DNA of 64,000 nucleotides from Planctomycetaceae bacterium (GTDB taxonomy: Bacteria; Planctomycetota; Planctomycetia; Pirellulales; UBA1268). The notes beneath the pieces were generated by a model. It saw nothing but the letters and a program-made list of their open reading frames with translations, was not told the DNA's origin and ran no database searches. This document shows, one piece after another, positions 1 to 64,000 of this stretch (the stretch's first letter is position 1; every line of letters begins with the position of its first letter). The stretch covers positions 62,001-126,000 of the forward strand of contig CANFQO010000003.1 of NCBI GenBank assembly GCA_947449135.1. Reading direction: 5' to 3'. The position numbers and the translations under genes are program-made.

Positions 1-1
1 C

Positions 2-1195
2 GAGCGGATCCTCGTGGCCGTGGGACCGAGTCCTGCATCGGCCCGCCTGCTCCGCAAGGCCCATCGCGTTGCGACAGGACTCCGCGCGGAATGGGTGGCC
101 GCCTCGGTGGAGATTCCGGCGGCATCTCCGCCCTCCTCCAAGGCCTTGGAACAACTGGAAGCCAACCTGCGGGTGGCCGAATCGCTCGGCGGGCACGTGG
201 TCCGCATCGCGGGCACGAGCATCGCCGATGCGCTGCTCCACGAAGCCGAACGCACGGGAGTGACACGCATCCTCATCGGTAAGCCGCGGCACCACGAGCG
301 CTGGTTTTCACTGGGGGAAAACATCGTCGACCGGCTCGTTCGGCGCAGCGAGAACATTGACGTGCTCGTGGTCTGCGGCGACGACGGTGAACCAGCGCCG
401 ATCCCTACCCACCTCGATAGCCGGGCATCTCGCCCTCTCGCCGGACTGGGCTACGTCGCCGGCACGCTCGCCATGATGACGGCGGTGGGCTGCTGGCTCT
501 GGCCGTCTGTCGACTCCACCATTCTGAGTCTGGTATCGCTGCTGATCGTGATGACCTCCTCGCTCTGGTTCGGCAGGCGGTCCGGCATCATCGCGGTCGT
601 GCTCGCAGCGCTGTTGATCAATTTCTTCTTCGTGCCGCCGTTCTACACGTTCGTCATCGCCAACTCCACCGACATCGTAGCCCTGTCGATCCTGCTTTCC
701 GTGGGCCTGATCGTGGCGGAGTTGTTGGTGCGGCTGAAAGTGCAGACGTCGCTGGCCGTCGATCGCGAGCGGCGGACGTCGCGGCTTTTGGAACACTCAC
801 GGAGCCTTGCCATGGCCGTCGACGCCGATGCGGTAGCCTCCGCACTCGCCGATTCAGTCGCCGGCGTTGTGGATGCCTCGATCGTCGAGGTGCATCTGGC
901 CGATCCGGTTGATGGCCTGCGGGTGAAGGCACGCCATGGCTCGATCCCGGCACAGAAGGAGGAGGCGGGCGTCGTGTCCTGGACGCATGAATCCGGCCGC
1001 ATCGCCGGGTTGGGCACGGCCACGCTCCCCGGTGCGCTGGTCACCTGCTTGCCGATCCGTCACAGCGGCAACGCACTGGGCGTGTTGCTGATCGCGTTCG
1101 ATCCGCCACGGCCGCTCACTCGCGACGAGAGCGGTCTGATCACGTCGCTGGTCGAACAGACTGCCATCACGCTCTCCAGTCTGAAAAAGCACTGA
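2..1195 (+). CDS. KdpD-like sensor, 5'-partial, lacking a histidine kinase domain
   Basis: The reading frame is already open at the left edge (ERILVAVGPSPASARLL), so the start lies outside the window. Visible domains in order are a universal-stress-protein-like fold of KdpD (to about residue 130), a DUF4118 membrane module of about four hydrophobic helices (roughly 145-245), and a GAF-like domain (roughly 265-390). The protein stops right after the GAF region (ending LSSLKKH), where classical KdpD continues into HisKA and HATPase domains. In the family KdpD senses K+ limitation or turgor and phosphorylates KdpE; this form cannot autophosphorylate unless another protein supplies the kinase. 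Only 16 bp separate it from the convergent transporter gene, so no kinase follows. The truncation is seen directly; a signalling or adaptor role is inferred. Confidence 0.85.
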   Translation, partial: ERILVAVGPSPASARLLRKAHRVATGLRAEWVAASVEIPAASPPSSKALEQLEANLRVAESLGGHVVRIAGTSIADALLHEAERTGVTRILIGKPRHHERWFSLGENIVDRLVRRSENIDVLVVCGDDGEPAPIPTHLDSRASRPLAGLGYVAGTLAMMTAVGCWLWPSVDSTILSLVSLLIVMTSSLWFGRRSGIIAVVLAALLINFFFVPPFYTFVIANSTDIVALSILLSVGLIVAELLVRLKVQTSLAVDRERRTSRLLEHSRSLAMAVDADAVASALADSVAGVVDASIVEVHLADPVDGLRVKARHGSIPAQKEEAGVVSWTHESGRIAGLGTATLPGALVTCLPIRHSGNALGVLLIAFDPPRPLTRDESGLITSLVEQTAITLSSLKKH

Positions 1196-1211
1196 TGGCC
1201 GTGCGGAATCG

Positions 1212-1646
1212 TCAACGCTTCCACGCCAACACCAGCACGCCTGCGGCCACCATGAGAATGCCGGCCCATTCACGAACAGCCGGCCGCTCGTGAAGGAACA
1301 GCACCGCAAACACAGCCACGAGCACCAGGCTCAGCTTGTCCACGGGCGCCACCTTGGAAGCATCGCCGATCTTCAGCGCGCGGAAGTAGCAGACCCACGA
1401 CGCTCCGGTGGCGAGGCCCGACAACAGCAGAAACAACAACGTTTTCGGAGGAAGCGTCAACGGATTCGCCCACTTTCCGGTCGCCACCACAAAGGCGGTC
1501 AGCACCACCGCGATGATTCCGGTGCGGACGAGCGTCGCCAGATCAGAATCAACCCCGGCAAGGCCGACCTTCGCGAAGATGGCCGTCAGGGCCGCGAACA
1601 CGGCCGACATGAGCGCCCAGACAAACCATGTTTGACTCGTCTCCAT
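1212..1646 (-). CDS. EamA/DMT-family transporter, single-domain (144 aa)
   Basis: A short hydrophobic protein with about five membrane segments and the EamA pattern of alternating helices with a conserved C-terminal stretch (FLHERPAVREWAGILMVAAG). Typical DMT exporters have two EamA halves and about 300 residues; this is one half and would need to work as a homo- or heterodimer, as known for small DMT members. The ATG is preceded by AAGGAG with 8 nt spacing, an excellent ribosome-binding site that fixes the start. It is convergent with the KdpD-like gene. The substrate cannot be told from the sequence. Confidence 0.85.
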   Translation of the reverse strand: METSQTWFVWALMSAVFAALTAIFAKVGLAGVDSDLATLVRTGIIAVVLTAFVVATGKWANPLTLPPKTLLFLLLSGLATGASWVCYFRALKIGDASKVAPVDKLSLVLVAVFAVLFLHERPAVREWAGILMVAAGVLVLAWKR

Positions 1647-1782
1647 CCGTCAGTCTCCTTGCCTGCGATGATCCGTGCGGTCCTCACGACGCTGCCACTC
1701 TACTCAAGATCAGGAGCGGGGTCGCTTGTACAGCGTATCCAACTCAGCAGGGAGACAGTGTGCTGGACAACGGCGCCGCTGC

Positions 1783-4700
1783 TCAGGCCTCGACCGGCAC
1801 GATCGTCCCCGCACGCATGAAGACCAGTTCAGCCGTGATGGCGTGTGGGGCGAGGCTAAAGAGTTGGGCGACGGCGCGGCGATAGTCGGCAAGCTGCGGC
1901 GTGTAGAACGCCGTCTTCTCGGCGATCAATCGGGCCTGCTCCTTCGGCCCCGTGTCGCCGCCCACACCGTCGAACTTGAAGTCGATCACCTCGGCGGCGA
2001 CAGGCCTGCCCGCCCGCGACCAGACCACGAGCCGGTCGATCACTCCCTGCATGATCCCATCGGCATCACGGAGCACGAACGGATGCTCCCGCAGCAGGAG
2101 CGGCTCCGCCGGCCCGGCGGCAATCCCGCAGGCGACGAACTTCTCCGGCAAGAGCGACCGCGGCTTCGCAAGCAACTCCGTGACGGCATCCCGGCCGCAC
2201 ATCCCGCGGAAGTCCGCCAGGAGGGCCGTCTGCTGTGAAGCGAGCGATGGCGGCACAGCGGCGACCTCGAGCAAGCCTGCGTCCGAGGGAATGATGGCCG
2301 GCCAGCCGACCTGCTCGATCCACGCATGAAGCAGCGTGCCCACGTCCTTGGCCTGCTGCGAGCCTGTGTCGAGAAGCGAGGTGGCGGCAACGATGCGTCC
2401 CCCCTCGGCCGACGAGGGCGTTCGGAGTGGCGCACCACGGCGGCGGGTGCCGCTGGCAAGTGGCTTGAGCGTGAGCGACTGATGGCGAGCCACCGGATCG
2501 ACTGGCGGCGATCCGGCGACGGTCTCCGCCACGATCGCGTCAAGGGTGACGTCGGCCCGGTGCGCATGGGTGAAGAGCACTGTGGCAGGCGGTGCCTGCG
2601 GCGTGTCGGGGAGCGTGGCCCGCAGAAGACCTGCGAGCGTCTTCGGTATGGCTCTTTCGGTCTCCTTCTCTGGAGCGATCACGATCTCGAGCCCCTGCAT
2701 GGCCCGGGTGAGGCCTACGTACAGCGTCGCGATCGCCTCGCGGACGATCGGCTGCGGGGCCGCCGCACAGAGTTCCTGCCAATCGTCGGGCAGAAACGGC
2801 TGAAACTCCTTCGGTACGGCGACAAGCACCCGCTGAATCGGAGCGAGCGGCCCCGCACGATCGATCACCACCCGCGGCGTAAAGGGGACAAGCTTGCGGT
2901 CGAGGTCGGTGAGCACAACGAGGTCAAATTCCAGCCCCTTGGCCTTGTGGATCGTCATCACCCGGATCGGCGACGGCACCGGATCGGCCACGCTCGTGCT
3001 CCGGCACTGCGCGATGAAGGGGGATGTGCGAAGGAGGCCCGTTCGCGAGCCGCCAGCCGCCAGATCCCAGGCACGCGCCGACTCGACGAACTGCTCGAGC
3101 CGCCGCACATCCCGCTGCGAACTCTGCGGGGCGACGACGGCCGCAAGCCGTCCGAGCACCGGGCCGTAGCCGTCGTCGATGAGCTCCCGTCGCAGTTGGT
3201 CGATCGCCGCAATGAACGCAGGGGGCGGCTCCGCAGCCGAGCCACGGCCCGCACCGAGCCCGATGGTCGCCGCCAGCGGCGACGTGCCCACATGAAACCG
3301 CGCCGCCGAATCGGAGGGATGGTCGACGAGTGAGAGCACCGAGAGCAAAAGCTCCACGGCGGGCGAATCGTCGAGCGGATTGCCCCCCTCGGCGCTGGCG
3401 ACAATGTCATGGCGGCTCTTGAGCCTCGCGATCACCTGCTCAGCCGCGCGGTTGGTCCGCACCAACACGCCAATCCGCGCAGAAGGATTTGCCAGCGCGA
3501 GTGCCGCGGCCCGCTCGGCGGCGTATTTGAGGACGTCATCGACCCCCGGAGCTGTCCTGAGCCGAACCCATCCGGGCAGATTCTGTTTGCGGGCTGCCGC
3601 GGAATGGCGAGGGAACGCGGCGGCCCATCGGGTGGCTACGACAGCATGGTCGGCCAGCGGTTCGCAGCCAGCGAGGTTGGTAAAGACCTTGTTGACGACA
3701 TCGAGCACAGCAGGGCTCGAGCGATAGCTCTCCGACAGTTCGAGCGTCGTCAGCGGCGTCGACGCCTTTTCGAAGAACGCGGCAAGCGTATCGATCAGTT
3801 CCGCCTTGCCGCCCCGCCAGCCATAGATCGCCTGCTTGTCGTCCCCGACGGCGAAGAATGTTCCGCCGCTCGTCGCCGTATTCTCGGCAAGCCGTTCCAG
3901 CACCCGCCACTGCGCGAGCGACGTGTCCTGAAACTCATCGAGGAGGAGATGCCTTGCATAGGAGATGCCCCGCCACCGCGCATGATCGAGCGTGCCGTCG
4001 CTGGCCGCGAGGCCGACAAGCCGGGTCACATCGTCGAACGACACGATCCCATCCACCGTGGCAAGCTGGTCAGTCGTCTCCACGTAGCGGTCGAGGATCT
4101 CGCGCATGGCCCGCGTCTGGGCCGCGATGCGGTCAAGGACCAGGGTCTTCGTCAGATCGAGGAGCGTGCCGTAGGCTTGCTGTATGGCGGGGTCGATCGG
4201 CTTCTTGTAATAGGTCGCATCTCCGGCGAGCACCTTGCTGGCGATGCCCTTGCCCGCAAACGTCTGCCAATCGCTGGCTTGGAAGGCCGCGAGATCCTTG
4301 TCGCGGGCCTCAGCGAATCGCTTGTCGGTGAAGGCTGCCGCCTCGATGAACGCGATCGCAGCATCGATGTCGGCGGCGGCCGGCGGCCGCGGCACTGGCA
4401 GCCACTCCCAGGCGGCCGGCTCGGCCTCGCGATGCACCGCCGCCAGATCGGAGACGATCCTTTCCAGGAGACTCTCAAGGCCCGTGCCCGTTGTCCCGCC
4501 CGCGGCGCGAACGAGGAGATCGGCCATCGTGGCGGCCGGCGAACGGCCATCGTCGCCAACAGCCTGCTCGATCGTGCCGTGGATGGCCCGCTGCCGCTGC
4601 GATTCAAGCTCCGCATTGGTGCCGATGGTCCAGTTGGCTGGCAGGCCGAGTTCGAAGCGGGCGGCATCAGCGCAGGTGACGAAGAAACTGTCGAGCGTGC

Positions 4701-5046
4701 CGACCGCCAATCGGTCGAGCGACGCCATCACCTTCACCAGCAGCTCGCGAAAGAACGCGGCGTCGGCTGCGGGCCGTGCAATGGCGGCCCCCAGTGCGGC
4801 CGTCGCTGCCGGCGCGACCGGATCGGCCGCCGAGGCGAGTCGGTGCAGCACGCGGGCGAGGATTTCGCCCGCCGCCTTCCGGGCAAAGGTCGCGGCGAAG
4901 ACGTCCGAGACCTCGGCGCCATCGGCGAGCAGCCGGATCATCCGCGTGGTGAGCGCGTGAGTCTTCCCGGTGCCGGCGCTGGCCCGCACGCTGACGAATG
5001 GATCGGGGCCACCGGCCGGCCTCTTCTTCGTGGCGGGCATGCTCAT
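1783..5046 (-). CDS. addA: AddA-like UvrD-family helicase/PD-(D/E)XK nuclease
   Basis: A 1087-aa superfamily 1A DNA helicase with a C-terminal nuclease. Walker A is ASAGTGKT at about residues 22-29. Other motifs are DEFQDTS (motif II), GDDKQAIYGWRGG (III), TIHKAKGLEFD (V) and LYVGLTRAMQG (VI). Near the C-terminus GTLLHAW and AEVIDFKFD give the RecB-type nuclease fold. In AddAB complexes this subunit drives 3'-5' translocation and cuts one strand during double-strand-break processing for RecA recombination. Its ATG overlaps the stop of the upstream AddB-like gene (ATGA), which implies translational coupling and a complex. It is somewhat shorter than Bacillus AddA (about 1230 aa). The UvrD-like helicase call is very secure; the AddA assignment rests on the nuclease domain and the partner gene. 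Confidence 0.9.
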   Translation of the reverse strand: MSMPATKKRPAGGPDPFVSVRASAGTGKTHALTTRMIRLLADGAEVSDVFAATFARKAAGEILARVLHRLASAADPVAPAATAALGAAIARPAADAAFFRELLVKVMASLDRLAVGTLDSFFVTCADAARFELGLPANWTIGTNAELESQRQRAIHGTIEQAVGDDGRSPAATMADLLVRAAGGTTGTGLESLLERIVSDLAAVHREAEPAAWEWLPVPRPPAAADIDAAIAFIEAAAFTDKRFAEARDKDLAAFQASDWQTFAGKGIASKVLAGDATYYKKPIDPAIQQAYGTLLDLTKTLVLDRIAAQTRAMREILDRYVETTDQLATVDGIVSFDDVTRLVGLAASDGTLDHARWRGISYARHLLLDEFQDTSLAQWRVLERLAENTATSGGTFFAVGDDKQAIYGWRGGKAELIDTLAAFFEKASTPLTTLELSESYRSSPAVLDVVNKVFTNLAGCEPLADHAVVATRWAAAFPRHSAAARKQNLPGWVRLRTAPGVDDVLKYAAERAAALALANPSARIGVLVRTNRAAEQVIARLKSRHDIVASAEGGNPLDDSPAVELLLSVLSLVDHPSDSAARFHVGTSPLAATIGLGAGRGSAAEPPPAFIAAIDQLRRELIDDGYGPVLGRLAAVVAPQSSQRDVRRLEQFVESARAWDLAAGGSRTGLLRTSPFIAQCRSTSVADPVPSPIRVMTIHKAKGLEFDLVVLTDLDRKLVPFTPRVVIDRAGPLAPIQRVLVAVPKEFQPFLPDDWQELCAAAPQPIVREAIATLYVGLTRAMQGLEIVIAPEKETERAIPKTLAGLLRATLPDTPQAPPATVLFTHAHRADVTLDAIVAETVAGSPPVDPVARHQSLTLKPLASGTRRRGAPLRTPSSAEGGRIVAATSLLDTGSQQAKDVGTLLHAWIEQVGWPAIIPSDAGLLEVAAVPPSLASQQTALLADFRGMCGRDAVTELLAKPRSLLPEKFVACGIAAGPAEPLLLREHPFVLRDADGIMQGVIDRLVVWSRAGRPVAAEVIDFKFDGVGGDTGPKEQARLIAEKTAFYTPQLADYRRAVAQLFSLAPHAITAELVFMRAGTIVPVEA

Positions 5047-7958
5047 GACTCCTCCTCGCCATCATCCTCGACGATGGCCGCTGTCTGGCAGATCGCATCG
5101 AATTCCGGAAACGAGCGCTCAGCACCCTCCGTCGGAGGCCAGAAGACGCCCGCCCGGACCTGCCGCACCACGTGGCGGGCCGTCTCGTCCGCGGCTTCAT
5201 AGTCGGCAGCAGTCCACGCGGCCGTCTTGATGCCGATGTCCTCGACGCGGGCCGGTATGTTGAAGTAGCCGACGTCCACGAGGTTGTGGTCGCCGATGCC
5301 CGGCACTTCGCCGAGCAGGTGGCGGTAGAGCGGGAGTTGCAGGTCGACCCAGTCATCGCCACTGCGATGGCTCTGCTCGGGAGTCTTGCTTCGCGCGGAG
5401 GTCTTGTAGTCGAGCACCTGCCAGCGGCCTGACTCCGGATGGTGGTCGATGCGATCGATGCGAGCCGAGAGCCTTATCGGAGTGCCATCGACATCGAGCA
5501 GAGCGTCTTTCACATGGTGCTCACTGAGGTGGATTCTCCAGCCTTCCGCCACACGACGCGCCTGAGCGTGGGCAAAGCCGCCAAGCCTTCGTCGGGCCAG
5601 TTCCGCCTGCACCGCCACCGCCGGCACGGCGCCGGGTCCGTACCGAAGCCGCACGAGGGTATCGAGGATGTGGGAGAGTTGTTCCGCGAGCAGATCGCCG
5701 TCGGTGCACGTCACGAGCTCGTCGTGCTTGGCGAAGCGATCGAGGCATTCGTGGATCAGCGTGCCGAAGTCGGCGGGATCGAGTTCGCGGGCCTCGTCGG
5801 AGACGGGAGCAAGCCGGAGCCGATGCCGCAGCCAGTAGCGGTAGGGGCAGGCGAGGTAATCGCGAAACTCCGTCACCCGCATCGAAGCCACATCGACGGC
5901 ACCCTCCGGAGGCCTAGGCACCACGAGCCTCGCAGAACCAGATGACGCCGCCGGTGCGACAACGGCCGGCTCTTGGGCCGCGAACAATGCCTGCGCGGCA
6001 GCCACGACTTCGGCCGGCTCGCGCCGAAAGAGCAGCCGGCTGGGAACGGCCGGCGATCCATCCGACCCAAGCCGCGGCACGAGCACGAGCAGGTCGCTGC
6101 GGCAGCAGGCGGCCAACGACAGAATCCATGCATCGCGGGCGGCGATCCGCGTTGCATCCTCGAGCGAGAGCGCCTTCCGCAGCGTCTCCGGCAGCAGCGG
6201 ATCGCGGGATTGGCCGGAGGGGAGGCAGCCCTCCACGGCAGACGTGATGACGAGTGAAGCCGCATCGTCGAGCGGCACCTCGAGCCAGCCGACGATGTCG
6301 ATTGCGTCGGCGAGGGGTACGGGGGGCACGAGTTCCGTCGCCCAGCCGGCAAGGAGCAGCCGCGCAAGCCCTTCGGGGCCGGCTGCCACGGCGAGTGAAT
6401 CGGGAATCGTCGCCATCTGGGCGAGCTGTTCACCGAGCGAACGCAGGCTGCGAGCCACCACGCGGTCGTCAGGGGCATCACGGTCGATCATTGTGCCTTG
6501 TAGCGTCGCGGCGACGCACTGCCGCACGGCCTCGGCCCAGGCAGCGGCCAGCACGCAGCTCTGCGGCTCGGCCTTTGTTTTCTTCTTGGACCTCCCCGCG
6601 GGCTTCTTCGCCGCAGATTGACCGAGCTTCGCGGAGGCCTCACGGAGCGGCGCGAGCCATTCGTCGATGCTCGCAAGCATCGCGAGAAACTGGGCGTTGA
6701 CCTGCTGGTCTTCCGGACGTTCGGCCGCCCTCGCGAGATGTTCGCGGTCGATCGTCATTGGCAGATGCCGGGAGGCGACATCGTCGGCAACCGCAGCCGG
6801 CATTGCGATGCCGGTCTGTATTCTGATCAGTTCGACGACGCCGGGCGACCGCGCGAGCGTGGCGATCGCCGCAAACTCCTCGCGGGCCAGCGTGTCAAAC
6901 ACCGCCGAGAGCATCTGCCACGGCGTCGATCGCTTGACCGTGCGGCCTGTGCCGTAGCGGCCCGTGCTGCCGACCGCGGCGAGCTTCTGCTCGATCGCGG
7001 GCGCGACCTTGTCGTCGGGGACGGCGATCGTGATCTCGTCGGCAGCGAACCGGCCGCCGAGGCCCTGCAGCCAGTCGACGATCGCGTCGGCCTGGGAATC
7101 GGTGTCATCGACGAGCCTGATCGCTGCAAGTGGCACGGGGATATGCCGCGCCGCCCAGGCCTCCGGCACGATGCAGCCGAAGGCGTCGAAGCAGGCGGAA
7201 AAATCCTCGTCGCTCAGGTCGGGAGGCGCGGCGACGAGGGCATCGATCGTGGCGGGCGCCTGCTCGAGCATCTGCCGCTGCAGCGGATCGACGTCAACCG
7301 TGGCGAGCAGCACAACACGCTTCGTGCCGCTGACTTCATGTCGTTTGATCGCCTCGCGGCGGGCGGTCTGTCGGTCCCAGAGCCCCTCGGCGTCGATCCG
7401 ATCGAGATAGTCGCGCTCGATGCGCGAGAGTGACTCCCACCGCGCGTGATCGCCGAAACCGGGGAGCAGTTCGTCGGCTTTTTCGACGCACTCGTGGAAG
7501 CCGAGACCGATCGATGCCAGTTCGCGATGGGCGGAAGCGAGCGAGCGTGCCACGTCGACGAGCCGGCCTCGGGCCTCACCCACACCGGGAGCGACCCGTT
7601 CGCGGTCGGCTTCCTTGGCAGCGGCGATCGCCGCCACCCAGGCGAGGATTTCGACAGAGTCATCGGCGAGCGGCCGCGCAGGCTTATAGAGGAGCTCCGG
7701 GAGTTTTCCGAGCGTCACCGTCTGCGGCGGCACAAGATCGAGCGATTTGGCGGCGGCGAGATCGAGAAGAATCTCAAGCAGCCGATGCCCCGCCCGCCGC
7801 CCCGGGACAACCACCATCACGTCGCTGAGATCAGAGGTCGTGGCGGCAGCGGCCGGCTTACTGGCATGCGTGAGCAGCCACTCTACGGCCGCGGCCAGCA
7901 CCCCCTTCGAGGCGTCGAGCCGATGCAGTGAGCAGCGGACGGGTGAGAGCGATGCCAT
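5043..7958 (-). CDS. addB: AddB-like PD-(D/E)XK nuclease subunit
   Basis: 971 aa from the chosen ATG, which has GGAGGAAGG upstream; an in-frame extension to about 8249 would overlap the next gene and reads like non-coding sequence. The N-terminal half resembles an inactivated helicase: no Walker A GxGKT is visible, only a VVVPGRRAG stretch. The C-terminal part has the nuclease features YLACPYRYWLRHRL, GTLIHECLDRF and WQVLDYKTS (the D..YK catalytic core). Bacillus-type AddB binds a 4Fe-4S cluster through one Cys before and three after the nuclease; here only the first is clearly present and the C-terminal tail has a single Cys. With the following AddA-like gene (4-bp overlap) it should form the end-processing nuclease for double-strand breaks. 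Confidence 0.82.
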   Translation of the reverse strand: MASLSPVRCSLHRLDASKGVLAAAVEWLLTHASKPAAAATTSDLSDVMVVVPGRRAGHRLLEILLDLAAAKSLDLVPPQTVTLGKLPELLYKPARPLADDSVEILAWVAAIAAAKEADRERVAPGVGEARGRLVDVARSLASAHRELASIGLGFHECVEKADELLPGFGDHARWESLSRIERDYLDRIDAEGLWDRQTARREAIKRHEVSGTKRVVLLATVDVDPLQRQMLEQAPATIDALVAAPPDLSDEDFSACFDAFGCIVPEAWAARHIPVPLAAIRLVDDTDSQADAIVDWLQGLGGRFAADEITIAVPDDKVAPAIEQKLAAVGSTGRYGTGRTVKRSTPWQMLSAVFDTLAREEFAAIATLARSPGVVELIRIQTGIAMPAAVADDVASRHLPMTIDREHLARAAERPEDQQVNAQFLAMLASIDEWLAPLREASAKLGQSAAKKPAGRSKKKTKAEPQSCVLAAAWAEAVRQCVAATLQGTMIDRDAPDDRVVARSLRSLGEQLAQMATIPDSLAVAAGPEGLARLLLAGWATELVPPVPLADAIDIVGWLEVPLDDAASLVITSAVEGCLPSGQSRDPLLPETLRKALSLEDATRIAARDAWILSLAACCRSDLLVLVPRLGSDGSPAVPSRLLFRREPAEVVAAAQALFAAQEPAVVAPAASSGSARLVVPRPPEGAVDVASMRVTEFRDYLACPYRYWLRHRLRLAPVSDEARELDPADFGTLIHECLDRFAKHDELVTCTDGDLLAEQLSHILDTLVRLRYGPGAVPAVAVQAELARRRLGGFAHAQARRVAEGWRIHLSEHHVKDALLDVDGTPIRLSARIDRIDHHPESGRWQVLDYKTSARSKTPEQSHRSGDDWVDLQLPLYRHLLGEVPGIGDHNLVDVGYFNIPARVEDIGIKTAAWTAADYEAADETARHVVRQVRAGVFWPPTEGAERSFPEFDAICQTAAIVEDDGEEES

Positions 7959-8082
7959 GGCCAAGGATCCTTCCTCCAGCGGGGGAGGAGGAGTATACGC
8001 AACCGAGTCCCCTGCGGGCGGCACCCAGCCAGCCGAAATCCCACCGGGCCTCATGCAGACAGCCCTTTTCACGGTGCCATGC

Positions 8083-10347
8083 TTACGGTGACACGCGCCG
8101 CTCGGGCCAGATGCTGGGAACCGGGGCGAGGTCGTCCTTCGGCGTCGGCCCCCGCGGGCCGGCCTTCGTCGGATCGATCGGCTGCCATCCGAGCGCCACG
8201 ACGGGCGAATCAGCGGCGAGCGTGAAATCGCCCGCTGCTGGGTCTGCAAACATCGGATCGGCCACGAGCGAGCCCGCGTCCTGACCTGCCTGCTGCCAGC
8301 CTACAAGGTCGCCGCCCTCCGGAAATCGCACGGGTCCCACGGCATTCCAATAACAGTTGTCGCGGAGTTCAACGCCTTTCAGCCAATCGCCATGCATCAG
8401 CGGCGCGTTCGAATCCCACCAGACAACGTTCCGAGTGAATGTGAAGCTCGTGTGGTCCTCCACCCTCGACCGCTGCAGCTGCCAGTCGCGGGCCGCCGCG
8501 AAGACGTTGTTCTCTACAAGATTGTCACGGCCGTAATGCTGGTGAAAGCCTCCCGACGAGGTGCGATAGACGAGGTTGCCCCGCATCACGATGCCTGTGG
8601 AGCCCTCGTCTGTATAAAGGCCCCAGCCGCCGTAGTCGTGACTGGCGATGTCGTGGATCACATTGTCCTCCACCACGGTGCCGGGCGACACGCCGAGCGT
8701 GTAGACGCCCCCCATGTCGGACAGCACACCATATCCAAGATGGTGGATCCGGTTGGAGGCGATGCGAATGTGGTGCGTGCGGCTCTCCTCGTAGCCCCAG
8801 ATCCAGCCCACCGACACGCCGGTGTAGGTAAAGTCGTGGATGTCGCAGTGCTCGACGGTGCAGTGGGTGGCGTGGCCGATCCACACGCCCACCGCCGCCG
8901 AGTGGATCCGGCCACCGTGGCGGATCGTGGTGTCGCGAATCGCGATCCGCTCGACGGCCCTCGGCATGGCAGCCGCCTCGCCCCATGACCCGGCGCCGCC
9001 GCCCGTGCCGATCAGCACGCCACCGCCACCGAGATCGGCGAGGTCGCACCTCTCCACGGTGCAGTCGGAACAGCCCCCGCCAAACTCGATCGCGTAGCGG
9101 CCCACGTGCCTCACGCGACAGTCCACAAAGGCCACGTGCCGCACGCCCGTCGCCGAGACCGACCCTCCGACATTGATATCGGCCTGTGGAAACGACTGCC
9201 CTGCTGGATCGAGTGTCCAGTTCCCGTGGGCGAACGTGAGCCCCTCGAACCGCACATGCTCCACCATGCGGCCGCTGGCGGGATCTCCCTCGAGCCGCAC
9301 GAGCCGGTCGAGACGCGGCGCGACCACCTCTGCGGCTTCAGGCGTCTCTCCTGGCCGCGGACAGTATGTAAGGATGCCGTTCTTCCGGTCGAGGTACCAC
9401 GATCCCGGCTCTCCGACCGCCTCGCCGACATTCTCGACGAAGAAGCGGTTGCCCGCCGGAAACCCACTCCAGTCGCTCGGCGCCATCGTTCTGCCGGTGA
9501 ATCGCACGCTGCCGCCCGCGGCCTGCGACTCACCGCCAGCCCCCTCCAACGGCCCGATCGCGGCGATCCGCATCCGCGACATCGACCAACGGTGCACGGC
9601 CACCACCTCCACGTCGCCGATGTTGGTCCAGTCGGAACGGATGTCTCCGTCAGAAAACCCGAAGCCATCGTGTCCCTTGCCCGCGGCGGCAGGTGAGGGC
9701 GGCAACGTGGCGGCGATCGTGTACCAGCCGGCGGCGGGCAGAACCGGACGGAACCGCCGTTGCCCATTCACAAACAGTTGCCCGAATCGCCACTCGCCGG
9801 CTTCCACCGCCGGCAGGCGGGCCATCCAATGGCCGCGGCCGTCGGCCGACGGCTCCCAGGATCGGATCAGACGGCCGCCGCTGATCACGGGACGAGCGGC
9901 CGCGCTCGCCCGAATCACGGTCGGCGCGGCAGCCGTGCCAGAGTCTTCGGGCCGAAGCATCAGAGTGTCGGCCAGTTCGTGTTGCCCATCGGCGACCTCG
10001 ACCACGATTGGCGTCTCACGATCAGCCGCAGCCGCGCGGATCTCCCGCACGCGATCGAGTGCCCGCCGCAGCGATGCCACCGGCCGCTCTGGCGAACCGT
10101 CCGCGGCGTCGCTGCCATCGACCGCAACATGCACGTCGGCCGGAAGGGCAGACGACGACCAGTCTCCAGCGACGATCAGGGCGACGGCTACAAAGAGGAC
10201 TCGACGGGCCAGCGATAGCCTCACCAGCCTCCCTCTCCAGGAAAGCCCGGCGTTTTCTCTGCCCTCCCCCAGCGCCGGTTCTGCGCACGGTCGCCAGGCG
10301 TCACCGGACGGCGGATTCTGACTGGGGGGCATGGCGTGGTGTGACAT
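8083..10347 (-). CDS. Exported right-handed parallel beta-helix repeat protein
   Basis: 754 aa. A hydrophobic N-terminal segment (RVLFVAVALIVAGDW, after a long polar stretch) precedes VHVAVDGSDAADGSPERPVASLRRAL, the typical opening of planctomycete beta-helix proteins. The middle and C-terminal parts consist of beta-helix coils: repeated H.TVE..DI.D, ..NRIHHLGYG, ..NVIHDIA and ..NLVYRTSSGG segments. Such proteins are often polysaccharide lyases or hydrolases, but no catalytic set is recognised, so no substrate is claimed. The start is uncertain, since no good ribosome-binding site is seen; a second ATG is 15 nt downstream. It is divergent from the sulfatase gene, which hints at shared control in polysaccharide use. 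Confidence 0.82.
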   Translation of the reverse strand: MSHHAMPPSQNPPSGDAWRPCAEPALGEGRENAGLSWRGRLVRLSLARRVLFVAVALIVAGDWSSSALPADVHVAVDGSDAADGSPERPVASLRRALDRVREIRAAAADRETPIVVEVADGQHELADTLMLRPEDSGTAAAPTVIRASAAARPVISGGRLIRSWEPSADGRGHWMARLPAVEAGEWRFGQLFVNGQRRFRPVLPAAGWYTIAATLPPSPAAAGKGHDGFGFSDGDIRSDWTNIGDVEVVAVHRWSMSRMRIAAIGPLEGAGGESQAAGGSVRFTGRTMAPSDWSGFPAGNRFFVENVGEAVGEPGSWYLDRKNGILTYCPRPGETPEAAEVVAPRLDRLVRLEGDPASGRMVEHVRFEGLTFAHGNWTLDPAGQSFPQADINVGGSVSATGVRHVAFVDCRVRHVGRYAIEFGGGCSDCTVERCDLADLGGGGVLIGTGGGAGSWGEAAAMPRAVERIAIRDTTIRHGGRIHSAAVGVWIGHATHCTVEHCDIHDFTYTGVSVGWIWGYEESRTHHIRIASNRIHHLGYGVLSDMGGVYTLGVSPGTVVEDNVIHDIASHDYGGWGLYTDEGSTGIVMRGNLVYRTSSGGFHQHYGRDNLVENNVFAAARDWQLQRSRVEDHTSFTFTRNVVWWDSNAPLMHGDWLKGVELRDNCYWNAVGPVRFPEGGDLVGWQQAGQDAGSLVADPMFADPAAGDFTLAADSPVVALGWQPIDPTKAGPRGPTPKDDLAPVPSIWPERRVSP

Positions 10348-10413
10348 GGCGGGGCATCATATCCGGTGACCTTCTCTTCCTCTGCATCTGACTCGGCTCC
10401 GGGGGTATTTTTC

Positions 10414-11910
10414 ATGATGTCGTCGTATTCATGTGGAGGCCGACCTCTCACCGACGTCGCCCACCTGATCGCGTGTGTGTTCGCGATCATGATCTGGCCA
10501 ATACCGCCGGTTTCGATCGCTCATGCAGAGGCTCCACTTCCGGGTTCACCGTCGACTGCTCCCACCCCCACCAAGCCAAACATTCTGCTGATCGTCGCCG
10601 ACGATCTCGGCTGGGCCGATGTCGGCTGGCATCAGGGTTTTGGCAAGACGCCCGCCATGGACAGGCTCGTGGCGGAGGGCGTGGAACTCGACCGGCACTA
10701 CGTGCAGCCCGTCTGCACGCCCACGCGGACGGCCCTCATGAGCGGCCGGTATCCGGGCCGGTTTGGACCGCAGGCACTCAAGCCAAGCAACCTCCGGGCA
10801 ATGTCCCCCGACACCCTCACGCTGCCTTCGGCCCTCCAGTCGCTCGGCTACGAGACATCGCAGTGTGGCAAATGGCATCTGGGGGCAAAGCCTGAGTGGG
10901 GGCCCAACGCCTTCGGCTTCGAGCACTCGTACGGCACGCTCACCGGTGCGGCCGATCCCTGGACGCACTTCTACCGGCGTGGTGAGTACCTCGACACGTG
11001 GCATCGCGACGGCAGATTTTTTCAGGAGAAGGGCAACGCCACCGAACTGATGGCAGCAGAAGCGGTCAGCCGAATCCGAGGCGGTCGGATGAATCCTGAA
11101 GGCAGGCGGGTGCCCTGGTTTGTGTATGTGCCTTTTCATGCCGTGCACACACCGGTCGATGCGCCCGACGAATACAAGCGACTCTATGACGGCGTCGTGT
11201 TCGATGCCGATCCCGAGAAGCAGAACTCGCGGCTGCGATTGGCGGCGATGGTCTCGCAGCTCGACGCCAAGATCGGCGAACTGGTCGCCGCGGTCGAGGC
11301 GACGGGCCAACTGGGCAACACGCTGATCATCTTCAGCAGCGACAATGGCGGGCTCGAGCACGCCGGCAACCCCTACGTCGGCGACGTGCCCACCTCGCCG
11401 CTCAACAGCGAGAATGCCCCGCTGCGGGGCCAGAAGAATCAGCTCTACGAAGGCGGGATTCGGGTCTGCGCCTTTGCCAGTTGGCCGGGCGTGCTTCCGG
11501 CCGGAAAATCGCCTGCCGTCATGCACGCCGTGGACTGGTTTCCTACGCTCGCCGGCATCGTCGGATTCGACCCTCCCGCGACGGCCCGCTGGGACGGGGT
11601 CGATCGCTGGCCGGCCCTCTGCGGCAAGGCGGCGACAGCCCGACCACGTCCGCTCTATACCGCACACAGCACGGGCGCAGCGATCATCGACGATGACTGG
11701 AAGCTGATCGACCGCACGGACCGAAAGCAGGTAGAAAAGCAGGTGGAACTCTTCCATTTGGCCACCGACCCATATGAGCAGGTCGATCTGGCAGCAGACC
11801 GCCCCGATCAGGTCAGCCGGCTGAAGCAGCTGCTCGCCGCGGAAAAGCTGCTGGACGTGGCCGAAATTCCGGTAGATCTTCTTGAAGTCGCCGAGAACGG
11901 CCCCCAGTGA
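10414..11910 (+). CDS. Type I sulfatase (arylsulfatase family), exported
   Basis: About 498 aa. An N-terminal hydrophobic segment (LIACVFAIMIWPI, ending SIAHAEA) suggests secretion. NILLIVADDLGWADVG supplies the metal-binding aspartates. CTPTR (C101 from this start) is the C-x-P-x-R site matured to formylglycine, GKWHLG gives catalytic Lys and His, and SSDNGG gives the remaining metal ligands. Family role: hydrolysis of sulfate esters on polysaccharides or small aryl sulfates; planctomycetes carry many such genes. An in-frame GTG 48 nt upstream is an alternative start, and neither has a strong ribosome-binding site. No formylglycine-generating enzyme gene is in the window. Substrate unknown. 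Confidence 0.92.
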   Translation: MMSSYSCGGRPLTDVAHLIACVFAIMIWPIPPVSIAHAEAPLPGSPSTAPTPTKPNILLIVADDLGWADVGWHQGFGKTPAMDRLVAEGVELDRHYVQPVCTPTRTALMSGRYPGRFGPQALKPSNLRAMSPDTLTLPSALQSLGYETSQCGKWHLGAKPEWGPNAFGFEHSYGTLTGAADPWTHFYRRGEYLDTWHRDGRFFQEKGNATELMAAEAVSRIRGGRMNPEGRRVPWFVYVPFHAVHTPVDAPDEYKRLYDGVVFDADPEKQNSRLRLAAMVSQLDAKIGELVAAVEATGQLGNTLIIFSSDNGGLEHAGNPYVGDVPTSPLNSENAPLRGQKNQLYEGGIRVCAFASWPGVLPAGKSPAVMHAVDWFPTLAGIVGFDPPATARWDGVDRWPALCGKAATARPRPLYTAHSTGAAIIDDDWKLIDRTDRKQVEKQVELFHLATDPYEQVDLAADRPDQVSRLKQLLAAEKLLDVAEIPVDLLEVAENGPQ

Positions 11911-12221
11911 CTCGAAGGTTGGATGCCGGGTGTGAATCCCCCTTTGGTCCCTCACCTCGACGGACATTTAGCGGCCGGGGAGACACCCGCGACGGCAACG
12001 ATGGTCGCCCCGGCCTGCCATGGCGGACCGTCTCGGCCCCATCTGGGCAACCAGCACCAACGCTGCGTCAGCCTCCGAAACATCGCGTTTTCAGCCGATT
12101 TCGCCAGCCGGTCAGCCCTCCCAAGCCACCACGAAGATCACTCCTGCCCGACAGGTCAGCCACAGCCCAATGAGGAAAGTTTCGCCGTCCGTCGCATCCT
12201 TATTTTTTTGAACCAATTTAC
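11911..12221. other. Non-coding stretch between sulfatase and prepilin genes
   Basis: No supportable gene on either strand; open frames here run past real genes in other frames and have no ribosome-binding sites. No terminator hairpin with a T-run is visible after the sulfatase stop. The right end becomes AT-rich (T-run near 12201-12210), leading into the promoter of the prepilin gene. Confidence 0.6.
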
Positions 12222-12251
12222 TTGACGTCTCGTATCGATATAGGCTACGAT
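12222..12251 (+). promoter_or_regulatory. Sigma-70-like promoter of the prepilin gene
   Basis: TTGACG and TACGAT are separated by 18 bp, preceded by an AT-rich stretch with a T7 run, in otherwise GC-rich DNA. Transcription from here would give a leader of about 125 nt, rich in pyrimidine runs, before the AAGGAG of the prepilin gene. This is the cleanest promoter visible in the window. Confidence 0.65.
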
Positions 12252-12385
12252 GCATGCGTTGGTGGGGCAGGCGACCTATTTCCTTTTTTTCCTTCGATCT
12301 CCTGATCACCAACGGTTTCTGGTCGATAGCGTTTTTCTATCTTTTCATTCCGCCTTCGGGCGACATTCTGTAAGGAGTACTCGTC

Positions 12386-13612
12386 ATGACCACTCGTTCG
12401 TCTCTCCGCCGCGGCGGTTTCACGCTTGTGGAACTTCTCGTGGTGATTGCCATCATCGGTACCCTCGTCGGGTTGCTGCTGCCAGCCGTTCAGTCGGCTC
12501 GTGAAGCAGCTCGCAAGAGTGCCTGCATCAACAACGCCAAGCAGCTTGCCCTTGGATGCTTGAACTTTGAGGGGGCTCAAAAATGCTTCCCGGGCGGCGG
12601 CACTTCGGTTTCGACCTATGACGTTGACAACATGGCGGGCTGGGAAACATTGTTCTGGAACAGCAAGCTCTACCAGGTGCAGCTCGGATCCAACACTCGC
12701 TGCCGCGTGTTCCTGCAGGGTAACGGCAAGGGTGGCGTCCAGACTCAGACCGGGAGTGCCTTCTACGGTGCCGCGCCGTTCATGGAGCTGACCAACGAGT
12801 TCAACAACATCAGCTTCGATGCCTCGATGCCGGTGTTTGGCTGCCCGACACGCGGTGGCAGTGGGGCGGAGACGGTCGGAAACGGTTCCGGTTCCTACCC
12901 GGTGATCGACACTGTGTTCAACGGCTCCACCACGACCAGCCCGTCTGGAAGCGTAGGAGCATCTGGCGGCACGTTTGAGAGCTTCTATCAAAACGGTACC
13001 GGCCAGAAGATCTACCTGTCTTCCCAGACGGGTGGTGCCGCCAGGACGAAGGTCATGATCAGCAGCTATGCTACGAACCAGCTGATCACCCCTGACCATG
13101 GGATCAACGGCAATAAGAACATCGCGGATCTTCCGGTGGTCGGCGATCGCATCGTCTTGTCGTCCGCCACGGACGTCAATAACGGCTTCCCGTTCTACAA
13201 GCCCGGCTTCGCTAAGTACGGTAACAACGATTCGTCGAGTCCAGCTCGTATGCAGGACATCACTGACGGCACGTCTTCCACGATGCTGCTCGGTGAGATC
13301 TCGATGGATACCCGCATGTACAACACCGGCTCTCTTCCCTACCGCGATGGTGCATTCGCGGGTGGCGGTGAGATTTCCCGGTGTCTCAGCAGCGGCGGTG
13401 TTCCGAATTCCCAGACGATCTTCCAGGATCAGAAGTGCGATGCGATCGGCTGGGGCAACTTCCGTGGCTACTGGGGCACGCCGCATCCGGGTGGCGCCAC
13501 GCTTGCCATGTGTGATGGCTCGGTCGTCTCGGTTCCGGTCGGTGTTGCGATCACGGCCCTCGTGAATCCCGCCGACAATCTTCCGGTGCCGGACGGCATC
13601 CTGAACCGCTGA
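12386..13612 (+). CDS. DUF1559-type prepilin-like protein
   Basis: 408 aa with a type IV/type II pseudopilin N-terminus: [36 protein letters not shown], read in overlapping pieces, with the prepilin peptidase site at G/FTLVE (residues about 11-16). The long C-terminal domain ends in a [17 protein letters not shown] signature typical of the planctomycete DUF1559 (SBP_bac_10) family. AAGGAG lies 9 nt before the ATG. A promoter lies upstream and a strong terminator downstream, so it is a single-gene, probably well-expressed unit. Base use is less GC-rich than in its neighbours, consistent with high expression. These proteins are found in dozens of copies per planctomycete genome; the exact role (surface fibre or secretion-system subunit) is not established. 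A small lipoprotein gene follows, a common pairing. Confidence 0.95.
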
Positions 13613-13628
13613 TTGTTATGACAACAGA

Positions 13629-13670
13629 CCCGTCCCGGCGGCAGTCGCCGCCGGGGCGGGTTTTTATTTT
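13629..13670 (+). terminator. Rho-independent terminator after the prepilin gene
   Basis: A GC-rich stem of about 14 bp (CCCGTCCCGGCGGC against GCCGCCGGGGCGGG, one mismatch) with an AGTC loop is followed at once by TTTTTATTTT. It starts 17 nt after the prepilin stop and separates this unit from the following lipoprotein gene. Confidence 0.93.
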
Positions 13671-13763
13671 GTTGGGCTGTCCAATTGTCGCCGATTTCGC
13701 GTTTCGTACATTGAGTCTTTCCCGCCTTCCATTCATCCCCTCCTAGCCACAAGGATCCCGTGC

Positions 13764-14165
13764 ATGTATCGGAATCTGTTTCGTAGTCTTCTGCTCGTCG
13801 CTGCCTGCGTGCTCGTCGTCGGTTGTTCCGGCAACAAGGGCGAGGTTTCCGTGTCGGGCCACCTGACCCGCGGCGGAAAGCCCTGCGAGGGAGTGGCTGT
13901 CAACTTTGTTCCCGACGACATGATGTCGCAGGCCTATATCGGTGGCACCAGGGCCGACGGCGGTTTTGACATGGTGTCGATGAAGGGAACGAAGGGTGTG
14001 CTGCCGGGCGTCTACAGCGTTCAAATCGCCATTCCGCTTGATGCGCCGGGCGGTGCCTTGGTGAATCAGAAGATGCAGGGCAGAGATTCGGTCTGGCGGG
14101 TCAGTGTCACCGACAAGGGGTTCGCCGACCTGCAACTCGATATGGACAAGGAAAAGCTCGAGTGA
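13764..14165 (+). CDS. Small lipoprotein with carboxypeptidase-regulatory-like fold
   Basis: 133 aa. The N-terminus (MYRNLFRSLLLVAACVLVVGC) is a lipoprotein signal with lipobox LVVGC, so Cys21 should be lipidated. The mature part has the repeated pattern of small planctomycete lipoproteins of this type: VSGHLTRGGKPCEGVAVNFVP, then GGTRADGGFDM, then GVLPGVYSVQI, suggestive of a beta-sandwich (transthyretin or carboxypeptidase-regulatory-like) fold. It follows the prepilin gene after a terminator. Its stop overlaps the next gene's GTG (GTGA), implying coupling. The function is unknown; the localisation call is strong. Confidence 0.85.
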   Translation: MYRNLFRSLLLVAACVLVVGCSGNKGEVSVSGHLTRGGKPCEGVAVNFVPDDMMSQAYIGGTRADGGFDMVSMKGTKGVLPGVYSVQIAIPLDAPGGALVNQKMQGRDSVWRVSVTDKGFADLQLDMDKEKLE

Positions 14166-15259
14166 TTCCTGTGGTCCACGGAGGAATGAGCGCCAGAGGG
14201 CTGCTTCTGGCCGCCGTCACATTGCTGCACGTCAGCGGGATTCCGCTGACGTGCAGCCTCATTTTTGTTGGGGCCACCTTCTCGCCTATCTACTGGGTCG
14301 GTTCGGCTGCAGCAGCGGCCCCAGCGGAAGATGCCGATCCCGTTGAAATCCAGTCTGACCGCTTCCGCGTCGCGGTCACGCCCGCCCGCGGCGGCAGCAT
14401 TCTGGCCATGGCAGTGAAGCGAAACGGGGAGTGGATTGACGTCACGCCCGACGCCCGCCTCCCGGAAACGCAGATGCGGGCGGCGAGTTGGCTGATGCTG
14501 CCCTATTCCAATCGAATCCGGGACGGCAAGTTTACGTTTGAGGGACGCGAATACACTCTCGCAAACGCCAAGAATCATGCCATTCACGGCGATGTGCGTA
14601 ACCGACCCTGGAAGGTCGTCGAGAGGACCCCGCAGCGGCTCGTGCTCGAATTCGACTCTGCCACGGTGGCCGACTTCAACTGGCCCTGGCCGATCCTGGC
14701 ACGAGTCGAGATCGAGGTCGAGGGTGACCAGCTCGTTCAGCGGCTAAAACTCGAGAACCGCGGCGACACGACGATGCCGGCTGGCTTCGGCTGGCATCCC
14801 TACTTCCGGCGGTGGCTCTCACGAGACGGGGAGCCGGTGGAATTACAGTTTCGCGTGACCCGGATCCACCCCGACGGGAGTGCCGATGGCCTGCCCAGCG
14901 GCAACGCCGATGGCCTGCCCGACGGGCCAAGCCTACCGTTGCCTGCGGAGCTCGACTTCTCCAAGTCTCGCCCGCTCGGTGATCTGCGGCTCGATGCCTG
15001 CTTCGGCGGGTTTGACGGCCGGGCGGAGATCGGCTGGCCCGAGAGCGGCGTGCGACTCTTCATGGAATGCTCCCCCAACGTCACCCACCTCGTCTGCTTC
15101 GCCCCGGCCGACCGCCCTCTCGTGGCCGTCGAGCCGGTGGCCAATGCTACTGACGGGGTCAACCTGCTGGCGACCGGAGCCGAGCACAGCGGCGTGATTC
15201 CGCTCCCGTCTGGGAAAACGCTCGACGCATCATTCACGATCCGGGCCGTCGTCGACTGA
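14162..15259 (+). CDS. Aldose 1-epimerase (galactose mutarotase-like), exported
   Basis: 365 aa if it starts at the GTG overlapping the preceding stop, which has AAGGA 10 nt upstream; an ATG 24 nt downstream is the alternative. A hydrophobic N-terminus (residues about 10-45) suggests export. Family features are the substrate-binding PYSNRIRDGKFTFEG, NHAIHGDVRNRPW (catalytic-type His), GFGWHPYF, and a C-terminal LVAVEPVANATDG with Glu as likely base. The reaction is interconversion of alpha- and beta-anomers of hexoses. An 8-residue tandem duplication (ADGLPSGN then ADGLPDGP) sits in a surface-loop-like stretch, from an exact-register 24-bp repeat at 14882-14929. An exported mutarotase fits an organism that degrades polysaccharides outside the cytoplasm. 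Confidence 0.88.
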   Translation: MIPVVHGGMSARGLLLAAVTLLHVSGIPLTCSLIFVGATFSPIYWVGSAAAAAPAEDADPVEIQSDRFRVAVTPARGGSILAMAVKRNGEWIDVTPDARLPETQMRAASWLMLPYSNRIRDGKFTFEGREYTLANAKNHAIHGDVRNRPWKVVERTPQRLVLEFDSATVADFNWPWPILARVEIEVEGDQLVQRLKLENRGDTTMPAGFGWHPYFRRWLSRDGEPVELQFRVTRIHPDGSADGLPSGNADGLPDGPSLPLPAELDFSKSRPLGDLRLDACFGGFDGRAEIGWPESGVRLFMECSPNVTHLVCFAPADRPLVAVEPVANATDGVNLLATGAEHSGVIPLPSGKTLDASFTIRAVVD

Positions 15260-15360
15260 CGTTGCCTCGACAATCGTATTGATGGCGGGCTACCTTCGGG
15301 TTGAGGGTGGGCTACCTTCAGGCGGCGGGGTTTTGGAGCAAGCTTTTTATGGAGATTTTT

Positions 15361-16665
15361 ATGCGGCCGACGACCCGGCTCCTTGCTATCGCCATCGCCA
15401 CGACACTGCCGCTGCTCCCTGCCGTGGGAGAAGAACCCGCCGCGAATAGAACTCTCATTGGTGCGGAAGCTACCCAGGCCACCGCCTCTTGGCACCAGTG
15501 GCGGGGACCGGCACGGGACGGCCTCGTCGCCGGAGCGGCCTGGCCCGATGGGCTGGAATCAGCGCGGCTGGAAAAACTCTGGCGGGTGGAACTAGGCCCC
15601 GGCTACTCCGGGCCTGTGATCGCCGGTGACGCGGTCTTTGTCACGGAGACACGCGACAAAAAAACGGAGCATGTCCGCGGCCTCGATCGCCAGACCGGCC
15701 GCGAGCTCTGGCAGGCCGGCTGGGAGGGCGCGATGACCGTTCCCTTCTTTGCCGCCTCCAACGGCTCGTGGATCAGGGCGACTCCAGCGGTGGCCGACGG
15801 GCGGATCTATGTCGCCGGGATGCGCGATCTGCTGGTCTGCCTCGATGCAGCCACCGGCAAGGAGATCTGGCGGGTCGATTTCATGACGGCCTTTGAAAGC
15901 CCCCTGCCCTCCTTCGGCTTCGTCTCGAGTCCGCTGCTGCTGGGCGACGCGGTCTATGTGCAGGCCGGGGGCGGATTCGTAAAGCTCGACAAAGCGACGG
16001 GCAAGGTGATCTGGCGGGTGATGGCCGATGGCGGCGGGATGAATGGCAGCGCCTTTTCCTCCCCCTACTTCACCACGCTGGGAGGCGTGCCGCAGATCCT
16101 GGTGCAGGGAAGGGAGGAACTCGCCGGCATCGATCCCGAGACCGGCACAATTCTCTGGAAGACGCCCGTGGAGGCCTTCCGAGGGATGAACATTGTCACC
16201 CCCAGCGTCAGCGACGGAAAAATCTTCACTACCAGCTACGGTGGCGGCTCGTTTCTCTTTGCGTTGGACGCCGCCGCCGAGAAGCCGACCGCGACAAGTG
16301 TCTGGCGAAACAAGATCCAGGGCTATATGTCGACGCCGATCATCCGGGATGGCCACGCCTACGTGCATTTGAAGAATCAGCGGTTTGCCTGTCTCGACCT
16401 CACCACGGGCAACGAGGACTGGATCACCACACCATTTGGCCGCTACTGGAGCATGGTTGCCCAGGGCGACCGGATCCTCGCCCTCGACGAAACCGGCGAC
16501 CTGCGGCTGATCCGAGCCACGCCGGAGGAGTATGTCCAGCTCGGGGAGGCGAAGGTGGCGGAGACCGAGAGCTGGGCGCACGTCGCCGTGTCAGACGCGC
16601 CGGGAGGCGGCACGGAAATCCACGTCCGCGACCTGTCTGGCATCACGGCCTATCGCTGGAAATAG
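15361..16665 (+). CDS. Exported PQQ-like beta-propeller protein
   Basis: 434 aa. The chosen ATG has GGAG 6 nt upstream and begins a signal peptide (MRPTTRLLAIAIATTLPLLPAVGEE). The mature protein consists of repeated PQQ-like blades such as WHQWRGPARDGLV, GLDRQTGRELWQAGW, CLDAATGKEIWRVDF, KLDKATGKVIWRVMA and GIDPETGTILWKTPV, each with the xxTGxxxW pattern. Such propellers are very frequent in planctomycetes; without the residues of quinoprotein alcohol dehydrogenases there is no evidence that PQQ is bound. It probably acts in the periplasm as a binding or scaffold protein. A direct repeat (GGGCTACCTTC, twice within about 30 bp) precedes the gene. Confidence 0.85.
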   Translation: MRPTTRLLAIAIATTLPLLPAVGEEPAANRTLIGAEATQATASWHQWRGPARDGLVAGAAWPDGLESARLEKLWRVELGPGYSGPVIAGDAVFVTETRDKKTEHVRGLDRQTGRELWQAGWEGAMTVPFFAASNGSWIRATPAVADGRIYVAGMRDLLVCLDAATGKEIWRVDFMTAFESPLPSFGFVSSPLLLGDAVYVQAGGGFVKLDKATGKVIWRVMADGGGMNGSAFSSPYFTTLGGVPQILVQGREELAGIDPETGTILWKTPVEAFRGMNIVTPSVSDGKIFTTSYGGGSFLFALDAAAEKPTATSVWRNKIQGYMSTPIIRDGHAYVHLKNQRFACLDLTTGNEDWITTPFGRYWSMVAQGDRILALDETGDLRLIRATPEEYVQLGEAKVAETESWAHVAVSDAPGGGTEIHVRDLSGITAYRWK

Positions 16666-16720
16666 TGGCAGCAACAGCCTCTACCGCCGGCCTACGACAC
16701 CCCTTGGCCAGAGCAGCTTT

Positions 16721-16868
16721 AGCGACGAGTTCGTAAGTCTAGTGAGGTAGGCGAGGGGGTCGGCGGAAGCTCGAGGAGCGTTGGGCCGCCGCGGCCCCCG
16801 CGACGAGCCCCTCCGCCGTCGGAGCGGCGGACAAAATACTTTTGCCGCCCCTGAAGCCGGTGCTACAC
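16721..16868 (+). repeat. 3'-gene hairpin repeat, subtype A, copy 1 (with extra module)
   Basis: One of three near-identical copies (the others begin at 23897 and 54585). The core hairpin at 16770-16807 has an outer CTCG/CGAG stem, then a GCG/CGC stem, then a GGGCCGC/GCGGCCC apical stem; flanking GGCGG and CCGCC can extend it. This copy alone among the A copies has a 30-bp insertion (16808-16837) carrying its own CCGCCG/CGGCGG hairpin. It lies 55 bp after the propeller-gene stop in the same orientation, and ends with the conserved GAAGCCGGTGCTACACC. Confidence 0.85.
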
Positions 16869-16916
16869 CGAAGTTCAGATGCGATCTAGAAACCAAACCT
16901 CTGGTAAAACCCGTTG

Positions 16917-19900
16917 ATGGCACTCGTCCATCCACGATCGTCGCTCGTCAGCCTTCTGCACGTGGCCGTGCTGGTCACCACCGCCACCGCGGCTGGCCAC
17001 GCCGCAGAATTCCGCGCGGCCAGCGGCACGATCACCGTTCCCGATGGGTTCACGGTCGAGGTCGCAGCCGCTGTGCCCTTGGTCGAGCGACCGGTGACGA
17101 TCGACTTCGACGAGCAGGGCCGGCTCTACGTCACGGAATCGAGCGGCACGAATATCGCCGTCATCGAGCAGGCGAAGAATCCCAGCCACCGGGTGTTTCG
17201 CCTTGAGGACACCGACGGCGACGGCGTCTTCGACTCTAGAACAGAGTATGCCGAGGGGCTGATGATGCCGGAGGGCTCGCTCTGGTACCGCGGCTCCCTC
17301 TACGTCGCCGCCCCGCCGGCAATCTGGAAGTTCACCGACGCCGATGATGACGGCGTTGCCGAGTCTCGGGAGGTCTGGTTCGACGGCAAGACGCTGACCC
17401 CATGCGCCAACGATCTCCACGGCCCCTACCTCGGCCGAGATGGCCGCATCTACTGGTGCAAGGGAGCTTCCGCCGAGCAGACCTACGACCTCCCCGGCCG
17501 CCCCGGCTGGAAGACCCGCGCCTCCCACATCTTCCGCGCCCGCGACGATGCCAGCGGCATCGAGCCGGTGCTCACCGGCGGCATGGACAACCCCGTCGAC
17601 GTCGTCTTCACGCCGGAAGGGGAACGGATCATGTCGTGCACATTCCTCGTCCACCCCGGCGGAGGCGAGCGCGACGGCCTGATCCACGCCCTCTACGGCG
17701 GCGTCTACGGCAAGAATGCAGGCGTGCTCGACGGTCACGCCCGCACTGGTGACCTCCTGCCTCCTCTTGCGCATCTCGGCCCCGCCGCGGCCTGTGGGCT
17801 CCATCGCCATTCCGGGTTTGGACTCGGGGAGGATTTCACAGGCGATCTGTTCACCACGGCCTTCAACCTGCAGACGGTGTTTCGCAACCAACTGACCCCC
17901 TCGGGCGCCACCTTCACCAGCACCAACACTCCCTTCCTTCAGGCTGACTGGGTCGACTTTCATCCCACCGACTGCCTCGAGGATGCCGATGGCTCGCTCC
18001 TCGTCGTCGACACCGGCGGCTGGTACAAGCTCTGCTGCCCGACGTCGCAGCTCGAAAAGCCTGCAGTCCTCGGCGGGATCTACCGCGTCCGCCGCGCCGG
18101 TGCAAAGCCGGTCGCCAACCCGCGTGGTCGCGCGCTCGACTGGAGCGGAATGACGCCCGAAAGGCTCGCCACGCTCCTGGCCGATCCGCGGCCCGCGGTC
18201 GTCGCCGAGGCCACCGACCGGCTGGCAAGGATCGGGGCTGCCACCGTCCCGGCCATCGTTGCGCAGCTGCCGCAGGACCCGACCGCCGCCTCACGGCAAA
18301 ACGCGATCTGGGCGCTCACTCGAATCGACGGCGAGCCGGCCCGAGCAGCCATTCGGTCTCGGCTGACAGATCGCGATCCCGGCGTCCGCCAGGCGGCCTG
18401 TCATGCTGCCGGGCTGCACCGCGATGCCGGCGCCTTCGAAGCCCTCGCGGCGATCGTGCAGAAAGACGATCCAGCGGTTGCCCGCGCCGCCGCCGAGGCC
18501 CTCGGACGGCTTGGTCTTCGGGAAGCGTGTGCGCCGCTGCTTGCCGCGGCGTCAAGAAAGGTCGATCGGGCCCTCGACCATTCGATCACCTACGCCCTCA
18601 TCGAGACGGCCGAGCCAGGTCCACTCCAAAACGCCCTCAGCTCCGGCGCCCCCGCCGCCCGCCGCGTGGCACTGATGGCCCTCGACCAGATGGTCCTGAT
18701 GGCCCCGATGGCTCAGCTGGCCGATCGTTTTCCGCAGCCGCCGCTCGATCGCGACGCAGCGATAGCACTCTGCGACGCCGACGACCCCGACCTCCGCGCC
18801 ACAGCCTGGTGGGTGGCGTCACGGCATCCCGACTGGTCGACGCCGCTGGCCGGGAAGGTAGCCACGCAACTGGCACGGATGCAGACGGCGGCCCCGGCGG
18901 AGAGGGACCAGATCCGCGATCTCCTCGCGGCACTTGCCGGCAACGATGCCGTAGCCGGGGCGGTCGCCGAAGGTCTCAGCCGACCGCACGACCAGGCCAG
19001 TGCGCTCGCGGTGATGCGGTCGGCTCGCCTCAAGCAGACGCCACCGTCCTGGTTCGATGCCCTCCGTCGATTCGTGGCGACACCGGTCGATCCGGCGTCG
19101 GCATCTGGGGCGATCGCCGCGAACACGGTGACCATCCTTGCCGGTCTTCCGCTCTCGAAGGACCAACGCGAATCGCTCCGCCCGGTGGCCATCAGCGCAC
19201 TCGCGCAGCCACCAAACGCGCCGGGCACCCTGCCAGAGCGGCCCCGCCTCCAGCTTCTCGGCCTGCTTGGCGATGCCACGGGCATGCTCTCCGATCCAGA
19301 AATCGGCCGCCTCCTCCAGATTGCCGAGCAAGGGGATTCTCCTGTGGACCGTGCGGCCGCCGCGGGCATCCTCGCTACCGCGTCGCTCAGCGAGCCTGGC
19401 TGGTTGCTGGTGGCCGGCAGCTTCGGCAGCCTCGGTGCCCAGGAACTTTCGATCCTCCTGCCGGCCCTTGTGAGCCAGGGGGGCACGGCACTTGTGGCGG
19501 GGATCGAGGCACTTGCCTCCAGCGAGGCGGGAGGCCTCGTCCGCCGCGATCTGCTTGAGACGGCCGTCAAGGCACTGCCGCAGGCCGACGCCGCCACCGG
19601 CACGGCGTTGCTCGCCAAGACCGACGCGCAGGCAGCCGGTGAGAGGGAGGCCTTTGAAAAACTCCTGCAGTCGCTGCCGGAGGGGGATCCCGTCCGCGGC
19701 CACGCCGTCTTTGCCGGTAAGACCGGCTCCTGCACCTCCTGCCATGCGATGGCTTACGTCGGAGGCAAGATCGGCCCCGATCTCTCGCACATCGGCAAGA
19801 TCCGCACTCCCCGCGACCTGCTTGAGGCGATTGTTCGACCGAGTGCCAGCTTCGTCCGAAGTTATGAACCGTCGGTCGTGATCACCGACGACGGACGGTC

Positions 19901-20099
19901 GTTCCAGGGGGTCATTCGCGATGAGACGGGCGACATGCTTGCGATACAGACGACCGCCACGAATGTCGAGCGGGTGCCGCGTGATCTGATCGAATCGATC
20001 GAACCAGGCCGGGTCTCGATCATGCCGCAGGGCTACGACCGCCTGCTGTCGCCCCAGGAACTGGCCGACCTCGTGGCCTTTCTCCACCGCGCGAAATAA
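16917..20099 (+). CDS. PVC-type membrane-bound dehydrogenase / cytochrome c protein with HEAT repeats
   Basis: 1060 aa. An N-terminal signal segment (SLLHVAVLVTTATAAGHAAEF) precedes a propeller domain of the putative membrane-bound dehydrogenase type (about residues 30-390: DFDEQGRLYVTE, LEDTDGDGVFDSRTEYAEGL, GMDNPVDVVFTPEGE). Then come HEAT-like repeats (about 420-900, ARIGAATVPAIVAQL and similar), and a C-terminal planctomycete-type cytochrome c with CTSCH at 939-943 and IRTPRDLLEAIVRPSASFVRSYEP. The architecture is characteristic of Planctomycetota/Verrucomicrobiota and implies periplasmic electron transfer from an unknown, possibly sugar-type, substrate. The ATG is used; a TTG just before it is ignored. 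A terminator follows. Confidence 0.93.
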   Translation: MALVHPRSSLVSLLHVAVLVTTATAAGHAAEFRAASGTITVPDGFTVEVAAAVPLVERPVTIDFDEQGRLYVTESSGTNIAVIEQAKNPSHRVFRLEDTDGDGVFDSRTEYAEGLMMPEGSLWYRGSLYVAAPPAIWKFTDADDDGVAESREVWFDGKTLTPCANDLHGPYLGRDGRIYWCKGASAEQTYDLPGRPGWKTRASHIFRARDDASGIEPVLTGGMDNPVDVVFTPEGERIMSCTFLVHPGGGERDGLIHALYGGVYGKNAGVLDGHARTGDLLPPLAHLGPAAACGLHRHSGFGLGEDFTGDLFTTAFNLQTVFRNQLTPSGATFTSTNTPFLQADWVDFHPTDCLEDADGSLLVVDTGGWYKLCCPTSQLEKPAVLGGIYRVRRAGAKPVANPRGRALDWSGMTPERLATLLADPRPAVVAEATDRLARIGAATVPAIVAQLPQDPTAASRQNAIWALTRIDGEPARAAIRSRLTDRDPGVRQAACHAAGLHRDAGAFEALAAIVQKDDPAVARAAAEALGRLGLREACAPLLAAASRKVDRALDHSITYALIETAEPGPLQNALSSGAPAARRVALMALDQMVLMAPMAQLADRFPQPPLDRDAAIALCDADDPDLRATAWWVASRHPDWSTPLAGKVATQLARMQTAAPAERDQIRDLLAALAGNDAVAGAVAEGLSRPHDQASALAVMRSARLKQTPPSWFDALRRFVATPVDPASASGAIAANTVTILAGLPLSKDQRESLRPVAISALAQPPNAPGTLPERPRLQLLGLLGDATGMLSDPEIGRLLQIAEQGDSPVDRAAAAGILATASLSEPGWLLVAGSFGSLGAQELSILLPALVSQGGTALVAGIEALASSEAGGLVRRDLLETAVKALPQADAATGTALLAKTDAQAAGEREAFEKLLQSLPEGDPVRGHAVFAGKTGSCTSCHAMAYVGGKIGPDLSHIGKIRTPRDLLEAIVRPSASFVRSYEPSVVITDDGRSFQGVIRDETGDMLAIQTTATNVERVPRDLIESIEPGRVSIMPQGYDRLLSPQELADLVAFLHRAK

Positions 20100-20122
20100 A
20101 AGCGGCGAGAACGCATCGCAAG

Positions 20123-20171
20123 CGGATCTGCGTGTCGCGCGGGATGGTGTGCACACCCGGAGTCCCCCGGC
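20123..20171 (+). repeat. 49-bp imperfect direct repeat, first copy
   Basis: Matches 20279-20327 at all but about seven positions; the last 25 bp (GGTGTGCAC.CCCGGAGTCCCCCGGC) differ at one base. In this copy the final CCCCCGGC forms the left arm of the terminator of the cytochrome gene. Confidence 0.75.
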
Positions 20172-20190
20172 TTCCGCCGGGGGCTTTTAT
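20164..20190 (+). terminator. Rho-independent terminator after the PVC cytochrome gene
   Basis: A perfect 8-bp stem (CCCCCGGC against GCCGGGGG) with a TTCC loop is followed by CTTTTATT, 64 nt after the stop codon. Confidence 0.88.
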
Positions 20191-20278
20191 TCAACGCCAC
20201 TTTTCCACAACCGGTGCCATCATTCACGAATAGAAGCCCGGAGCGGAAGCGATGGGGCACCGGGGCGTTGGGCGATAC

Positions 20279-20327
20279 CGGATATGCATGGCACGTGGGA
20301 CGGTGTGCACCCCCGGAGTCCCCCGGC
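20279..20327 (+). repeat. 49-bp imperfect direct repeat, second copy
   Basis: Second copy of the sequence at 20123-20171, just downstream of the 3' end of the opposing RNase III gene. The T-tailed right arm of the hairpin is not conserved here, so it is not a terminator for plus-strand transcripts. Confidence 0.72.
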
Positions 20328-20353
20328 GGCTTGGGCGCAAAGGCGCTCTAGCT

Positions 20354-21139
20354 CTAACCGTTCGCCGGCCCCTGGCCAGCCGCTTCAAGCTGGAGCTCGG
20401 AGAGCGCGTTGGAGGCTGCCCGCTGCTCCGCCTCTTTCTTGTTGCGGCCCCATGCCGGCGGATACTTCCGCAGGCCGACCTGGGCCGACACATGAAAACT
20501 CTTGCTGTGGTCGGGCCCCGCCTCCTCAACCACCTCGTAGGTGGGCGTCACTCCATAATCTCGCTGCGACAACTGCTGAAGGAGCGATTTGTGGTTCAGC
20601 CCTTGCTCCCCGGAGGCCACCTTCACGATCTCTGGCTCCAGCATCCGCGTGACCAGGGCCCGCACCGGCTCAAGACCGCCGTCGAGATACATCGCGGCCA
20701 CCAGCGACTCAAACAGATCTGACAGCACCGACGCCGGAACCGGCCGATTCAGCGCCAGCCCCTTCCCGACGATCAGGAAGTCGATGAGTTGCAGCCGCTC
20801 CGTGATCCGTCCGCAGGTCTCCCTGCTCACCACGACCGACTTGATGCGGGTGAGATCCCCTTCCAATGAATCGGGGAAGAGCCGGTAGAGCGTCTCGCAG
20901 ACGATGAACCCCAGGATCGCGTCGCCGAGGAACTCCAGTCGCTCGTTCGACGCCAGTCGATGCTGGGCCCCGGAGGCATGCGTGAATGCGGCGACGAGCA
21001 AAGAGGGGTCGCGAAACTCGTAGTGGATCCGCCGCTGGCATTCGGCAATGTCGACGATGCCCTCCGGCCTGTCGCCCCGCTCGGGTCGGGACTGTCCGCT
21101 CCGCTGCGTGTCCTTGCGTTGCTGGTCGCTTCGATTCAT
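20354..21139 (-). CDS. rnc: Ribonuclease III
   Basis: 261 aa from MNRSDQQRK; an in-frame extension of about 100 residues upstream lacks family similarity and is rejected. The catalytic domain has the signature NERLEFLGDAILGFIV with the Glu/Asp metal ligands, and a second cluster DLFESLVAAMYLDGG. The C-terminal double-stranded RNA-binding domain begins about residue 185 (NHKSLLQQLSQRDYGVTPTYEVVEEAGPDHSKSF) and ends NKKEAEQRAASNALSEL. It cuts structured RNAs such as rRNA precursors and mRNA hairpins in the cytoplasm. AGAAGG sits close before the ATG. It is divergent from the HtrA gene. The polar N-terminal tail of about 25 residues is unusual but has no recognised function. Confidence 0.96.
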   Translation of the reverse strand: MNRSDQQRKDTQRSGQSRPERGDRPEGIVDIAECQRRIHYEFRDPSLLVAAFTHASGAQHRLASNERLEFLGDAILGFIVCETLYRLFPDSLEGDLTRIKSVVVSRETCGRITERLQLIDFLIVGKGLALNRPVPASVLSDLFESLVAAMYLDGGLEPVRALVTRMLEPEIVKVASGEQGLNHKSLLQQLSQRDYGVTPTYEVVEEAGPDHSKSFHVSAQVGLRKYPPAWGRNKKEAEQRAASNALSELQLEAAGQGPANG

Positions 21140-21513
21140 GCCTTCTGCCGCCCTTGAACACGTTCCTGCCGCCGGCCAAAGGTACGCCTCTCCACGGCCG
21201 CCTGTCAACGCAATCCTCCGAACAAACCCCGGGAAACCCCCGTAAAAACAGCGGGCCCGGAGGTTCGACGAACCGTCACATTGCCGGCCGCGTAGAGATA
21301 ATTCAGACACGCGATGACGCCGGTGCCGGCTAGGGCAGCCGGCACAGATGCGTTTGCGGCCGTGAGTCGTCTCCCCGGAGACGCTGCGGCCTCCACTCGA
21401 TCGGTCTCGGTGCCTACACTCACCTGAAATCCACCCCAAACACAACGTCTGACAAGACAGCCGGTCAAGAGGACCGGGTACGAACGCCAGATAAGAAAGG
21501 TCGAACCCTCCCT
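21140..21513. other. Divergent regulatory region between rnc and htrA, with a perfect inverted repeat
   Basis: 374 bp with no supportable gene. It holds a perfect inverted repeat at 21323-21345 (GTGCCGGCT, 5-nt spacer, AGCCGGCAC) without a T-run, so it is an operator or leader hairpin candidate rather than a terminator. No convincing -35/-10 pair was found. Confidence 0.5.
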
Positions 21514-23130
21514 ATGAACCAGATGACCATCAACACACCCGTGACGGTACCCGCCATTGCTTCCAGCCAGCAGCCACCGCGGGGATATCTCCACGCTGGC
21601 CTCCACCTCGGACTGGTGCCCCTCGCGGTCATGCTCTCCACGGTGCTCGGCATCTGCGTCGATGCCCGCGGCGAAGAGACCGCCGCTACGGCCGAGGCGA
21701 TGATGCACGCCAATTCTCTTTCCAAGGCGTTCCGACACGCCGCAGAGCATGCCACTCCGAGCGTCGTGGTGGTCCGCAGCGAAACAAAGGCCAAGAAGGT
21801 GTCCTCCAGCAGCAATCAGCGACAGGGCCAACGGCGGGGCCAACGTCAGGAACAAGGCGGCGAAAACCCGTTCAAGGGGACGCCGTTCGAGGATTTCTTC
21901 AAGGACGGCATGCCCGAGGGTTTTGAGTTCAACAACCCCGAGGGTGGCCAGACGCAGCCACGGTCGGGCGTCGGCTCGGGTGTGATCGTCGACAAGGAGG
22001 GCCTCGTACTCACCAACAACCACGTCGTTGCGGGGGCCGACACGGTGACGGTCGAACTCCCCGACGGTCGCGAGTTCAAGGCGACGGAGATCAAGACCGA
22101 TCCCGACAGCGATCTGGCCGTCGTGAAGCTGGAAGATGCCCACGACCTGCCGGTGGCAAAGCTCGGCGATTCCGACAAGCTCGACATCGGTGACTGGGTG
22201 ATCGCGATCGGCAATCCGTTCGAACTCGAAACGACCGTCAGCGCCGGCATCATCAGCGGCAAGGGCCGCGAACTCGGCAGCATCCGCCGGGCGAAGTTCC
22301 TGCAGACCGACGCGGCCATCAACCCCGGCAACTCGGGCGGACCGCTCGTCAACCTCGCCGGCGAGGTGATCGGCATCAACACGGCGATCGCCTCCAATAC
22401 CGGCGCCTATCAGGGGATCGGCTTCGCGATCCCGATCAACCTCGCCAAGTGGGTGAGCGGTCAGCTCATCGCCAAGGGCTCAGTGGAGCGTGGCTATCTC
22501 GGCGTCTCGATCGGACCGCTCAGCAACGAAATGGCGCGGAAGCTCGGCGTGGAAAGCCGCAAGGGCGTGCTTGTCACCGAGGTGATGGATGGCACACCGG
22601 CCGCCGATGCAGGCGTGCAGGATCTCGACGTCATCACCGCCTTCGATGACCAGGCAGTGGACGGTCCGCGGTCGCTGCAGGAGGTGGTCGAGAAATCGGC
22701 GATCGGCAAGCCGCACACGCTCACCGTGCTGCGCGACGGCAAGACGATGACGCTCTCGATCTCAGTGAAGCCGCTGCCCGACAAGATGGCGAAGTCGGAT
22801 GGCTCGGGCAGCCGGAAGCTGTCGGCTAGCGAAGAAGAGACCTTCTACTCGGAGGCGTTTGGCATCGAGGTCCGCAACAAGGACTCGCTGCCGGAAAATG
22901 TCTACGAAGATTTCGCCGGCGTCGTCGTCGATCGCGTCGACAACGACGGTGTGGCCGCCGAGGCCGGTATCGGCCCGGGCGTGCTTGTCCGCAAGGTCGG
23001 CAAGACTCCCGTGTCGACGATCGCCGAATTCGCCGAGGCGATCGAGAAGGAGTCGCCCGAAGAGGGCGTGGTGCTGCAGGTGCGTACGCCCCGCGGCAAC
23101 AGCGTCATCCTGCTGAAGAAAGGCCTCTGA
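21514..23130 (+). CDS. HtrA/Do-family periplasmic serine protease with two PDZ domains
   Basis: 538 aa. An N-terminal membrane or signal segment (about residues 28-50, LGLVPLAVMLSTVLGICV) is followed by a low-complexity Gln/Arg linker (about 95-117). The trypsin-like domain has catalytic H170 (TNNHVVAGAD), D200 (DPDSDLAVVKL) and S274 (NPGNSGGPLVN). PDZ1 follows at about 325-420 (RGYLGVSIGPL...TPAADAGVQDLDVI) and a second PDZ-like domain at about 445-535. The role is protein quality control in the cell envelope by degrading or refolding misfolded exported proteins. The second ATG, 9 nt into the frame, is an alternative start. pdxJ follows after 34 bp containing a 7-bp hairpin (23134-23153). 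Confidence 0.95.
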   Translation: MNQMTINTPVTVPAIASSQQPPRGYLHAGLHLGLVPLAVMLSTVLGICVDARGEETAATAEAMMHANSLSKAFRHAAEHATPSVVVVRSETKAKKVSSSSNQRQGQRRGQRQEQGGENPFKGTPFEDFFKDGMPEGFEFNNPEGGQTQPRSGVGSGVIVDKEGLVLTNNHVVAGADTVTVELPDGREFKATEIKTDPDSDLAVVKLEDAHDLPVAKLGDSDKLDIGDWVIAIGNPFELETTVSAGIISGKGRELGSIRRAKFLQTDAAINPGNSGGPLVNLAGEVIGINTAIASNTGAYQGIGFAIPINLAKWVSGQLIAKGSVERGYLGVSIGPLSNEMARKLGVESRKGVLVTEVMDGTPAADAGVQDLDVITAFDDQAVDGPRSLQEVVEKSAIGKPHTLTVLRDGKTMTLSISVKPLPDKMAKSDGSGSRKLSASEEETFYSEAFGIEVRNKDSLPENVYEDFAGVVVDRVDNDGVAAEAGIGPGVLVRKVGKTPVSTIAEFAEAIEKESPEEGVVLQVRTPRGNSVILLKKGL

Positions 23131-23164
23131 TTCACCACGGCCCCATCCGTGGTAAAGTGATCGC

Positions 23165-23875
23165 ATGACAACGCTTGGCGTCAACATCGATCACGTGGCC
23201 ACGATCCGACAGGCCCGCCGCACCGTCGAACCCGACCCGGTCTGGGCGGCGGCGCTGGCGGAACTCGGCGGGGCCGATGCCATCACGGTCCACCTCCGCG
23301 AGGACCGCCGTCACATCCAGGATCGTGACCTCGAGGTGCTGAGATCCACTGTCCAGGTGAAGCTCAACCTCGAGGCCGCGATCGCGCCGGCGATGATCGA
23401 CATCGCCTGCCGGGTAAAGCCCGACCAGGTGACGCTCGTACCGGAGAAACGCGAAGAGGTGACCACCGAAGGTGGCCTCGACGTCGTGTCGCACCGGACC
23501 GCGACGGCGGAGGCGGTCCGCCGGCTGCACGAGGCGGGCATCGCCGTGTCACTCTTCCTCGACCCCTGCCCACGGCAGATCGACGTGGCGGCCCAACTCG
23601 GAGTCGCCGCAGTCGAACTCCACACCGGCTGCTATGCCAATGCCACGACCGATGCCGACCGACAGGCACAGCTCGTGGAGCTGGCGCGAGCCGGTGAACT
23701 GATCCGGCAGGCAAAGCTGGCTCTCAACGCCGGCCACGGCCTCACCTATCGCAACGTCACCCCGGTGGCCTGTCTCGAAGGCATGGGAGAGCTCAACATC
23801 GGCCATTCGATCGTGTCGCGGGCAGTGCTCGTCGGCTTCACGCAAGCCGTCCGCGAGATGAAGGCGCTGCTGTAG
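23165..23875 (+). CDS. pdxJ: Pyridoxine 5'-phosphate synthase
   Basis: 236 aa, full family length. It condenses 1-deoxyxylulose 5-phosphate with 3-amino-2-oxopropyl phosphate to pyridoxine 5'-phosphate in the DXP-dependent vitamin B6 pathway (cytoplasm). Diagnostic segments are [16 protein letters not shown] at the N-terminus, [26 protein letters not shown] (catalytic Glu), [10 protein letters not shown] and [11 protein letters not shown] (phosphate binding), and [14 protein letters not shown] near the end. It sits 34 bp after htrA on the same strand and may be co-transcribed. A subtype A hairpin repeat begins 21 bp after its stop. Confidence 0.97.
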
Positions 23876-23896
23876 AGCGGCACCTTCGATAACCGT

Positions 23897-24013
23897 ACCG
23901 ACGAGGTGGTACACCTGGAGACGTCGGCGAGGGGGTAGGCGGAAGCTCGAGGAGCGTTGGGCCGCCGCGGCCCCCGCGACGAGACTTTTGCCGCCACCGA
24001 AGCCGGTGCTACA
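23897..24013 (+). repeat. 3'-gene hairpin repeat, subtype A, copy 2
   Basis: Shares the core of copies 1 and 3, with the hairpin at 23946-23983, followed by ACTTTTGCCGCC and the terminal GAAGCCGGTGCTACA. The conserved left flank (CCGACGAG..GTACACCTGGAGA) aligns with the other A copies. It lacks the 30-bp module of copy 1. It lies in the same orientation as the upstream pdxJ. Confidence 0.87.
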
Positions 24014-24068
24014 AGACAACTAGATGCGTTCTCGCTGCCAAGCCCCTTCCACCTCACGGGCCTCCATC

Positions 24069-26243
24069 ATGACCTTCTCCCGCGCCTCTTCCCTGCTCGC
24101 ACTCGTTCTCGCCTTTGTTGCCACGTCGGCCCGGGCCGACGTACGGGTGCCGTCGATCTTCGGCGATCACATGGTGCTCCAGCAGCAGCAGCCGATTCGC
24201 ATCTGGGGCTGGGCGGAGAAAGGGGAATCGGTCACCGTTGCGCTCGGGAGCGACACGCAGACGGCCACTGCGGCCGACTCCGGTCGTTGGCAGGTTGCAT
24301 TGCCGCCAAGGAAGGCCAGCAATGCGCCGGCAACACTCCGGATTCAGGGAAAGAATACCGTTGTCATCAACGATGTGCTTGTCGGTGAAGTCTGGCTGTG
24401 TTCCGGTCAGTCCAATATGGAGTGGACCGTGGCGGCGTCCGCAGACGCTCAGGCCGAGATCGCAGCCGCACAGCATCCCCTCATCCGTCACATCAAGGTG
24501 CCGCTGGTCCAATCGAACACGCCACGGGAAGACTTTCAATCGAGCTGGCAGGTCTGCTCGCCCGAGACGGCCGGCACCTTCACGGCCTGCGGCTATTTTC
24601 TCGCCCGCCGACTTCAGCAAGAACTGGGAGTTCCCGTCGGTCTCGTGAATGCCTCCTGGGGAGGAACGCGGGTTGAACCCTGGACGCCGCCGGTTGGGTT
24701 TCAGAGCGTCGACGCACTGCAGGACATCTACCAATCCGTCATTGGTCGCACACCGGGCACTCCGCAATACCGCGACCGACTTTCAGCCCACATCAAGTCC
24801 CTCGATGCCTGGGTCGCCCGGGCGGAATCGCGTGTCGACTCGAATGAACTTCTGACCCCAAGCCCTGCCTATCCGCCAGAACTCACGCCGTACGCGAGCA
24901 ACCAAGATCCGACCATGCTCTACAACGGCATGATTCATCCGCTCGTTGGTTTTCCGATCCGCGGTGCCATCTGGTACCAGGGGGAATCGAACCACGGCGA
25001 AGGCATGCTCTATCTTGAAAAGAAACGGGCATTGATCAACGGCTGGCGAACGCTCTGGGGGCAAGGCGACTTTCCGTTCTACTACGTTCAAATCGCACCG
25101 TTTCAATACGGCAGTGAAGATCCCGAGATCCTCGCCCAGTTCTGGGAGGCCCAGGCGGCGTGTCAGTCCATTCCCAAGACGGGCATGGTTGTCATCAATG
25201 ACATCGCCACCATCGGCGACATCCACCCGCCCAACAAGCAGGACGTCGGCTACCGCCTGGCATCGCTCGCCCTCAAGAACGACTATGGACGGACCGATCT
25301 TGTGGCCAACAGCCCGGAGGTCGCCACGCTCGAGCGGCTGGGAAATAGCCTGAAGATTCACTTCAAGAACACCGGCGGTGGGCTGAAGACTCGCAACGAA
25401 AAGGCCCCCACCCACTTCGAAGTCATCGGCGTTGGTTCCAACGGGTTCAAGCCCGCCACGGCGACCATCGAAGGGGATGCCGTGGTGCTCACATCCGATG
25501 CGGTCACTGCGCCGCTCGCATTTCGGTTTGCCTGGCACATGCTCGCCGAGCCCAATCTCGTCGGCGGCACCGGCCTGCCGGTCGGCGGCTGCCGCGGCGG
25601 TGAAATGCCCGAGTTTTTCAGTACGGTTGCAACCGCCAAGGAGTACACGCTCGTCTACGACCTGGACCTGCGAAAACTCGGCCGCGACATCGCCTACGAC
25701 GTCGACAACACCGCTCGAATCAACCAGTTCGACCGCGTCGGCTATCTGCTCGAATTGGCCAAAGCCGGTGGCACCACACAAAGCGTCTTCGTCTCGATGG
25801 ATGCCTTCACCGACGACGTCAGGAAGATCGGCATTCCGACGGTCGCATCACAGGCCCGCTTCCAACAGCCGGTCACATCGCTCGATGTGTTCAGCAATGT
25901 CGATGGAATCACCTCGGGCACCGACATCGCCACAGGCAACATCGAGTTTTGGCCCGACAACTATGGGATGGCCAACGCCGCGAATGTGGCGGACGCCTCA
26001 ACCACTCTCTTTGACTACGGAGACGAGATCGCCTTTCCGAACGACGGATATGGCTCCATGCAGGTCCATAACTTCGGGAACAAGCAGACCCTGTTCGCGA
26101 TCAACCATTGGACCGCAGCCGCCGGAGCTGATCTCGGCATCGGAAATGGCCCGAGCAACACGCCGGACTGGACGTTCACCGGAAATGCAGGGACCTACAC
26201 GACCAAACGGCTGAGGGTTTTTATTCGTCCCATCAGCAAGTGA
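24069..26243 (+). CDS. Sialate O-acetylesterase-like SGNH esterase, exported
   Basis: 724 aa from the ATG that starts a signal peptide ([25 protein letters not shown]); 15 in-frame codons upstream are ignored. The N-terminal beta domain ([24 protein letters not shown], about 20-110) is typical of the family. The SASA domain follows with catalytic GQSNMEW, the [12 protein letters not shown] block, and IWYQGESN. The C-terminal 200 residues (after about 520) form an extra domain ([26 protein letters not shown]...) that looks like an appended beta-sandwich, perhaps carbohydrate-binding. Family role: removal of O-acetyl groups from sugars such as sialic acids or plant/algal glycans; the actual substrate is unknown. 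It lies between a hairpin repeat and a convergent alkaline phosphatase. Confidence 0.88.
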
Positions 26244-26277
26244 GCCGCCTGGGTAAAGTAAAGCAGCGACTGGCTGT

Positions 26278-28017
26278 TCACTGGCTCGCGAACGCAGACG
26301 GGTCTTCGAGCACGAAGAGGTGGCCGTGGTCGGCGGTCACGATCACGACCGACTCGTCCCAGGCGTTGTGCCGCTCGATCCACTTCACCACCGCCTGAAA
26401 CGCCGCGTCACCGCTCTTCACCGCGCCGATGGCGGCGTCGATGTCGTTGGCATGCGATGCCCAATCGACGTCCCCTGCCTCCACCATCAGCCAGAATTTG
26501 CCCCGGCTCTCCAGCACGTCGAGCGCCGTGCGGGTCATGTCGGCCAGTGTCGGATTCTCTGAGAGGTCGGCCTCCGAGTAGGGCTTGATCGGGCAGTATT
26601 TCTTGCGGAGCCGATCGGCGGTCGCCGCCTGCTCGGGCCGGCAGCCGACGGGATCAAAATCCCCGTCAGCCGTCTGATAGGGCAGGTTGCCCTCTGTCAC
26701 GCCAAAGAGGCCGAAGAGCCGGAGGTTCCGCTGGATCGCGTCATCCGCAGCCCCGGCCAAGACGTCGTCTCCAGCCTGACCGAAGGTCCGCATGGCCACC
26801 CGGTAGCGGCCGCCCTGACGGGCATCGATCGCAGCGAGCGTCGAATCCGCCACATACTTCCCACCCGGCTCGAAGTTTGCCCCCTGATCCTTGTCAGTCT
26901 CCTTGGTTCCACGCACGCCGAAACCCGCGCCGATCAAGACGTCGAGCCCGGGGAGCGGCTCCGTGCGATGCGAGATCGACGGCTGACCGAGCAGGTCTCG
27001 GGAGATGTCCTGATAGTCATCCCGGGAAACGTTGTTGGCGTAGCTGCAGGCCGGCGTGGCATGCGACACGGGCACGCTGGTCACCGCCCCCACGGCGTAG
27101 CCCCGGGCCTGGAGCGTGCGGGCGATCGGCTCGATCTGGCGGCCGTCCACGTCGACATTGATGGCGTCGTTGTAGGTCTTGCGCCCGGTGCAGAGGGAGG
27201 TGGCCGAGGCAGCCGAATCGGTGACAGCGTGCGGCCGACTACGATCGCGACCGATCAGATAGCGGAGATCGGGAAGCGAAGCCCAGGGAGCCTGGCCACC
27301 TCGGCGCGGGTCGTAGCCGCCCGCGAGTTCACCACCGGGATTTTTCACGGCCTGCGCATCGACATCGACTTTGGTACCGTCGTTGGCGGGGCTCGTCACG
27401 CAGAAGCCGAAGTCGGTCGGTGCGCCGCGGTAGTCCTGGAATGAAAAACCGGTGCCGCGGCCGGCCTCGTAGGCCACCCTGCCCCGCGCCGCGATCGCAG
27501 CCGTTCGGGTCAGCGTCCAGTCGAGCCCGTCAAACACCACCAGCACGATGTATTTCTTGCCGGAGTCAGCAGCCAGCATCTGGAGGCGATGAATATCGGT
27601 CTGATCGAAATAGTCAGCGTGAGGATTGAGCGTGTCGTCGGGCATTCGGCCGTAGAGCGATGTCAGCCGAGCAGCATCACGGTAGAGGCTGTTCGGCCCC
27701 GCCACGACGTCGAGCATCGTGCCGAAGGAATAGACGGGAATGAGCCGGTTGGAGTGGTTCGACCAAGAGATATAGCGGTCGGCCTGATCGCCCCAATGCC
27801 CCCACGAGGCTTTTCCAGTCGCCTCGGCCTCGGCCTCCATCACCCGCACCGGATCAGCGGCCGACAGGGGGGCTACCACCGTCTCAGGCTGCTGGCTGTT
27901 GCCAGTGGCCGCCACCCATGCAAAAACCATCGCGAGCGCAGGAACCGCGCACCGCTGCCTCCAGACTGCGCCATTCGACCCCCGGATGTCGATCGCTCCG
28001 TTTCTCATGGATCTCAT
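26278..28017 (-). CDS. Alkaline phosphatase family protein, exported
   Basis: About 579 aa. The start is uncertain; MRSMRNGAID is taken, with further ATG 9 nt downstream and poor ribosome-binding sites for all. An N-terminal hydrophobic segment (VPALAMVFAWVAATGNSQQ) indicates export. The catalytic Ser lies in VTDSAASATSLCTGRKT. Metal-ligand regions include IVLVVFDGLDW and, near the C-terminus, VEAGDVDWASHANDI and VIVTADHGHLF. The protein ends only about 15 residues after TADHGH, short for the family. It hydrolyses phosphomonoesters in the periplasm. It is convergent with the esterase gene (34-bp gap) and divergent from ppc. Confidence 0.9.
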   Translation of the reverse strand: MRSMRNGAIDIRGSNGAVWRQRCAVPALAMVFAWVAATGNSQQPETVVAPLSAADPVRVMEAEAEATGKASWGHWGDQADRYISWSNHSNRLIPVYSFGTMLDVVAGPNSLYRDAARLTSLYGRMPDDTLNPHADYFDQTDIHRLQMLAADSGKKYIVLVVFDGLDWTLTRTAAIAARGRVAYEAGRGTGFSFQDYRGAPTDFGFCVTSPANDGTKVDVDAQAVKNPGGELAGGYDPRRGGQAPWASLPDLRYLIGRDRSRPHAVTDSAASATSLCTGRKTYNDAINVDVDGRQIEPIARTLQARGYAVGAVTSVPVSHATPACSYANNVSRDDYQDISRDLLGQPSISHRTEPLPGLDVLIGAGFGVRGTKETDKDQGANFEPGGKYVADSTLAAIDARQGGRYRVAMRTFGQAGDDVLAGAADDAIQRNLRLFGLFGVTEGNLPYQTADGDFDPVGCRPEQAATADRLRKKYCPIKPYSEADLSENPTLADMTRTALDVLESRGKFWLMVEAGDVDWASHANDIDAAIGAVKSGDAAFQAVVKWIERHNAWDESVVIVTADHGHLFVLEDPSAFASQ

Positions 28018-28196
28018 GATAACCGCAGCAGACGAGGTTCTCACCCCATCCCATTTTTTCGGGAGGGCCCGGCGCACGATTTGCACTCTCGTATCGGCTT
28101 TCCACTTTCCGCTTTCTTCTACCGATCGCGTCCGACTTGTACATTGGCGGCCAATCCGCCCTCGCTCCCCTCCCGTGAAAAAGAAAAGGCTCCCCG

Positions 28197-30962
28197 GTGG
28201 CCAACGACGACCTCCTGCGCCGAGATGTCCGACTACTGGGCGACATGCTGGGATCGGTGATCATCGAGTTGGCTGGCCAGGAGGCTTTTACGCTTGTTGA
28301 GGAGGTTCGGGGTCTCGCCCGTGACCGCCGCGCCGGCCGGCACGATGCCGAACGGTCACTGGCCGCCCGGATCGAGTCGCTCGACACGTCGCAGGCGGAG
28401 AGTGTCGCCCGGGCCTTCAGCATCTACTTCGACCTGGTCAACATCGCCGAGGATCGGCAACGGGTGCGGGTGCTCCGCGAGCGGGAGCAGGAGCGGTCGC
28501 CGCAGCCGATCGGCGAATCGCTGGCAGCCGGCATCGCCGAACTCAAGTCCCGCGGCCTGTCAGCCGCCGAGGTTCAGCAGGCGCTCGACCGGCTCTCGAT
28601 TGAGCTCGTCTTCACGGCCCACCCCAGCGAGGCCAAACGCCGGTCGATCCGAGCGAAGCTGCGACGGATGCGGCACAGTCTGCAGGAACTCGACCGCGCC
28701 GATCTACTGCCCCGCGAACGGTCTACCCATCAGAGCGACCTGCACAGCGAACTCGATGTGCTCTGGCAGACGGAGTTTCTGCGGCCCACGCGGCCGACCG
28801 TGCTCGACGAGGTGGAGCGTGGATTATCGATCATGCCCCGGCTCTGGGAGGCGGTGCCGCAGGTCCATGCCTCGCTCCGCCGCGGCCTCGCGGAATGCTA
28901 TCCCGGCGAGTCGTTCCGCATCCGGCCGTTTCTCACCTTCGGATCGTGGATGGGAGGAGACCGCGACGGAAATCCATTCGTCACCGCCGACGTCACGGAG
29001 CGGACGCTCCTGCGGCTGCGGTCGGAGGCGATCGACCGCCATCTCGATTGGTGCATTCAGTTGCATGATCTGCTCACGATCTCGCTGCACGCCGCCCGCG
29101 GTGCCCATCCGCTCGTCGAACGGCTGTCCACGCTCGCCGCCGCCTGGCCCGACCTGGCCGCCGCACTCGAACCACTCGCTGCCCACGAGATCTACCGCCG
29201 GTGGGTTCGCATGATCCGCTTCCGGCTGGAGCGGTCACGCACCGCCAGCCTCAATGAGCCTGCGGCGGCAGCCGCATATGCGTCGGGAAACGAGCTCGAG
29301 GCCGACGTCGCCCTGCTGGTCGAATGTCTCGGGGAGGACCACGGTCTCGCGGATCATTCACCCGCCACGCACTGGCTCGATCTGGTGCGGACCTTCGGCC
29401 TCCACATGACGCGGCTCGACGTCCGGCAGGACGCGCGGGCCTACGGCGACATCATGGGGGAAGTCCTCGCCGCTGCCGGTCGTGTGGCCGATGCCGCGAC
29501 GTTTTCCACACTCGATGAATCTGCACGCCGGGCGTTGCTGGTCAGTTCCATGCCCGCGGCGGAATCACCGGCGTCGGCCTCTGTCTGCAACATCGCCGTG
29601 GACGGCCTGGTCCCGCTCGCCAGCGACACGCTTCGCCTCTTCGAGGTGCTCCACCGCGCGATTGCCCGCTTCGGCCCTGAGTGCCTGGGGGCGGCCATCA
29701 TCAGCCTCACCCGCAGCCCGGCCGACGTGCTTGCGGTGCTCTGGCTGTGGCGGTGGGCCCGCACGCGGGCCGCCTCTCACGGCGAAGCGGTGGCGGCGAG
29801 CGACATCGACATCTCGCCGCTCTTCGAGAAGATCAACGATCTCGCGCATGCTCACGACACGCTCGCCGCGATCCTCGACGAACCCTGCTACCGTGACCAT
29901 CTGGCCGGCCGGGGCCATCGTCAGATCGTGATGGTCGGCTATTCCGACAGCACGAAGGACGGCGGCTATCTCGCGGCTTGTTACGGACTCCAAACGGCGC
30001 AGGGCAACCTGCATGCGGCTGCCAAGGCCAGAGGCGTGAGCCTGACATTCTTCCACGGCCGGGGCGGTTCGCTCGGTCGGGGCGGTGGGCCGGCTGCCCG
30101 GGGCATCCTCTCGCTCCCCCCGGAAACGCTCGATGGCAGCCTCCGGCTCACCGAGCAGGGTGAGGTGCTCGCAGAGCGGTACGACGACACCGAGGTCGCC
30201 TGCCGCCACCTGGAGCAGGTGTCGTGGGCCACATTAGTGGCATCGAGCGTCCGCCGCAGCGAACCGCGGCGGGAGTGGACCGACGTCGCCGCCCGGATGT
30301 CCGAGCGGTCGTGGACCGTCTACCGCGAGCTCGTCGACCAGCCAGGCTTCATTCGCTATTTCTCCGAGACGACGCCGATCGATGACATCGAGACGCTGCC
30401 GATCGCGTCGCGGCCGTCCCGCCGTCGCGGCGAACGCACGCTCGACGACCTCCGCGCGATCCCATGGGTGTTTGCCTGGACGCAGAGTCGCTGCATGATC
30501 CCTGCCTGGTACGGCCTCGGCACGGCGCTCGTCGAGGTGAAATACGACGATCGCCATGCCTGGCAGAACGTCTGCGACATGTACCGGCAATGGCCGTTCT
30601 TCCAAGCCACGATCGACAACGCCACGCTGGCGCTGGCGAAGGCCGACATGTACATCGCGCAGCGCTACTCAGAGCTCGTCGATGATGCCGACGTCCGTCG
30701 CCCGATCTGGCAACGGATCGCCGCGGAACGCGACCGCACCCGACAGGCGATCCTCGACATCGTCGGCGGCGGGGAGCTTCTCGCCACCACGCCCTGGTTC
30801 CAACGGTCTATTGAAGCACGCAATCCATACATCGATCCTTTGAATCTGATCCAGATCGAATTCATGCGTCGCCGCCGCCAGCAGCCCGATGACGAATCGC
30901 TCCGCGATCTCCTGCGGCTCTGCGTGCAGGGCATCGCATCCGGCATGCGCACGACGGGATAG
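28197..30962 (+). CDS. ppc: Phosphoenolpyruvate carboxylase
   Basis: 921 aa, the usual length. It carboxylates PEP with bicarbonate to oxaloacetate, replenishing the TCA cycle. Diagnostic sites are VFTAHPSEAKRRS (catalytic H142), GSWMGGDRDGNPFVT, VMVGYSDSTKDGGY (active Lys at about 586), and FHGRGGSLGRGGGPA (the mobile Arg/Gly loop). The C-terminus ends GIASGMRTTG, the family tail that closes the active site. The GTG start is supported by AAGG 7 nt upstream. A short intrinsic terminator and then a hairpin repeat follow. The next gene, phosphofructokinase, also belongs to central carbon flux. Confidence 0.97.
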   Translation: MANDDLLRRDVRLLGDMLGSVIIELAGQEAFTLVEEVRGLARDRRAGRHDAERSLAARIESLDTSQAESVARAFSIYFDLVNIAEDRQRVRVLREREQERSPQPIGESLAAGIAELKSRGLSAAEVQQALDRLSIELVFTAHPSEAKRRSIRAKLRRMRHSLQELDRADLLPRERSTHQSDLHSELDVLWQTEFLRPTRPTVLDEVERGLSIMPRLWEAVPQVHASLRRGLAECYPGESFRIRPFLTFGSWMGGDRDGNPFVTADVTERTLLRLRSEAIDRHLDWCIQLHDLLTISLHAARGAHPLVERLSTLAAAWPDLAAALEPLAAHEIYRRWVRMIRFRLERSRTASLNEPAAAAAYASGNELEADVALLVECLGEDHGLADHSPATHWLDLVRTFGLHMTRLDVRQDARAYGDIMGEVLAAAGRVADAATFSTLDESARRALLVSSMPAAESPASASVCNIAVDGLVPLASDTLRLFEVLHRAIARFGPECLGAAIISLTRSPADVLAVLWLWRWARTRAASHGEAVAASDIDISPLFEKINDLAHAHDTLAAILDEPCYRDHLAGRGHRQIVMVGYSDSTKDGGYLAACYGLQTAQGNLHAAAKARGVSLTFFHGRGGSLGRGGGPAARGILSLPPETLDGSLRLTEQGEVLAERYDDTEVACRHLEQVSWATLVASSVRRSEPRREWTDVAARMSERSWTVYRELVDQPGFIRYFSETTPIDDIETLPIASRPSRRRGERTLDDLRAIPWVFAWTQSRCMIPAWYGLGTALVEVKYDDRHAWQNVCDMYRQWPFFQATIDNATLALAKADMYIAQRYSELVDDADVRRPIWQRIAAERDRTRQAILDIVGGGELLATTPWFQRSIEARNPYIDPLNLIQIEFMRRRRQQPDDESLRDLLRLCVQGIASGMRTTG

Positions 30963-30979
30963 TTTGCTTTACGCGAAAC

Positions 30980-30997
30980 ACGGCATCGTGCCGTTTT
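30980..30997 (+). terminator. Short rho-independent terminator after ppc
   Basis: The stem ACGGCA/TGCCGT with a TCG loop is directly followed by TTTT, 17 nt after the stop. A second small hairpin (AAACC, TTC, GGTTT) follows at about 31004-31018. Confidence 0.62.
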
Positions 30998-31067
30998 CGC
31001 TTGGAAACCTTCGGTTTCTGGTGCTACCCATCGCAATCCTACGATGACACTTCTGCAATCACGATGA

Positions 31068-31147
31068 CGCGAGCCGGGATCGGCGGAAGCTCGAGGAGCC
31101 TTGGGCGTATCCTCGCCCCGGCGACGAGACTTCTGCCGTCCCGGCGA
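31068..31147 (+). repeat. 3'-gene hairpin repeat, subtype B, copy 1
   Basis: Diverged relative of the A copies: identical GGCGGAAGCTCGAGGAGC left arm and CGACGAGACTT right arm, but the interior is replaced. The hairpin at 31090-31128 has CTCG/CGAG, GCC/GGC and GGGCG/CGCCC stems with a TATCCT loop. The internal loops (AGGA/GA and TT/C) are the same as in subtype A. It lies after ppc and before the phosphofructokinase gene. Confidence 0.8.
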
Positions 31148-31190
31148 TGAATCACTCACGGACTGCCCCTGTTTTCCAAGGGACTCACAG

Positions 31191-32513
31191 ATGACTACAG
31201 CCGCCGAACTCGTCGTGAAAACGCTCGGCTCCTGCCGGATCGATTCGCCGCTCAAGCCGATGCTTGAATCCCGCCGCACCACCGTGCACTACGTGGAAGA
31301 AGACGACCGCGTGCTCTTCCACGACACGGCCACCCTCGTGCGCGAGAGCGGCTGCACGCTCGACTCCCTGCCCGGATTCGAGCCGGCAGGCCCGCGGCGA
31401 AAGATCTTCTTTGATGCCTCCAAGATGCGGGTGGGCATCGTCACCTGCGGTGGACTCTGTCCGGGCATCAACGACGTGATCCGCGGCATCGTCATGGAAC
31501 TCACGTTTCACTATGGCGTCAAGAAAATCCACGGCTTTCGTAACGGCTACCAGGGCTTCGTGGCGAAGTATGCCCACGACGTGGTCGAACTCACACCGAG
31601 CGTGGTCAGCAACATCGACGAGGACGGCGGCACGATTCTGGGCACGTCGCGGGGCGGGCAGGATCCGGAGGAGATCGTCGATTGCCTGGAGCGGATGAAC
31701 ATCAACGCCCTGTTCGTGATCGGCGGCGACGGCACGCTGCGGGGGGCCATGCAGATCGCCGCCGCGGTCGCCGCCCGCGACGGGAAGATCGCCGTCGTCG
31801 GCATCCCCAAGACGATCGACAACGACATTCCTTACATCGACCAGAGCTTCGGCTTTCAGACGGCCTTCGGCGAGGCCACGAAGGCGATCCAGTCGGCCCA
31901 CGTGGAGGCCAAGGCGTCGCCCAACGGAGTGGGACTCGTGAAGCTGATGGGCCGTCACTCGGGCTTCATCGCCTGCTACGCGTCGCTTGCCGAACCTGAC
32001 GCCAACTACGTGCTCATTCCAGAGGTGCCCTTCCAACTGGACGGCAAATGCGGGCTGCTCGAGCACCTACTGGAGCGAGTCAAACGGAGCGGCCACGCGG
32101 TGATCGTGGCGGCGGAGGGCGCCGGTCAAGACCTGATCGCCGATTCCGGCTGTGGCCACGACGCGTCGGGCAACCGGAAACTGGACGATGTTGGACTGCT
32201 GCTCAAGACGAAGATCGCCGAGCACTTCGCGGCGGCGGGCGTGGAACTCAATCTCAAGTACATCGATCCGAGCTACCTGATCCGCAGTGTGCGGGCCAAC
32301 CCCTATGACAGCGTCTACTGCCTCCGGCTCGCGCAGAACGCCGTCCATGCGGCCATGGCTGGGCGGACGGAGATGGTGGTGGGCCGCTGGCATGGCCGGT
32401 TTGTGCACATCCCGATCCCGCTGGCGGTCAGCCACCGCAACCAGGTGGCCCCCGATGGCGACCTCTGGCTTTCGGTGCTCGAGGCCACCGGCCAGCCCCG
32501 TTTGTTCTGCTAG
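31191..32513 (+). CDS. 6-phosphofructokinase, plant/trypanosome-like ATP-type
   Basis: 440 aa from MTTAAELVV, with AAGGG upstream; an earlier in-frame codon lies inside the hairpin repeat and is rejected. It phosphorylates fructose 6-phosphate to the 1,6-bisphosphate. Seen motifs are GIVTCGGLCPGIND (phosphate donor), IGGDGTLRGA (residues 177-186), IPKTIDNDIPYID (205-217, catalytic Asp), GRHSGFIA and EVPFQLDG. The Gly at position 181 (GGDG) points to ATP rather than pyrophosphate, whereas PKTIDND is the long-family form shared with plant ATP-PFKs, trypanosomal PFK and PPi-enzymes. The donor is therefore inferred. It is flanked on both sides by hairpin repeats. Confidence 0.92.
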   Translation: MTTAAELVVKTLGSCRIDSPLKPMLESRRTTVHYVEEDDRVLFHDTATLVRESGCTLDSLPGFEPAGPRRKIFFDASKMRVGIVTCGGLCPGINDVIRGIVMELTFHYGVKKIHGFRNGYQGFVAKYAHDVVELTPSVVSNIDEDGGTILGTSRGGQDPEEIVDCLERMNINALFVIGGDGTLRGAMQIAAAVAARDGKIAVVGIPKTIDNDIPYIDQSFGFQTAFGEATKAIQSAHVEAKASPNGVGLVKLMGRHSGFIACYASLAEPDANYVLIPEVPFQLDGKCGLLEHLLERVKRSGHAVIVAAEGAGQDLIADSGCGHDASGNRKLDDVGLLLKTKIAEHFAAAGVELNLKYIDPSYLIRSVRANPYDSVYCLRLAQNAVHAAMAGRTEMVVGRWHGRFVHIPIPLAVSHRNQVAPDGDLWLSVLEATGQPRLFC

Positions 32514-32532
32514 ACCGCATCCGCGTTACTTG

Positions 32533-32668
32533 GAACGGCATTTCGACTGTTCAAGGAGCCGGGGGTCGGGGCAAGCCGGAGCGAGTAGGGCTATCCTGCC
32601 CCCGAGTCGGAGCCCCTTCGCCGCCGGGTCGGCGGATGGAGTCGTGTCACCGCCCCTGGCGGCGTGCA
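32533..32668 (+). repeat. 3'-gene hairpin repeat, subtype B, copy 2 (with extra module)
   Basis: Begins 19 bp after the phosphofructokinase stop. It shares with copy B3 the left part (TTCGACT.TT.AAGGAGCC, then GGGGGTCGG and GCCGGAGCGAGT) and with B1/B3 a TATCCT loop, here between GGGC and GCCC. A 34-bp module (about 32613-32646, beginning CCCCTTCGCCG and containing CGGCGGA) is absent from B3 but resembles the module of A1. The rest of the gap to the next gene (32669-32783) shows nothing further. Confidence 0.78.
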
Positions 32669-32783
32669 TGTCGGAGTCCCTCCGCACCTAGGACGGCCTG
32701 CTTGCCGGTGTGGCGGACATTGGGGATGCTTACGTGCGATCAAGCACTCCTCTCCATCCGTCCACGCCCCCCAGAGTTGAACC

Positions 32784-35700
32784 ATGCAGTCGCTCCATGC
32801 CCACAGGCCGCGATCGTTGCCCTCAGCTGTCGTCATTAGCCTGACGGCGATCACAGCCGCTGCGATGAGCTTGCTCGCAGCCCAGACGGTCCGTGCCGCC
32901 GACTGGCCCGAGTGGCGGGGCCCCGGCGCCCAAGGGCATGCCGTCGAGGCCCACGACCTGCCGATCACCTGGAGCGAAACCGAAAACATTACCTGGAAGA
33001 CACCGCTCCCCGGCCGTGGCTGGTCATCGCCGGTGATCGCCGGCAGCCAGATCTGGATGACCACGGCGATCGAGACGGAGATCAGCGAGGAAGAGAAGCA
33101 GAAACGCGTTGAGGGCCTTGCGGGTGGGCAGTCGCTCAATGTCTCCGGCCCGGTGTCGCTGCACGCCGTCTGCGTCGACCGCGATTCCGGACGAATCCTG
33201 CACGACATCGAGTTGATGGTCATCTTCGATCCACAGCCAATCCATTCTCTCAACTCCTACGCCTCTCCGTCGCCGATCCTCGTCGATGGCCGTCTCTACT
33301 GCCATTTCGGCGATTTCGGCACCGCAGCCGTCGACACCCGGAAAGCGGAGATCGTCTGGAAGAACCGCGACCAACGACTCAACCATGAAAACGGCCCTGG
33401 CAGCACCCCACTGCTCTGGCACGACAAACTCATCTTCCACTGCGACGGCAGCGACAAGCAGTCGATCGTCGCCCTCGACACCGCCACCGGTGCGCTGGCC
33501 TGGAAGACCGACCGGAGCGGTGAACTCCGCAGCGATCCACAGCTCAAAAAGGCCTACGGCACGCCCCTGATGCTCACGCTCGACGGCCAGGAGGTGCTCG
33601 TCTCGCCCGCAGCCGACTGGGTCTACGGCTACGATCCCGCCACCGGCCGTGAGCTCTGGAAGATGAGCTACGGCGTGCTCGGTTTTTCGATCGTCCCACG
33701 GCCGGTCACGGCCCACGGGCTGCTCTATCTCAGCACGAGCTTCATGCAGCCCGAACTCCTGGCCCTCAAACTCGGCAACGCCGAAACGGCTCCCGAGATC
33801 GTCTGGCGTGAGAAAAAGGCCGCCCCCACGATGTCGTCGCCGCTCGTGGTGGGCAACGAGCTCTATATGGTCAGCGATAAGGGCGTGGCAACCTGTCTCG
33901 ACGCGAAGACTGGCGACGTGGCCTGGACCGAGCGGCTGGGGGGCAATTTCTCGTCGTCGCCGCTCGTCGCCGACGGACACATCTACGTGGGCAACCGGGA
34001 TGGTGAGACCTTCGTGATCAAGCCTGACCGCACCTTCACCCTCGAAGCGACAAACCAACTCGAGGGCCAGATCATGGCCACCCCCGCGGCCATCGATCGG
34101 GCTCTCTACCTCCGCACCGACAAGGCGATCTACCGGATCGAGAAGCCGCAGCCGTCCGGCGGGGCTGCGGTGGGGCGGGCCACCAGAGTACAGACGGTGG
34201 CCTTTCAAGCCCCGGCGGCTCCGGAGTCAGCGACGCCCACGCCCTCGGCCCCCATCGCCACCACACCTCCCAAGGGCGAGGTGCTCTCCTTCACGTTCGA
34301 TACAAGCAAGATCTTTCCAGGCACGACCCGCGAGGTTTCGGTCTACGTGCCGGCGCAGTACGACGGCACCTCGCCCGCCTGCGTGCATGTCAATCAGGAC
34401 GGCATCCAGTTCAACGCTCCCGTGGTCTTTGACCGGCTGATCCATGAAAAGAAGATGCCGGTGACGATCGGCGTGTTCGTGAAGCCGGGAGTCGTGCCCG
34501 CCGCCCGGGAGGCGGCCCTCGATCGCTTCAACCGCAGCTATGAATACGACGGCCTCGGCCCCGACTACGCGAGATTTCTCCTGGAGGAACTCCTGCCCCA
34601 TGTCGAGACGACAAAGACATCCGACGGCAGGCCGATCCTGCTTTCGAAGCAGGGCAATGACCGCTCGATCGGCGGCACTTCCAGCGGTGCGATCGCCGCC
34701 TTCACCGCAGCCTGGGAACAGCCCGACACCTTTTCACGCATCTTCAGCGGCATCGGCACGTATGTCGGCCTCCGCGGTGGACACGAGTATGCCACGCTCG
34801 TTCGCAAGTTTGAGCCGAAGCCGCTCCGCATCTTCATGGAAGGCGGCTCGAACGACCTCAACATCTACGGTGGCGACTGGTGGATGGCCAATCAGTCCCT
34901 GCAGCGTTCCCTTGCATTCGCCGGCTACGACGTGCGGCATGCGTGGGGCGACGGTGGCCACAACAACACGCATGCCACGGAGGTGTTTTCCGAAGCGATG
35001 CAATGGCTGTGGCATGACTGGCCGCAGCCTGTCGCCAAGGGCGCGGGCAGCCCGCAACTTCAGGACATCCTCATCCCCGGTGAGGGCTGGCGGCTCGTCG
35101 GAGAGGGCTACACCTTCACAGAGGGCCCCGCCGCCAACGCCAAGGGCGAACTCTTCTTCAACGACGTGGGCGCGGGCAAAACCTACCGTGTCACGCCCGA
35201 CTGGAAGGCCGAGGTCTGGCTCGCCGACTCCCACAAGGGAGATGGACAGAATTTCGCCCCCGACGGCCGGCTGGTGGCGGCCAGCGGAGCGGATCTGGCC
35301 ATTCTCGCCTGGGACGAGAAAGGAAAACCCGCCACACTCGCGCAGGGCTGGCGAGGTAACGACGTGGTCGTGACAGCGGCGGGCGTGGTCTATGTCACTG
35401 AGCCGGGCTGGGATGGAAAGTCTCCCAGCCGAATCCACTGTCTCAAGCCAGCCAGTGACGGCACCTTCACCGATACGGTCGTCGATACCGGACTGCGGTT
35501 TTCCAACGGCATCTGCCTGTCCCCGGATCAGAGCCTGCTCTCCGTGGCCGATAGCCGTAGCCACTGGGTCTACAGCTACCAGATCAATGCCGACGGCACG
35601 CTCAGCAACAAGCAACGGTTCTATCACCTTCATGTGCCTGACACGGCCGACGACAGCGGCGCCGACGGCATGCGAGTCGACCGTGACGGCCGGCTCTGGG

Positions 35701-35918
35701 TGGCGACACGAATGGGCATCCAGATCTGCGATCAGGCGGGGCGGGTCAACTGCATCATCCCCACTCCGAATGGCAAGATCTCAAACCTCTGCTTCGGTGG
35801 GCCCGATTTCTCCACGCTCCTGGCCACCTGCGGCGACAAGGTCTACGTCCGCATGGTCAAGCCGTCCGGTGCTCCAAACTTCCTGCCTCCATCGACGCCG
35901 CCCAAGCCCCAACTCTGA
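32784..35918 (+). CDS. Three-domain fusion: PQQ-like propeller + alpha/beta-hydrolase esterase + SMP-30/gluconolactonase propeller
   Basis: 1044 aa. An N-terminal hydrophobic signal region (about residues 14-36, AVVISLTAITAAAMSLLAAQTVRA) precedes a PQQ-like propeller (about 38-460: WPEWRGPGAQGHAVEAHDL, ALDTATGALAWKTDR, GYDPATGRELWKMSY, CLDAKTGDVAWTERL). A Pro/Ala/Thr linker (about 465-492) leads to an esterase domain (about 493-750) with the nucleophile motif GGTSSG at 630-635 (S633), MEGGSNDLNIYGG and a His-rich GDGGHNNTHATEV. From about 770 follows an SMP-30 lactonase-like propeller (GYTFTEGPAANAKGELFFND, GLRFSNGICLSPD, GADGMRVDRDGRLWVATRMGI). It is probably exported and may release and process sugar esters or lactones. 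No frameshift or internal stop is seen, so this is one polypeptide. A TIM-barrel isomerase gene follows 14 bp later. Confidence 0.87.
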   Translation: MQSLHAHRPRSLPSAVVISLTAITAAAMSLLAAQTVRAADWPEWRGPGAQGHAVEAHDLPITWSETENITWKTPLPGRGWSSPVIAGSQIWMTTAIETEISEEEKQKRVEGLAGGQSLNVSGPVSLHAVCVDRDSGRILHDIELMVIFDPQPIHSLNSYASPSPILVDGRLYCHFGDFGTAAVDTRKAEIVWKNRDQRLNHENGPGSTPLLWHDKLIFHCDGSDKQSIVALDTATGALAWKTDRSGELRSDPQLKKAYGTPLMLTLDGQEVLVSPAADWVYGYDPATGRELWKMSYGVLGFSIVPRPVTAHGLLYLSTSFMQPELLALKLGNAETAPEIVWREKKAAPTMSSPLVVGNELYMVSDKGVATCLDAKTGDVAWTERLGGNFSSSPLVADGHIYVGNRDGETFVIKPDRTFTLEATNQLEGQIMATPAAIDRALYLRTDKAIYRIEKPQPSGGAAVGRATRVQTVAFQAPAAPESATPTPSAPIATTPPKGEVLSFTFDTSKIFPGTTREVSVYVPAQYDGTSPACVHVNQDGIQFNAPVVFDRLIHEKKMPVTIGVFVKPGVVPAAREAALDRFNRSYEYDGLGPDYARFLLEELLPHVETTKTSDGRPILLSKQGNDRSIGGTSSGAIAAFTAAWEQPDTFSRIFSGIGTYVGLRGGHEYATLVRKFEPKPLRIFMEGGSNDLNIYGGDWWMANQSLQRSLAFAGYDVRHAWGDGGHNNTHATEVFSEAMQWLWHDWPQPVAKGAGSPQLQDILIPGEGWRLVGEGYTFTEGPAANAKGELFFNDVGAGKTYRVTPDWKAEVWLADSHKGDGQNFAPDGRLVAASGADLAILAWDEKGKPATLAQGWRGNDVVVTAAGVVYVTEPGWDGKSPSRIHCLKPASDGTFTDTVVDTGLRFSNGICLSPDQSLLSVADSRSHWVYSYQINADGTLSNKQRFYHLHVPDTADDSGADGMRVDRDGRLWVATRMGIQICDQAGRVNCIIPTPNGKISNLCFGGPDFSTLLATCGDKVYVRMVKPSGAPNFLPPSTPPKPQL

Positions 35919-35932
35919 AAGAAGGCCGCTTC

Positions 35933-37024
35933 GTGTCAGCATGGCAAGCCTCTCGTCGTGGATTCCTGGCGGCCGCAACGGCCCTGGCGGCCGCACCACT
36001 AGCCGCCGCCGATGTTCGCCGCCGCGGCATTCCGCTGGGGTTCGACAACTTTGCCGTCAGGGCCATGAAATGGAACGCCCGCCAGCTCATCGACCACGCA
36101 GACAGGCTGCGGTGTGATTCGCTCTTCATCACCGACTTCGGCCCCTTCGAGGGTCGCGTCGACGATGCCTCGCTCGGCGAGGTTCGCCGCTATGCTGCCG
36201 ACCGCGGCGTGGCGATCGCCCTCGGCTCGTGGAGCATTTGTCCGTCGGCCAAGCAATTCAAACACGACTGGGGCTGTGCCGAAGAGCATCTCGCCACCGG
36301 GATCCGCATGGCCCACGCCCTCGGCTCACCGGCGTTTCGGGTGATTCTGGGAAACCACGAGGACCGACTCTCCGACGGCGGCATCCAGGCGAGAATCGAC
36401 GACACGGTCGAGGTGCTCAAGTCCCAACGCAGGAGGGCGGTGGACAGCGGCGTAAAGATTGCCGTGGAGAATCATGCCGGCGACATGCAATCGCGTGAAC
36501 TGAAGGCCCTCGTCGAGGCGGCCGGGCCGGACTACGTCGGCGTCAACTTCGATTCGGGGAATGCCTGCTGGACGCTCGAGGATCCGGTTCTGGCACTCGC
36601 CACGCTGGCCCCTCACGTGCTCACAACCAGTCTCCGCGACACGGCCGCCTGGGAATCAGCCGATGGCGTCACGACGCAGTGGACGGCCATGGGCGAGGGC
36701 TGCACCGACCTGCCGGCTTTCTTCGATCTCTTCGAGCAATCCTGCCCGGGCGTGACAGCGCACATCGAAACCATCTCGGGATTTCCTCGGAACTTCCCCC
36801 TCTATCGGCGGGATTTCTGGCGAAGCTATCCCGACGCCCGCGCCGCGGATCTGGCGGCCTTCCTGAGCCTGGCGAAACCAGGCCGAAAGATCGAGCCGTT
36901 CGCGGCTCCGGCGGGCGAAAACCGTCAGAAGGCCGAGCAGGACTATCAGCTGGCCGAACTGGATCGCAGCATCCGCCACTGCCGCGATGTGCTCGGTCTG
37001 GGAATCAAGCCGCAGGCAACTTGA
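35933..37024 (+). CDS. Tat-exported sugar phosphate isomerase/epimerase family protein (TIM barrel)
   Basis: 363 aa. A GTG start with GAAGG about 9 nt upstream gives an N-terminus with a twin-arginine signal (SRRGFLAAATALAAAPLAAA). The barrel domain has xylose-isomerase-like (AP endonuclease 2 superfamily) features: GIPLGFDNFAVRAM, VILGNHEDRLSDGG, KIAVENHAGDM, YVGVNFDSGNACW and HIETISGFPRNF, which supply His/Glu/Asp metal-ligand candidates. The family isomerises or epimerises keto-sugars; the substrate is unknown. It starts 14 bp after the three-domain fusion and ends 14 bp before the next gene, so the three form an operon. Export before folding by Tat fits a metal-bound enzyme acting on sugars released outside the cytoplasm. 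Confidence 0.88.
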   Translation: MSAWQASRRGFLAAATALAAAPLAAADVRRRGIPLGFDNFAVRAMKWNARQLIDHADRLRCDSLFITDFGPFEGRVDDASLGEVRRYAADRGVAIALGSWSICPSAKQFKHDWGCAEEHLATGIRMAHALGSPAFRVILGNHEDRLSDGGIQARIDDTVEVLKSQRRRAVDSGVKIAVENHAGDMQSRELKALVEAAGPDYVGVNFDSGNACWTLEDPVLALATLAPHVLTTSLRDTAAWESADGVTTQWTAMGEGCTDLPAFFDLFEQSCPGVTAHIETISGFPRNFPLYRRDFWRSYPDARAADLAAFLSLAKPGRKIEPFAAPAGENRQKAEQDYQLAELDRSIRHCRDVLGLGIKPQAT

Positions 37025-37038
37025 GCAAAACGGGCGGG

Positions 37039-38292
37039 ATGTCCTATGCTCGCGACGGTTGCAGTCCGTCCCCTCGCCCGCCGAGCATCGCCCTGAAATC
37101 CGCTGCCCCCAAGTCGCTGCTTCTCACTGGCGCCACCGGACTGCTGGGCTCCTACCTCATCCGTGATCTGCTCCTCGACGGTCGGAAACTGGCCGTCGTG
37201 GTACGCCGTAGCCGCAAGCAGTCTGCCGCCGCACGCGTGGAAGCGATCTTGGTCCACTGGGAGGAGACGCTCGGCAAGCGACTTCCCAAACCGGTCGTCC
37301 TGGAAGGGGATCTGACGCAACCACTCTGTGGACTCGATGCTGATGCCCGCCGCTGGGTGGCAAGCCACTGCGACGAAGTGCTCAACAACGCGGCCAGCCT
37401 CACCTTCCGCGGCTCCGACCGCGATGCCGAACCGTGGCGAACCAATGTCACCGGCACCGATCAGGTGCTTTCGCTGGCCCGTGAGACCGGCCTGCGGCAC
37501 TTCCACCATGTCTCGACGGCCTACGTCTGCGGCCTCCGCTCAGGCCGCGTCACGGAAGACGAACTCGATGTCGGCCAGCAGTTTGGCAACGACTACGAAC
37601 GGACCAAGGTGGAGGGGGAAACGCGGGTCCGCGCAGCCACCCGTGCCGCGGGTGGGTTTCTCGACAGCGCCACCATCTACCGGCCGTCGATCATCGTCGG
37701 CGATTCCTGCACGGGCTGGACATCGACCTACCACGGCCTGTTTGCCGGCCTGAGGCTCGGCCACACGCTGCTCACCCGGGTCGTGAAGGGAACGACGAGC
37801 GGCCCGGCATTGCTGGGCCTGATCGGCGTGGCACCAAACGACACGAAGAACTTCGTTCCGGTCGACTGGGTCTCGGCCGTGATTGCACACGCGGTCCAGA
37901 CGCCACCGGCTCGTGGCACCACCTACCATCTGACACACCCCGAACCGCTCTCGATGGATACCGTGGGCCGGCTCATCCAACAGGCGGTCGAGGCCTATTC
38001 CAAGGACGCCTCGCCAGACGATCCCGATCTGTGTGACGAGCAGTGGTTTGCCGACAATCTCGGCACGCAACTGGACATCTACAAGAGCTACCTGCGGAAC
38101 GATCCCCTGTTTGATCGCTCCCATACGGCGGCCCTCGTTGGCCACCTTCCCTGCCCGCCGCTCGACATGCCATCGCTGATGAAGATGGCCAAATTCGCAA
38201 TCGACCACGAATTCGGCCGCAAGAGTCCGCTGAAGACCGCCGCGAACCCGTCACCAGCAGCCAGCACTCCGCCCTCCGTGGCGAGGTCGTGA
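37039..38292 (+). CDS. NAD(P)-dependent extended SDR reductase (NAD_binding_4/thioester-reductase-like)
   Basis: 417 aa from the ATG of MSYARDG, 14 bp after the isomerase gene. A long in-frame extension to 36679 overlaps that gene and is rejected. The Rossmann motif is TGATGLLGSYLIRDLL. The SDR pair is YERTKVEGE (Tyr and Lys of YxxxK), with HVSTAYVCGL upstream, and the YRPSIIVGDS block is typical of fatty acyl-CoA/thioester reductase domains of the male-sterility type. It is freestanding, without an adenylation or carrier domain, so it may reduce an acyl-thioester or act as a sugar or sterol epimerase-like enzyme; the sequence does not decide. A subtype B repeat follows. Confidence 0.82.
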   Translation: MSYARDGCSPSPRPPSIALKSAAPKSLLLTGATGLLGSYLIRDLLLDGRKLAVVVRRSRKQSAAARVEAILVHWEETLGKRLPKPVVLEGDLTQPLCGLDADARRWVASHCDEVLNNAASLTFRGSDRDAEPWRTNVTGTDQVLSLARETGLRHFHHVSTAYVCGLRSGRVTEDELDVGQQFGNDYERTKVEGETRVRAATRAAGGFLDSATIYRPSIIVGDSCTGWTSTYHGLFAGLRLGHTLLTRVVKGTTSGPALLGLIGVAPNDTKNFVPVDWVSAVIAHAVQTPPARGTTYHLTHPEPLSMDTVGRLIQQAVEAYSKDASPDDPDLCDEQWFADNLGTQLDIYKSYLRNDPLFDRSHTAALVGHLPCPPLDMPSLMKMAKFAIDHEFGRKSPLKTAANPSPAASTPPSVARS

Positions 38293-38330
38293 AACGTTCA
38301 GTTCCTGCGAAAGCGCATCTGGGTTCTCTG

Positions 38331-38442
38331 GAGCGGCTCGTTCGACTCTTGAAGGAGCCGGGGGTCGGTGGAAGCCGGAGCGAGTCGGCGTATCCTGGCC
38401 TCGAGTCGGAGGCTTTCACCGCCCCCGGCGGCTTGCGCCGTT
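38331..38442 (+). repeat. 3'-gene hairpin repeat, subtype B, copy 3
   Basis: Starts about 40 bp after the reductase stop, same orientation. GGTGGAAGCC (38367-38376) pairs with GGCTTTCACC (38411-38420) in a 10-bp stem with one G-T pair, enclosing the TATCCT loop region. The extra module of B2 is absent. It is flanked by a 23-bp imperfect direct repeat (38286-38308 and 38478-38500) and by an exact 15-bp repeat (38280-38294 and 38508-38522). Confidence 0.8.
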
Positions 38443-38489
38443 CGACATCTCCCCAATGCACTCTAGCGGTTTGTGACGTCGTAAAACGT

Positions 38490-39044
38490 TCAGATCCCGC
38501 CTTGCTTGGCGAGGTCGTGAAAATAGTGCCCGACCTTTTTCTGATTCTTGAGGAGCCAATCAATCGTAGGCTCATTTCGCATCGCCTTGCCGATCGCCTT
38601 GAGCGTGGCCTCGCGGTGCGTTTGGAAGAGCACGTCGTGGTCGATCTTCGTCTTCGCATCAGCCACCGACGGATCAAGCCAGACCGCCACGATGATGCCA
38701 ATGTCGTTCACCTTGGCCTTCGGAATGAGTCCCTCGCGAACGCTGTCGAGCACGGCATTGGCGATCGCCGCCTGCACGGTGCCCATGAGAATGTTCGTAT
38801 AGCGGGCATTTGGGGCCGTGTACTTGCTCACCATCAGCGTCGCCGGCCGTACCTGCACGTCGCTGTTGAGGATTGCCCAGACCCTCGTGTGCCCCTTCAC
38901 CTGATCGCCGATGAGGTTGGCGATGGCATAGCCCACGGGACCGTCGAGTTCACCGATCACCACCTCGGGCTCGGCCGCACTCCAGGCGTCGTCGGCCTCC
39001 ACGAGCGCCTCGCCGGTTCGCATGATGATTTTTTTACCTGCCAT
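38490..39044 (-). CDS. Formaldehyde-activating enzyme (Fae) homologue, atypical
   Basis: 184 aa from MAGKKIIMRTGEALVE; GGAG lies about 9 nt upstream, and a 25-residue extension is rejected. The Fae fold is recognised by GEALV at the start, IGELDGPVGYAIANL, VRPATLMVSKYT, TVQAAIANAVLDSVREGLIP and a C-terminal EATLKAIGKAM. Classical Fae condenses formaldehyde with tetrahydromethanopterin in C1 metabolism, which planctomycetes are known to share with methylotrophs. The His of the family AHIDLIIG-like segment, proposed as catalytic, is replaced here (AAEPEVVIG; remembered alignment). It therefore belongs with the divergent Fae-like paralogues of unknown activity. It lies 71 bp downstream of a cyclase-family gene on the same strand. 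Confidence 0.83.
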   Translation of the reverse strand: MAGKKIIMRTGEALVEADDAWSAAEPEVVIGELDGPVGYAIANLIGDQVKGHTRVWAILNSDVQVRPATLMVSKYTAPNARYTNILMGTVQAAIANAVLDSVREGLIPKAKVNDIGIIVAVWLDPSVADAKTKIDHDVLFQTHREATLKAIGKAMRNEPTIDWLLKNQKKVGHYFHDLAKQGGI

Positions 39045-39115
39045 GAAACTGTCTCCTCGAGTGCTCGTGCCGCGGGTGATTCGGGTCACGTTATTCACCA
39101 TCGGCCGCCTGCGCG

Positions 39116-39922
39116 TCAATCGGCGGCGTCCGGCAGACGGGCTACGATCCGCAGCGGACCACCGCTGCCACCTGCGATTTTCATTGGCAACGCGACGACG
39201 AACGTCCCCTGTTCGGGCAGGCCAATGAGGGAGGCCACGTTTTCGAAGATCGGCAGATTGCCGCCACAGAGGGTCACATGGGCTCCAAAGTGGGTGGATG
39301 GGCCGTGGTCGATGCTGGCCGTGTCGATGCCGACAGCGCGGATCCGACGGTGGTCCACCAGCCAGCGGGCCGCCAGCGGCGAGAGCCCTGGAAACCGTAA
39401 CTTCGCAACCGCGTCAGGCCCCACCTGGTCGGTCCCCAAATAGGCGGCGCGATCGGTCCACCGTTCCGCCCAGCCGGTCCGAAGGAGCAGGATCACGTCC
39501 ACCAGTTGCCGCGCGTGTTGGGTCTCCCACGCCACGAGGTCGTCTGGCGTCACCTCATAGGCCGCGTCAGCAGCACACTGCCGTGTCACATCAACGACGA
39601 CCGCCTCGCCGAGCAGGTGGTCAAGCGGAATCGCATCGGCCGTTTGGCCAGCGGCGGAAAAGTGTCGCGGCGCGTCGAGGTGCGTGCCACCGTGCTCGGC
39701 CGAGGCAAACCGGTTGGCGGCGTAGTAATAGCCCTTGGGTGTCGGGCCGTTGCTGCCCTGCTCGAATCGAAAGCCCTTTTCAGTGGGCCAGTAGATGGTC
39801 TGTTCGTCGAATGGATGCGTGAGGTCAATCCAGCGGCCGCGTGACCATGGGCCTGCATCCTCTGCGGATGCCGCGCCACATGCCAGGCCGATCACGATCG
39901 CCACCGCAACAACTCGCATCAT
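39116..39922 (-). CDS. Exported cyclase-family (kynurenine formamidase-like) metal hydrolase
   Basis: 268 aa from the first of two adjacent ATGs; GGGAG and GAGG lie upstream. The signal peptide is MMRVVAVAIVIGLACGAASAED. The family signature HGGTHLDAPRHF carries the His/Asp metal ligands, preceded by WIDLTHPFDEQTIYWP and followed by LLRTGWAERW and VGIDTASIDHGPSTHFGAH. Members hydrolyse amides or cyclic compounds (formylkynurenine, isatin) with Mn or Zn. The signal peptide makes tryptophan catabolism in the cytoplasm unlikely. It is probably co-transcribed with the Fae homologue downstream. Confidence 0.88.
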   Translation of the reverse strand: MMRVVAVAIVIGLACGAASAEDAGPWSRGRWIDLTHPFDEQTIYWPTEKGFRFEQGSNGPTPKGYYYAANRFASAEHGGTHLDAPRHFSAAGQTADAIPLDHLLGEAVVVDVTRQCAADAAYEVTPDDLVAWETQHARQLVDVILLLRTGWAERWTDRAAYLGTDQVGPDAVAKLRFPGLSPLAARWLVDHRRIRAVGIDTASIDHGPSTHFGAHVTLCGGNLPIFENVASLIGLPEQGTFVVALPMKIAGGSGGPLRIVARLPDAAD

Positions 39923-40216
39923 CGCCTCGTCTCCCGGAACCCTGTTCGCCCCCGAACCGCACGAGGTCCGAGGGTGCACTTCCGATCGCAGCATACAGCG
40001 GCCAGTCTGAACACACCGACAAACACCCCTCCTTCCGGGGATGGCCCGCGTGCCGCTGGTGGGGCGGTGCGGGATATGCCAAAACGAGCGGCGCCGATGC
40101 AGACAGCGAAGCGTTGCGGAAGCCGCGGCCGATGCAACGGTGGGGCGTTACCGATCCGCCTCTGGTCATCCCGAATCCCCAGCCACGAACACAATTCCCA
40201 GGGAGGCAGTTGGTCC

Positions 40217-40450
40217 ATGCACAGTTTCAGGGGCATCCTCGTGGCTGCGATCGTCGCCATGACGGCGATTCCGACGGCAGCAGCCGATTTCGACCCCAGG
40301 GTGGTCACGTTTGGCGCAGAGCGAGAGCAGATCAAGAACACCCCGATCGAAAAACGACCCAATCGGCCGTTGCACGTCTACGGCAACTCGGTCCGGCGTC
40401 GCCAGGGTCGCACGGCCCAATCCGCCCCCAAGGGAGAAACCCGCCGGTAA
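40217..40450 (+). CDS. Small exported protein of unknown function (77 aa)
   Basis: The ATG has GGGAGG 10 nt upstream. The product begins with a clean signal peptide (MHSFRGILVAAIVAMTAIPTAAADF) and a mature part of about 53 residues that is strongly basic (many Arg/Lys: EREQIKNTPIEKRPNRPLHVY, ending TAQSAPKGETRR). No family is recognised. A small inverted repeat (CCGCC/GGCGG) spans the stop codon. It stands alone between two minus-strand genes; the 294 bp upstream of it (39923-40216) hold no other gene and must contain its promoter, though no clear box was found. Confidence 0.6.
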   Translation: MHSFRGILVAAIVAMTAIPTAAADFDPRVVTFGAEREQIKNTPIEKRPNRPLHVYGNSVRRRQGRTAQSAPKGETRR

Positions 40451-40487
40451 CTGGCGGTTCCCCGCACGTCCCGCTCCGCGGGCCAAC

Positions 40488-41120
40488 CTAGCCCGTGACT
40501 GGCACGACCCGGCAGAGTGGATGCAGACGATATTCGCGTCCAGTGGCATGCTCGATGCAGCGATAGCGGCTGCGCAGCTTTGGACCCATGCGAAATGTTC
40601 GGCCGCCATCCGTGCGGAAGATCGTCCCGGCGGGCAGCGACTCCACGAACACAAGGCCAGACTCGACCGCATCGTAACGGGCCAGCGCCAGCATGAGATC
40701 GCGGTCGCTACAGGTGGCCGCCGCGGGATTCCGCATCGCACGACCAAGCGCCGCGTTCACGTCGTCCGGCAGCATCCGACCCGCCACCACCGGCGTCAGA
40801 ATCCGCTCGAACTCGGCCTTCCACTCCGGCCCGTGCGGCCGCACGCGGCGGATCCTCGGGCGGTGCCGCTCCCACGTGGCGGCGTGGGCGATCTCATGGA
40901 GCAGGGTCGTCAGGAATGCGTAGGGATTGAGGTCGTCATTCACCGAAACGCGATGCCGTCGCCTCAGGGCCGTGGGGGCCCGGTGGTCGCCCAGCTTGGT
41001 CCTCCGCGGCCGGCTGAGCCGGACGTCGACGGGATGGGCCGCGAGGAGTTCGGTGACGTAGGCGTGCGTACTACCCGGTAGAAGGGGCCAGAGCGCGGCG
41101 TGCGGGAATGAACGACTCAT
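40488..41120 (-). CDS. SprT-like zinc-metallopeptidase domain protein
   Basis: 210 aa from MSRSFPHAAL; an upstream extension of about 90 residues is low-quality sequence and is dropped, though no strong ribosome-binding site marks the start. The zinc motif is TTLLHEIAHAATW (HExxH with catalytic Glu), followed by a third potential ligand His in HGPEWKAEF, as in SprT/Spartan proteins. A C-terminal part (RYRCIEHATGREYRLHPLC) has Cys and His that could form the small zinc ribbon usual in the family, but it is incomplete. SprT relatives cut DNA-crosslinked proteins in eukaryotes; bacterial roles are poorly known. Confidence 0.82.
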   Translation of the reverse strand: MSRSFPHAALWPLLPGSTHAYVTELLAAHPVDVRLSRPRRTKLGDHRAPTALRRRHRVSVNDDLNPYAFLTTLLHEIAHAATWERHRPRIRRVRPHGPEWKAEFERILTPVVAGRMLPDDVNAALGRAMRNPAAATCSDRDLMLALARYDAVESGLVFVESLPAGTIFRTDGGRTFRMGPKLRSRYRCIEHATGREYRLHPLCRVVPVTG

Positions 41121-41334
41121 GACGGGTTGTCTCGCTCGTCGATCCTGCTCACACTCGGGCCCCGTGTCACACGCAGGCCACGATCCGGCCCGCGGGTGGC
41201 AGGCTAGCGACAGCAGCGGATTTTGCACACTCCGGCTGGCAGGGCGTAGCCTGTCACATGGCAGGGCGATCGATTTGGCCCGGCTGGTTGCAGGCACCAC
41301 GGGCAGGAAACGGCCCCGCAGAGAATAGATCGGC

Positions 41335-42483
41335 ATGGAACACTTCGACGCGATCGTGATTGGCACGGGAGCCATGGGAGCCGCCGCCCTCATGCACCTC
41401 GCCGCCCGCGGCGCCCGGGTGTGCGGACTCGATCGGTTTCCGCCCGGCCACGATCGGGGCAGTTCGCACGGTCAGACACGGCTCATCCGGATGGCCTATT
41501 TCGAGCATCCAGATTACGTGCCACTGCTGCGGAGGGCCTACGAACTCTGGCACGAACTTGAGGATGTGGCAGGCAGGCCGCTGCTGGTGGAATCGGGCCT
41601 GCTGATGGCCGGGCCACCGGATGGCGAGGTGGTGGCGGGAGCACTCGCGTCGGCCGCCATCCACGATCTGCCGGTCGAACGCCTGACCGTCAGCGACGCT
41701 ATGGCCCGCTGGCCCGCTCTGCGTCTGCCGGAGGAATGGGCCGCCGTCCATGAGGCCCGCGGCGGCTACCTCTTTGTGGAGGAGTGCGTGCGTGCACATG
41801 CCGCCGAGGCCGTTCGACTCGGTGCCCGCATTGAACACGGCTCGGCGGTCCGCGGCTGGCAGACGGTCGGATCGACGGACCAAGTCGGCCATGTCGTCGT
41901 GGAGACCGATGCCGGCAGGTATGCAGCCGACAGACTGGTGGTCACCGCCGGCGCCTGGGCCGCTGATCTGCTCAAGCTCCCGTCACTGCCGCTCCGCGTG
42001 CTGCGGAAATCGCTCTTTTGGTATCGGCCAGAAGCCACAGCGGCCGTCGATTACACGGCGGGCCATCTTCCCTGCTTCGCGTTCGACGGGCCAACCGGCT
42101 TCTTCTACGGTTTTCCGGCGATCGACGCCCGGGGCGTGAAGATTGCCGAGCACAGTGGCGGAACCACTGTCACCGATCCGCTGCATGTCGATCGCGGCAT
42201 CGACCTCCACGAACAGGCAAGAGTGGAAGCGGTGCTCGCAGACCACCTACCGGGGATGCGTGGCGTGCTGACAGACCACGCCGCATGCCTCTACACCATG
42301 TCGCCCGACGGCCATTTCGTCGTAGGCCTCCATCCACAGCACGACAAGGTGGCGATCGCCGCCGGCTTCTCCGGCCACGGCTTCAAGTTTGCCAGCGTGA
42401 TGGGTGAGATCCTCGCCGACCTCACCCTCGATGGAAAAACGAGCCATCCGATCGGATTCCTGTCGCCGAACAGGTGGCTGTAG
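41335..42483 (+). CDS. Monomeric sarcosine oxidase / N-methyltryptophan oxidase-like flavoenzyme
   Basis: 382 aa. The FAD-binding Rossmann motif is IVIGTGAMGAAALMHLA at the N-terminus, and the SSHGQTRLIRMAYFEHPDYVPLLRRAYELW block is highly characteristic. C318 in ACLYTMSPDGHFVVG corresponds to the covalent flavin Cys (Cys315 in Bacillus MSOX). The tail has AAGFSGHGFKFASVMGEILADL. The reaction is oxidative demethylation of N-methyl amino acids such as sarcosine, releasing formaldehyde and hydrogen peroxide. The formaldehyde product is interesting beside a Fae homologue 2.3 kb away, but no shared transcription is visible. No signal peptide, so it is cytoplasmic. A PQQ-like gene follows closely. 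Confidence 0.9.
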   Translation: MEHFDAIVIGTGAMGAAALMHLAARGARVCGLDRFPPGHDRGSSHGQTRLIRMAYFEHPDYVPLLRRAYELWHELEDVAGRPLLVESGLLMAGPPDGEVVAGALASAAIHDLPVERLTVSDAMARWPALRLPEEWAAVHEARGGYLFVEECVRAHAAEAVRLGARIEHGSAVRGWQTVGSTDQVGHVVVETDAGRYAADRLVVTAGAWAADLLKLPSLPLRVLRKSLFWYRPEATAAVDYTAGHLPCFAFDGPTGFFYGFPAIDARGVKIAEHSGGTTVTDPLHVDRGIDLHEQARVEAVLADHLPGMRGVLTDHAACLYTMSPDGHFVVGLHPQHDKVAIAAGFSGHGFKFASVMGEILADLTLDGKTSHPIGFLSPNRWL

Positions 42484-42535
42484 AATGGGCGACGAAATTG
42501 CCGTGCCTTCCCAACCCAGCGATCGGATCAAGTGC

Positions 42536-43813
42536 ATGTCTGCGTTCAAGAAACAGAGGGTCTTCTTTAACGCCTGCTGCGGCCTGCTGGCGGCAGCCGC
42601 AGTCGAGGCCTCCGCTGGCGAGTGGCCGCAGATTCTCGGCCCTGATCGCAATGGCATCGCCGCGAACGATGAGGCTCTTGCCGAATCCTGGCCTGCAGCA
42701 GGCCCCTCGACGCTCTGGCAGCGACCGGTGGGCAACGGTTGCGCAGGCGTTGCCGTGGCCAACCAGCGCACGGTGCTCTTTCATCGCGTGGGGGGAATGG
42801 AGGTTACCGAAGCCCTCGACCCTGCAACCGGGAAAACGCTGTGGACCGAAGAACACGCGACGACCTTTGCACCCGAGGTGGGCAGCGGCAATGGCCCGCT
42901 CTGCGTCCCCGTGATCGCAGGTGGACGCGTCTTCACGTTTGGAGCGCAGGGAGTGCTGACCTGCCTAGATGCCACCACCGGCAAGCGGCTTTGGCAGCGG
43001 AAGACCCACACCGACTTTGGCGCCCAGGCCGGCTATTTTGGTGCGGGCAGTTCGCCGATCGTGGTCGGAGAGCGTGTGATCGTTAACGTCGGTGGGGCAC
43101 CGAAGGAGGCCGGCATCGTCGCCTTCTCGGCAGCCACGGGGGAGACAGTGTGGACGAAGACGAATGAACGGGCCAGCTATTCCTCTCCCGTGGTCGTCAC
43201 GATCGGGAATGCGGTCCACCTGCTGTTCGTGACCCGCTCTCAGGTGATCCTCCTCGATGCGGCGACGGGCGACATCCGCTGGCAGGTCGCCTTCGGCGCC
43301 CGCGGCCCGACCGTGAATGCCGCCAATCCACTCGTGCTCACCGACGAGCAGGGCAAGCACCACCTGCTGGTGACGGCATCGTATGGCGTCGGGACGTTGT
43401 ACGGGAGCTTCGACCAGGCCGGCATGACCAAGGTCTGGGGCGGCGTGGATTCGCTGGCCACGCAATACTGCACGCCCATCGCCCGTGACGGCTTTCTCTT
43501 CGCCATCGACGGCCGCGACGATCTCCCGCCCGCCGACTTCAAGTGCATCCGGCAGTCGACCGGCGAGGTTCTCTGGAAGGAGGACTCTTTTGGATACGGA
43601 TCACTTATTTCAGCCGATGGCAAGATCATCGCCGCCAAGAGCAACGGCGAGCTCGTGCTGATTCAGCCCGACACGACGGGGCTGCGAGTGCTCGCGCGGG
43701 CACGGCCGTTTTCAAGCACCGTCAGGGCACTGCCAGCCCTCGCGGAGGGCCGGCTCTACGTGCGCGATGAACAGACGCTCAAGTGCCTGAGCGTGGGAGC
43801 CCCCGTGCCGTAG
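42536..43813 (+). CDS. Exported PQQ-like beta-propeller protein
   Basis: 425 aa from MSAFKKQRVFF, which begins a signal peptide ending near EASAGEW; an ATG 51 nt upstream is possible. Blades carry ALDPATGKTLWTEE, CLDATTGKRLWQRK, AFSAATGETVWTKT, LLDAATGDIRWQVA and IRQSTGEVLWKED. The opening WPQILGPDRNGIA matches the family start of planctomycete outer-membrane-assembly-like propellers (BamB/PQQ-like). No catalytic quinoprotein residues are evident. Its 3' end overlaps the end of the convergent methyltransferase gene by 35 bp. It may be co-transcribed with the flavoenzyme upstream (52-bp gap). Confidence 0.85.
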   Translation: MSAFKKQRVFFNACCGLLAAAAVEASAGEWPQILGPDRNGIAANDEALAESWPAAGPSTLWQRPVGNGCAGVAVANQRTVLFHRVGGMEVTEALDPATGKTLWTEEHATTFAPEVGSGNGPLCVPVIAGGRVFTFGAQGVLTCLDATTGKRLWQRKTHTDFGAQAGYFGAGSSPIVVGERVIVNVGGAPKEAGIVAFSAATGETVWTKTNERASYSSPVVVTIGNAVHLLFVTRSQVILLDAATGDIRWQVAFGARGPTVNAANPLVLTDEQGKHHLLVTASYGVGTLYGSFDQAGMTKVWGGVDSLATQYCTPIARDGFLFAIDGRDDLPPADFKCIRQSTGEVLWKEDSFGYGSLISADGKIIAAKSNGELVLIQPDTTGLRVLARARPFSSTVRALPALAEGRLYVRDEQTLKCLSVGAPVP

Positions 43814-44702
43814 TGCTACCGGCGGCAGTTCGGCCCTTCCATGCTTCCTGCAGCAGGATGCCGCAGGCGACGGAGACATTCAGGCTTTCCACAGCGCCGG
43901 TGCCGGGAATCTGGATGGCCGTGTCGGCCAACGACGCGATCGGCTTCGAGACTCCCTCCCCTTCGCTCCCCAGCACCAGCACGATCTTGCCGCCGAGTGT
44001 CTCAGGAGACAACGGGCTACCGCGGTGGCTCGATGTCGCCACGATGCGGAACCCCCGCTTCTTCAGTTGCAGAAGATCGGCCCTGGGATCAGCGAGATCA
44101 CAGACCGGCACATACTCCGCGGCGCCCTCCGCCACCCGGACCGCCGCCGGCGAGAGCGGCGGAAGAACGCCGCCCGCTCCGAGCACGGCGGCCGTGCCGA
44201 AGTGCGCCGCGGTCCGCAAGATGGCGCCAAGGTTATGGGGATTCTCGACGCCATCGAGGTAGAGCAGCGGACCTGTCAGTCGCCGCTCGTCGATCTCCCG
44301 CAGCAGTTCTGGTATCCCCCACCGCGGATAGGCACGCGCGAGGATGACGATCCCTTCGTGGTGCGTCGATCCGCTGAGCCGGGCGAGGTTTTCCGCCGCG
44401 ACCACCTGAAAGCCGAGCCGAGCCTTCGCGCAGTGACCAAGGAGAGCGGCGAAGTGCCGTCGCCGCTCTTCGGCGAGATACACCCGGATGATGTCCTGAG
44501 GCCGACGGGCGAACAACGCCTCACAGGCCCGCAGACCGTGATACTTCTCCTCAGACTTCCCCTGATGGCGGATTTCGGAACGAACCGGCGGCCGATTTTC
44601 CGAACGGCCGGACGACGGTGGAACAATAGGCTTTCTCGGCTGTGCAGCCGTGGCCTTCTTGGGCGACGACGGACGACGCGATGCCGGACGGGAATGCTTC
44701 AT
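43779..44702 (-). CDS. TrmH/SpoU-family RNA 2'-O-methyltransferase
   Basis: 307 aa. The first 55 residues are basic and Ser/Pro/Lys-rich, probably a disordered RNA-binding tail. An L30-like substrate-binding domain follows (KYHGLRACEALFARRPQDIIRVYL, about 53-130), then the SPOUT catalytic domain with knotted-fold motifs: NPHNLGAILRTAAHFG (motif 1), LVLGSEGEGVS (motif 2), and IPGTGAVESLNVSVA (motif 3). The family methylates ribose in rRNA or tRNA with S-adenosylmethionine; the layout resembles RlmB, but the target nucleotide cannot be read from sequence. It overlaps a convergent gene by 35 bp at the 3' end. Confidence 0.93.
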   Translation of the reverse strand: MKHSRPASRRPSSPKKATAAQPRKPIVPPSSGRSENRPPVRSEIRHQGKSEEKYHGLRACEALFARRPQDIIRVYLAEERRRHFAALLGHCAKARLGFQVVAAENLARLSGSTHHEGIVILARAYPRWGIPELLREIDERRLTGPLLYLDGVENPHNLGAILRTAAHFGTAAVLGAGGVLPPLSPAAVRVAEGAAEYVPVCDLADPRADLLQLKKRGFRIVATSSHRGSPLSPETLGGKIVLVLGSEGEGVSKPIASLADTAIQIPGTGAVESLNVSVACGILLQEAWKGRTAAGSTTARGLPRSGT

Positions 44703-44713
44703 GGTGACTCTTC

Positions 44714-45685
44714 TTAGTGATTGACGACATGCTGTGGCCGGCCCGCCGCGAAGGCCCGTAGGTTGGCGGCCGTCACCTCGATCAGCCGCCGTCGCGCATT
44801 CCGCGTGGCCCAGGCGATGTGGGGCGTGATGATGCAGTTCTTTGCCGTAAGCAAGGGATTCGAAGCAGAGGGTGGCTCCACCGAGAGCACGTCGAGGCCT
44901 GCCCCGGCGATGCGGCCGGCATTGAGGGCGTCAGCGAGGTCGGCCTCGTTGACGAGCAGACCGCGGGCGGTGTTGATCAGAAACGCCGTTGGCTTCATCA
45001 GTCCGATCGTCGCCACGTTGATCAACTCCCGTGTCTCGGGCGTGAGCGGACAGTGGAGGCTGACAACGTCGCTCTCGCGGAGGAGCGTGGCAAGATCGAC
45101 AATCGTCGTATCCTCGCCGTGGGCTCCGCTGGCGGCCGACCGCCGGTGGGCGATCACCTTCATGCCAAAAGCCCGGCCGGCCGCGGCGACCGCACGACCG
45201 ATCCGACCGTAGCCCACGAGCCCAAGCGTGAGCCCGGCCAACTCCACCAACTCGCCGTCCCAGTAGCAGAAATCCTCACTTGCCGTCCACCGCCCCTCAC
45301 GCACGGTCCGGGCATGGTGGCCCGTGTGATTGGTGAGCTCGAGCAAGAGGGCGAACACCGCCTGGGCGACGTTCGGCGTGCTGTATTCCGGGACGTTGCA
45401 GACCGGGATGCCCCGCTCCTTCGCCGCCAGCACGTCCACCACGTTGTAACCGGTGGCCAACACACCGATGCACTTGAGTCGCGGCAGTGACGCAATCACT
45501 TCGCGGGACAACACCGTTTTGTTGGTCAGAACAATGTCTGCGTCACGGGCCCGCGACACGATGTCGGCGTCGGCCGTCCGCGAGTGCACAACACAGGAGC
45601 CGATCGCCTCGATCTCAGACCAGCTGAGATCACCCGGGTTGGCCGTGTGGCCGTCCAGAATCACGATTTGGCATCCGTCTTTCAT
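44714..45685 (-). CDS. D-2-hydroxyacid dehydrogenase (glycerate/hydroxypyruvate type)
   Basis: 323 aa, two-domain NAD(P)-dependent dehydrogenase. NAD-binding is LGLVGYGRIGRAVA. Catalytic residues are Arg in NTARGLLVNE, Glu in LSVEPPSASNP and His in ITPHIAWAT. The YNVVDVLAAKERGIPVCNVPEYSTPNVAQ block and the HIAWAT ending resemble bacterial glycerate dehydrogenase (HprA), which reduces hydroxypyruvate. It starts 55 bp after the Ala/Pro-repeat gene and ends 11 bp before the methyltransferase gene on the same strand, so these may share a transcript. Confidence 0.9.
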   Translation of the reverse strand: MKDGCQIVILDGHTANPGDLSWSEIEAIGSCVVHSRTADADIVSRARDADIVLTNKTVLSREVIASLPRLKCIGVLATGYNVVDVLAAKERGIPVCNVPEYSTPNVAQAVFALLLELTNHTGHHARTVREGRWTASEDFCYWDGELVELAGLTLGLVGYGRIGRAVAAAGRAFGMKVIAHRRSAASGAHGEDTTIVDLATLLRESDVVSLHCPLTPETRELINVATIGLMKPTAFLINTARGLLVNEADLADALNAGRIAGAGLDVLSVEPPSASNPLLTAKNCIITPHIAWATRNARRRLIEVTAANLRAFAAGRPQHVVNH

Positions 45686-45740
45686 CGCGCTGAGGATACC
45701 AAGGATCGCGAGACAGATGGGGAAGTGCCGGCCGCCCTTC

Positions 45741-46418
45741 TCACAGTCCCGCAGCGCCGGTTGTTTCCTTCTGACGCTGCTCTTTCTTGGCGGGGAACTC
45801 GATCACGACGAGTTCTTGTGCCTCCGGATCGTAGGCGTATTCCTGGTAGTAGGGCAGCATCGGCAACTGGATTCCATCGGGCTTCCCCGGCTCGATGATC
45901 TTCTCCATGAATTCCTTGTAATCCTTTGGCTTCCGGTCTTTCTCCGCCTGGAAGAACGCCATCTTTTGATCGACAGCGATGATCGAAAGCTTGCCCACAC
46001 TCGTCCGGTAGGCGTCGGCGGCAATGCCGATCCCCTGGCTCTTGATCGACATCTCAGCCCGCACGCCCCCATCCTTGATCGCATCCTCCAACAAGAGCAC
46101 GTTTTGCGTCTTCTGGTTGAGCGTCTTGCGGGTCTGGATCGGGGCGGGTGCCGCCGCAGGCGCCGCAACTGCAACTGGGGCTGGGACTGCAACTGGGGCT
46201 GGGACTGCAGCAGCCGCTGGGACTGCAGCAGGCGCTGGGACTGCAGCAGGCGGCTGGCTCGGCGTTGCAGCCTGCGCCGCTGCTGGAACCGGAGCAGCCG
46301 CGGATCCGGCCACTGCAGGCGCGGGCGTTGACTCCTTCTTCGGGGAAGGACCTGTCAATCCGATCAGAACCAAGACACCGGCAATCAGGGCGAGCAGCAG
46401 TTTCCAGAGGTGTTTCAT
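45741..46418 (-). CDS. Membrane-anchored protein with Ala/Pro hexapeptide repeats, unknown function
   Basis: 225 aa. A single N-terminal membrane span (LWKLLLALIAGVLVLIGLTG) is followed by a Pro/Ala-rich spacer (about residues 30-92) built of PVPAAA, AVPAPA and AVPAPV units, and a globular C-terminal domain (about 95-215; TLNQKTQNVLLLEDAIKDGG, VDQKMAFFQAEKDRKPKDYKEFMEKII, LPMLPYYQEYAYDPEAQELVVIEFP). It was not recognised as a named family, though the C-terminal part looks like a conserved domain. The Pro/Ala spacer should extend the domain away from the membrane, as in TonB-like or periplasm-spanning proteins. It lies 43 bp downstream of the MocA gene on the same strand. Confidence 0.78.
   Translation of the reverse strand: MKHLWKLLLALIAGVLVLIGLTGPSPKKESTPAPAVAGSAAAPVPAAAQAATPSQPPAAVPAPAAVPAAAAVPAPVAVPAPVAVAAPAAAPAPIQTRKTLNQKTQNVLLLEDAIKDGGVRAEMSIKSQGIGIAADAYRTSVGKLSIIAVDQKMAFFQAEKDRKPKDYKEFMEKIIEPGKPDGIQLPMLPYYQEYAYDPEAQELVVIEFPAKKEQRQKETTGAAGL
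46171..46260. repeat. 18-bp in-frame tandem repeat
   Basis: Five units of 18 bp: two identical (GCAACTGGGGCTGGGACT), two variants, and a degenerate last one. They encode the Ala/Pro/Val hexapeptides of the membrane-anchored protein. A copy-number-variable tract is likely. Confidence 0.88.
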
Positions 46419-46461
46419 GGTTTCTTTCTCAGCTGGGGTCTGGACCGGCGGCAGTCACCGA

Positions 46462-47907
46462 TCAGTCGCGATACTCATACTTATACTTGCCCGGCATCGG
46501 CACCGGATACCGCCCCTCGCTGTCGGCGACCAAGATCGCCGGCGACCCGTCGACGAGGCTGTCCACGCCGGCAGTCAGATCGTCGGCGCAGTTGAGCATC
46601 TCGTCATAGGTAACGGGCCTGCCGGTGTGCGCCGCGAACCGACCCATCGCCGTGACCAAGCTCGCCTCCGCGCCCCGTACCGCCTCGTTGTAGGGCTCGT
46701 CAGCGATGATTGCCGCCACAAGATGCTCCCACTCGCGGCGGTAGGGATTGGGCTCGGGCTGCTCGGCCGCCCAGAGCACGTTGTCCTTGTCCACCCGCTG
46801 ATCTTTGAAAATCGCACACTTCGCCGGGGAATGGCCGCTGGTGGAAATGGCAAACGCCCCCTTGGTCCCCTGCCCCCAGAGTCCAAACTTGTTGTCACAT
46901 CGCTTCATCACCTGGCAGGTGTAGAAGAACCTCGTCCCATCCTCGAACTCGTATTCGACGCCGTAGTTGTCGAAATTCTGGTCGTCGATCTTGCCACGTA
47001 ACTGCCGGGCGCCGATCGCCACGGCCTTCACGGGCCACGCCCCCTTCATCCAGCAGACCTCGTCGATGTGGTGCACGCAGTAGTCGCTGAAAATGCCGCC
47101 GCTGGCCCAGAGAAAGTTATGGAATCGCTTGATCTGCCAGAGCAGCTCGTTCATGCCGTTGGGACCGGGCGCGAGGTCGAGATTGTGCGGAGGGTCGTGC
47201 TCACGATAGCCATAGAACGACATCAGTTCGCCCGCCTCGCCATTCCGCAGCCGCTCGAGCAGTTCGATCCGGCGATCACAGTGCCGGCACATCAGGCCCA
47301 CGCCCACCTTGAGATTCTTCTCGGCGGCCTTCGCGGCTAGTTCGATGACCCGCTTCGTGCTCGGACCATCCACCGACACCGGCTTCTCCATGAAGGTGTG
47401 CACGCCCTTCTCGATGGCGTAGGCAAACTGCGGTGCACGAAACGCCGGCGGTGTGGCAAACAACGCGATGTCGCCAGGTCGGAGGCAGTCGATCGCCTGC
47501 TTGTAGCCTTCGAAGCCAATAAACATCCGCTCATCAGGCACGTCGATCCGCTCTTTGAACTGCTCGCCGAGCGATCGCTTCACGATATCGACCCGGTCCC
47601 GAAACACGTCGGCCATCGCCACGACCTTGATCGGTGCTCCTGGCACCGAGAGCGCATCGACCGCCGCCCCGCCGCCCCGTCCGCCACAGCCGATCAAGGC
47701 CACACGGATTTCGTCCGTGCCAGCAGCGTGAACGGCAGGTATCGAAAAACCGGAAAGGAGCGTGCCCGAGAGCGTGGCGGCCCCAGTCGCCTGGGCAACG
47801 TTGCCCAGGAACCGGCGGCGGGTCGCGCGGCCACTTACGACACGGCCGTCATGGGCCAGCTCGCGCGAATGGTTTGAATCGGGAGATATTGAGCCGGGAA
47901 ATGTCAT
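46462..47907 (-). CDS. Tat-exported Gfo/Idh/MocA-family oxidoreductase
   Basis: 481 aa from MTFPGSISPDS; an upstream extension of 59 codons is rejected. The twin-arginine signal is RATRRRFLGNVAQATGAATL with cleavage near AVHAA. The Rossmann motif is VALIGCGGRGGGAAVDAL, and the MEKPVSVDGPSTKR segment carries the EKP Lys typical of the family. HIDEVCWMKGAWP and FEDGTRFFYTCQVMKR are conserved in the planctomycete subgroup. It catalyses NAD(P)-dependent oxidation or reduction of sugars or inositols, with the cofactor probably bound before export. The substrate is unknown. It is one of three MocA-type proteins in the window. Confidence 0.9.
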   Translation of the reverse strand: MTFPGSISPDSNHSRELAHDGRVVSGRATRRRFLGNVAQATGAATLSGTLLSGFSIPAVHAAGTDEIRVALIGCGGRGGGAAVDALSVPGAPIKVVAMADVFRDRVDIVKRSLGEQFKERIDVPDERMFIGFEGYKQAIDCLRPGDIALFATPPAFRAPQFAYAIEKGVHTFMEKPVSVDGPSTKRVIELAAKAAEKNLKVGVGLMCRHCDRRIELLERLRNGEAGELMSFYGYREHDPPHNLDLAPGPNGMNELLWQIKRFHNFLWASGGIFSDYCVHHIDEVCWMKGAWPVKAVAIGARQLRGKIDDQNFDNYGVEYEFEDGTRFFYTCQVMKRCDNKFGLWGQGTKGAFAISTSGHSPAKCAIFKDQRVDKDNVLWAAEQPEPNPYRREWEHLVAAIIADEPYNEAVRGAEASLVTAMGRFAAHTGRPVTYDEMLNCADDLTAGVDSLVDGSPAILVADSEGRYPVPMPGKYKYEYRD

Positions 47908-48049
47908 GACAGGTTGGTATCTCGTGGTGAGAGAAGTGCGAGCCAGAACCGCCCGACGATCCGACCGACGATTCTTAGATCCGGTGGCTCGTCTACGATT
48001 GTCGCCTGCTGCTGCCAGCCTGTCAAAACCACTCCAAGGCTCGTCACGA

Positions 48050-48081
48050 CCATCTGCCGGAGCCGAAGCTCCGGCAGATGG
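48050..48081 (-). other. Perfect 14-bp hairpin with UUCG loop
   Basis: CCATCTGCCGGAGC pairs perfectly with GCTCCGGCAGATGG. On the minus strand the loop is TTCG closed by C-G, the extra-stable tetraloop. It lies 12 bp after the stop of the minus-strand membrane protein gene. No T-run follows, so it may be an mRNA 3' stabiliser, an attenuating hairpin, or a weak terminator. Confidence 0.75.
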
Positions 48082-48093
48082 CAAGACTGCGGA

Positions 48094-48846
48094 CTACTGC
48101 CGACCGTCGAGCACCTTCTGCAACGGCGCCCGTTGGGGGTCGCTCTCGATCTTCTTGATGAGGGCCAGACCTGTCAGGAGAATCTCCCGTTGATTCTGCT
48201 GGATCGGCGTCAGGCTCGCAGTACCATCGCTGGCGACGAGCGTTTCGATATAGCCGCCCAGGCTGTCGGCCCCCAACGTGTACTCTTTGTAGAGATCGTC
48301 GACCGCCTTCTTGAGCGCGTTCCGCATCGCCGGACCGGCCGAATCGATGAGGGCGTCGAGCTGCTTTGGGTCGGTCAGATCGACACCCTCTTCGCGGGCC
48401 TTGGTGATTGATCCCTCCAGCGTCTTGCTCGCCACGTCATAGGCCTGCGACTCCAGCGACTCCAGCTGTTTGTCGATGAATGAGCTGGCGTAGCTCTCCG
48501 CCTCGCGGGCAATCTGCGGCGGTGCGGCGAGCACCGCCTTTTCGGCCTGATCGATCACCGCCGGCGCCTGGGCTTTGAGCGTATCGCCAAACCGCGCGGC
48601 CTCGGCATTGATTTGCGGCTCGATCTGGGCGGCGGCCAACTCGACGATGGTACCCGGATCGGCAAACTCGGTGATCTTCGAGGAGAGCCACCAGAGGTAT
48701 CCGGAGCCTGCCAGAAGAAGTGCGCCCATGGCCAGACCGGTCATCAGGAGCCGGCGACGACCTTCGGCCACCGTTTGCTCCATGCGGCTATGCAGCCTCA
48801 TGATCTTCGACTCGAGGACTGGAGAAACATTCGTGGAATCAGACAT
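48094..48846 (-). CDS. Single-span membrane protein with helical C-terminal domain, unknown function
   Basis: 250 aa. A cytoplasmic N-terminus of about 33 residues is followed by one membrane span (LLMTGLAMGALLLAGSGYLWWL) and a helical, Ala/Glu/Gln/Lys-rich domain (PGTIVELAAAQIEPQINAEA, SFIDKQLESLESQAYDVASK, REEGVDLTDPKQLDALIDSAG, DSLGGYIETLVASDG). No enzymatic motif and no family recognised. The gene upstream encodes a protein of the same size and layout, suggesting paralogues or partners. The stable UUCG hairpin follows its stop. Confidence 0.78.
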   Translation of the reverse strand: MSDSTNVSPVLESKIMRLHSRMEQTVAEGRRRLLMTGLAMGALLLAGSGYLWWLSSKITEFADPGTIVELAAAQIEPQINAEAARFGDTLKAQAPAVIDQAEKAVLAAPPQIAREAESYASSFIDKQLESLESQAYDVASKTLEGSITKAREEGVDLTDPKQLDALIDSAGPAMRNALKKAVDDLYKEYTLGADSLGGYIETLVASDGTASLTPIQQNQREILLTGLALIKKIESDPQRAPLQKVLDGRQ

Positions 48847-48927
48847 GGAAAATGCTCCTGAGTGAGGCCAATGGCCTCGGAAATGAATGGGAAATGGATG
48901 GATGCCTGTAGATCATGCTCGACAAGG

Positions 48928-49686
48928 TCATTTCGCCGGAGTTTCGTCGGCGGCCACTGCCTGATCGATCATCATCAGCACGTGATGGATGAACTGCCGC
49001 TGCAGCTTCTCCTCCGGTTCCTTGGCCACCTCATCGACAGGAAGCTTTGTCAGCAGCTTTTCGACCCGCTGCCTTTCCTGCATGGCCTTCGCCTCCAGTT
49101 CATCGGCAATGCCACCACCTTCCAAGAGCAGCGACGTCCGCAGCTTTTCCTCGATCGCATCGAGCTTCGTTTCGGTCAACTGCGGCAACTGACGTTGGAG
49201 GTCTTTCGACACCTTGTCGGTGACTCGCTGCATTCCCGACTCCGACTTCTTGAGCAGGTTGGCCTGCATCCGCTCGGCGAAGCCCTGCGACTCCTGGAGC
49301 AGCATCGCTTCGAGCTGCGGCCGAATCTTCTCGAACCGCTGCATCGCCAGATCGCCGTATTCCGGCGCCACCTTCGTGGCGGAATCCATGATCTTCTGGC
49401 TGAGCGGCGGCCAGATGGCCTCCACCTTCGACATGAGCGCAGTCTGCAGCTTCGCGGCGGTGAGCTGTCGCTGGAGGGTGCCGTAGAGCTGCCAGCCAAA
49501 CAGGCCCATCAGTCCGAGGAGCAGCAGCGAACCACCCAGCACCAGCAGCCGAGTCTGCCGCTGAGCCTTGGTGAGTTCATCGAGACGCTGCTCAAGCCCG
49601 TCGATCACCTGCTCGAGATTGTTGCGGCCCCCGACGTGGGACTGCCGTTCACCACCACGAGCCACCGATTCATATCCTGCGTTCAT
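48928..49686 (-). CDS. Single-span membrane protein with coiled-coil domain, unknown function
   Basis: 252 aa. A short helical coiled-coil (NNLEQVIDGLEQRLDELTKAQ) precedes one membrane span (LLVLGGSLLLLGLMGLFGWQL). The long extracytoplasmic part is almost wholly helical and charged (LQTALMSKVEAIWPPLSQ, FEKIRPQLEAMLLQESQGFAERMQ, KKSESGMQRVTDKVSKDL, LEAKAMQERQRVEKLLTKL). No known family recognised. With the next gene (81-bp gap) it forms a pair of similar size and topology, likely a membrane complex. The 281 bp upstream (49687-49967) hold no gene that I can support. Confidence 0.78.
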   Translation of the reverse strand: MNAGYESVARGGERQSHVGGRNNLEQVIDGLEQRLDELTKAQRQTRLLVLGGSLLLLGLMGLFGWQLYGTLQRQLTAAKLQTALMSKVEAIWPPLSQKIMDSATKVAPEYGDLAMQRFEKIRPQLEAMLLQESQGFAERMQANLLKKSESGMQRVTDKVSKDLQRQLPQLTETKLDAIEEKLRTSLLLEGGGIADELEAKAMQERQRVEKLLTKLPVDEVAKEPEEKLQRQFIHHVLMMIDQAVAADETPAK

Positions 49687-49967
49687 GGAATAGGTTCCTG
49701 AGGGTACCGGACAGACACGGCCGCCGGTGTGGGCGGAAGACTAGACAACGGTCATGAGAGAAGGATGAGCGCTGGAACCGAGGTCATGCCCGACGCCGGA
49801 GTAGTCCGCGTCACGAGACCGTCGCCGCCCCCCCTGCCATCAAAACCCGCCATACTGTGATGGCAACCGGCCGCGTCGTCAAGCAGCCCCCCGCACCACC
49901 GGGGCAGCCCGCTGACCACAGTCGGAGTGGAACCACCCCTATGCATCGTGCGGAAGCGATCGAGGCG

Positions 49968-51065
49968 TTATCGCACTACCCGCGCACCACCGCCGGCGAT
50001 CTGCTTTTCCACCTCATTGCGGGTGGCCATCGAGGTGTCGCCCGGAGTGGTCGAGGCGAGCGCCCCGTGGGCGGCACCATACTCCACCGCCTTCTGCGGA
50101 TCGTTGAACTCGAGAAATCCAAACGCAAGTCCGCTCGCGAAGCTGTCACCCCCACCCACCCGGTCGAGAATTTCCAACTCGGGATACTGACGGCTGTCAT
50201 AAAACTTGCCGTCATGCCAGCAGATCGCACTCCAGTCGTTTTTCGTGGCGGTAATCACGCGCCGGAGCGTCGTCGCCGCCACTTTGAAGTTGGGAAACGT
50301 CTTGACGGCCGTCTCGATCATCTTTCGGAAGGCGTCGGTCTCGATCGCACTGATGGCGTGATCGACGCCCGCCACCTCGAAGCCGAGCGAGGCAGTGAAA
50401 TCCTCTTCGTTGCCGATCATCACGTCGACGTACTTCGCAATCTCGCGGTTCACTTCCTGGGCTTTTGCGAGCCCACCGATGCTCTTCCAGAGGCTGGGGC
50501 GGTAATTCAAATCGTACGACACGATCGTGCCGTGCTTCTTGGCGGCCTTCACCGCCTCGACCGTCACGGCGGCCGTGGTCGCCGACAACGCCGCGAAGAT
50601 GCCGCCGGTGTGAAACCAACGCACGCCGAGAGTGCCGAAGAGATGGTCCCAGTCAACGTCGCCGGGCTTCATCTGGCTGGCAGCCGAATTGCCCCGGTCG
50701 GGCACGCCCACCGCGCCGCGGATGCCGAAGCCGCGTTCGGTGAAATTCAGTCCGTTGCGAACGGAACGTCCGATGCCATCATCCGGCTTCCACTGGATGA
50801 AGTCGGTGCAGACGCCACCCTGCATGATGAAGTCCTCGATCAGATGCCCGACCTCGTTGTCGACGAAGGCGGTCACGGCGGCGGTTTTCAGCCCGAAACA
50901 CTTCCGCAGCCCGCGGGCGACGTTGTATTCACCGCCCCCCTCCCAGACCTGAAAATGCCGGGCCGTGCGGATGCGTCCCTCGCCCGGGTCGAGCCTGAGC
51001 ATGATCTCACCGAGCGAGACCTCATCAAACGTGCAGGAATTCTTCGGCTTGATGGGCAGTGCCAT
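49968..51065 (-). CDS. PfkB-family sugar kinase, 2-keto-3-deoxygluconate kinase-like
   Basis: 365 aa from MALPIKPKN, with GAGGAG about 6 nt before the ATG (very good). PfkB features are a substrate-binding start (SLGEIMLRLDPGEGRIRTARHFQVWEGGGEYNVARGL), the TGGIFAALS block and the catalytic-base signature RVGGGDSFASGLAFG near the C-terminus. The opening EIMLRL and the GEYNVARGL block resemble KdgK, which phosphorylates 2-keto-3-deoxygluconate; the exact substrate is inferred. It is the last gene of a minus-strand group with an Ldh-family and a hydroxyacid dehydrogenase, pointing to sugar-acid catabolism. No KDPG aldolase gene is in the window. Confidence 0.85.
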   Translation of the reverse strand: MALPIKPKNSCTFDEVSLGEIMLRLDPGEGRIRTARHFQVWEGGGEYNVARGLRKCFGLKTAAVTAFVDNEVGHLIEDFIMQGGVCTDFIQWKPDDGIGRSVRNGLNFTERGFGIRGAVGVPDRGNSAASQMKPGDVDWDHLFGTLGVRWFHTGGIFAALSATTAAVTVEAVKAAKKHGTIVSYDLNYRPSLWKSIGGLAKAQEVNREIAKYVDVMIGNEEDFTASLGFEVAGVDHAISAIETDAFRKMIETAVKTFPNFKVAATTLRRVITATKNDWSAICWHDGKFYDSRQYPELEILDRVGGGDSFASGLAFGFLEFNDPQKAVEYGAAHGALASTTPGDTSMATRNEVEKQIAGGGARVVR

Positions 51066-51126
51066 GGCAGTCTCCTCGTTGGGCTTTTGGATCAGGCTTC
51101 TGGTCGGGTTGATTCGTCGCAACGCG

Positions 51127-52215
51127 CTAGGCGGTCGGGAGGGCGTCGAGATCGAAGCCAGCGACGCCGGCCTCGGCGGCGATTTCGTTGAGGGCCTCGA
51201 CTTCCGCCCGCGAGAAGAGCAGGCCGCCGGCTGCATCACTCCGCGCTGCAGCCTGCGCTTCGAGCTGGCCCGGCAGCATGCACTGTTCGTTGCCGTGGCC
51301 GAGAATGTCGGCCAGCACGGCCTGCACGTTCGCCTGCTGGCTGCGGCCGCCGGCAAAGGCACCACCTGAGACCGCGTCGGGGTGGATCACCTGGAAGAAA
51401 AAGGCGCATGTCTGCTTTTCGCCCGCCACCTTCGCCCGGCTGCGGATCGTGGGAATCGAGCCACCGATGAAGGCCGCCACGATCTCGTTGATCAACGACA
51501 GGCCGTACCCCTTGTGATCGCCAAAAGGAATCAGCGACACGGCCTTGTCGGGATCGGTCGTCGGCTTGCCATCCTTGTCGACGGCGGCATTGGGAGGCAG
51601 CGGCTTGCCCTCCCGTTTGAGTTGCTGGACCCGCCCCATCGCGATCACCGAGGTCGCCCAATCGATCACGATCGGATAGCCGACCGCGTCACTGGCGGGA
51701 AAACCCCACGAATGCGGATTTGTGCCGAGCGTGGGAAACACGCCGCGAAACGGCACCACCTCGGCAAGCGACGCGGTGCAGTTGGTGTAGGCGATGTAGC
51801 CCTTCTTCGCGGCCTCCATCACATACCCGCCGCCCCACAGGTAATGAAAGGCGTTGTCGACCGATACCGTCCCGGTGCCATGCTTGTCCGCGAGCCTCAT
51901 GCAGGTCTCGATCGCCTCCCAGGCCACCGCCTGTCCGAGCTTCTTCCCGGCGTCCCACACCTCGGCCGCGTCGAACCGGCTGGGAAGCTTTCTGATCACT
52001 GCCTGCGGCACGCAGCCGTCTGCCTTCGAGCCGAAAAGCTCGTCGAGGTGCAGCGCCTTGATGGCATTGTGGGTGCGGATGCCGTGCCGGGTGGCCGACG
52101 AGGCAAGGCGCGCCGCGTGACCGGCTTCGATGGCGTCAAAACCGCGATGCTGGTAGACGGCGCGAACGAGTGCTTCGTGCGCAGCGACCGGGACGACGAA
52201 GAACGTTTCCGACAT
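51127..52215 (-). CDS. Ldh-family (malate/L-lactate/ureidoglycolate dehydrogenase type) oxidoreductase
   Basis: 362 aa. The family is distinct from classical lactate dehydrogenase. Recognised by the His region SSATRHGIRTHNAIKALHLDELF, the VSVDNAFHYLWGGGYVMEAAKKGYIAYTNCTASLAEVVPFRG block, GTNPHSWGFPA, and PFGDHKGYGLSLINEIVAAFIGGS. Members reduce 2-oxoacids or diketo-sugar acids such as 2,3-diketo-L-gulonate with NAD(P)H. In usual members the catalytic His is followed by Gly (SHG); here it is HN, which may reflect another substrate. It lies 61 bp upstream of the kinase gene and 86 bp after the hydroxyacid dehydrogenase, all on one strand. Confidence 0.88.
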   Translation of the reverse strand: MSETFFVVPVAAHEALVRAVYQHRGFDAIEAGHAARLASSATRHGIRTHNAIKALHLDELFGSKADGCVPQAVIRKLPSRFDAAEVWDAGKKLGQAVAWEAIETCMRLADKHGTGTVSVDNAFHYLWGGGYVMEAAKKGYIAYTNCTASLAEVVPFRGVFPTLGTNPHSWGFPASDAVGYPIVIDWATSVIAMGRVQQLKREGKPLPPNAAVDKDGKPTTDPDKAVSLIPFGDHKGYGLSLINEIVAAFIGGSIPTIRSRAKVAGEKQTCAFFFQVIHPDAVSGGAFAGGRSQQANVQAVLADILGHGNEQCMLPGQLEAQAAARSDAAGGLLFSRAEVEALNEIAAEAGVAGFDLDALPTA

Positions 52216-52301
52216 GGGTCTGGCTGGTCCTTTCCTTGGGGCCTCGATTCTTCAGGCCCGAATCCTTGGGAGGTTTGGCTCGCTCGTCCGCTCTGGCGTG
52301 G

Positions 52302-53285
52302 TCAGACCACCTTTTTCACAGGCACTGTCGGATTGACCTGCGCCAGCGGCGGTTCCCCGCGCATGGCCCGGATGAGATTCGTGACCGCCGCCATCGCCTG
52401 CCGCTGCACGCTCTCGAACGTCCGCGAACCGACGTGGGGCGTGACGACGCAGTTGGGCAGCTTCGTGAGCGGGTGGTCGGCCCGCGGCGGCTCCTCGTCG
52501 AGCACGTCGGTGCCGTAACCGCGAACACGCCCCGATGCGAGCGCTGCGGCCATGTCGGCGGTATTGACGATCTCGCCACGGGCGCAATTCAGGATGATCA
52601 CGCCCGGCTTCATCTTCTGAATCGTCTCCGCCCGGATCAGGTCACGGGTTTCCGGGGTCAGATTCGTATGGAGCGAGATGTAATCGGCCTTCGCGAAAAG
52701 GTCGTCGAGCGTCGCGGCCCGCTCGATGGCGTGCTCGGCCGCAAACTTTTCGTCCCAGTAGATGTCATACCCAACCGGCCGCATGCCGAATGCCTTTGCT
52801 CGGATGGCCACCTCCTTGCCGATCCGTCCCATGCCCGCGATGCCGATCGTCTTGTCGAGCAGTTCATGGCCCGTCTGCCGCTTCCAGCCGCCGGAACGGG
52901 TGGAGTCGGTGTGGAACAGCAGGTTCTTCTCGAGCGACAGCAGCAGCAGGAACGTGTGTTCCGCCACGGTGGTGTGATTGACGCCGGGCGTGAAGAGCAG
53001 CGGGATGCCCAATTCGGTGCAGGCAGCCACGTCGATCTTGTCGACGCCAATGCCATACTTGCTCAACACCTTGAGCCGCGGCGCGGCCTTTTCGAGCACG
53101 GCGCGGGTGATCGCGTCGTCGCCGCAGATGTAGCCATCGATGTCGCCCACGGCGGAGAGCGTGTCGGCCTCGGAGAGCGGTCCGCGGGCGGTGACGATCT
53201 CCCAGCCCGTGGCGGCGAGCGCCGCGTGATGCTCGCCTGGCGTGTCCTGGAACGACGTGGTCGTGAGAAGAATGCGTGGTGTCAT
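52302..53285 (-). CDS. D-2-hydroxyacid dehydrogenase (SerA-like)
   Basis: 327 aa from MTPRILLTT; 24 in-frame codons upstream look non-coding. NAD-binding is IGIAGMGRIGKEVA. The catalytic set is Arg in LNCARGEIVNT, Glu in VLDEEPPRADHP and His in VTPHVGSRTFESV. The KYGIGVDKIDV motif is shared with D-3-phosphoglycerate dehydrogenase and with 2-keto-gluconate reductases, but there is no C-terminal ACT domain. In this setting, next to an Ldh-family enzyme and a KDG-kinase-like gene, a role in sugar-acid interconversion seems likelier than serine synthesis. It is divergent from the MocA gene; the 175-bp gap includes A-runs but no confident promoter boxes. Confidence 0.88.
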   Translation of the reverse strand: MTPRILLTTTSFQDTPGEHHAALAATGWEIVTARGPLSEADTLSAVGDIDGYICGDDAITRAVLEKAAPRLKVLSKYGIGVDKIDVAACTELGIPLLFTPGVNHTTVAEHTFLLLLSLEKNLLFHTDSTRSGGWKRQTGHELLDKTIGIAGMGRIGKEVAIRAKAFGMRPVGYDIYWDEKFAAEHAIERAATLDDLFAKADYISLHTNLTPETRDLIRAETIQKMKPGVIILNCARGEIVNTADMAAALASGRVRGYGTDVLDEEPPRADHPLTKLPNCVVTPHVGSRTFESVQRQAMAAVTNLIRAMRGEPPLAQVNPTVPVKKVV

Positions 53286-53460
53286 CTGTGCTGGAAACAT
53301 CGTTGGGTGTCGTGAGTCGATTGCCGAAAAACTAACGCCAGCCGAAAAAAACTGCAATCAATCCCGAGGGCCACGGCAGCCCCGTTGGCATTCGTTCTGA
53401 AAAAAAGATGATTGACGCCTTGTTCGATTCCGTGTCGCCTCCGCACAAGGATTCCCAACC

Positions 53461-54540
53461 GTGGCCACTCCCATCAGGATTCTTGTCGTCGGCTGCGGCC
53501 ACATGGGCACGTCCCACGCCAAGGCCTATCACACCCTGCCAGAGTTCGAGATCGTCGGCGTCGTCTCACGCGGGGAGGCATCCCGCCGCAAACTGCTCAC
53601 GGCCGTCGGCGGCGACTACCCACAGTTCAGCGACTTCGCTGAGGCGCTCGCCGCAACCAAGCCCGATGCCGTCTCGATCAACACCTACCCCGACACCCAC
53701 GCCGCATACGCGGCGCAGGCCTTCGCCGCCGGCTGCCACGTGTTTCTCGAAAAACCGGTGGCGGTGACCGTGACGGAGGCGGAGGCGGTCGTCCGCGCAG
53801 CGAAGTCGGCAGGCAAGAAACTCGTCGTCGGCTACATCCTGCGGGTCCACCCCACCTGGGCCCGATTCATCGAGGTGGCGCAAACGCTCGGGAAGCCGCT
53901 CGTGATGCGGATGAACCTCAACCAGCAGTCCTCCGGCGACGCCTGGCAGACGCACAAGTCGCTGATGAACTCGATGTCGCCGATCGTCGACTGCGGCGTG
54001 CACTACGTCGACGTCATGTGCCTGATGACGAGATCCCGTCCAATCCGCGTGAGCGCCATCGGCGCCCGCCTCACGGAGGAACTCAAACCCGGTATGTACA
54101 ATTACGGCCAGTTGCAGGTGACGTTTGCCGATGGTTCCGTCGGCTGGTACGAGGCGGGCTGGGGCCCGATGATGAGCGACGTCGCCTACTTCGTGAAGGA
54201 CGTCATCGGTCCGCGGGGTTGCGTGAGCATCGCTGGCGTCAAGGACGGCGACAACGCCAGCGACGACGTCGAGGGCCACACACAGGCCTCGCTGCTGCGA
54301 TTGCACCACGGCGAACTGAAGCCCGACGGATCGTTCGCCAAGGCCAACGAACTCATCGCCTGCGCCGGCGAGCCCGACCACGATGGCCTCTGCCTGCTCG
54401 AACAGAAGATGTTTCTTGATGCGATCGTGAACGACCGCGATCTCTCCGACCACATGGCGGATGCCGTCAACAGCCTCCGCATCGTGCTGGCCGCCGACGA
54501 GTCATTCCGCACGGGCCGCACCGTCGAACTGCCGGAATGA
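53461..54540 (+). CDS. Gfo/Idh/MocA-family oxidoreductase (cytoplasmic)
   Basis: 359 aa with a GTG start and AAGGA about 9 nt upstream. Rossmann motif ILVVGCGHMGTSHAKAYHTL, then INTYPDTHAAYAAQAFAAG and HVFLEKPVAVTVTEAEAVV with the family EKP Lys. HYVDVMCLM and GEPDHDGLCLLEQKMFLDAI are in the catalytic/dimer domain. Unlike the two other MocA proteins here it has no signal peptide, so it acts in the cytoplasm. Divergent from the sugar-acid gene group, it likely belongs to the same pathway (for example oxidation of a sugar or uronic acid). A subtype A hairpin repeat begins 44 bp after the stop. Confidence 0.88.
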   Translation: MATPIRILVVGCGHMGTSHAKAYHTLPEFEIVGVVSRGEASRRKLLTAVGGDYPQFSDFAEALAATKPDAVSINTYPDTHAAYAAQAFAAGCHVFLEKPVAVTVTEAEAVVRAAKSAGKKLVVGYILRVHPTWARFIEVAQTLGKPLVMRMNLNQQSSGDAWQTHKSLMNSMSPIVDCGVHYVDVMCLMTRSRPIRVSAIGARLTEELKPGMYNYGQLQVTFADGSVGWYEAGWGPMMSDVAYFVKDVIGPRGCVSIAGVKDGDNASDDVEGHTQASLLRLHHGELKPDGSFAKANELIACAGEPDHDGLCLLEQKMFLDAIVNDRDLSDHMADAVNSLRIVLAADESFRTGRTVELPE

Positions 54541-54584
54541 CCGCTGTGCCTAAAGCGGATCGAGAGCGCATCTTAGAGAGCTGC

Positions 54585-54703
54585 AGCGACGATTTGGTAG
54601 ACCTGGAGAGGCAGGCGAGGGGGTCGGCGGAAGCTCGAGGAGCGTTGGGCCGCCGCGGCCCCCGCGACGAGACTTTTGCCGCCCCCGAAGCCGGTGCTAC
54701 ACC
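54585..54703 (+). repeat. 3'-gene hairpin repeat, subtype A, copy 3
   Basis: Core identical to copies 1 and 2, hairpin at 54634-54671; the left flank GCGACGATTTGGTAGACCTGG aligns with the other two copies. No extra module. It ends with GAAGCCGGTGCTACACC. It lies between convergent genes, in the orientation of the upstream MocA gene. Confidence 0.87.
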
Positions 54704-54768
54704 TCAGTCAGACGCGCTCGCGCCGTCTCGGGGCGATTCACGGTGCGGACCTCGGACGGATCCCAAAG

Positions 54769-55470
54769 TCACTTTTTCCAAGCCTGGCAGGTCTCCCAGG
54801 CGACCCGCTGCAGGTAGGCCGCTTCGTCGGCCGTGACGCCAGTCGGGGCGTAGTCGTTCCCCACCGGGGTTTCCCCAAAGATGGTGGCAAACACCACGGC
54901 CGTGGTGAGGTAGGTGCCATGGATGCTCGGGTGTTCCCGGTCGGGGGCATAGAGGTCGATCTCGGGCCGTTCTTTGATCGATCGCTGCCAGGCCAGCCCT
55001 GCTGGGGCGACCTCGACCTTGAGTTCCTCGGCGGCGTCCCGATGGGCCTGGGCGATCTCATCGCTGCTGATCCATCCCAGCCGCTCATACGACCAGGCCA
55101 TCAGAAGAATAGGCCGCCCCTTGTGGCCGCGGATCTCGTTCACGAAGGTCCGCGCATACTCGCGAAAGCTCGCGACGGTCGTCTCCGGGATGTCCTCCTG
55201 AAGGACGACGACGTCGTTGTTTCCTGAGGCTATCGCGGGCCTCGTCTCCGGCTTCTCCCACAACTTCTTGAGCGGAGCGCCCCCCTGCGTCACTTTGCTC
55301 GTCTCGATGGCGATCGCGGGCGAGGCCGCCGCGGCCATTTTGTCGAGGTGATGGTAGAGCCCGTTGTGCCAATAGGTCAGGCTGTTGCCGATGAACAGAA
55401 TCCGCTGCGGCGCCGGTGCCGCAGCGATGAACGCCACCGCCAAGAGGATCAACAGCATTCGCACGATCAT
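54769..55470 (-). CDS. SGNH/GDSL-family hydrolase, exported
   Basis: 233 aa from MIVRMLLILL, the ATG with GAAGG about 8 nt upstream; an ATG 9 nt earlier is the alternative. The signal peptide is MIVRMLLILLAVAFIAAAPAP. The nucleophile is Ser30 in RILFIGNSLTYWHNG (block I). NDVVVLQED gives the Asn block, and DREHPSIHGTYL holds the Asp/His of the DxxH block. The family cleaves esters of sugars or lipids; the substrate is unknown. It follows the MocA gene by 68 bp on the same strand and is probably co-transcribed. Confidence 0.88.
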   Translation of the reverse strand: MIVRMLLILLAVAFIAAAPAPQRILFIGNSLTYWHNGLYHHLDKMAAAASPAIAIETSKVTQGGAPLKKLWEKPETRPAIASGNNDVVVLQEDIPETTVASFREYARTFVNEIRGHKGRPILLMAWSYERLGWISSDEIAQAHRDAAEELKVEVAPAGLAWQRSIKERPEIDLYAPDREHPSIHGTYLTTAVVFATIFGETPVGNDYAPTGVTADEAAYLQRVAWETCQAWKK

Positions 55471-55538
55471 GGTTGCCATCCTTCGTGTTGAAAATGTGAC
55501 CGCTTCTCGCAGGCTCAAACAGCCGGCCGGGCAGCCGA

Positions 55539-56894
55539 CTACGAGAGATTGTCGACCTCGAACCCCTTGCGATAGCGACGCCGCAGCAGGGCATCGGCCT
55601 GATCGTGGTTGGGGATCGTCATTGCCTCGGCCTGCCAGCGAAGCTCGTTGCCGGGAAACCGGTTGGCGATCGTGCCGAGCAGCACGGCCTCGGTGAGCGG
55701 GCCGCCATAGCTGAAATCGCAGGTGGTCGGCTTCCCTCCCAGGCAGGCATCGACGAACAGATGATAGTGGTCACCGTTGGGAGCGGCCTCGATCGGCGTG
55801 GCGGCGAAGGCCTTTGCCGGGAGCAGCTGCGGCATGCCCACATGTGGCAACAGCAGAAACCCCTTCTCGCCAACGAACATCGACCCCTGATCGGGCAGCG
55901 CCTGGCGGTTGCCGTCAGCTCCTTCGAGCGGCCAGGCTGCGCTGTCGGGCATTTTTCCGCCGTCGCTCCAGGTGAGCGTGAAGCCGTCGGTGGTGAACGC
56001 CGTGCTGGGAAACGTGAACCGGGTCTGGTTCTGCATGCCGAAGGAGCGTTTCGGGGCGGCCGAACTGTTGGAGAGCAACGTGGTCGGCGCAGTGAGCTTC
56101 AGTGCCGTAAAGACCGGGTCGAGGATGTGGATTGCCATGTCGCCCATCGTGCCGCCGCCGAAGTCGTACCAACGACGCCAGTTGGCCGGATGGTATTGCC
56201 CATCCGAATAGGGAATTTCCTGCGCCGTTCCCAGCCAGAGGTTCCAGTCGAGCGTGGCGGGCACGGCCGAAGGGGCCGGATCGCCGCCGTCGTAGCCCCA
56301 GGTCTTGCTGCTCCAGGAATGGGCCTCGCGCACCTTCCCGATGATGCCGCTCTGAACGAGCTTTACGGCGGTGCGGTAGGGCGTGGTGGAATGAATCTGC
56401 GTGCCCATCTGCGTGACGAGGCCGGTCTTCTCAGCCACCACACGCAGCTGCCGCGATTCGTGCACATCGTGCGTCAGCGGCTTCTGGCAATAGACGTGCT
56501 TGCCGCAGTTGAGCGCCGTCATTGCCGCGGCCGCATGGGTGTGATCGGGCGTCGCGATATTGACGGCATCGATCTGCCCGGCCATCTCGTCGAACATCCG
56601 CCGGAAATCGGCGAACGTCTTGGCTTTTCCATGCTTGGCCACCGCGCCGCCGAGATTATTGCTGTCGACATCGCACAGCGCCACCACATCAACCGCCGGA
56701 TGGGAACTGAGCGACTCCAGATCGGAGGCTCCCATGCCCCCCACTCCAATGCTCGCCAGTCGCAACCGCCTGCCGCTGGCGGTCTGCGCCAGCAGAGCCG
56801 GAAGCGTGAGCGAATGCAGAGCGGCCCCGCAGGCGGCGGTGCTGAGCAGGAACGAACGCCGCGAAAAGGAGGGGCTGTCCATGGCAACTTTCAT
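55539..56894 (-). CDS. Tat-exported Gfo/Idh/MocA-family oxidoreductase
   Basis: 451 aa from MKVAMDSPSFSRRSF; GGAG lies 8 nt upstream. The twin-arginine signal is SRRSFLLSTAACGAALHS. Rossmann motif ASIGVGGMGASDLESL, then IATPDHTHAAAAMTALNCG and HVYCQKPLTHDVHES (family KP Lys). HSWSSKTWGYDGGDPAPSA, GNELRWQAEAMTI and the ending RRRYRKGFE are found in a planctomycete-specific subgroup. Extracytoplasmic NAD(P)-type oxidoreductase; the substrate is not known. It is followed by an SGNH hydrolase gene, suggesting joint work on an acylated sugar. Confidence 0.9.
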   Translation of the reverse strand: MKVAMDSPSFSRRSFLLSTAACGAALHSLTLPALLAQTASGRRLRLASIGVGGMGASDLESLSSHPAVDVVALCDVDSNNLGGAVAKHGKAKTFADFRRMFDEMAGQIDAVNIATPDHTHAAAAMTALNCGKHVYCQKPLTHDVHESRQLRVVAEKTGLVTQMGTQIHSTTPYRTAVKLVQSGIIGKVREAHSWSSKTWGYDGGDPAPSAVPATLDWNLWLGTAQEIPYSDGQYHPANWRRWYDFGGGTMGDMAIHILDPVFTALKLTAPTTLLSNSSAAPKRSFGMQNQTRFTFPSTAFTTDGFTLTWSDGGKMPDSAAWPLEGADGNRQALPDQGSMFVGEKGFLLLPHVGMPQLLPAKAFAATPIEAAPNGDHYHLFVDACLGGKPTTCDFSYGGPLTEAVLLGTIANRFPGNELRWQAEAMTIPNHDQADALLRRRYRKGFEVDNLS

Positions 56895-57087
56895 GCGTGA
56901 GTCTCCGGGTGCACTATCACGTTTCATCGGGCGCCGACGACGCTCCGAACTGGGGCTGGTATCCTTATTCCCGCATCACCCTACCCGATTATCCCGCCCC
57001 GCTGCCACGCGGATACAGCACAGGGGCCGGGGAAGCGTCGACGGACGGCGATCGCAGGGGAATAGCGGGGAAAACGGAGGACAACTC

Positions 57088-58587
57088 ATGACAGAACAGG
57101 GCATCGTCAGAGGGCGGCGGCTCCGCGGTCAAACGCTGCTCGTCGTTTGCTGGGCAGCGATCGTCGCCTGGCTGGCCAGCGCGCCGTCGGGATGGGGTGA
57201 GGCTGCAGAACCAGAAGGCCGCGCCTCCAAGCCAAACGTCGTCATCTTCATTGCCGACGACCTCTCCTGGCACGATGTTGCCTGTTTCGGTGGGCCCACC
57301 TCGGCCCGCACTCCGAATCTCGACCAATTCGCCCGTGAGGGGATGAAGCTGACCGGATTTTTCTCCCCCGCCTCCGTCTGCTCGCCGACGCGGCAGGCGC
57401 TCCTCACCGGCCTCTATCCGGTTCGCAACGGCGCCTATCCCAATCATGCCGTGGTGCGGCCCGGTACCAAGAGCCTGCCAACCCATCTGGGCAGCCTCGG
57501 CTATCGCACCGCGGTGGTCGGCAAGCAGCATTACGGCCCGGCAGCCAGCTATCCCTTCGATGAGGAACTGTCGCTTCGGGACGAATCCAATGGCGGCGAC
57601 AGGCTGCCGCTGAAACAGATGGAACAGTTCGTGCGGGCGGATCGCGATCGGCCCTTCTGCCTGTACATCGCCACGAAGGAACCGCATGCGCCACACACGC
57701 TCGGTGATCAGTCGGCCTACGATCCCGACACGCTGACCGTGCCCCCCTATCTCGTCGACACCCCCGAGACCCGCCGTGGCCTGGCGGCCTACTATGCCGA
57801 GGTGACCTGCATGGACAAGCAGTTCGGCGACGTGCTGCGGATGCTCGCCGACACCGGCCACGCCGACGACGACACATTGGTGTTCTTTCTCAGCGAACAG
57901 GGCAATTCGCTGCCGCACGGCAAGTGGACCTGCTACGACGTCGGCATCAGAGTGGCGGCGATCGCGCGGTGGCCGGGGGTGATTTCACCCGGAACGGAAA
58001 ACCGGGCACTCGTTCAATATGTCGATCTTGCGCCGACGCTCCTGGCAGCCGCGGGAGCCGATCCGGCCGCCATCGACACCGGCTGCCCCGATGCCCATGG
58101 GTCACGGGGGTTTGACGGCCGAAGTTTCCTCGACGTGCTGAATGGAAAGAGCCAGACCTTGCGGGAGGTGATCTTCGCCGAACATACCGGCCGGGGGATC
58201 AACCGCGGCCCCGAGGCCTACGGCACCCGCGCCGTCCGCGACAGTCGCTACAAGCTGATCGTGAACCTCGAACCGGACGCAGAGTTTGCGGGGGGCGCCA
58301 TCGGTGGCAAGGCGTTTCACTCGTGGCAGCAGAAGGCCGCGGCAGGAGATGCCTTCGCCAGCACACAGGTGGCCCGCTATCTTCGCCGACCGGCGACGGA
58401 GCTCTACGATCTGGAGACCGATCCCTGGGAGCTGACCGACCTCGCCGACCAGCCGGCTCACGCCGCCACGATTCAACGGTTGCGTGGGCACCTCGAAACA
58501 TGGATGACACAGCAGGGAGATCGGGGCGACGCCACGGAGCGCGAGGCCCATCTCCATCAGAAGCGAAACAACCGCACACAGGAGTGA
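57088..58587 (+). CDS. Type I sulfatase, exported
   Basis: 499 aa from the ATG preceded by GGAGG with 7 nt spacing; a long upstream extension overlaps the MocA gene and is rejected. A signal segment (LLVVCWAAIVAWLASAPSGWG) is followed by NVVIFIADDLSWHDVACFG (metal Asp pair). CSPTR (C98) is the formylglycine site, GKQHYG corresponds to the GKWH region, and SEQGNSLPHGKWT near residue 270 replaces the usual DNG ligands. That departs from arylsulfatases but is seen in sulfatase subfamilies. It hydrolyses sulfate esters outside the cytoplasm, the substrate being unknown. A ThuA gene begins 9 bp downstream, so they form an operon. Confidence 0.9.
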   Translation: MTEQGIVRGRRLRGQTLLVVCWAAIVAWLASAPSGWGEAAEPEGRASKPNVVIFIADDLSWHDVACFGGPTSARTPNLDQFAREGMKLTGFFSPASVCSPTRQALLTGLYPVRNGAYPNHAVVRPGTKSLPTHLGSLGYRTAVVGKQHYGPAASYPFDEELSLRDESNGGDRLPLKQMEQFVRADRDRPFCLYIATKEPHAPHTLGDQSAYDPDTLTVPPYLVDTPETRRGLAAYYAEVTCMDKQFGDVLRMLADTGHADDDTLVFFLSEQGNSLPHGKWTCYDVGIRVAAIARWPGVISPGTENRALVQYVDLAPTLLAAAGADPAAIDTGCPDAHGSRGFDGRSFLDVLNGKSQTLREVIFAEHTGRGINRGPEAYGTRAVRDSRYKLIVNLEPDAEFAGGAIGGKAFHSWQQKAAAGDAFASTQVARYLRRPATELYDLETDPWELTDLADQPAHAATIQRLRGHLETWMTQQGDRGDATEREAHLHQKRNNRTQE

Positions 58588-58596
58588 AATAAGACC

Positions 58597-59532
58597 ATGC
58601 CTTTGCCAATGCGGATGATGGCGGCCTTTCTGGCTATTGCCAGTGTGATCGGCGGTGCCGGCCTGGTGAACGATGCCCAAGCGGCCGAGGCACCGATCCG
58701 CGTCGTGGTCTGGGACGAGCAGCAGCCCTCGCAGAAGGAGGCCTACGACAACTTCCTCGGCAACTGCATCGCCGACCATCTGCGGGCCCAGCCGGGGTTT
58801 GAGGTGCGGTCGCTCAGCATCAAGGACGCCGAGCAGGGGTTGTCCACCGAGATCCTGGATTTCGCCGAGGTGATGTTCTGGTGGGGCCATGTGCGGCAGG
58901 CCGATGTGAAACCGGAGGTGGGGAAGGCGATCGTGGAGCGGGTAAAGGCGGGCCGACTGACGCTGGTGGCCCTCCACTCGGCGCACTGGTCGACTCCCTT
59001 CATCGAGGCGATGAACGAGCGGTCTAGGCTTGATCTCCAGCGCGAGTGGGCCGATCTGCCGGCCGGGATGCTGAGCGTCGAGGAGGTGCCGGCACAGCTC
59101 TACAAGGCTCCGAGACGCGACGCCCGGCTGACGCCCACCACCGACGTGCAGAAGTTTCCGGACGGCCGCGTGTCGGTGAAGCTCCATTTGCCCAACTGCT
59201 GCTTCCCGGGCTACCGCACCGATGGCAAGCCGAGCCACCTGCGGGTGCTCGACGCCAGCCATCCGCTCACCGCCGGCCTGCCCACCACGTTTTCACTGCC
59301 GCGGACGGAGATGTACGACGAGCCGTTCCATGTGCCGGCTCCCGATCGCGTGCTGGTGGAGGAATGCTGGGAACCGGGCGAATGGTTCCGCAGCGTGATG
59401 GTCTGGGAACTGGGCCAGGGCCGCGTTGTCTACATCCGCCCCGGACACGAAACATTCCCGATCTTCAAAGACCAGAACATGCTGCGTCTGATCGAGAACG
59501 CGGCCCGGTTTGGCAGGCCGAATTCACGCTGA
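58597..59532 (+). CDS. Exported ThuA-domain (trehalose utilisation-like) protein
   Basis: 311 aa with a signal peptide (MAAFLAIASVIGGAGLVNDAQAAE after a short Met-rich start). The ThuA fold is a class-I glutamine-amidotransferase-like domain: PIRVVVWDEQQPSQKEAYDNFLGN at the start, VMFWWGHVRQADV, LVALHSAHWSTPF, and RVVYIRPGHETFPIF near the end. ThuA is linked to trehalose and disaccharide oxidation in rhizobia; the chemistry is not established. It begins 9 bp after the sulfatase stop and is probably co-transcribed, and it ends convergent with gudD (49-bp gap). Confidence 0.88.
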   Translation: MPLPMRMMAAFLAIASVIGGAGLVNDAQAAEAPIRVVVWDEQQPSQKEAYDNFLGNCIADHLRAQPGFEVRSLSIKDAEQGLSTEILDFAEVMFWWGHVRQADVKPEVGKAIVERVKAGRLTLVALHSAHWSTPFIEAMNERSRLDLQREWADLPAGMLSVEEVPAQLYKAPRRDARLTPTTDVQKFPDGRVSVKLHLPNCCFPGYRTDGKPSHLRVLDASHPLTAGLPTTFSLPRTEMYDEPFHVPAPDRVLVEECWEPGEWFRSVMVWELGQGRVVYIRPGHETFPIFKDQNMLRLIENAARFGRPNSR

Positions 59533-59581
59533 AATGGGGTCGTGAAGGAGACACGCACACCGCACGGTCGAACGCCCGCTC

Positions 59582-60904
59582 CTACCGCACCATGCAGGGC
59601 TTCTTGTGGTCAAACTTCCAGCCGGGGATCAGGAACTGCATGGCGACGGCGTCATCGCGTGAGCCGGTGGGGAGCGTGAGGTAGAGCTGGTGGGCGGCCT
59701 CGAGCTGGGCCGGATCGATCTCGACGCCAAGGCCCGGCTTCTCGGGAACGGCGATCATGCCGCCCCTGATCTGAAGCGGCTCCCTGGTAAGACGCTGCCC
59801 TTCCTGCCAGATCCAATGGGTGTCCATGGCGGTCACATTCCCCGGCGCGGCGGCACCGACATGCGTGAACATCGCGAGCGAGATGTCAAAGTGGTTGTTG
59901 GAGTGCGAGCCCCAGGTGAGCCCGTGCTGCTCGCAGACCTGCGCGACCTTCACCGACCCCCGCATCGTCCAAAAGTGCGGGTCGGCGAGCGGGATGTCCA
60001 CGGCCTCGAGTTTCAGGCTGTGCCCAAACTGCCGCCAGTCGGTAGCCACCATGTTCGTGGCGGTCCGTAGTCCGGTCGCCTGCTTGAATTCCGCCATGAT
60101 CTCCCGCCCGGAGAAGCCGTCTTCGGCACCGCACGGATCTTCGGCGTAGGCGAGCACACCCTGGAGGTTTTGGCACACCTCGATGGCTTCCTTGAGACGC
60201 CAGGCGCCGTTGGGATCGAGGGTGATGCGGGCCTTCGGAAAGCGTGTGGCGAGGGCACGCACGGCCTCGATTTCTCGGGTGGCGCTGAGCACGCCCCCCT
60301 TGAGCTTGAAATCCTGGAAGCCGAATCGTTCCTGGGCGGCCTCGGCCTGACGGACGATGCTCTCGGGCGTGAGGGCCTCTTCATTGCGGAGGCGATGCCA
60401 GGCGTGCGGAGAGCTCGCTTCGTCGCGATACCCCAGCGTCGTCCGACGCCGGTCGCCGATGAAGAACAGATAGCCGAGCATCTCGACCTCGGACCGCTGC
60501 TGGCCCGTGCCGAGCAGGGCCGCGACTGGCTTGTTGAGATGTTGGCCGAGCAGATCGAGAAGCGCAGACTCGAGGCCAGTGACGGCATGAATCGTCACGC
60601 GGAGGTCGAAGGTCTGCAGGCCACGTCCGCCGGCATCGCGATCCGAGAAGGCGTCGCCGACGGCCGCGAGCAGGTGCTCGTAGCGGCCGATCTCCTGCCC
60701 GATGAGAAAAGGAGCGGCGTCTTCGACCGTCTGCCGGATCTTCTCACCGCCGGGCACCTCGCCGAGACCGGTGTGGCCGGAGCTATCCGTGATCAGGACG
60801 ATATTGCGGGTGAAGAAGGGACCGTGCGCCCCGCTCAGGTTGAGCAGCATGCTGTCGTGACCGGCGACCGGCACGACGCGAATCGACTCGATGATGGGGG
60901 TCAT
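59582..60904 (-). CDS. gudD: Glucarate dehydratase
   Basis: 440 aa, full family length (enolase superfamily, mandelate racemase subgroup). Converts D-glucarate to 5-keto-4-deoxy-D-glucarate. The catalytic set seen is K200 and K202 in FKLKGG, D230 in LDPNGAW, E255 in AYAEDPCG, N284 in TATNM and H334 in GSHSNNHFD, matching the E. coli GlucD pattern (K207, D235, E266, N289, H339). Its ATG overlaps the stop of the transporter gene by one base (TAATG), so translation is coupled. It is the last gene of a four-gene operon whose product order matches the pathway. Confidence 0.95.
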
Positions 60905-62208
60905 TATCTGAAAGAACGCTCGTGCGTCGCTTGGGGTTTGGTGCGGACGAAGAAGACCAGGCCCGCCGCAAGGACACTCGTCACAGCGAGACCGTAGAGA
61001 CCGCCTTGGATCGACCCGGTCTGCTGCTTGAGCACGCCAAAGGTATAGGGGGCCACGAAGCCGCCGAGATTGCCCAGCGAATTGATCAGCGCAATCGCCA
61101 CCGCGGAGACCCGGGCGTCGAAGTAGCCCTGCGGAATGGGCCAGAAGAGCGAGGCTGCCGACTTAAATCCGAGGGCGGCAAAACAGATCGCGATGAACGC
61201 AAAGAGCGGACCGCCAACCGTCGCGAGCAACATGCCCACTCCTGCGATCAGGAGGGCTCCGGCGACCCAGGCCTGCTGATTCTTCCAGCGGGCCGCGCCC
61301 GCCGCGGCGAGATACATCCCGAAGATGGAAATGATCCAGGGCAGCGAATTCAGACACCCGACCTGCATGTCGCTGAGCGTTCCCATCGACCGAATGATCG
61401 TCGGGAGCCAGAAGGTCGCCGCGTAGATGGTCAACTGGATGGCGAAGTAGATCAGGCAGAAGAGCGCGAGCTGCAGGGCGCTCTTCAGGATTTCACTGAA
61501 CTCCGGCCGCTGCCTGACGGCCTGGGCCTCCGCCTGGAGCGTGTCGGTCAGGGCGAGCCGCTCACTTTCGGAGAGCCAGCGGGCATCGCCGGGGGTCGAA
61601 TCGAGCCAGAACCAGGTGAAGGCGGCCAGAACGACCGAGACAGCGCCTTCAGCCACGATCATGAACTGCCAGCCTTTGAGTCCGTAGGGCTCGAACTGCA
61701 GCAGATAGCCGGAGAGCGGCCCGGAGATGATCGACGCGATCGCAGACCCACTCAGAAACAGGGCGATCGCCTTGCCCCGTTCGGAGGAAGGCAGCCAGCG
61801 GGTGAAATAGTAGATCACGCCGGGAAAGAAGCCGGCTTCAGCGGCGCCGAGGAAGAAGCGAAGCCAATAAAACTCCTGGGCGGTATGCACGAAGGCCATG
61901 CAGGTCGCGAAGGCACCCCAGAGCAGGGCGATAATCGCCAGCCAGCGTCGTGCCCCGAGCCACTGCAGCATCATGTTCGAAGGCACCTCGAACACGGCGT
62001 AGCCGATGAAGAACAGGCCGGCCCCGAAGCCGAAAGCCTGGTCGTTCAGGCCGAGGTCGAGAGTCAGGTGCTCCTTGATGAAGCTGATGTTCACCCGGTC
62101 CACGTAGTTCACGATGAACATTACGATGAACAACGGCAGGATCCGCCACTTGACCTTCGAGACCGCGGCACGCAGGGAATCGTTCGGTGTCTGGGCCGCG
62201 TCGTGCAT
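60904..62208 (-). CDS. MFS transporter of the anion:cation symporter type, probable glucarate permease
   Basis: 434 aa with about 12 membrane segments. The N-terminal signature [16 protein letters not shown], followed by [24 protein letters not shown] and [33 protein letters not shown], is typical of the ACS family (glucarate, galactonate and phthalate permeases). It presumably imports D-glucarate or galactarate with protons across the inner membrane. Placement between kdgD and gudD makes the substrate very likely a hexarate. The 106-bp gap before it (62209-62314) contains a short GC-rich inverted repeat (CCCGCGG/CCGCGGG, 12-nt spacer) but no T-run. Confidence 0.9.
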
Positions 62209-62314
62209 GGTTTCTGCTTAGGAAAGGCTGGGGAACCCAAGGGCTCGGAGGCCACGAGGGCCTACCGCTCACGAATGCCCCGCGGATCAAGGATGAACCG
62301 CGGGCGGACGAAAA

Positions 62315-63226
62315 TCACTTCACCCCCGCCTTGGCGATCAGCGCCGCGAGCTGCTCCACTTCGGCGGGCTTGAGGTCGGTCAGCGGCGGGCGGACCGGGC
62401 CTCCATCGTGGCCGACGATCCGGGCACCAGCCTTGATGATGCTCACGGCATAGCCGGCGCTCTTGTTGCGGATCTCAAGGTACGGCAGGAAGAACGTGTC
62501 GAGCAGGCGGTTCTGCGTGGCCACGTCGTCCTTCGCAACGGCATGGTAGAAATCCATCGCGGTCTGCGGAATGAAGTTGAAGACCGCCGACGAGTAGACG
62601 GGCACGCCCATGGCTTTGTACGGGGCTGCGTAGACTTCCGCGGTCGGCAGTCCGCCCAGATAACTAAACCGGTCGCCCATGCGGCGGCGGATCGAGACCA
62701 TCAGTTCGATGTCACCGAGACCGTCCTTGTAGCCGATGAGGTTGGGGTTGTTTTCGGCAAGCTTTTCCAGATGGTGGGGCTGCAGCCGGCAGACGTTTCG
62801 GTTGTAGACCACGACTCCCAGTCTGACCGACTTGCAGACCTGGTCGACGTGCGCCGCGACACCGTCCTGATTCGTTTCGGTCAGGTAGTGCGGGAGCAGC
62901 AGGATGCCCTTGGCACCGAGCCTCTCGGCTTCTTGCGCGTATTGGATCGCGACGCGGGTCGGGCCGCCGGCACCGGCGAGGATCGGCACGAGGCCGTCGC
63001 AGGTGTCGACCGCGGTCTTGATGATTGAGGAGTATTCACCCGGCTCGAGCGAGAAGAATTCCCCCGTGCCGCCCGCGGCGAAGAGCGCCGACGCGCCAAA
63101 AGGCGCCAGCCACTGCAGGCGTTTGGCATAACCGCTGGGATTGAAGTCGCCGTTGGCGACGAAATCGGTGATCGGGAACGACAGGAGGCCCGCCGAAAGG
63201 ATTTTCTGGAGTTCGAGAGGAGACAT
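62315..63226 (-). CDS. kdgD: 5-dehydro-4-deoxyglucarate dehydratase
   Basis: 303 aa from [10 protein letters not shown]; no strong ribosome-binding site is visible, and an extension of 11 codons is possible. A DapA-superfamily (TIM-barrel, class I aldolase-like) enzyme. The Schiff-base Lys is K167 in [11 protein letters not shown], the catalytic Tyr is Y141 in VVVYNRNVC, and the substrate loop is [11 protein letters not shown]. It dehydrates and decarboxylates 5-keto-4-deoxyglucarate to 2,5-dioxopentanoate (2-ketoglutarate semialdehyde). The next enzyme of the pathway, an aldehyde dehydrogenase, is encoded 47 bp upstream on the same strand. Confidence 0.94.
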
Positions 63227-63273
63227 GGAGTGTTGTGGAAGGGGGCTGGTTGGGCCCAAGTGATGAGAGAGCT

Positions 63274-64000
63274 CTAGACGGCGCCAGTTTGGCGAACGCC
63301 GTTGACGAGACGCGAAATGCCCAGCGGGTTCGACCCCTGAAGCTCGGCAGGGAGCGCGGCGTCGGGGAAGTTTTGATAGCAGACGAGTCGTGTGAATCGG
63401 TAGATGGCATTGGAGCCCACGGACGTGGTGCGACCATCCGAGAGCGACGGGTAGGGGCCGCCGTGCACGATGGCGTGCGACACTTCCACGCCGGTCGGAA
63501 AGCCGTTGACGACGACGCGACCGGCGATGGCCTCAAGCTGCGCGATCAGGGCAGCGTTTGCGATAAGCTCCGCGTCGGTCGCATGGATCGTTGCCGTCAG
63601 ACTGCCATGAAGGGCGGTGACGACCTGCTCACGCTCGCGTGCATTCGCGCACCAGATGACGAGCGACGAGGGACCAAAAATCTCCTCCTGGAGACTGGCG
63701 TCTGCGACAAACGTCTTCGCGTCGGCCGCGAAGAGCGCGGGCGTCGCGCGGTTGGGCTGGCCACTCGCCGGGCCGCGAGCCAGCACCTTCACGCCGGCAT
63801 GGCTGGTGCGGGCAGCAACCCCGTCCGTATAGGCCTTGTGGATGCCGGCGGTGAGCATCGTGCCCTCTGCCGCTTCGGTGAAAAGCTGGCTGAGCTTCGT
63901 CACAAAGGACTCAGCGGCGGCGGTTCGCTCGAGAATGACAAGGCCCGGCTGCGTGCAGAACTGGCCGACGCCGAGGGTGCAGGAGCCGACTAGGCCCGTG
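63274..64000 (-). CDS. 2,5-dioxopentanoate (2-ketoglutarate semialdehyde) dehydrogenase, partial
   Basis: C-terminal half of an NADP-type aldehyde dehydrogenase; the gene continues past the right edge. Read upstream of the first in-frame GTG, the sequence gives [19 protein letters not shown], whose Cys in QFCTQPG (codon at 63955-63957) is the catalytic nucleophile. Further family blocks are [17 protein letters not shown] (general base region), [25 protein letters not shown] and the ending [23 protein letters not shown]. These match the KGSADH enzymes of pentose and hexarate pathways. It oxidises 2,5-dioxopentanoate to 2-oxoglutarate, the last step before the TCA cycle. Confidence 0.92.

Follow-up and report, generated by a model that had tools for sequence, protein, structure and literature searches.

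The window analysed here, a 64,000-nt stretch of DNA from a Planctomycetaceae bacterium of the order Pirellulales, carries on its forward strand a gene for phosphoenolpyruvate carboxylase (PPC, 28197-30962; PF00311, E 3.9e-284) followed by a gene for phosphofructokinase (PFK, 31191-32513; PF00365, E 6.9e-66), and the gap between the two is occupied by a long hairpin, designated B1, at 31073-31145 on the same strand. Just 5' of B1 on the forward strand, three small hairpins recognised by folding form a companion unit (30973-31046, comprising 30973-31000, 31005-31017 and 31029-31046). Similar companion units were also found upstream of B copies at two other loci, L030 and L056, where the 5' half of the main hairpin precedes the unit. 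Alignment with loci L088, L089 and L130 indicates that the forward-strand intergenic stretch 30963-31176 is absent in species whose PFK is ~95% identical. The closest relatives of the PFK are found in lake planctomycete MAGs; it is also 66-71% identical to the enzymes of Frankia, Pseudonocardia and Catellatospora, and an old lateral transfer is, judging from sequence similarity, a possible origin of the gene.

Five further copies of the hairpin, assigned to subtypes A and C, were located on the forward strand of the window. The A copies comprise an element at 16710-16889 whose right inverted repeat, AGATGCGATCTAG, spans 16877-16889 and into which an extra hairpin has been inserted at ~16809-16838, a hairpin at 23923-24005 (81.0 bits) and a hairpin between convergent genes at 54611-54693 (88.2 bits). 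The C copies comprise a hairpin downstream of PFK at 32553-32656, which scores weakly (E 0.6) because of an extra inserted hairpin, and a hairpin between convergent genes at 38352-38433 (64.1 bits) that retains remnants of both inverted repeats. The gene contexts given here and below are based on an ad hoc gene caller. The extra hairpin (CCCCTCCGCCGTCGGAGCGGCGGAC and similar sequences) occupies the same 3'-strand point in A and C copies (16809-16838 and ~32610-32640), and a different insert was observed at that point in the related genomes G062 and G017. The window also contains two 49-nt repeats (20123-20171 and 20279-20327) that form a separate pair, unrelated to the hairpin, with GCCGGGGGACTCCGGG-type palindromes.

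The first-pass annotation had described a 39-nt hairpin at 31090-31128, the sequence and layout of which match the present analysis exactly, and had noted that a 3-bp stem reads GCG/CGC in three A copies (located at 16770, 23946 and 54634) versus GCC/GGC in B1, which is confirmed. The extent was underestimated, since the 39 nt form the inner half of the full B1 hairpin, which has the form GCCGGGA-TCGGCGGAAGCTCG ... CGAGACTTCTGCCG-TCCCGGC, folds at -53.2 kcal/mol (z -5.43; mean of dinucleotide shuffles -34.1) and is matched at 31067-31150 (101.9 bits) by R1, a covariance model built from seven copies. In the apical stem of the A copies, the proposed full pairing of GGGCCGC with GCGGCCC is impossible; this stem comprises 6 bp with a 3-nt loop. 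The proposed AGGA/GA internal loop is better resolved as a GA bulge and a GA facing GA with the covarying pair G31095:C31125 between them, and the copies alternate between CTCGAGGAGC/GCGACGAG and CTCGACGAGC/GCGAGGAG at this pair. A better model for the inner module at 31090-31128 (forward strand) thus consists of CTC, the GA bulge, an S:S' pair, the GA/GA tandem and the 3-bp stem (31098-31100 with 31120-31122), in which the third pair covaries, followed by TT versus C and by an apical stem (31103-31107 with 31114-31118) closed by the loop TATCCT (31108-31113). A kink-turn, considered for the GA/GA tandem, is rejected because the covarying pair sits between the bulge and the tandem. No Rfam 15 family matched the window at gathering scores, and none matched 30960-31200 at E <= 5.

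The change in the 3-bp stem had been read as covariation due to selection on the folded form, for which the original four sequences by themselves constitute weak evidence. A larger alignment was searched for stems that vary without preserving pairing, and this pattern did not occur. In 56 distinct sequences, which are paralogous copies and not independent, pairing is kept in 92.1% of the cells, compared with 80.3% for shuffles and 42-53% for slid controls, two-sided changes are seen in 23 of 28 pairs as against 9.2 in shuffles, and the covariation score is 0.282 as against 0.098 in shuffles. The third pair of the 3-bp stem is paired in all 30 copies of the own genome that are ungapped there (G:C 22, C:G 7, A:T 1; shuffles 18.5), the 39 further rows being mostly gapped at that pair and mostly of the other subtype, and in 51 of 69 copies from relatives (shuffles 31.0). 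The loop TATCCT is present in 34 of the 35 C copies, in which the stem switches between GGG/CCC, GGC/GCC and AGC/GCT and a position beside it stays mismatched.

The hairpin is the core of a MITE-like mobile element. The related genome G061 carries 20 near-identical copies at unrelated sites, 19 of which share both ends exactly as a TA-bounded unit of 160 nt with the layout TA-GAGCGCATCT ... hairpin ... AGACGCGCTC-TA; in G061 the unit is short, multi-copy and free of ORFs, with GAGCGCATCT and AGACGCGCTC as terminal inverted repeats, and always lies in YTAR. More diverged versions of the same inverted repeats flank the A copies of the own genome and some of its C copies, and no recognisable inverted repeats were found around its B copies. 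The A and B subtypes distinguished by the first-pass annotation give an incomplete picture: all of the subtypes appear to be versions of a single mobile element family. When the unit inserts at a TAG or TAA stop codon, TAG is recreated (TA plus G), and at one occupied site the gene of the unoccupied relatives ends in CTCTAG or GTCTAG. Empty orthologous sites exist, among them the PPC-PFK gap, which measures less than ~20 nt in species with a ~95% identical PFK and ~228 nt here. The TA at both ends of the 19 copies in G061 is consistent with a TA duplication at insertion, the empty sites being too diverged around the junction to demonstrate it.

In the own genome of 3.69 Mb, model R1 has 89 matches with E <= 1 and 75 with E <= 0.001, and it detects the hairpin in 62 of the 72 genomes of the family, representing 11 of 12 genera. 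It gives no match in ~197 genomes from other families of the order, and the repeat is thus restricted to one family of the Pirellulales, a lineage of lake planctomycetes. Viral contigs gave no match to the B-core pattern, and the open-access papers searched contain no account of the repeat. Copy numbers are underestimates, since the repeat breaks assemblies, as seen in the MAG G062, several contigs of which end inside or right beside the element (L305-L311, L334-L337).

The positions of the copies relative to genes are biased. The 72 placed copies of the own genome include 32 in convergent, 37 in co-directional and three in divergent gaps, as compared with 8, 29 and 7 gene pairs, respectively, in the window, so that convergent gaps hold 32 of 72 copies versus 8 of 44 gene pairs (Fisher p 0.005). 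In the co-directional gaps of the own and related genomes, 51 of 77 non-independent copies are in sense orientation, with the folding strand transcribed, and 26 are antisense (p 0.006). Among 30 genomes examined, 13, belonging to four genera, hold a hairpin of the same (sense) orientation between a gene which, from reading its ORF, is presumably sugar-isomerase-like and a GFO/IDH/MocA oxidoreductase gene, and about four more hold partial or degenerate copies there; at this site alone, 14 of 28 pairs show a two-sided change (shuffles 6.8; 0 of 500). The gaps upstream of PFK in other species also hold hairpins, mostly in sense orientation. In G017, another repeat, GCATTCCCCGCGCTTGCGCTTGGGGCTTCCTGACG, often lies directly 5' of the hairpin (L340, L237 and neighbouring loci).

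The hairpin and its flanking arms diverge to very different extents. In the covariance-model set, the mean pairwise divergences of the 5' arm, hairpin and 3' arm are 0.37, 0.07 and 0.43 for the A copies; the corresponding values are 0.65, 0.14 and 0.54 for the C copies, 0.50, 0.07 and 0.38 for the copies of G017 and 0.58, 0.14 and 0.62 for those of the genome G012. Across the older copies overall, arms are 34-65% diverged and hairpins 2-14%. At one within-genus orthologous site, the hairpin is identical at 84 of 84 positions while the flanks differ at 40 of 499. Even decay would be expected of a repeat free of selection, and the intact hairpin between decayed arms therefore supports selection on the fold. 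Together with the pairing data and the internal mismatches that have stayed uncorrected, it upholds the earlier proposal that the folded form, whether RNA or single-stranded DNA, is under selection. We infer that the hairpin is retained after insertion as an RNA element.

Other processes could produce some of these patterns. Overwriting of the cores by gene conversion or homing, which would place identical cores within diverged arms, is possible, albeit on the less likely side. It agrees with A cores that are 2% diverged within arms that are 34-38% diverged, a figure biased by the selection of cores with a regular expression, for which the covariance-model values above are preferred. It also agrees with orthologous sites at which a C-type core in one species corresponds to a long B-type core in another inside similar flanks, and with another at which a different subtype lies inverted. 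Such differences of subtype or orientation between species indicate that replacement or repeated insertion also occurs, and they fit either of these as well as simple retention; an independent insertion at a preferred site would moreover look like replacement. The C cores of a single genome, however, are not identical (14% mean divergence) and yet covary, a sign that they have long been maintained independently. In a DNA palindrome, covariation can itself come in part from replication, when the polymerase switches template within the inverted repeat and the stems covary without selection on the fold. Parsimony on the alignment counts 80 two-sided changes, only 22 one-sided paired (wobble) changes and 64 pair-breaking changes, and by our tally roughly 45 of the two-sided ones, such as G:C to C:G, cannot pass through G-U, as one-step copying of an arm predicts. 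These many transversion-type changes leave room for template switching as a contributing cause. As the whole explanation it is unlikely, since copying would erase mismatches, whereas the GA bulge and the GA/GA loop persist, as does a C:T, T:C or A:C mismatch, and it leaves both the conserved TATCCT loop and the much better conservation of hairpins than of arms unexplained. A function as bidirectional intrinsic transcription terminators would suit the enrichment between convergent genes, in one case with 6 nt on each side, and is improbable nonetheless, since no more than 5 of 81 copies have a run of four Ts after the stem, both sides counted, and the hairpins also lie between co-directional operon genes, 25-57 nt 5' of the starts.

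A REP/BIME system mobilised on single-stranded DNA by RAYT, a Y1 tyrosine transposase, is very unlikely. The intergenic palindromes, the inverted pairs ~140 nt apart, the GTAG or GGAG that many A and B copies have at their foot and the single RAYT-like gene of the own genome would accord with such a system, whereas the C copies lack the GTAG foot and the recent unit is bounded by TA and carries inverted repeats. A search for Y1_Tnp in the own and 23 further genomes of the family, with the flanks of the Y1 genes scanned for hairpins, revealed that these genes do not follow copy number, G017 having 115 hairpins and no Y1 gene and G005 no hairpins and four Y1 genes, and that a confident hairpin accompanies only one of 20 Y1 loci, at a distance of ~1 kb. 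RAYT/REP is thus rejected as the main explanation, as Y1 genes neither flank nor track the hairpins. A RAYT-like tyrosine transposase gene at locus L029 (1195-1878) scores 60 bits against NCBIfam REP_Tyr_transpos, below the cut-off of 80, and no such hairpins lie near it.

Searches with transposase models, at inverted-repeat sites and among recurrent neighbours revealed no transposase with matching ends. Exact TAGAGCGCATCT sites without a listed hairpin match were fetched and contain hairpin copies or fragments and no transposase, so that an autonomous element was not found at them, and an all-against-all comparison of neighbouring ORFs yielded only apparent host families. The repeat resembles IS630-type MITEs in being short and non-coding, with TA at both ends and YTAR (CTAG) sites. 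IS630 elements prefer CTAG sites. Unlike IS630-type MITEs, the repeat has a long, conserved and structured core, and a search of six genomes for DDE_3 (IS630/mariner) found none in the own genome (G000, 96% complete) or in G062 and one in G061. On the searches made in these genomes and at the TAGAGCGCATCT sites, an IS630 transposase is rejected as the mobiliser.

Planctomycetes are reported to contain REP-type repeats (PMC3733652), and the present family shares with REP/BIME and RAYT systems (PMC3733652, PMC2817692, PMC8266576) the dispersed intergenic palindromes, some of them in inverted pairs, and the stem variants that preserve pairing. It differs from them in that its hairpin is 70-130 nt long, as against 20-40 nt, and structured with a conserved internal loop, and in that it forms a TIR-flanked mobile unit of 160 nt to which RAYT is not linked. 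'TIRtrons', i.e. TIR repeats linked to tyrosine transposases, are similar inverted-repeat families that may include self-complementary tracts, but their inverted repeats flank a Y1 gene (PMC3733652), and no Y1 gene is flanked here. Also comparable are bacterial MITEs that fold as RNA and influence the transcripts of their neighbours, transcribed foldback repeats beside genes of which PMC3733652 gives a general description; the present family differs in that its hairpin persists as the inverted-repeat arms are lost to decay, with covariation at orthologous sites. The repeat thus resembles REP and MITE foldback elements in its working and fails the tested defining features of REP/RAYT.

The family-wide hairpin, its covariation, the mobile unit, the retained core and the positional bias are established, and the data suggest that the folded hairpin does something useful for the adjacent genes. 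On balance, the repeat is probably a MITE-like element of ~160 nt, the arms of which decay while the hairpin is kept by selection and acts at the RNA level. Such an element would spread into YTAR sites, often stop codons, with a transposase presumably helping in trans; after insertion, the arms would decay, and selection would keep the long hairpin, including the conserved internal loop, with compensatory changes in the stem. At the 3' ends of genes and in operon gaps, the transcribed hairpin may act as a barrier that protects the ends of upstream mRNAs or, alternatively, may set the relative output of the neighbouring genes. A more specific and rather doubtful version is that the mobile element delivers an RNA module, the hairpins planted at stop codons and in operon gaps becoming a shared binding element. 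The arms would again decay and the core would be kept, or periodically overwritten by other copies, and a putative sequence- and structure-specific recognition via the GA/GA and TATCCT loops could extend to dozens of genes; if true, a transposon would have installed a genome-wide post-transcriptional regulatory signal. Bacteria commonly carry small hairpin repeats, usually without it being clear whether the host benefits from them or they are junk. In the present family, recent whole copies, old copies with decayed arms, empty sites and an operon site shared by four genera are all available together, which makes it testable whether a selfish repeat has turned into a regulatory RNA element, and likewise whether selection or templated mutation underlies the covariation of DNA palindromes.
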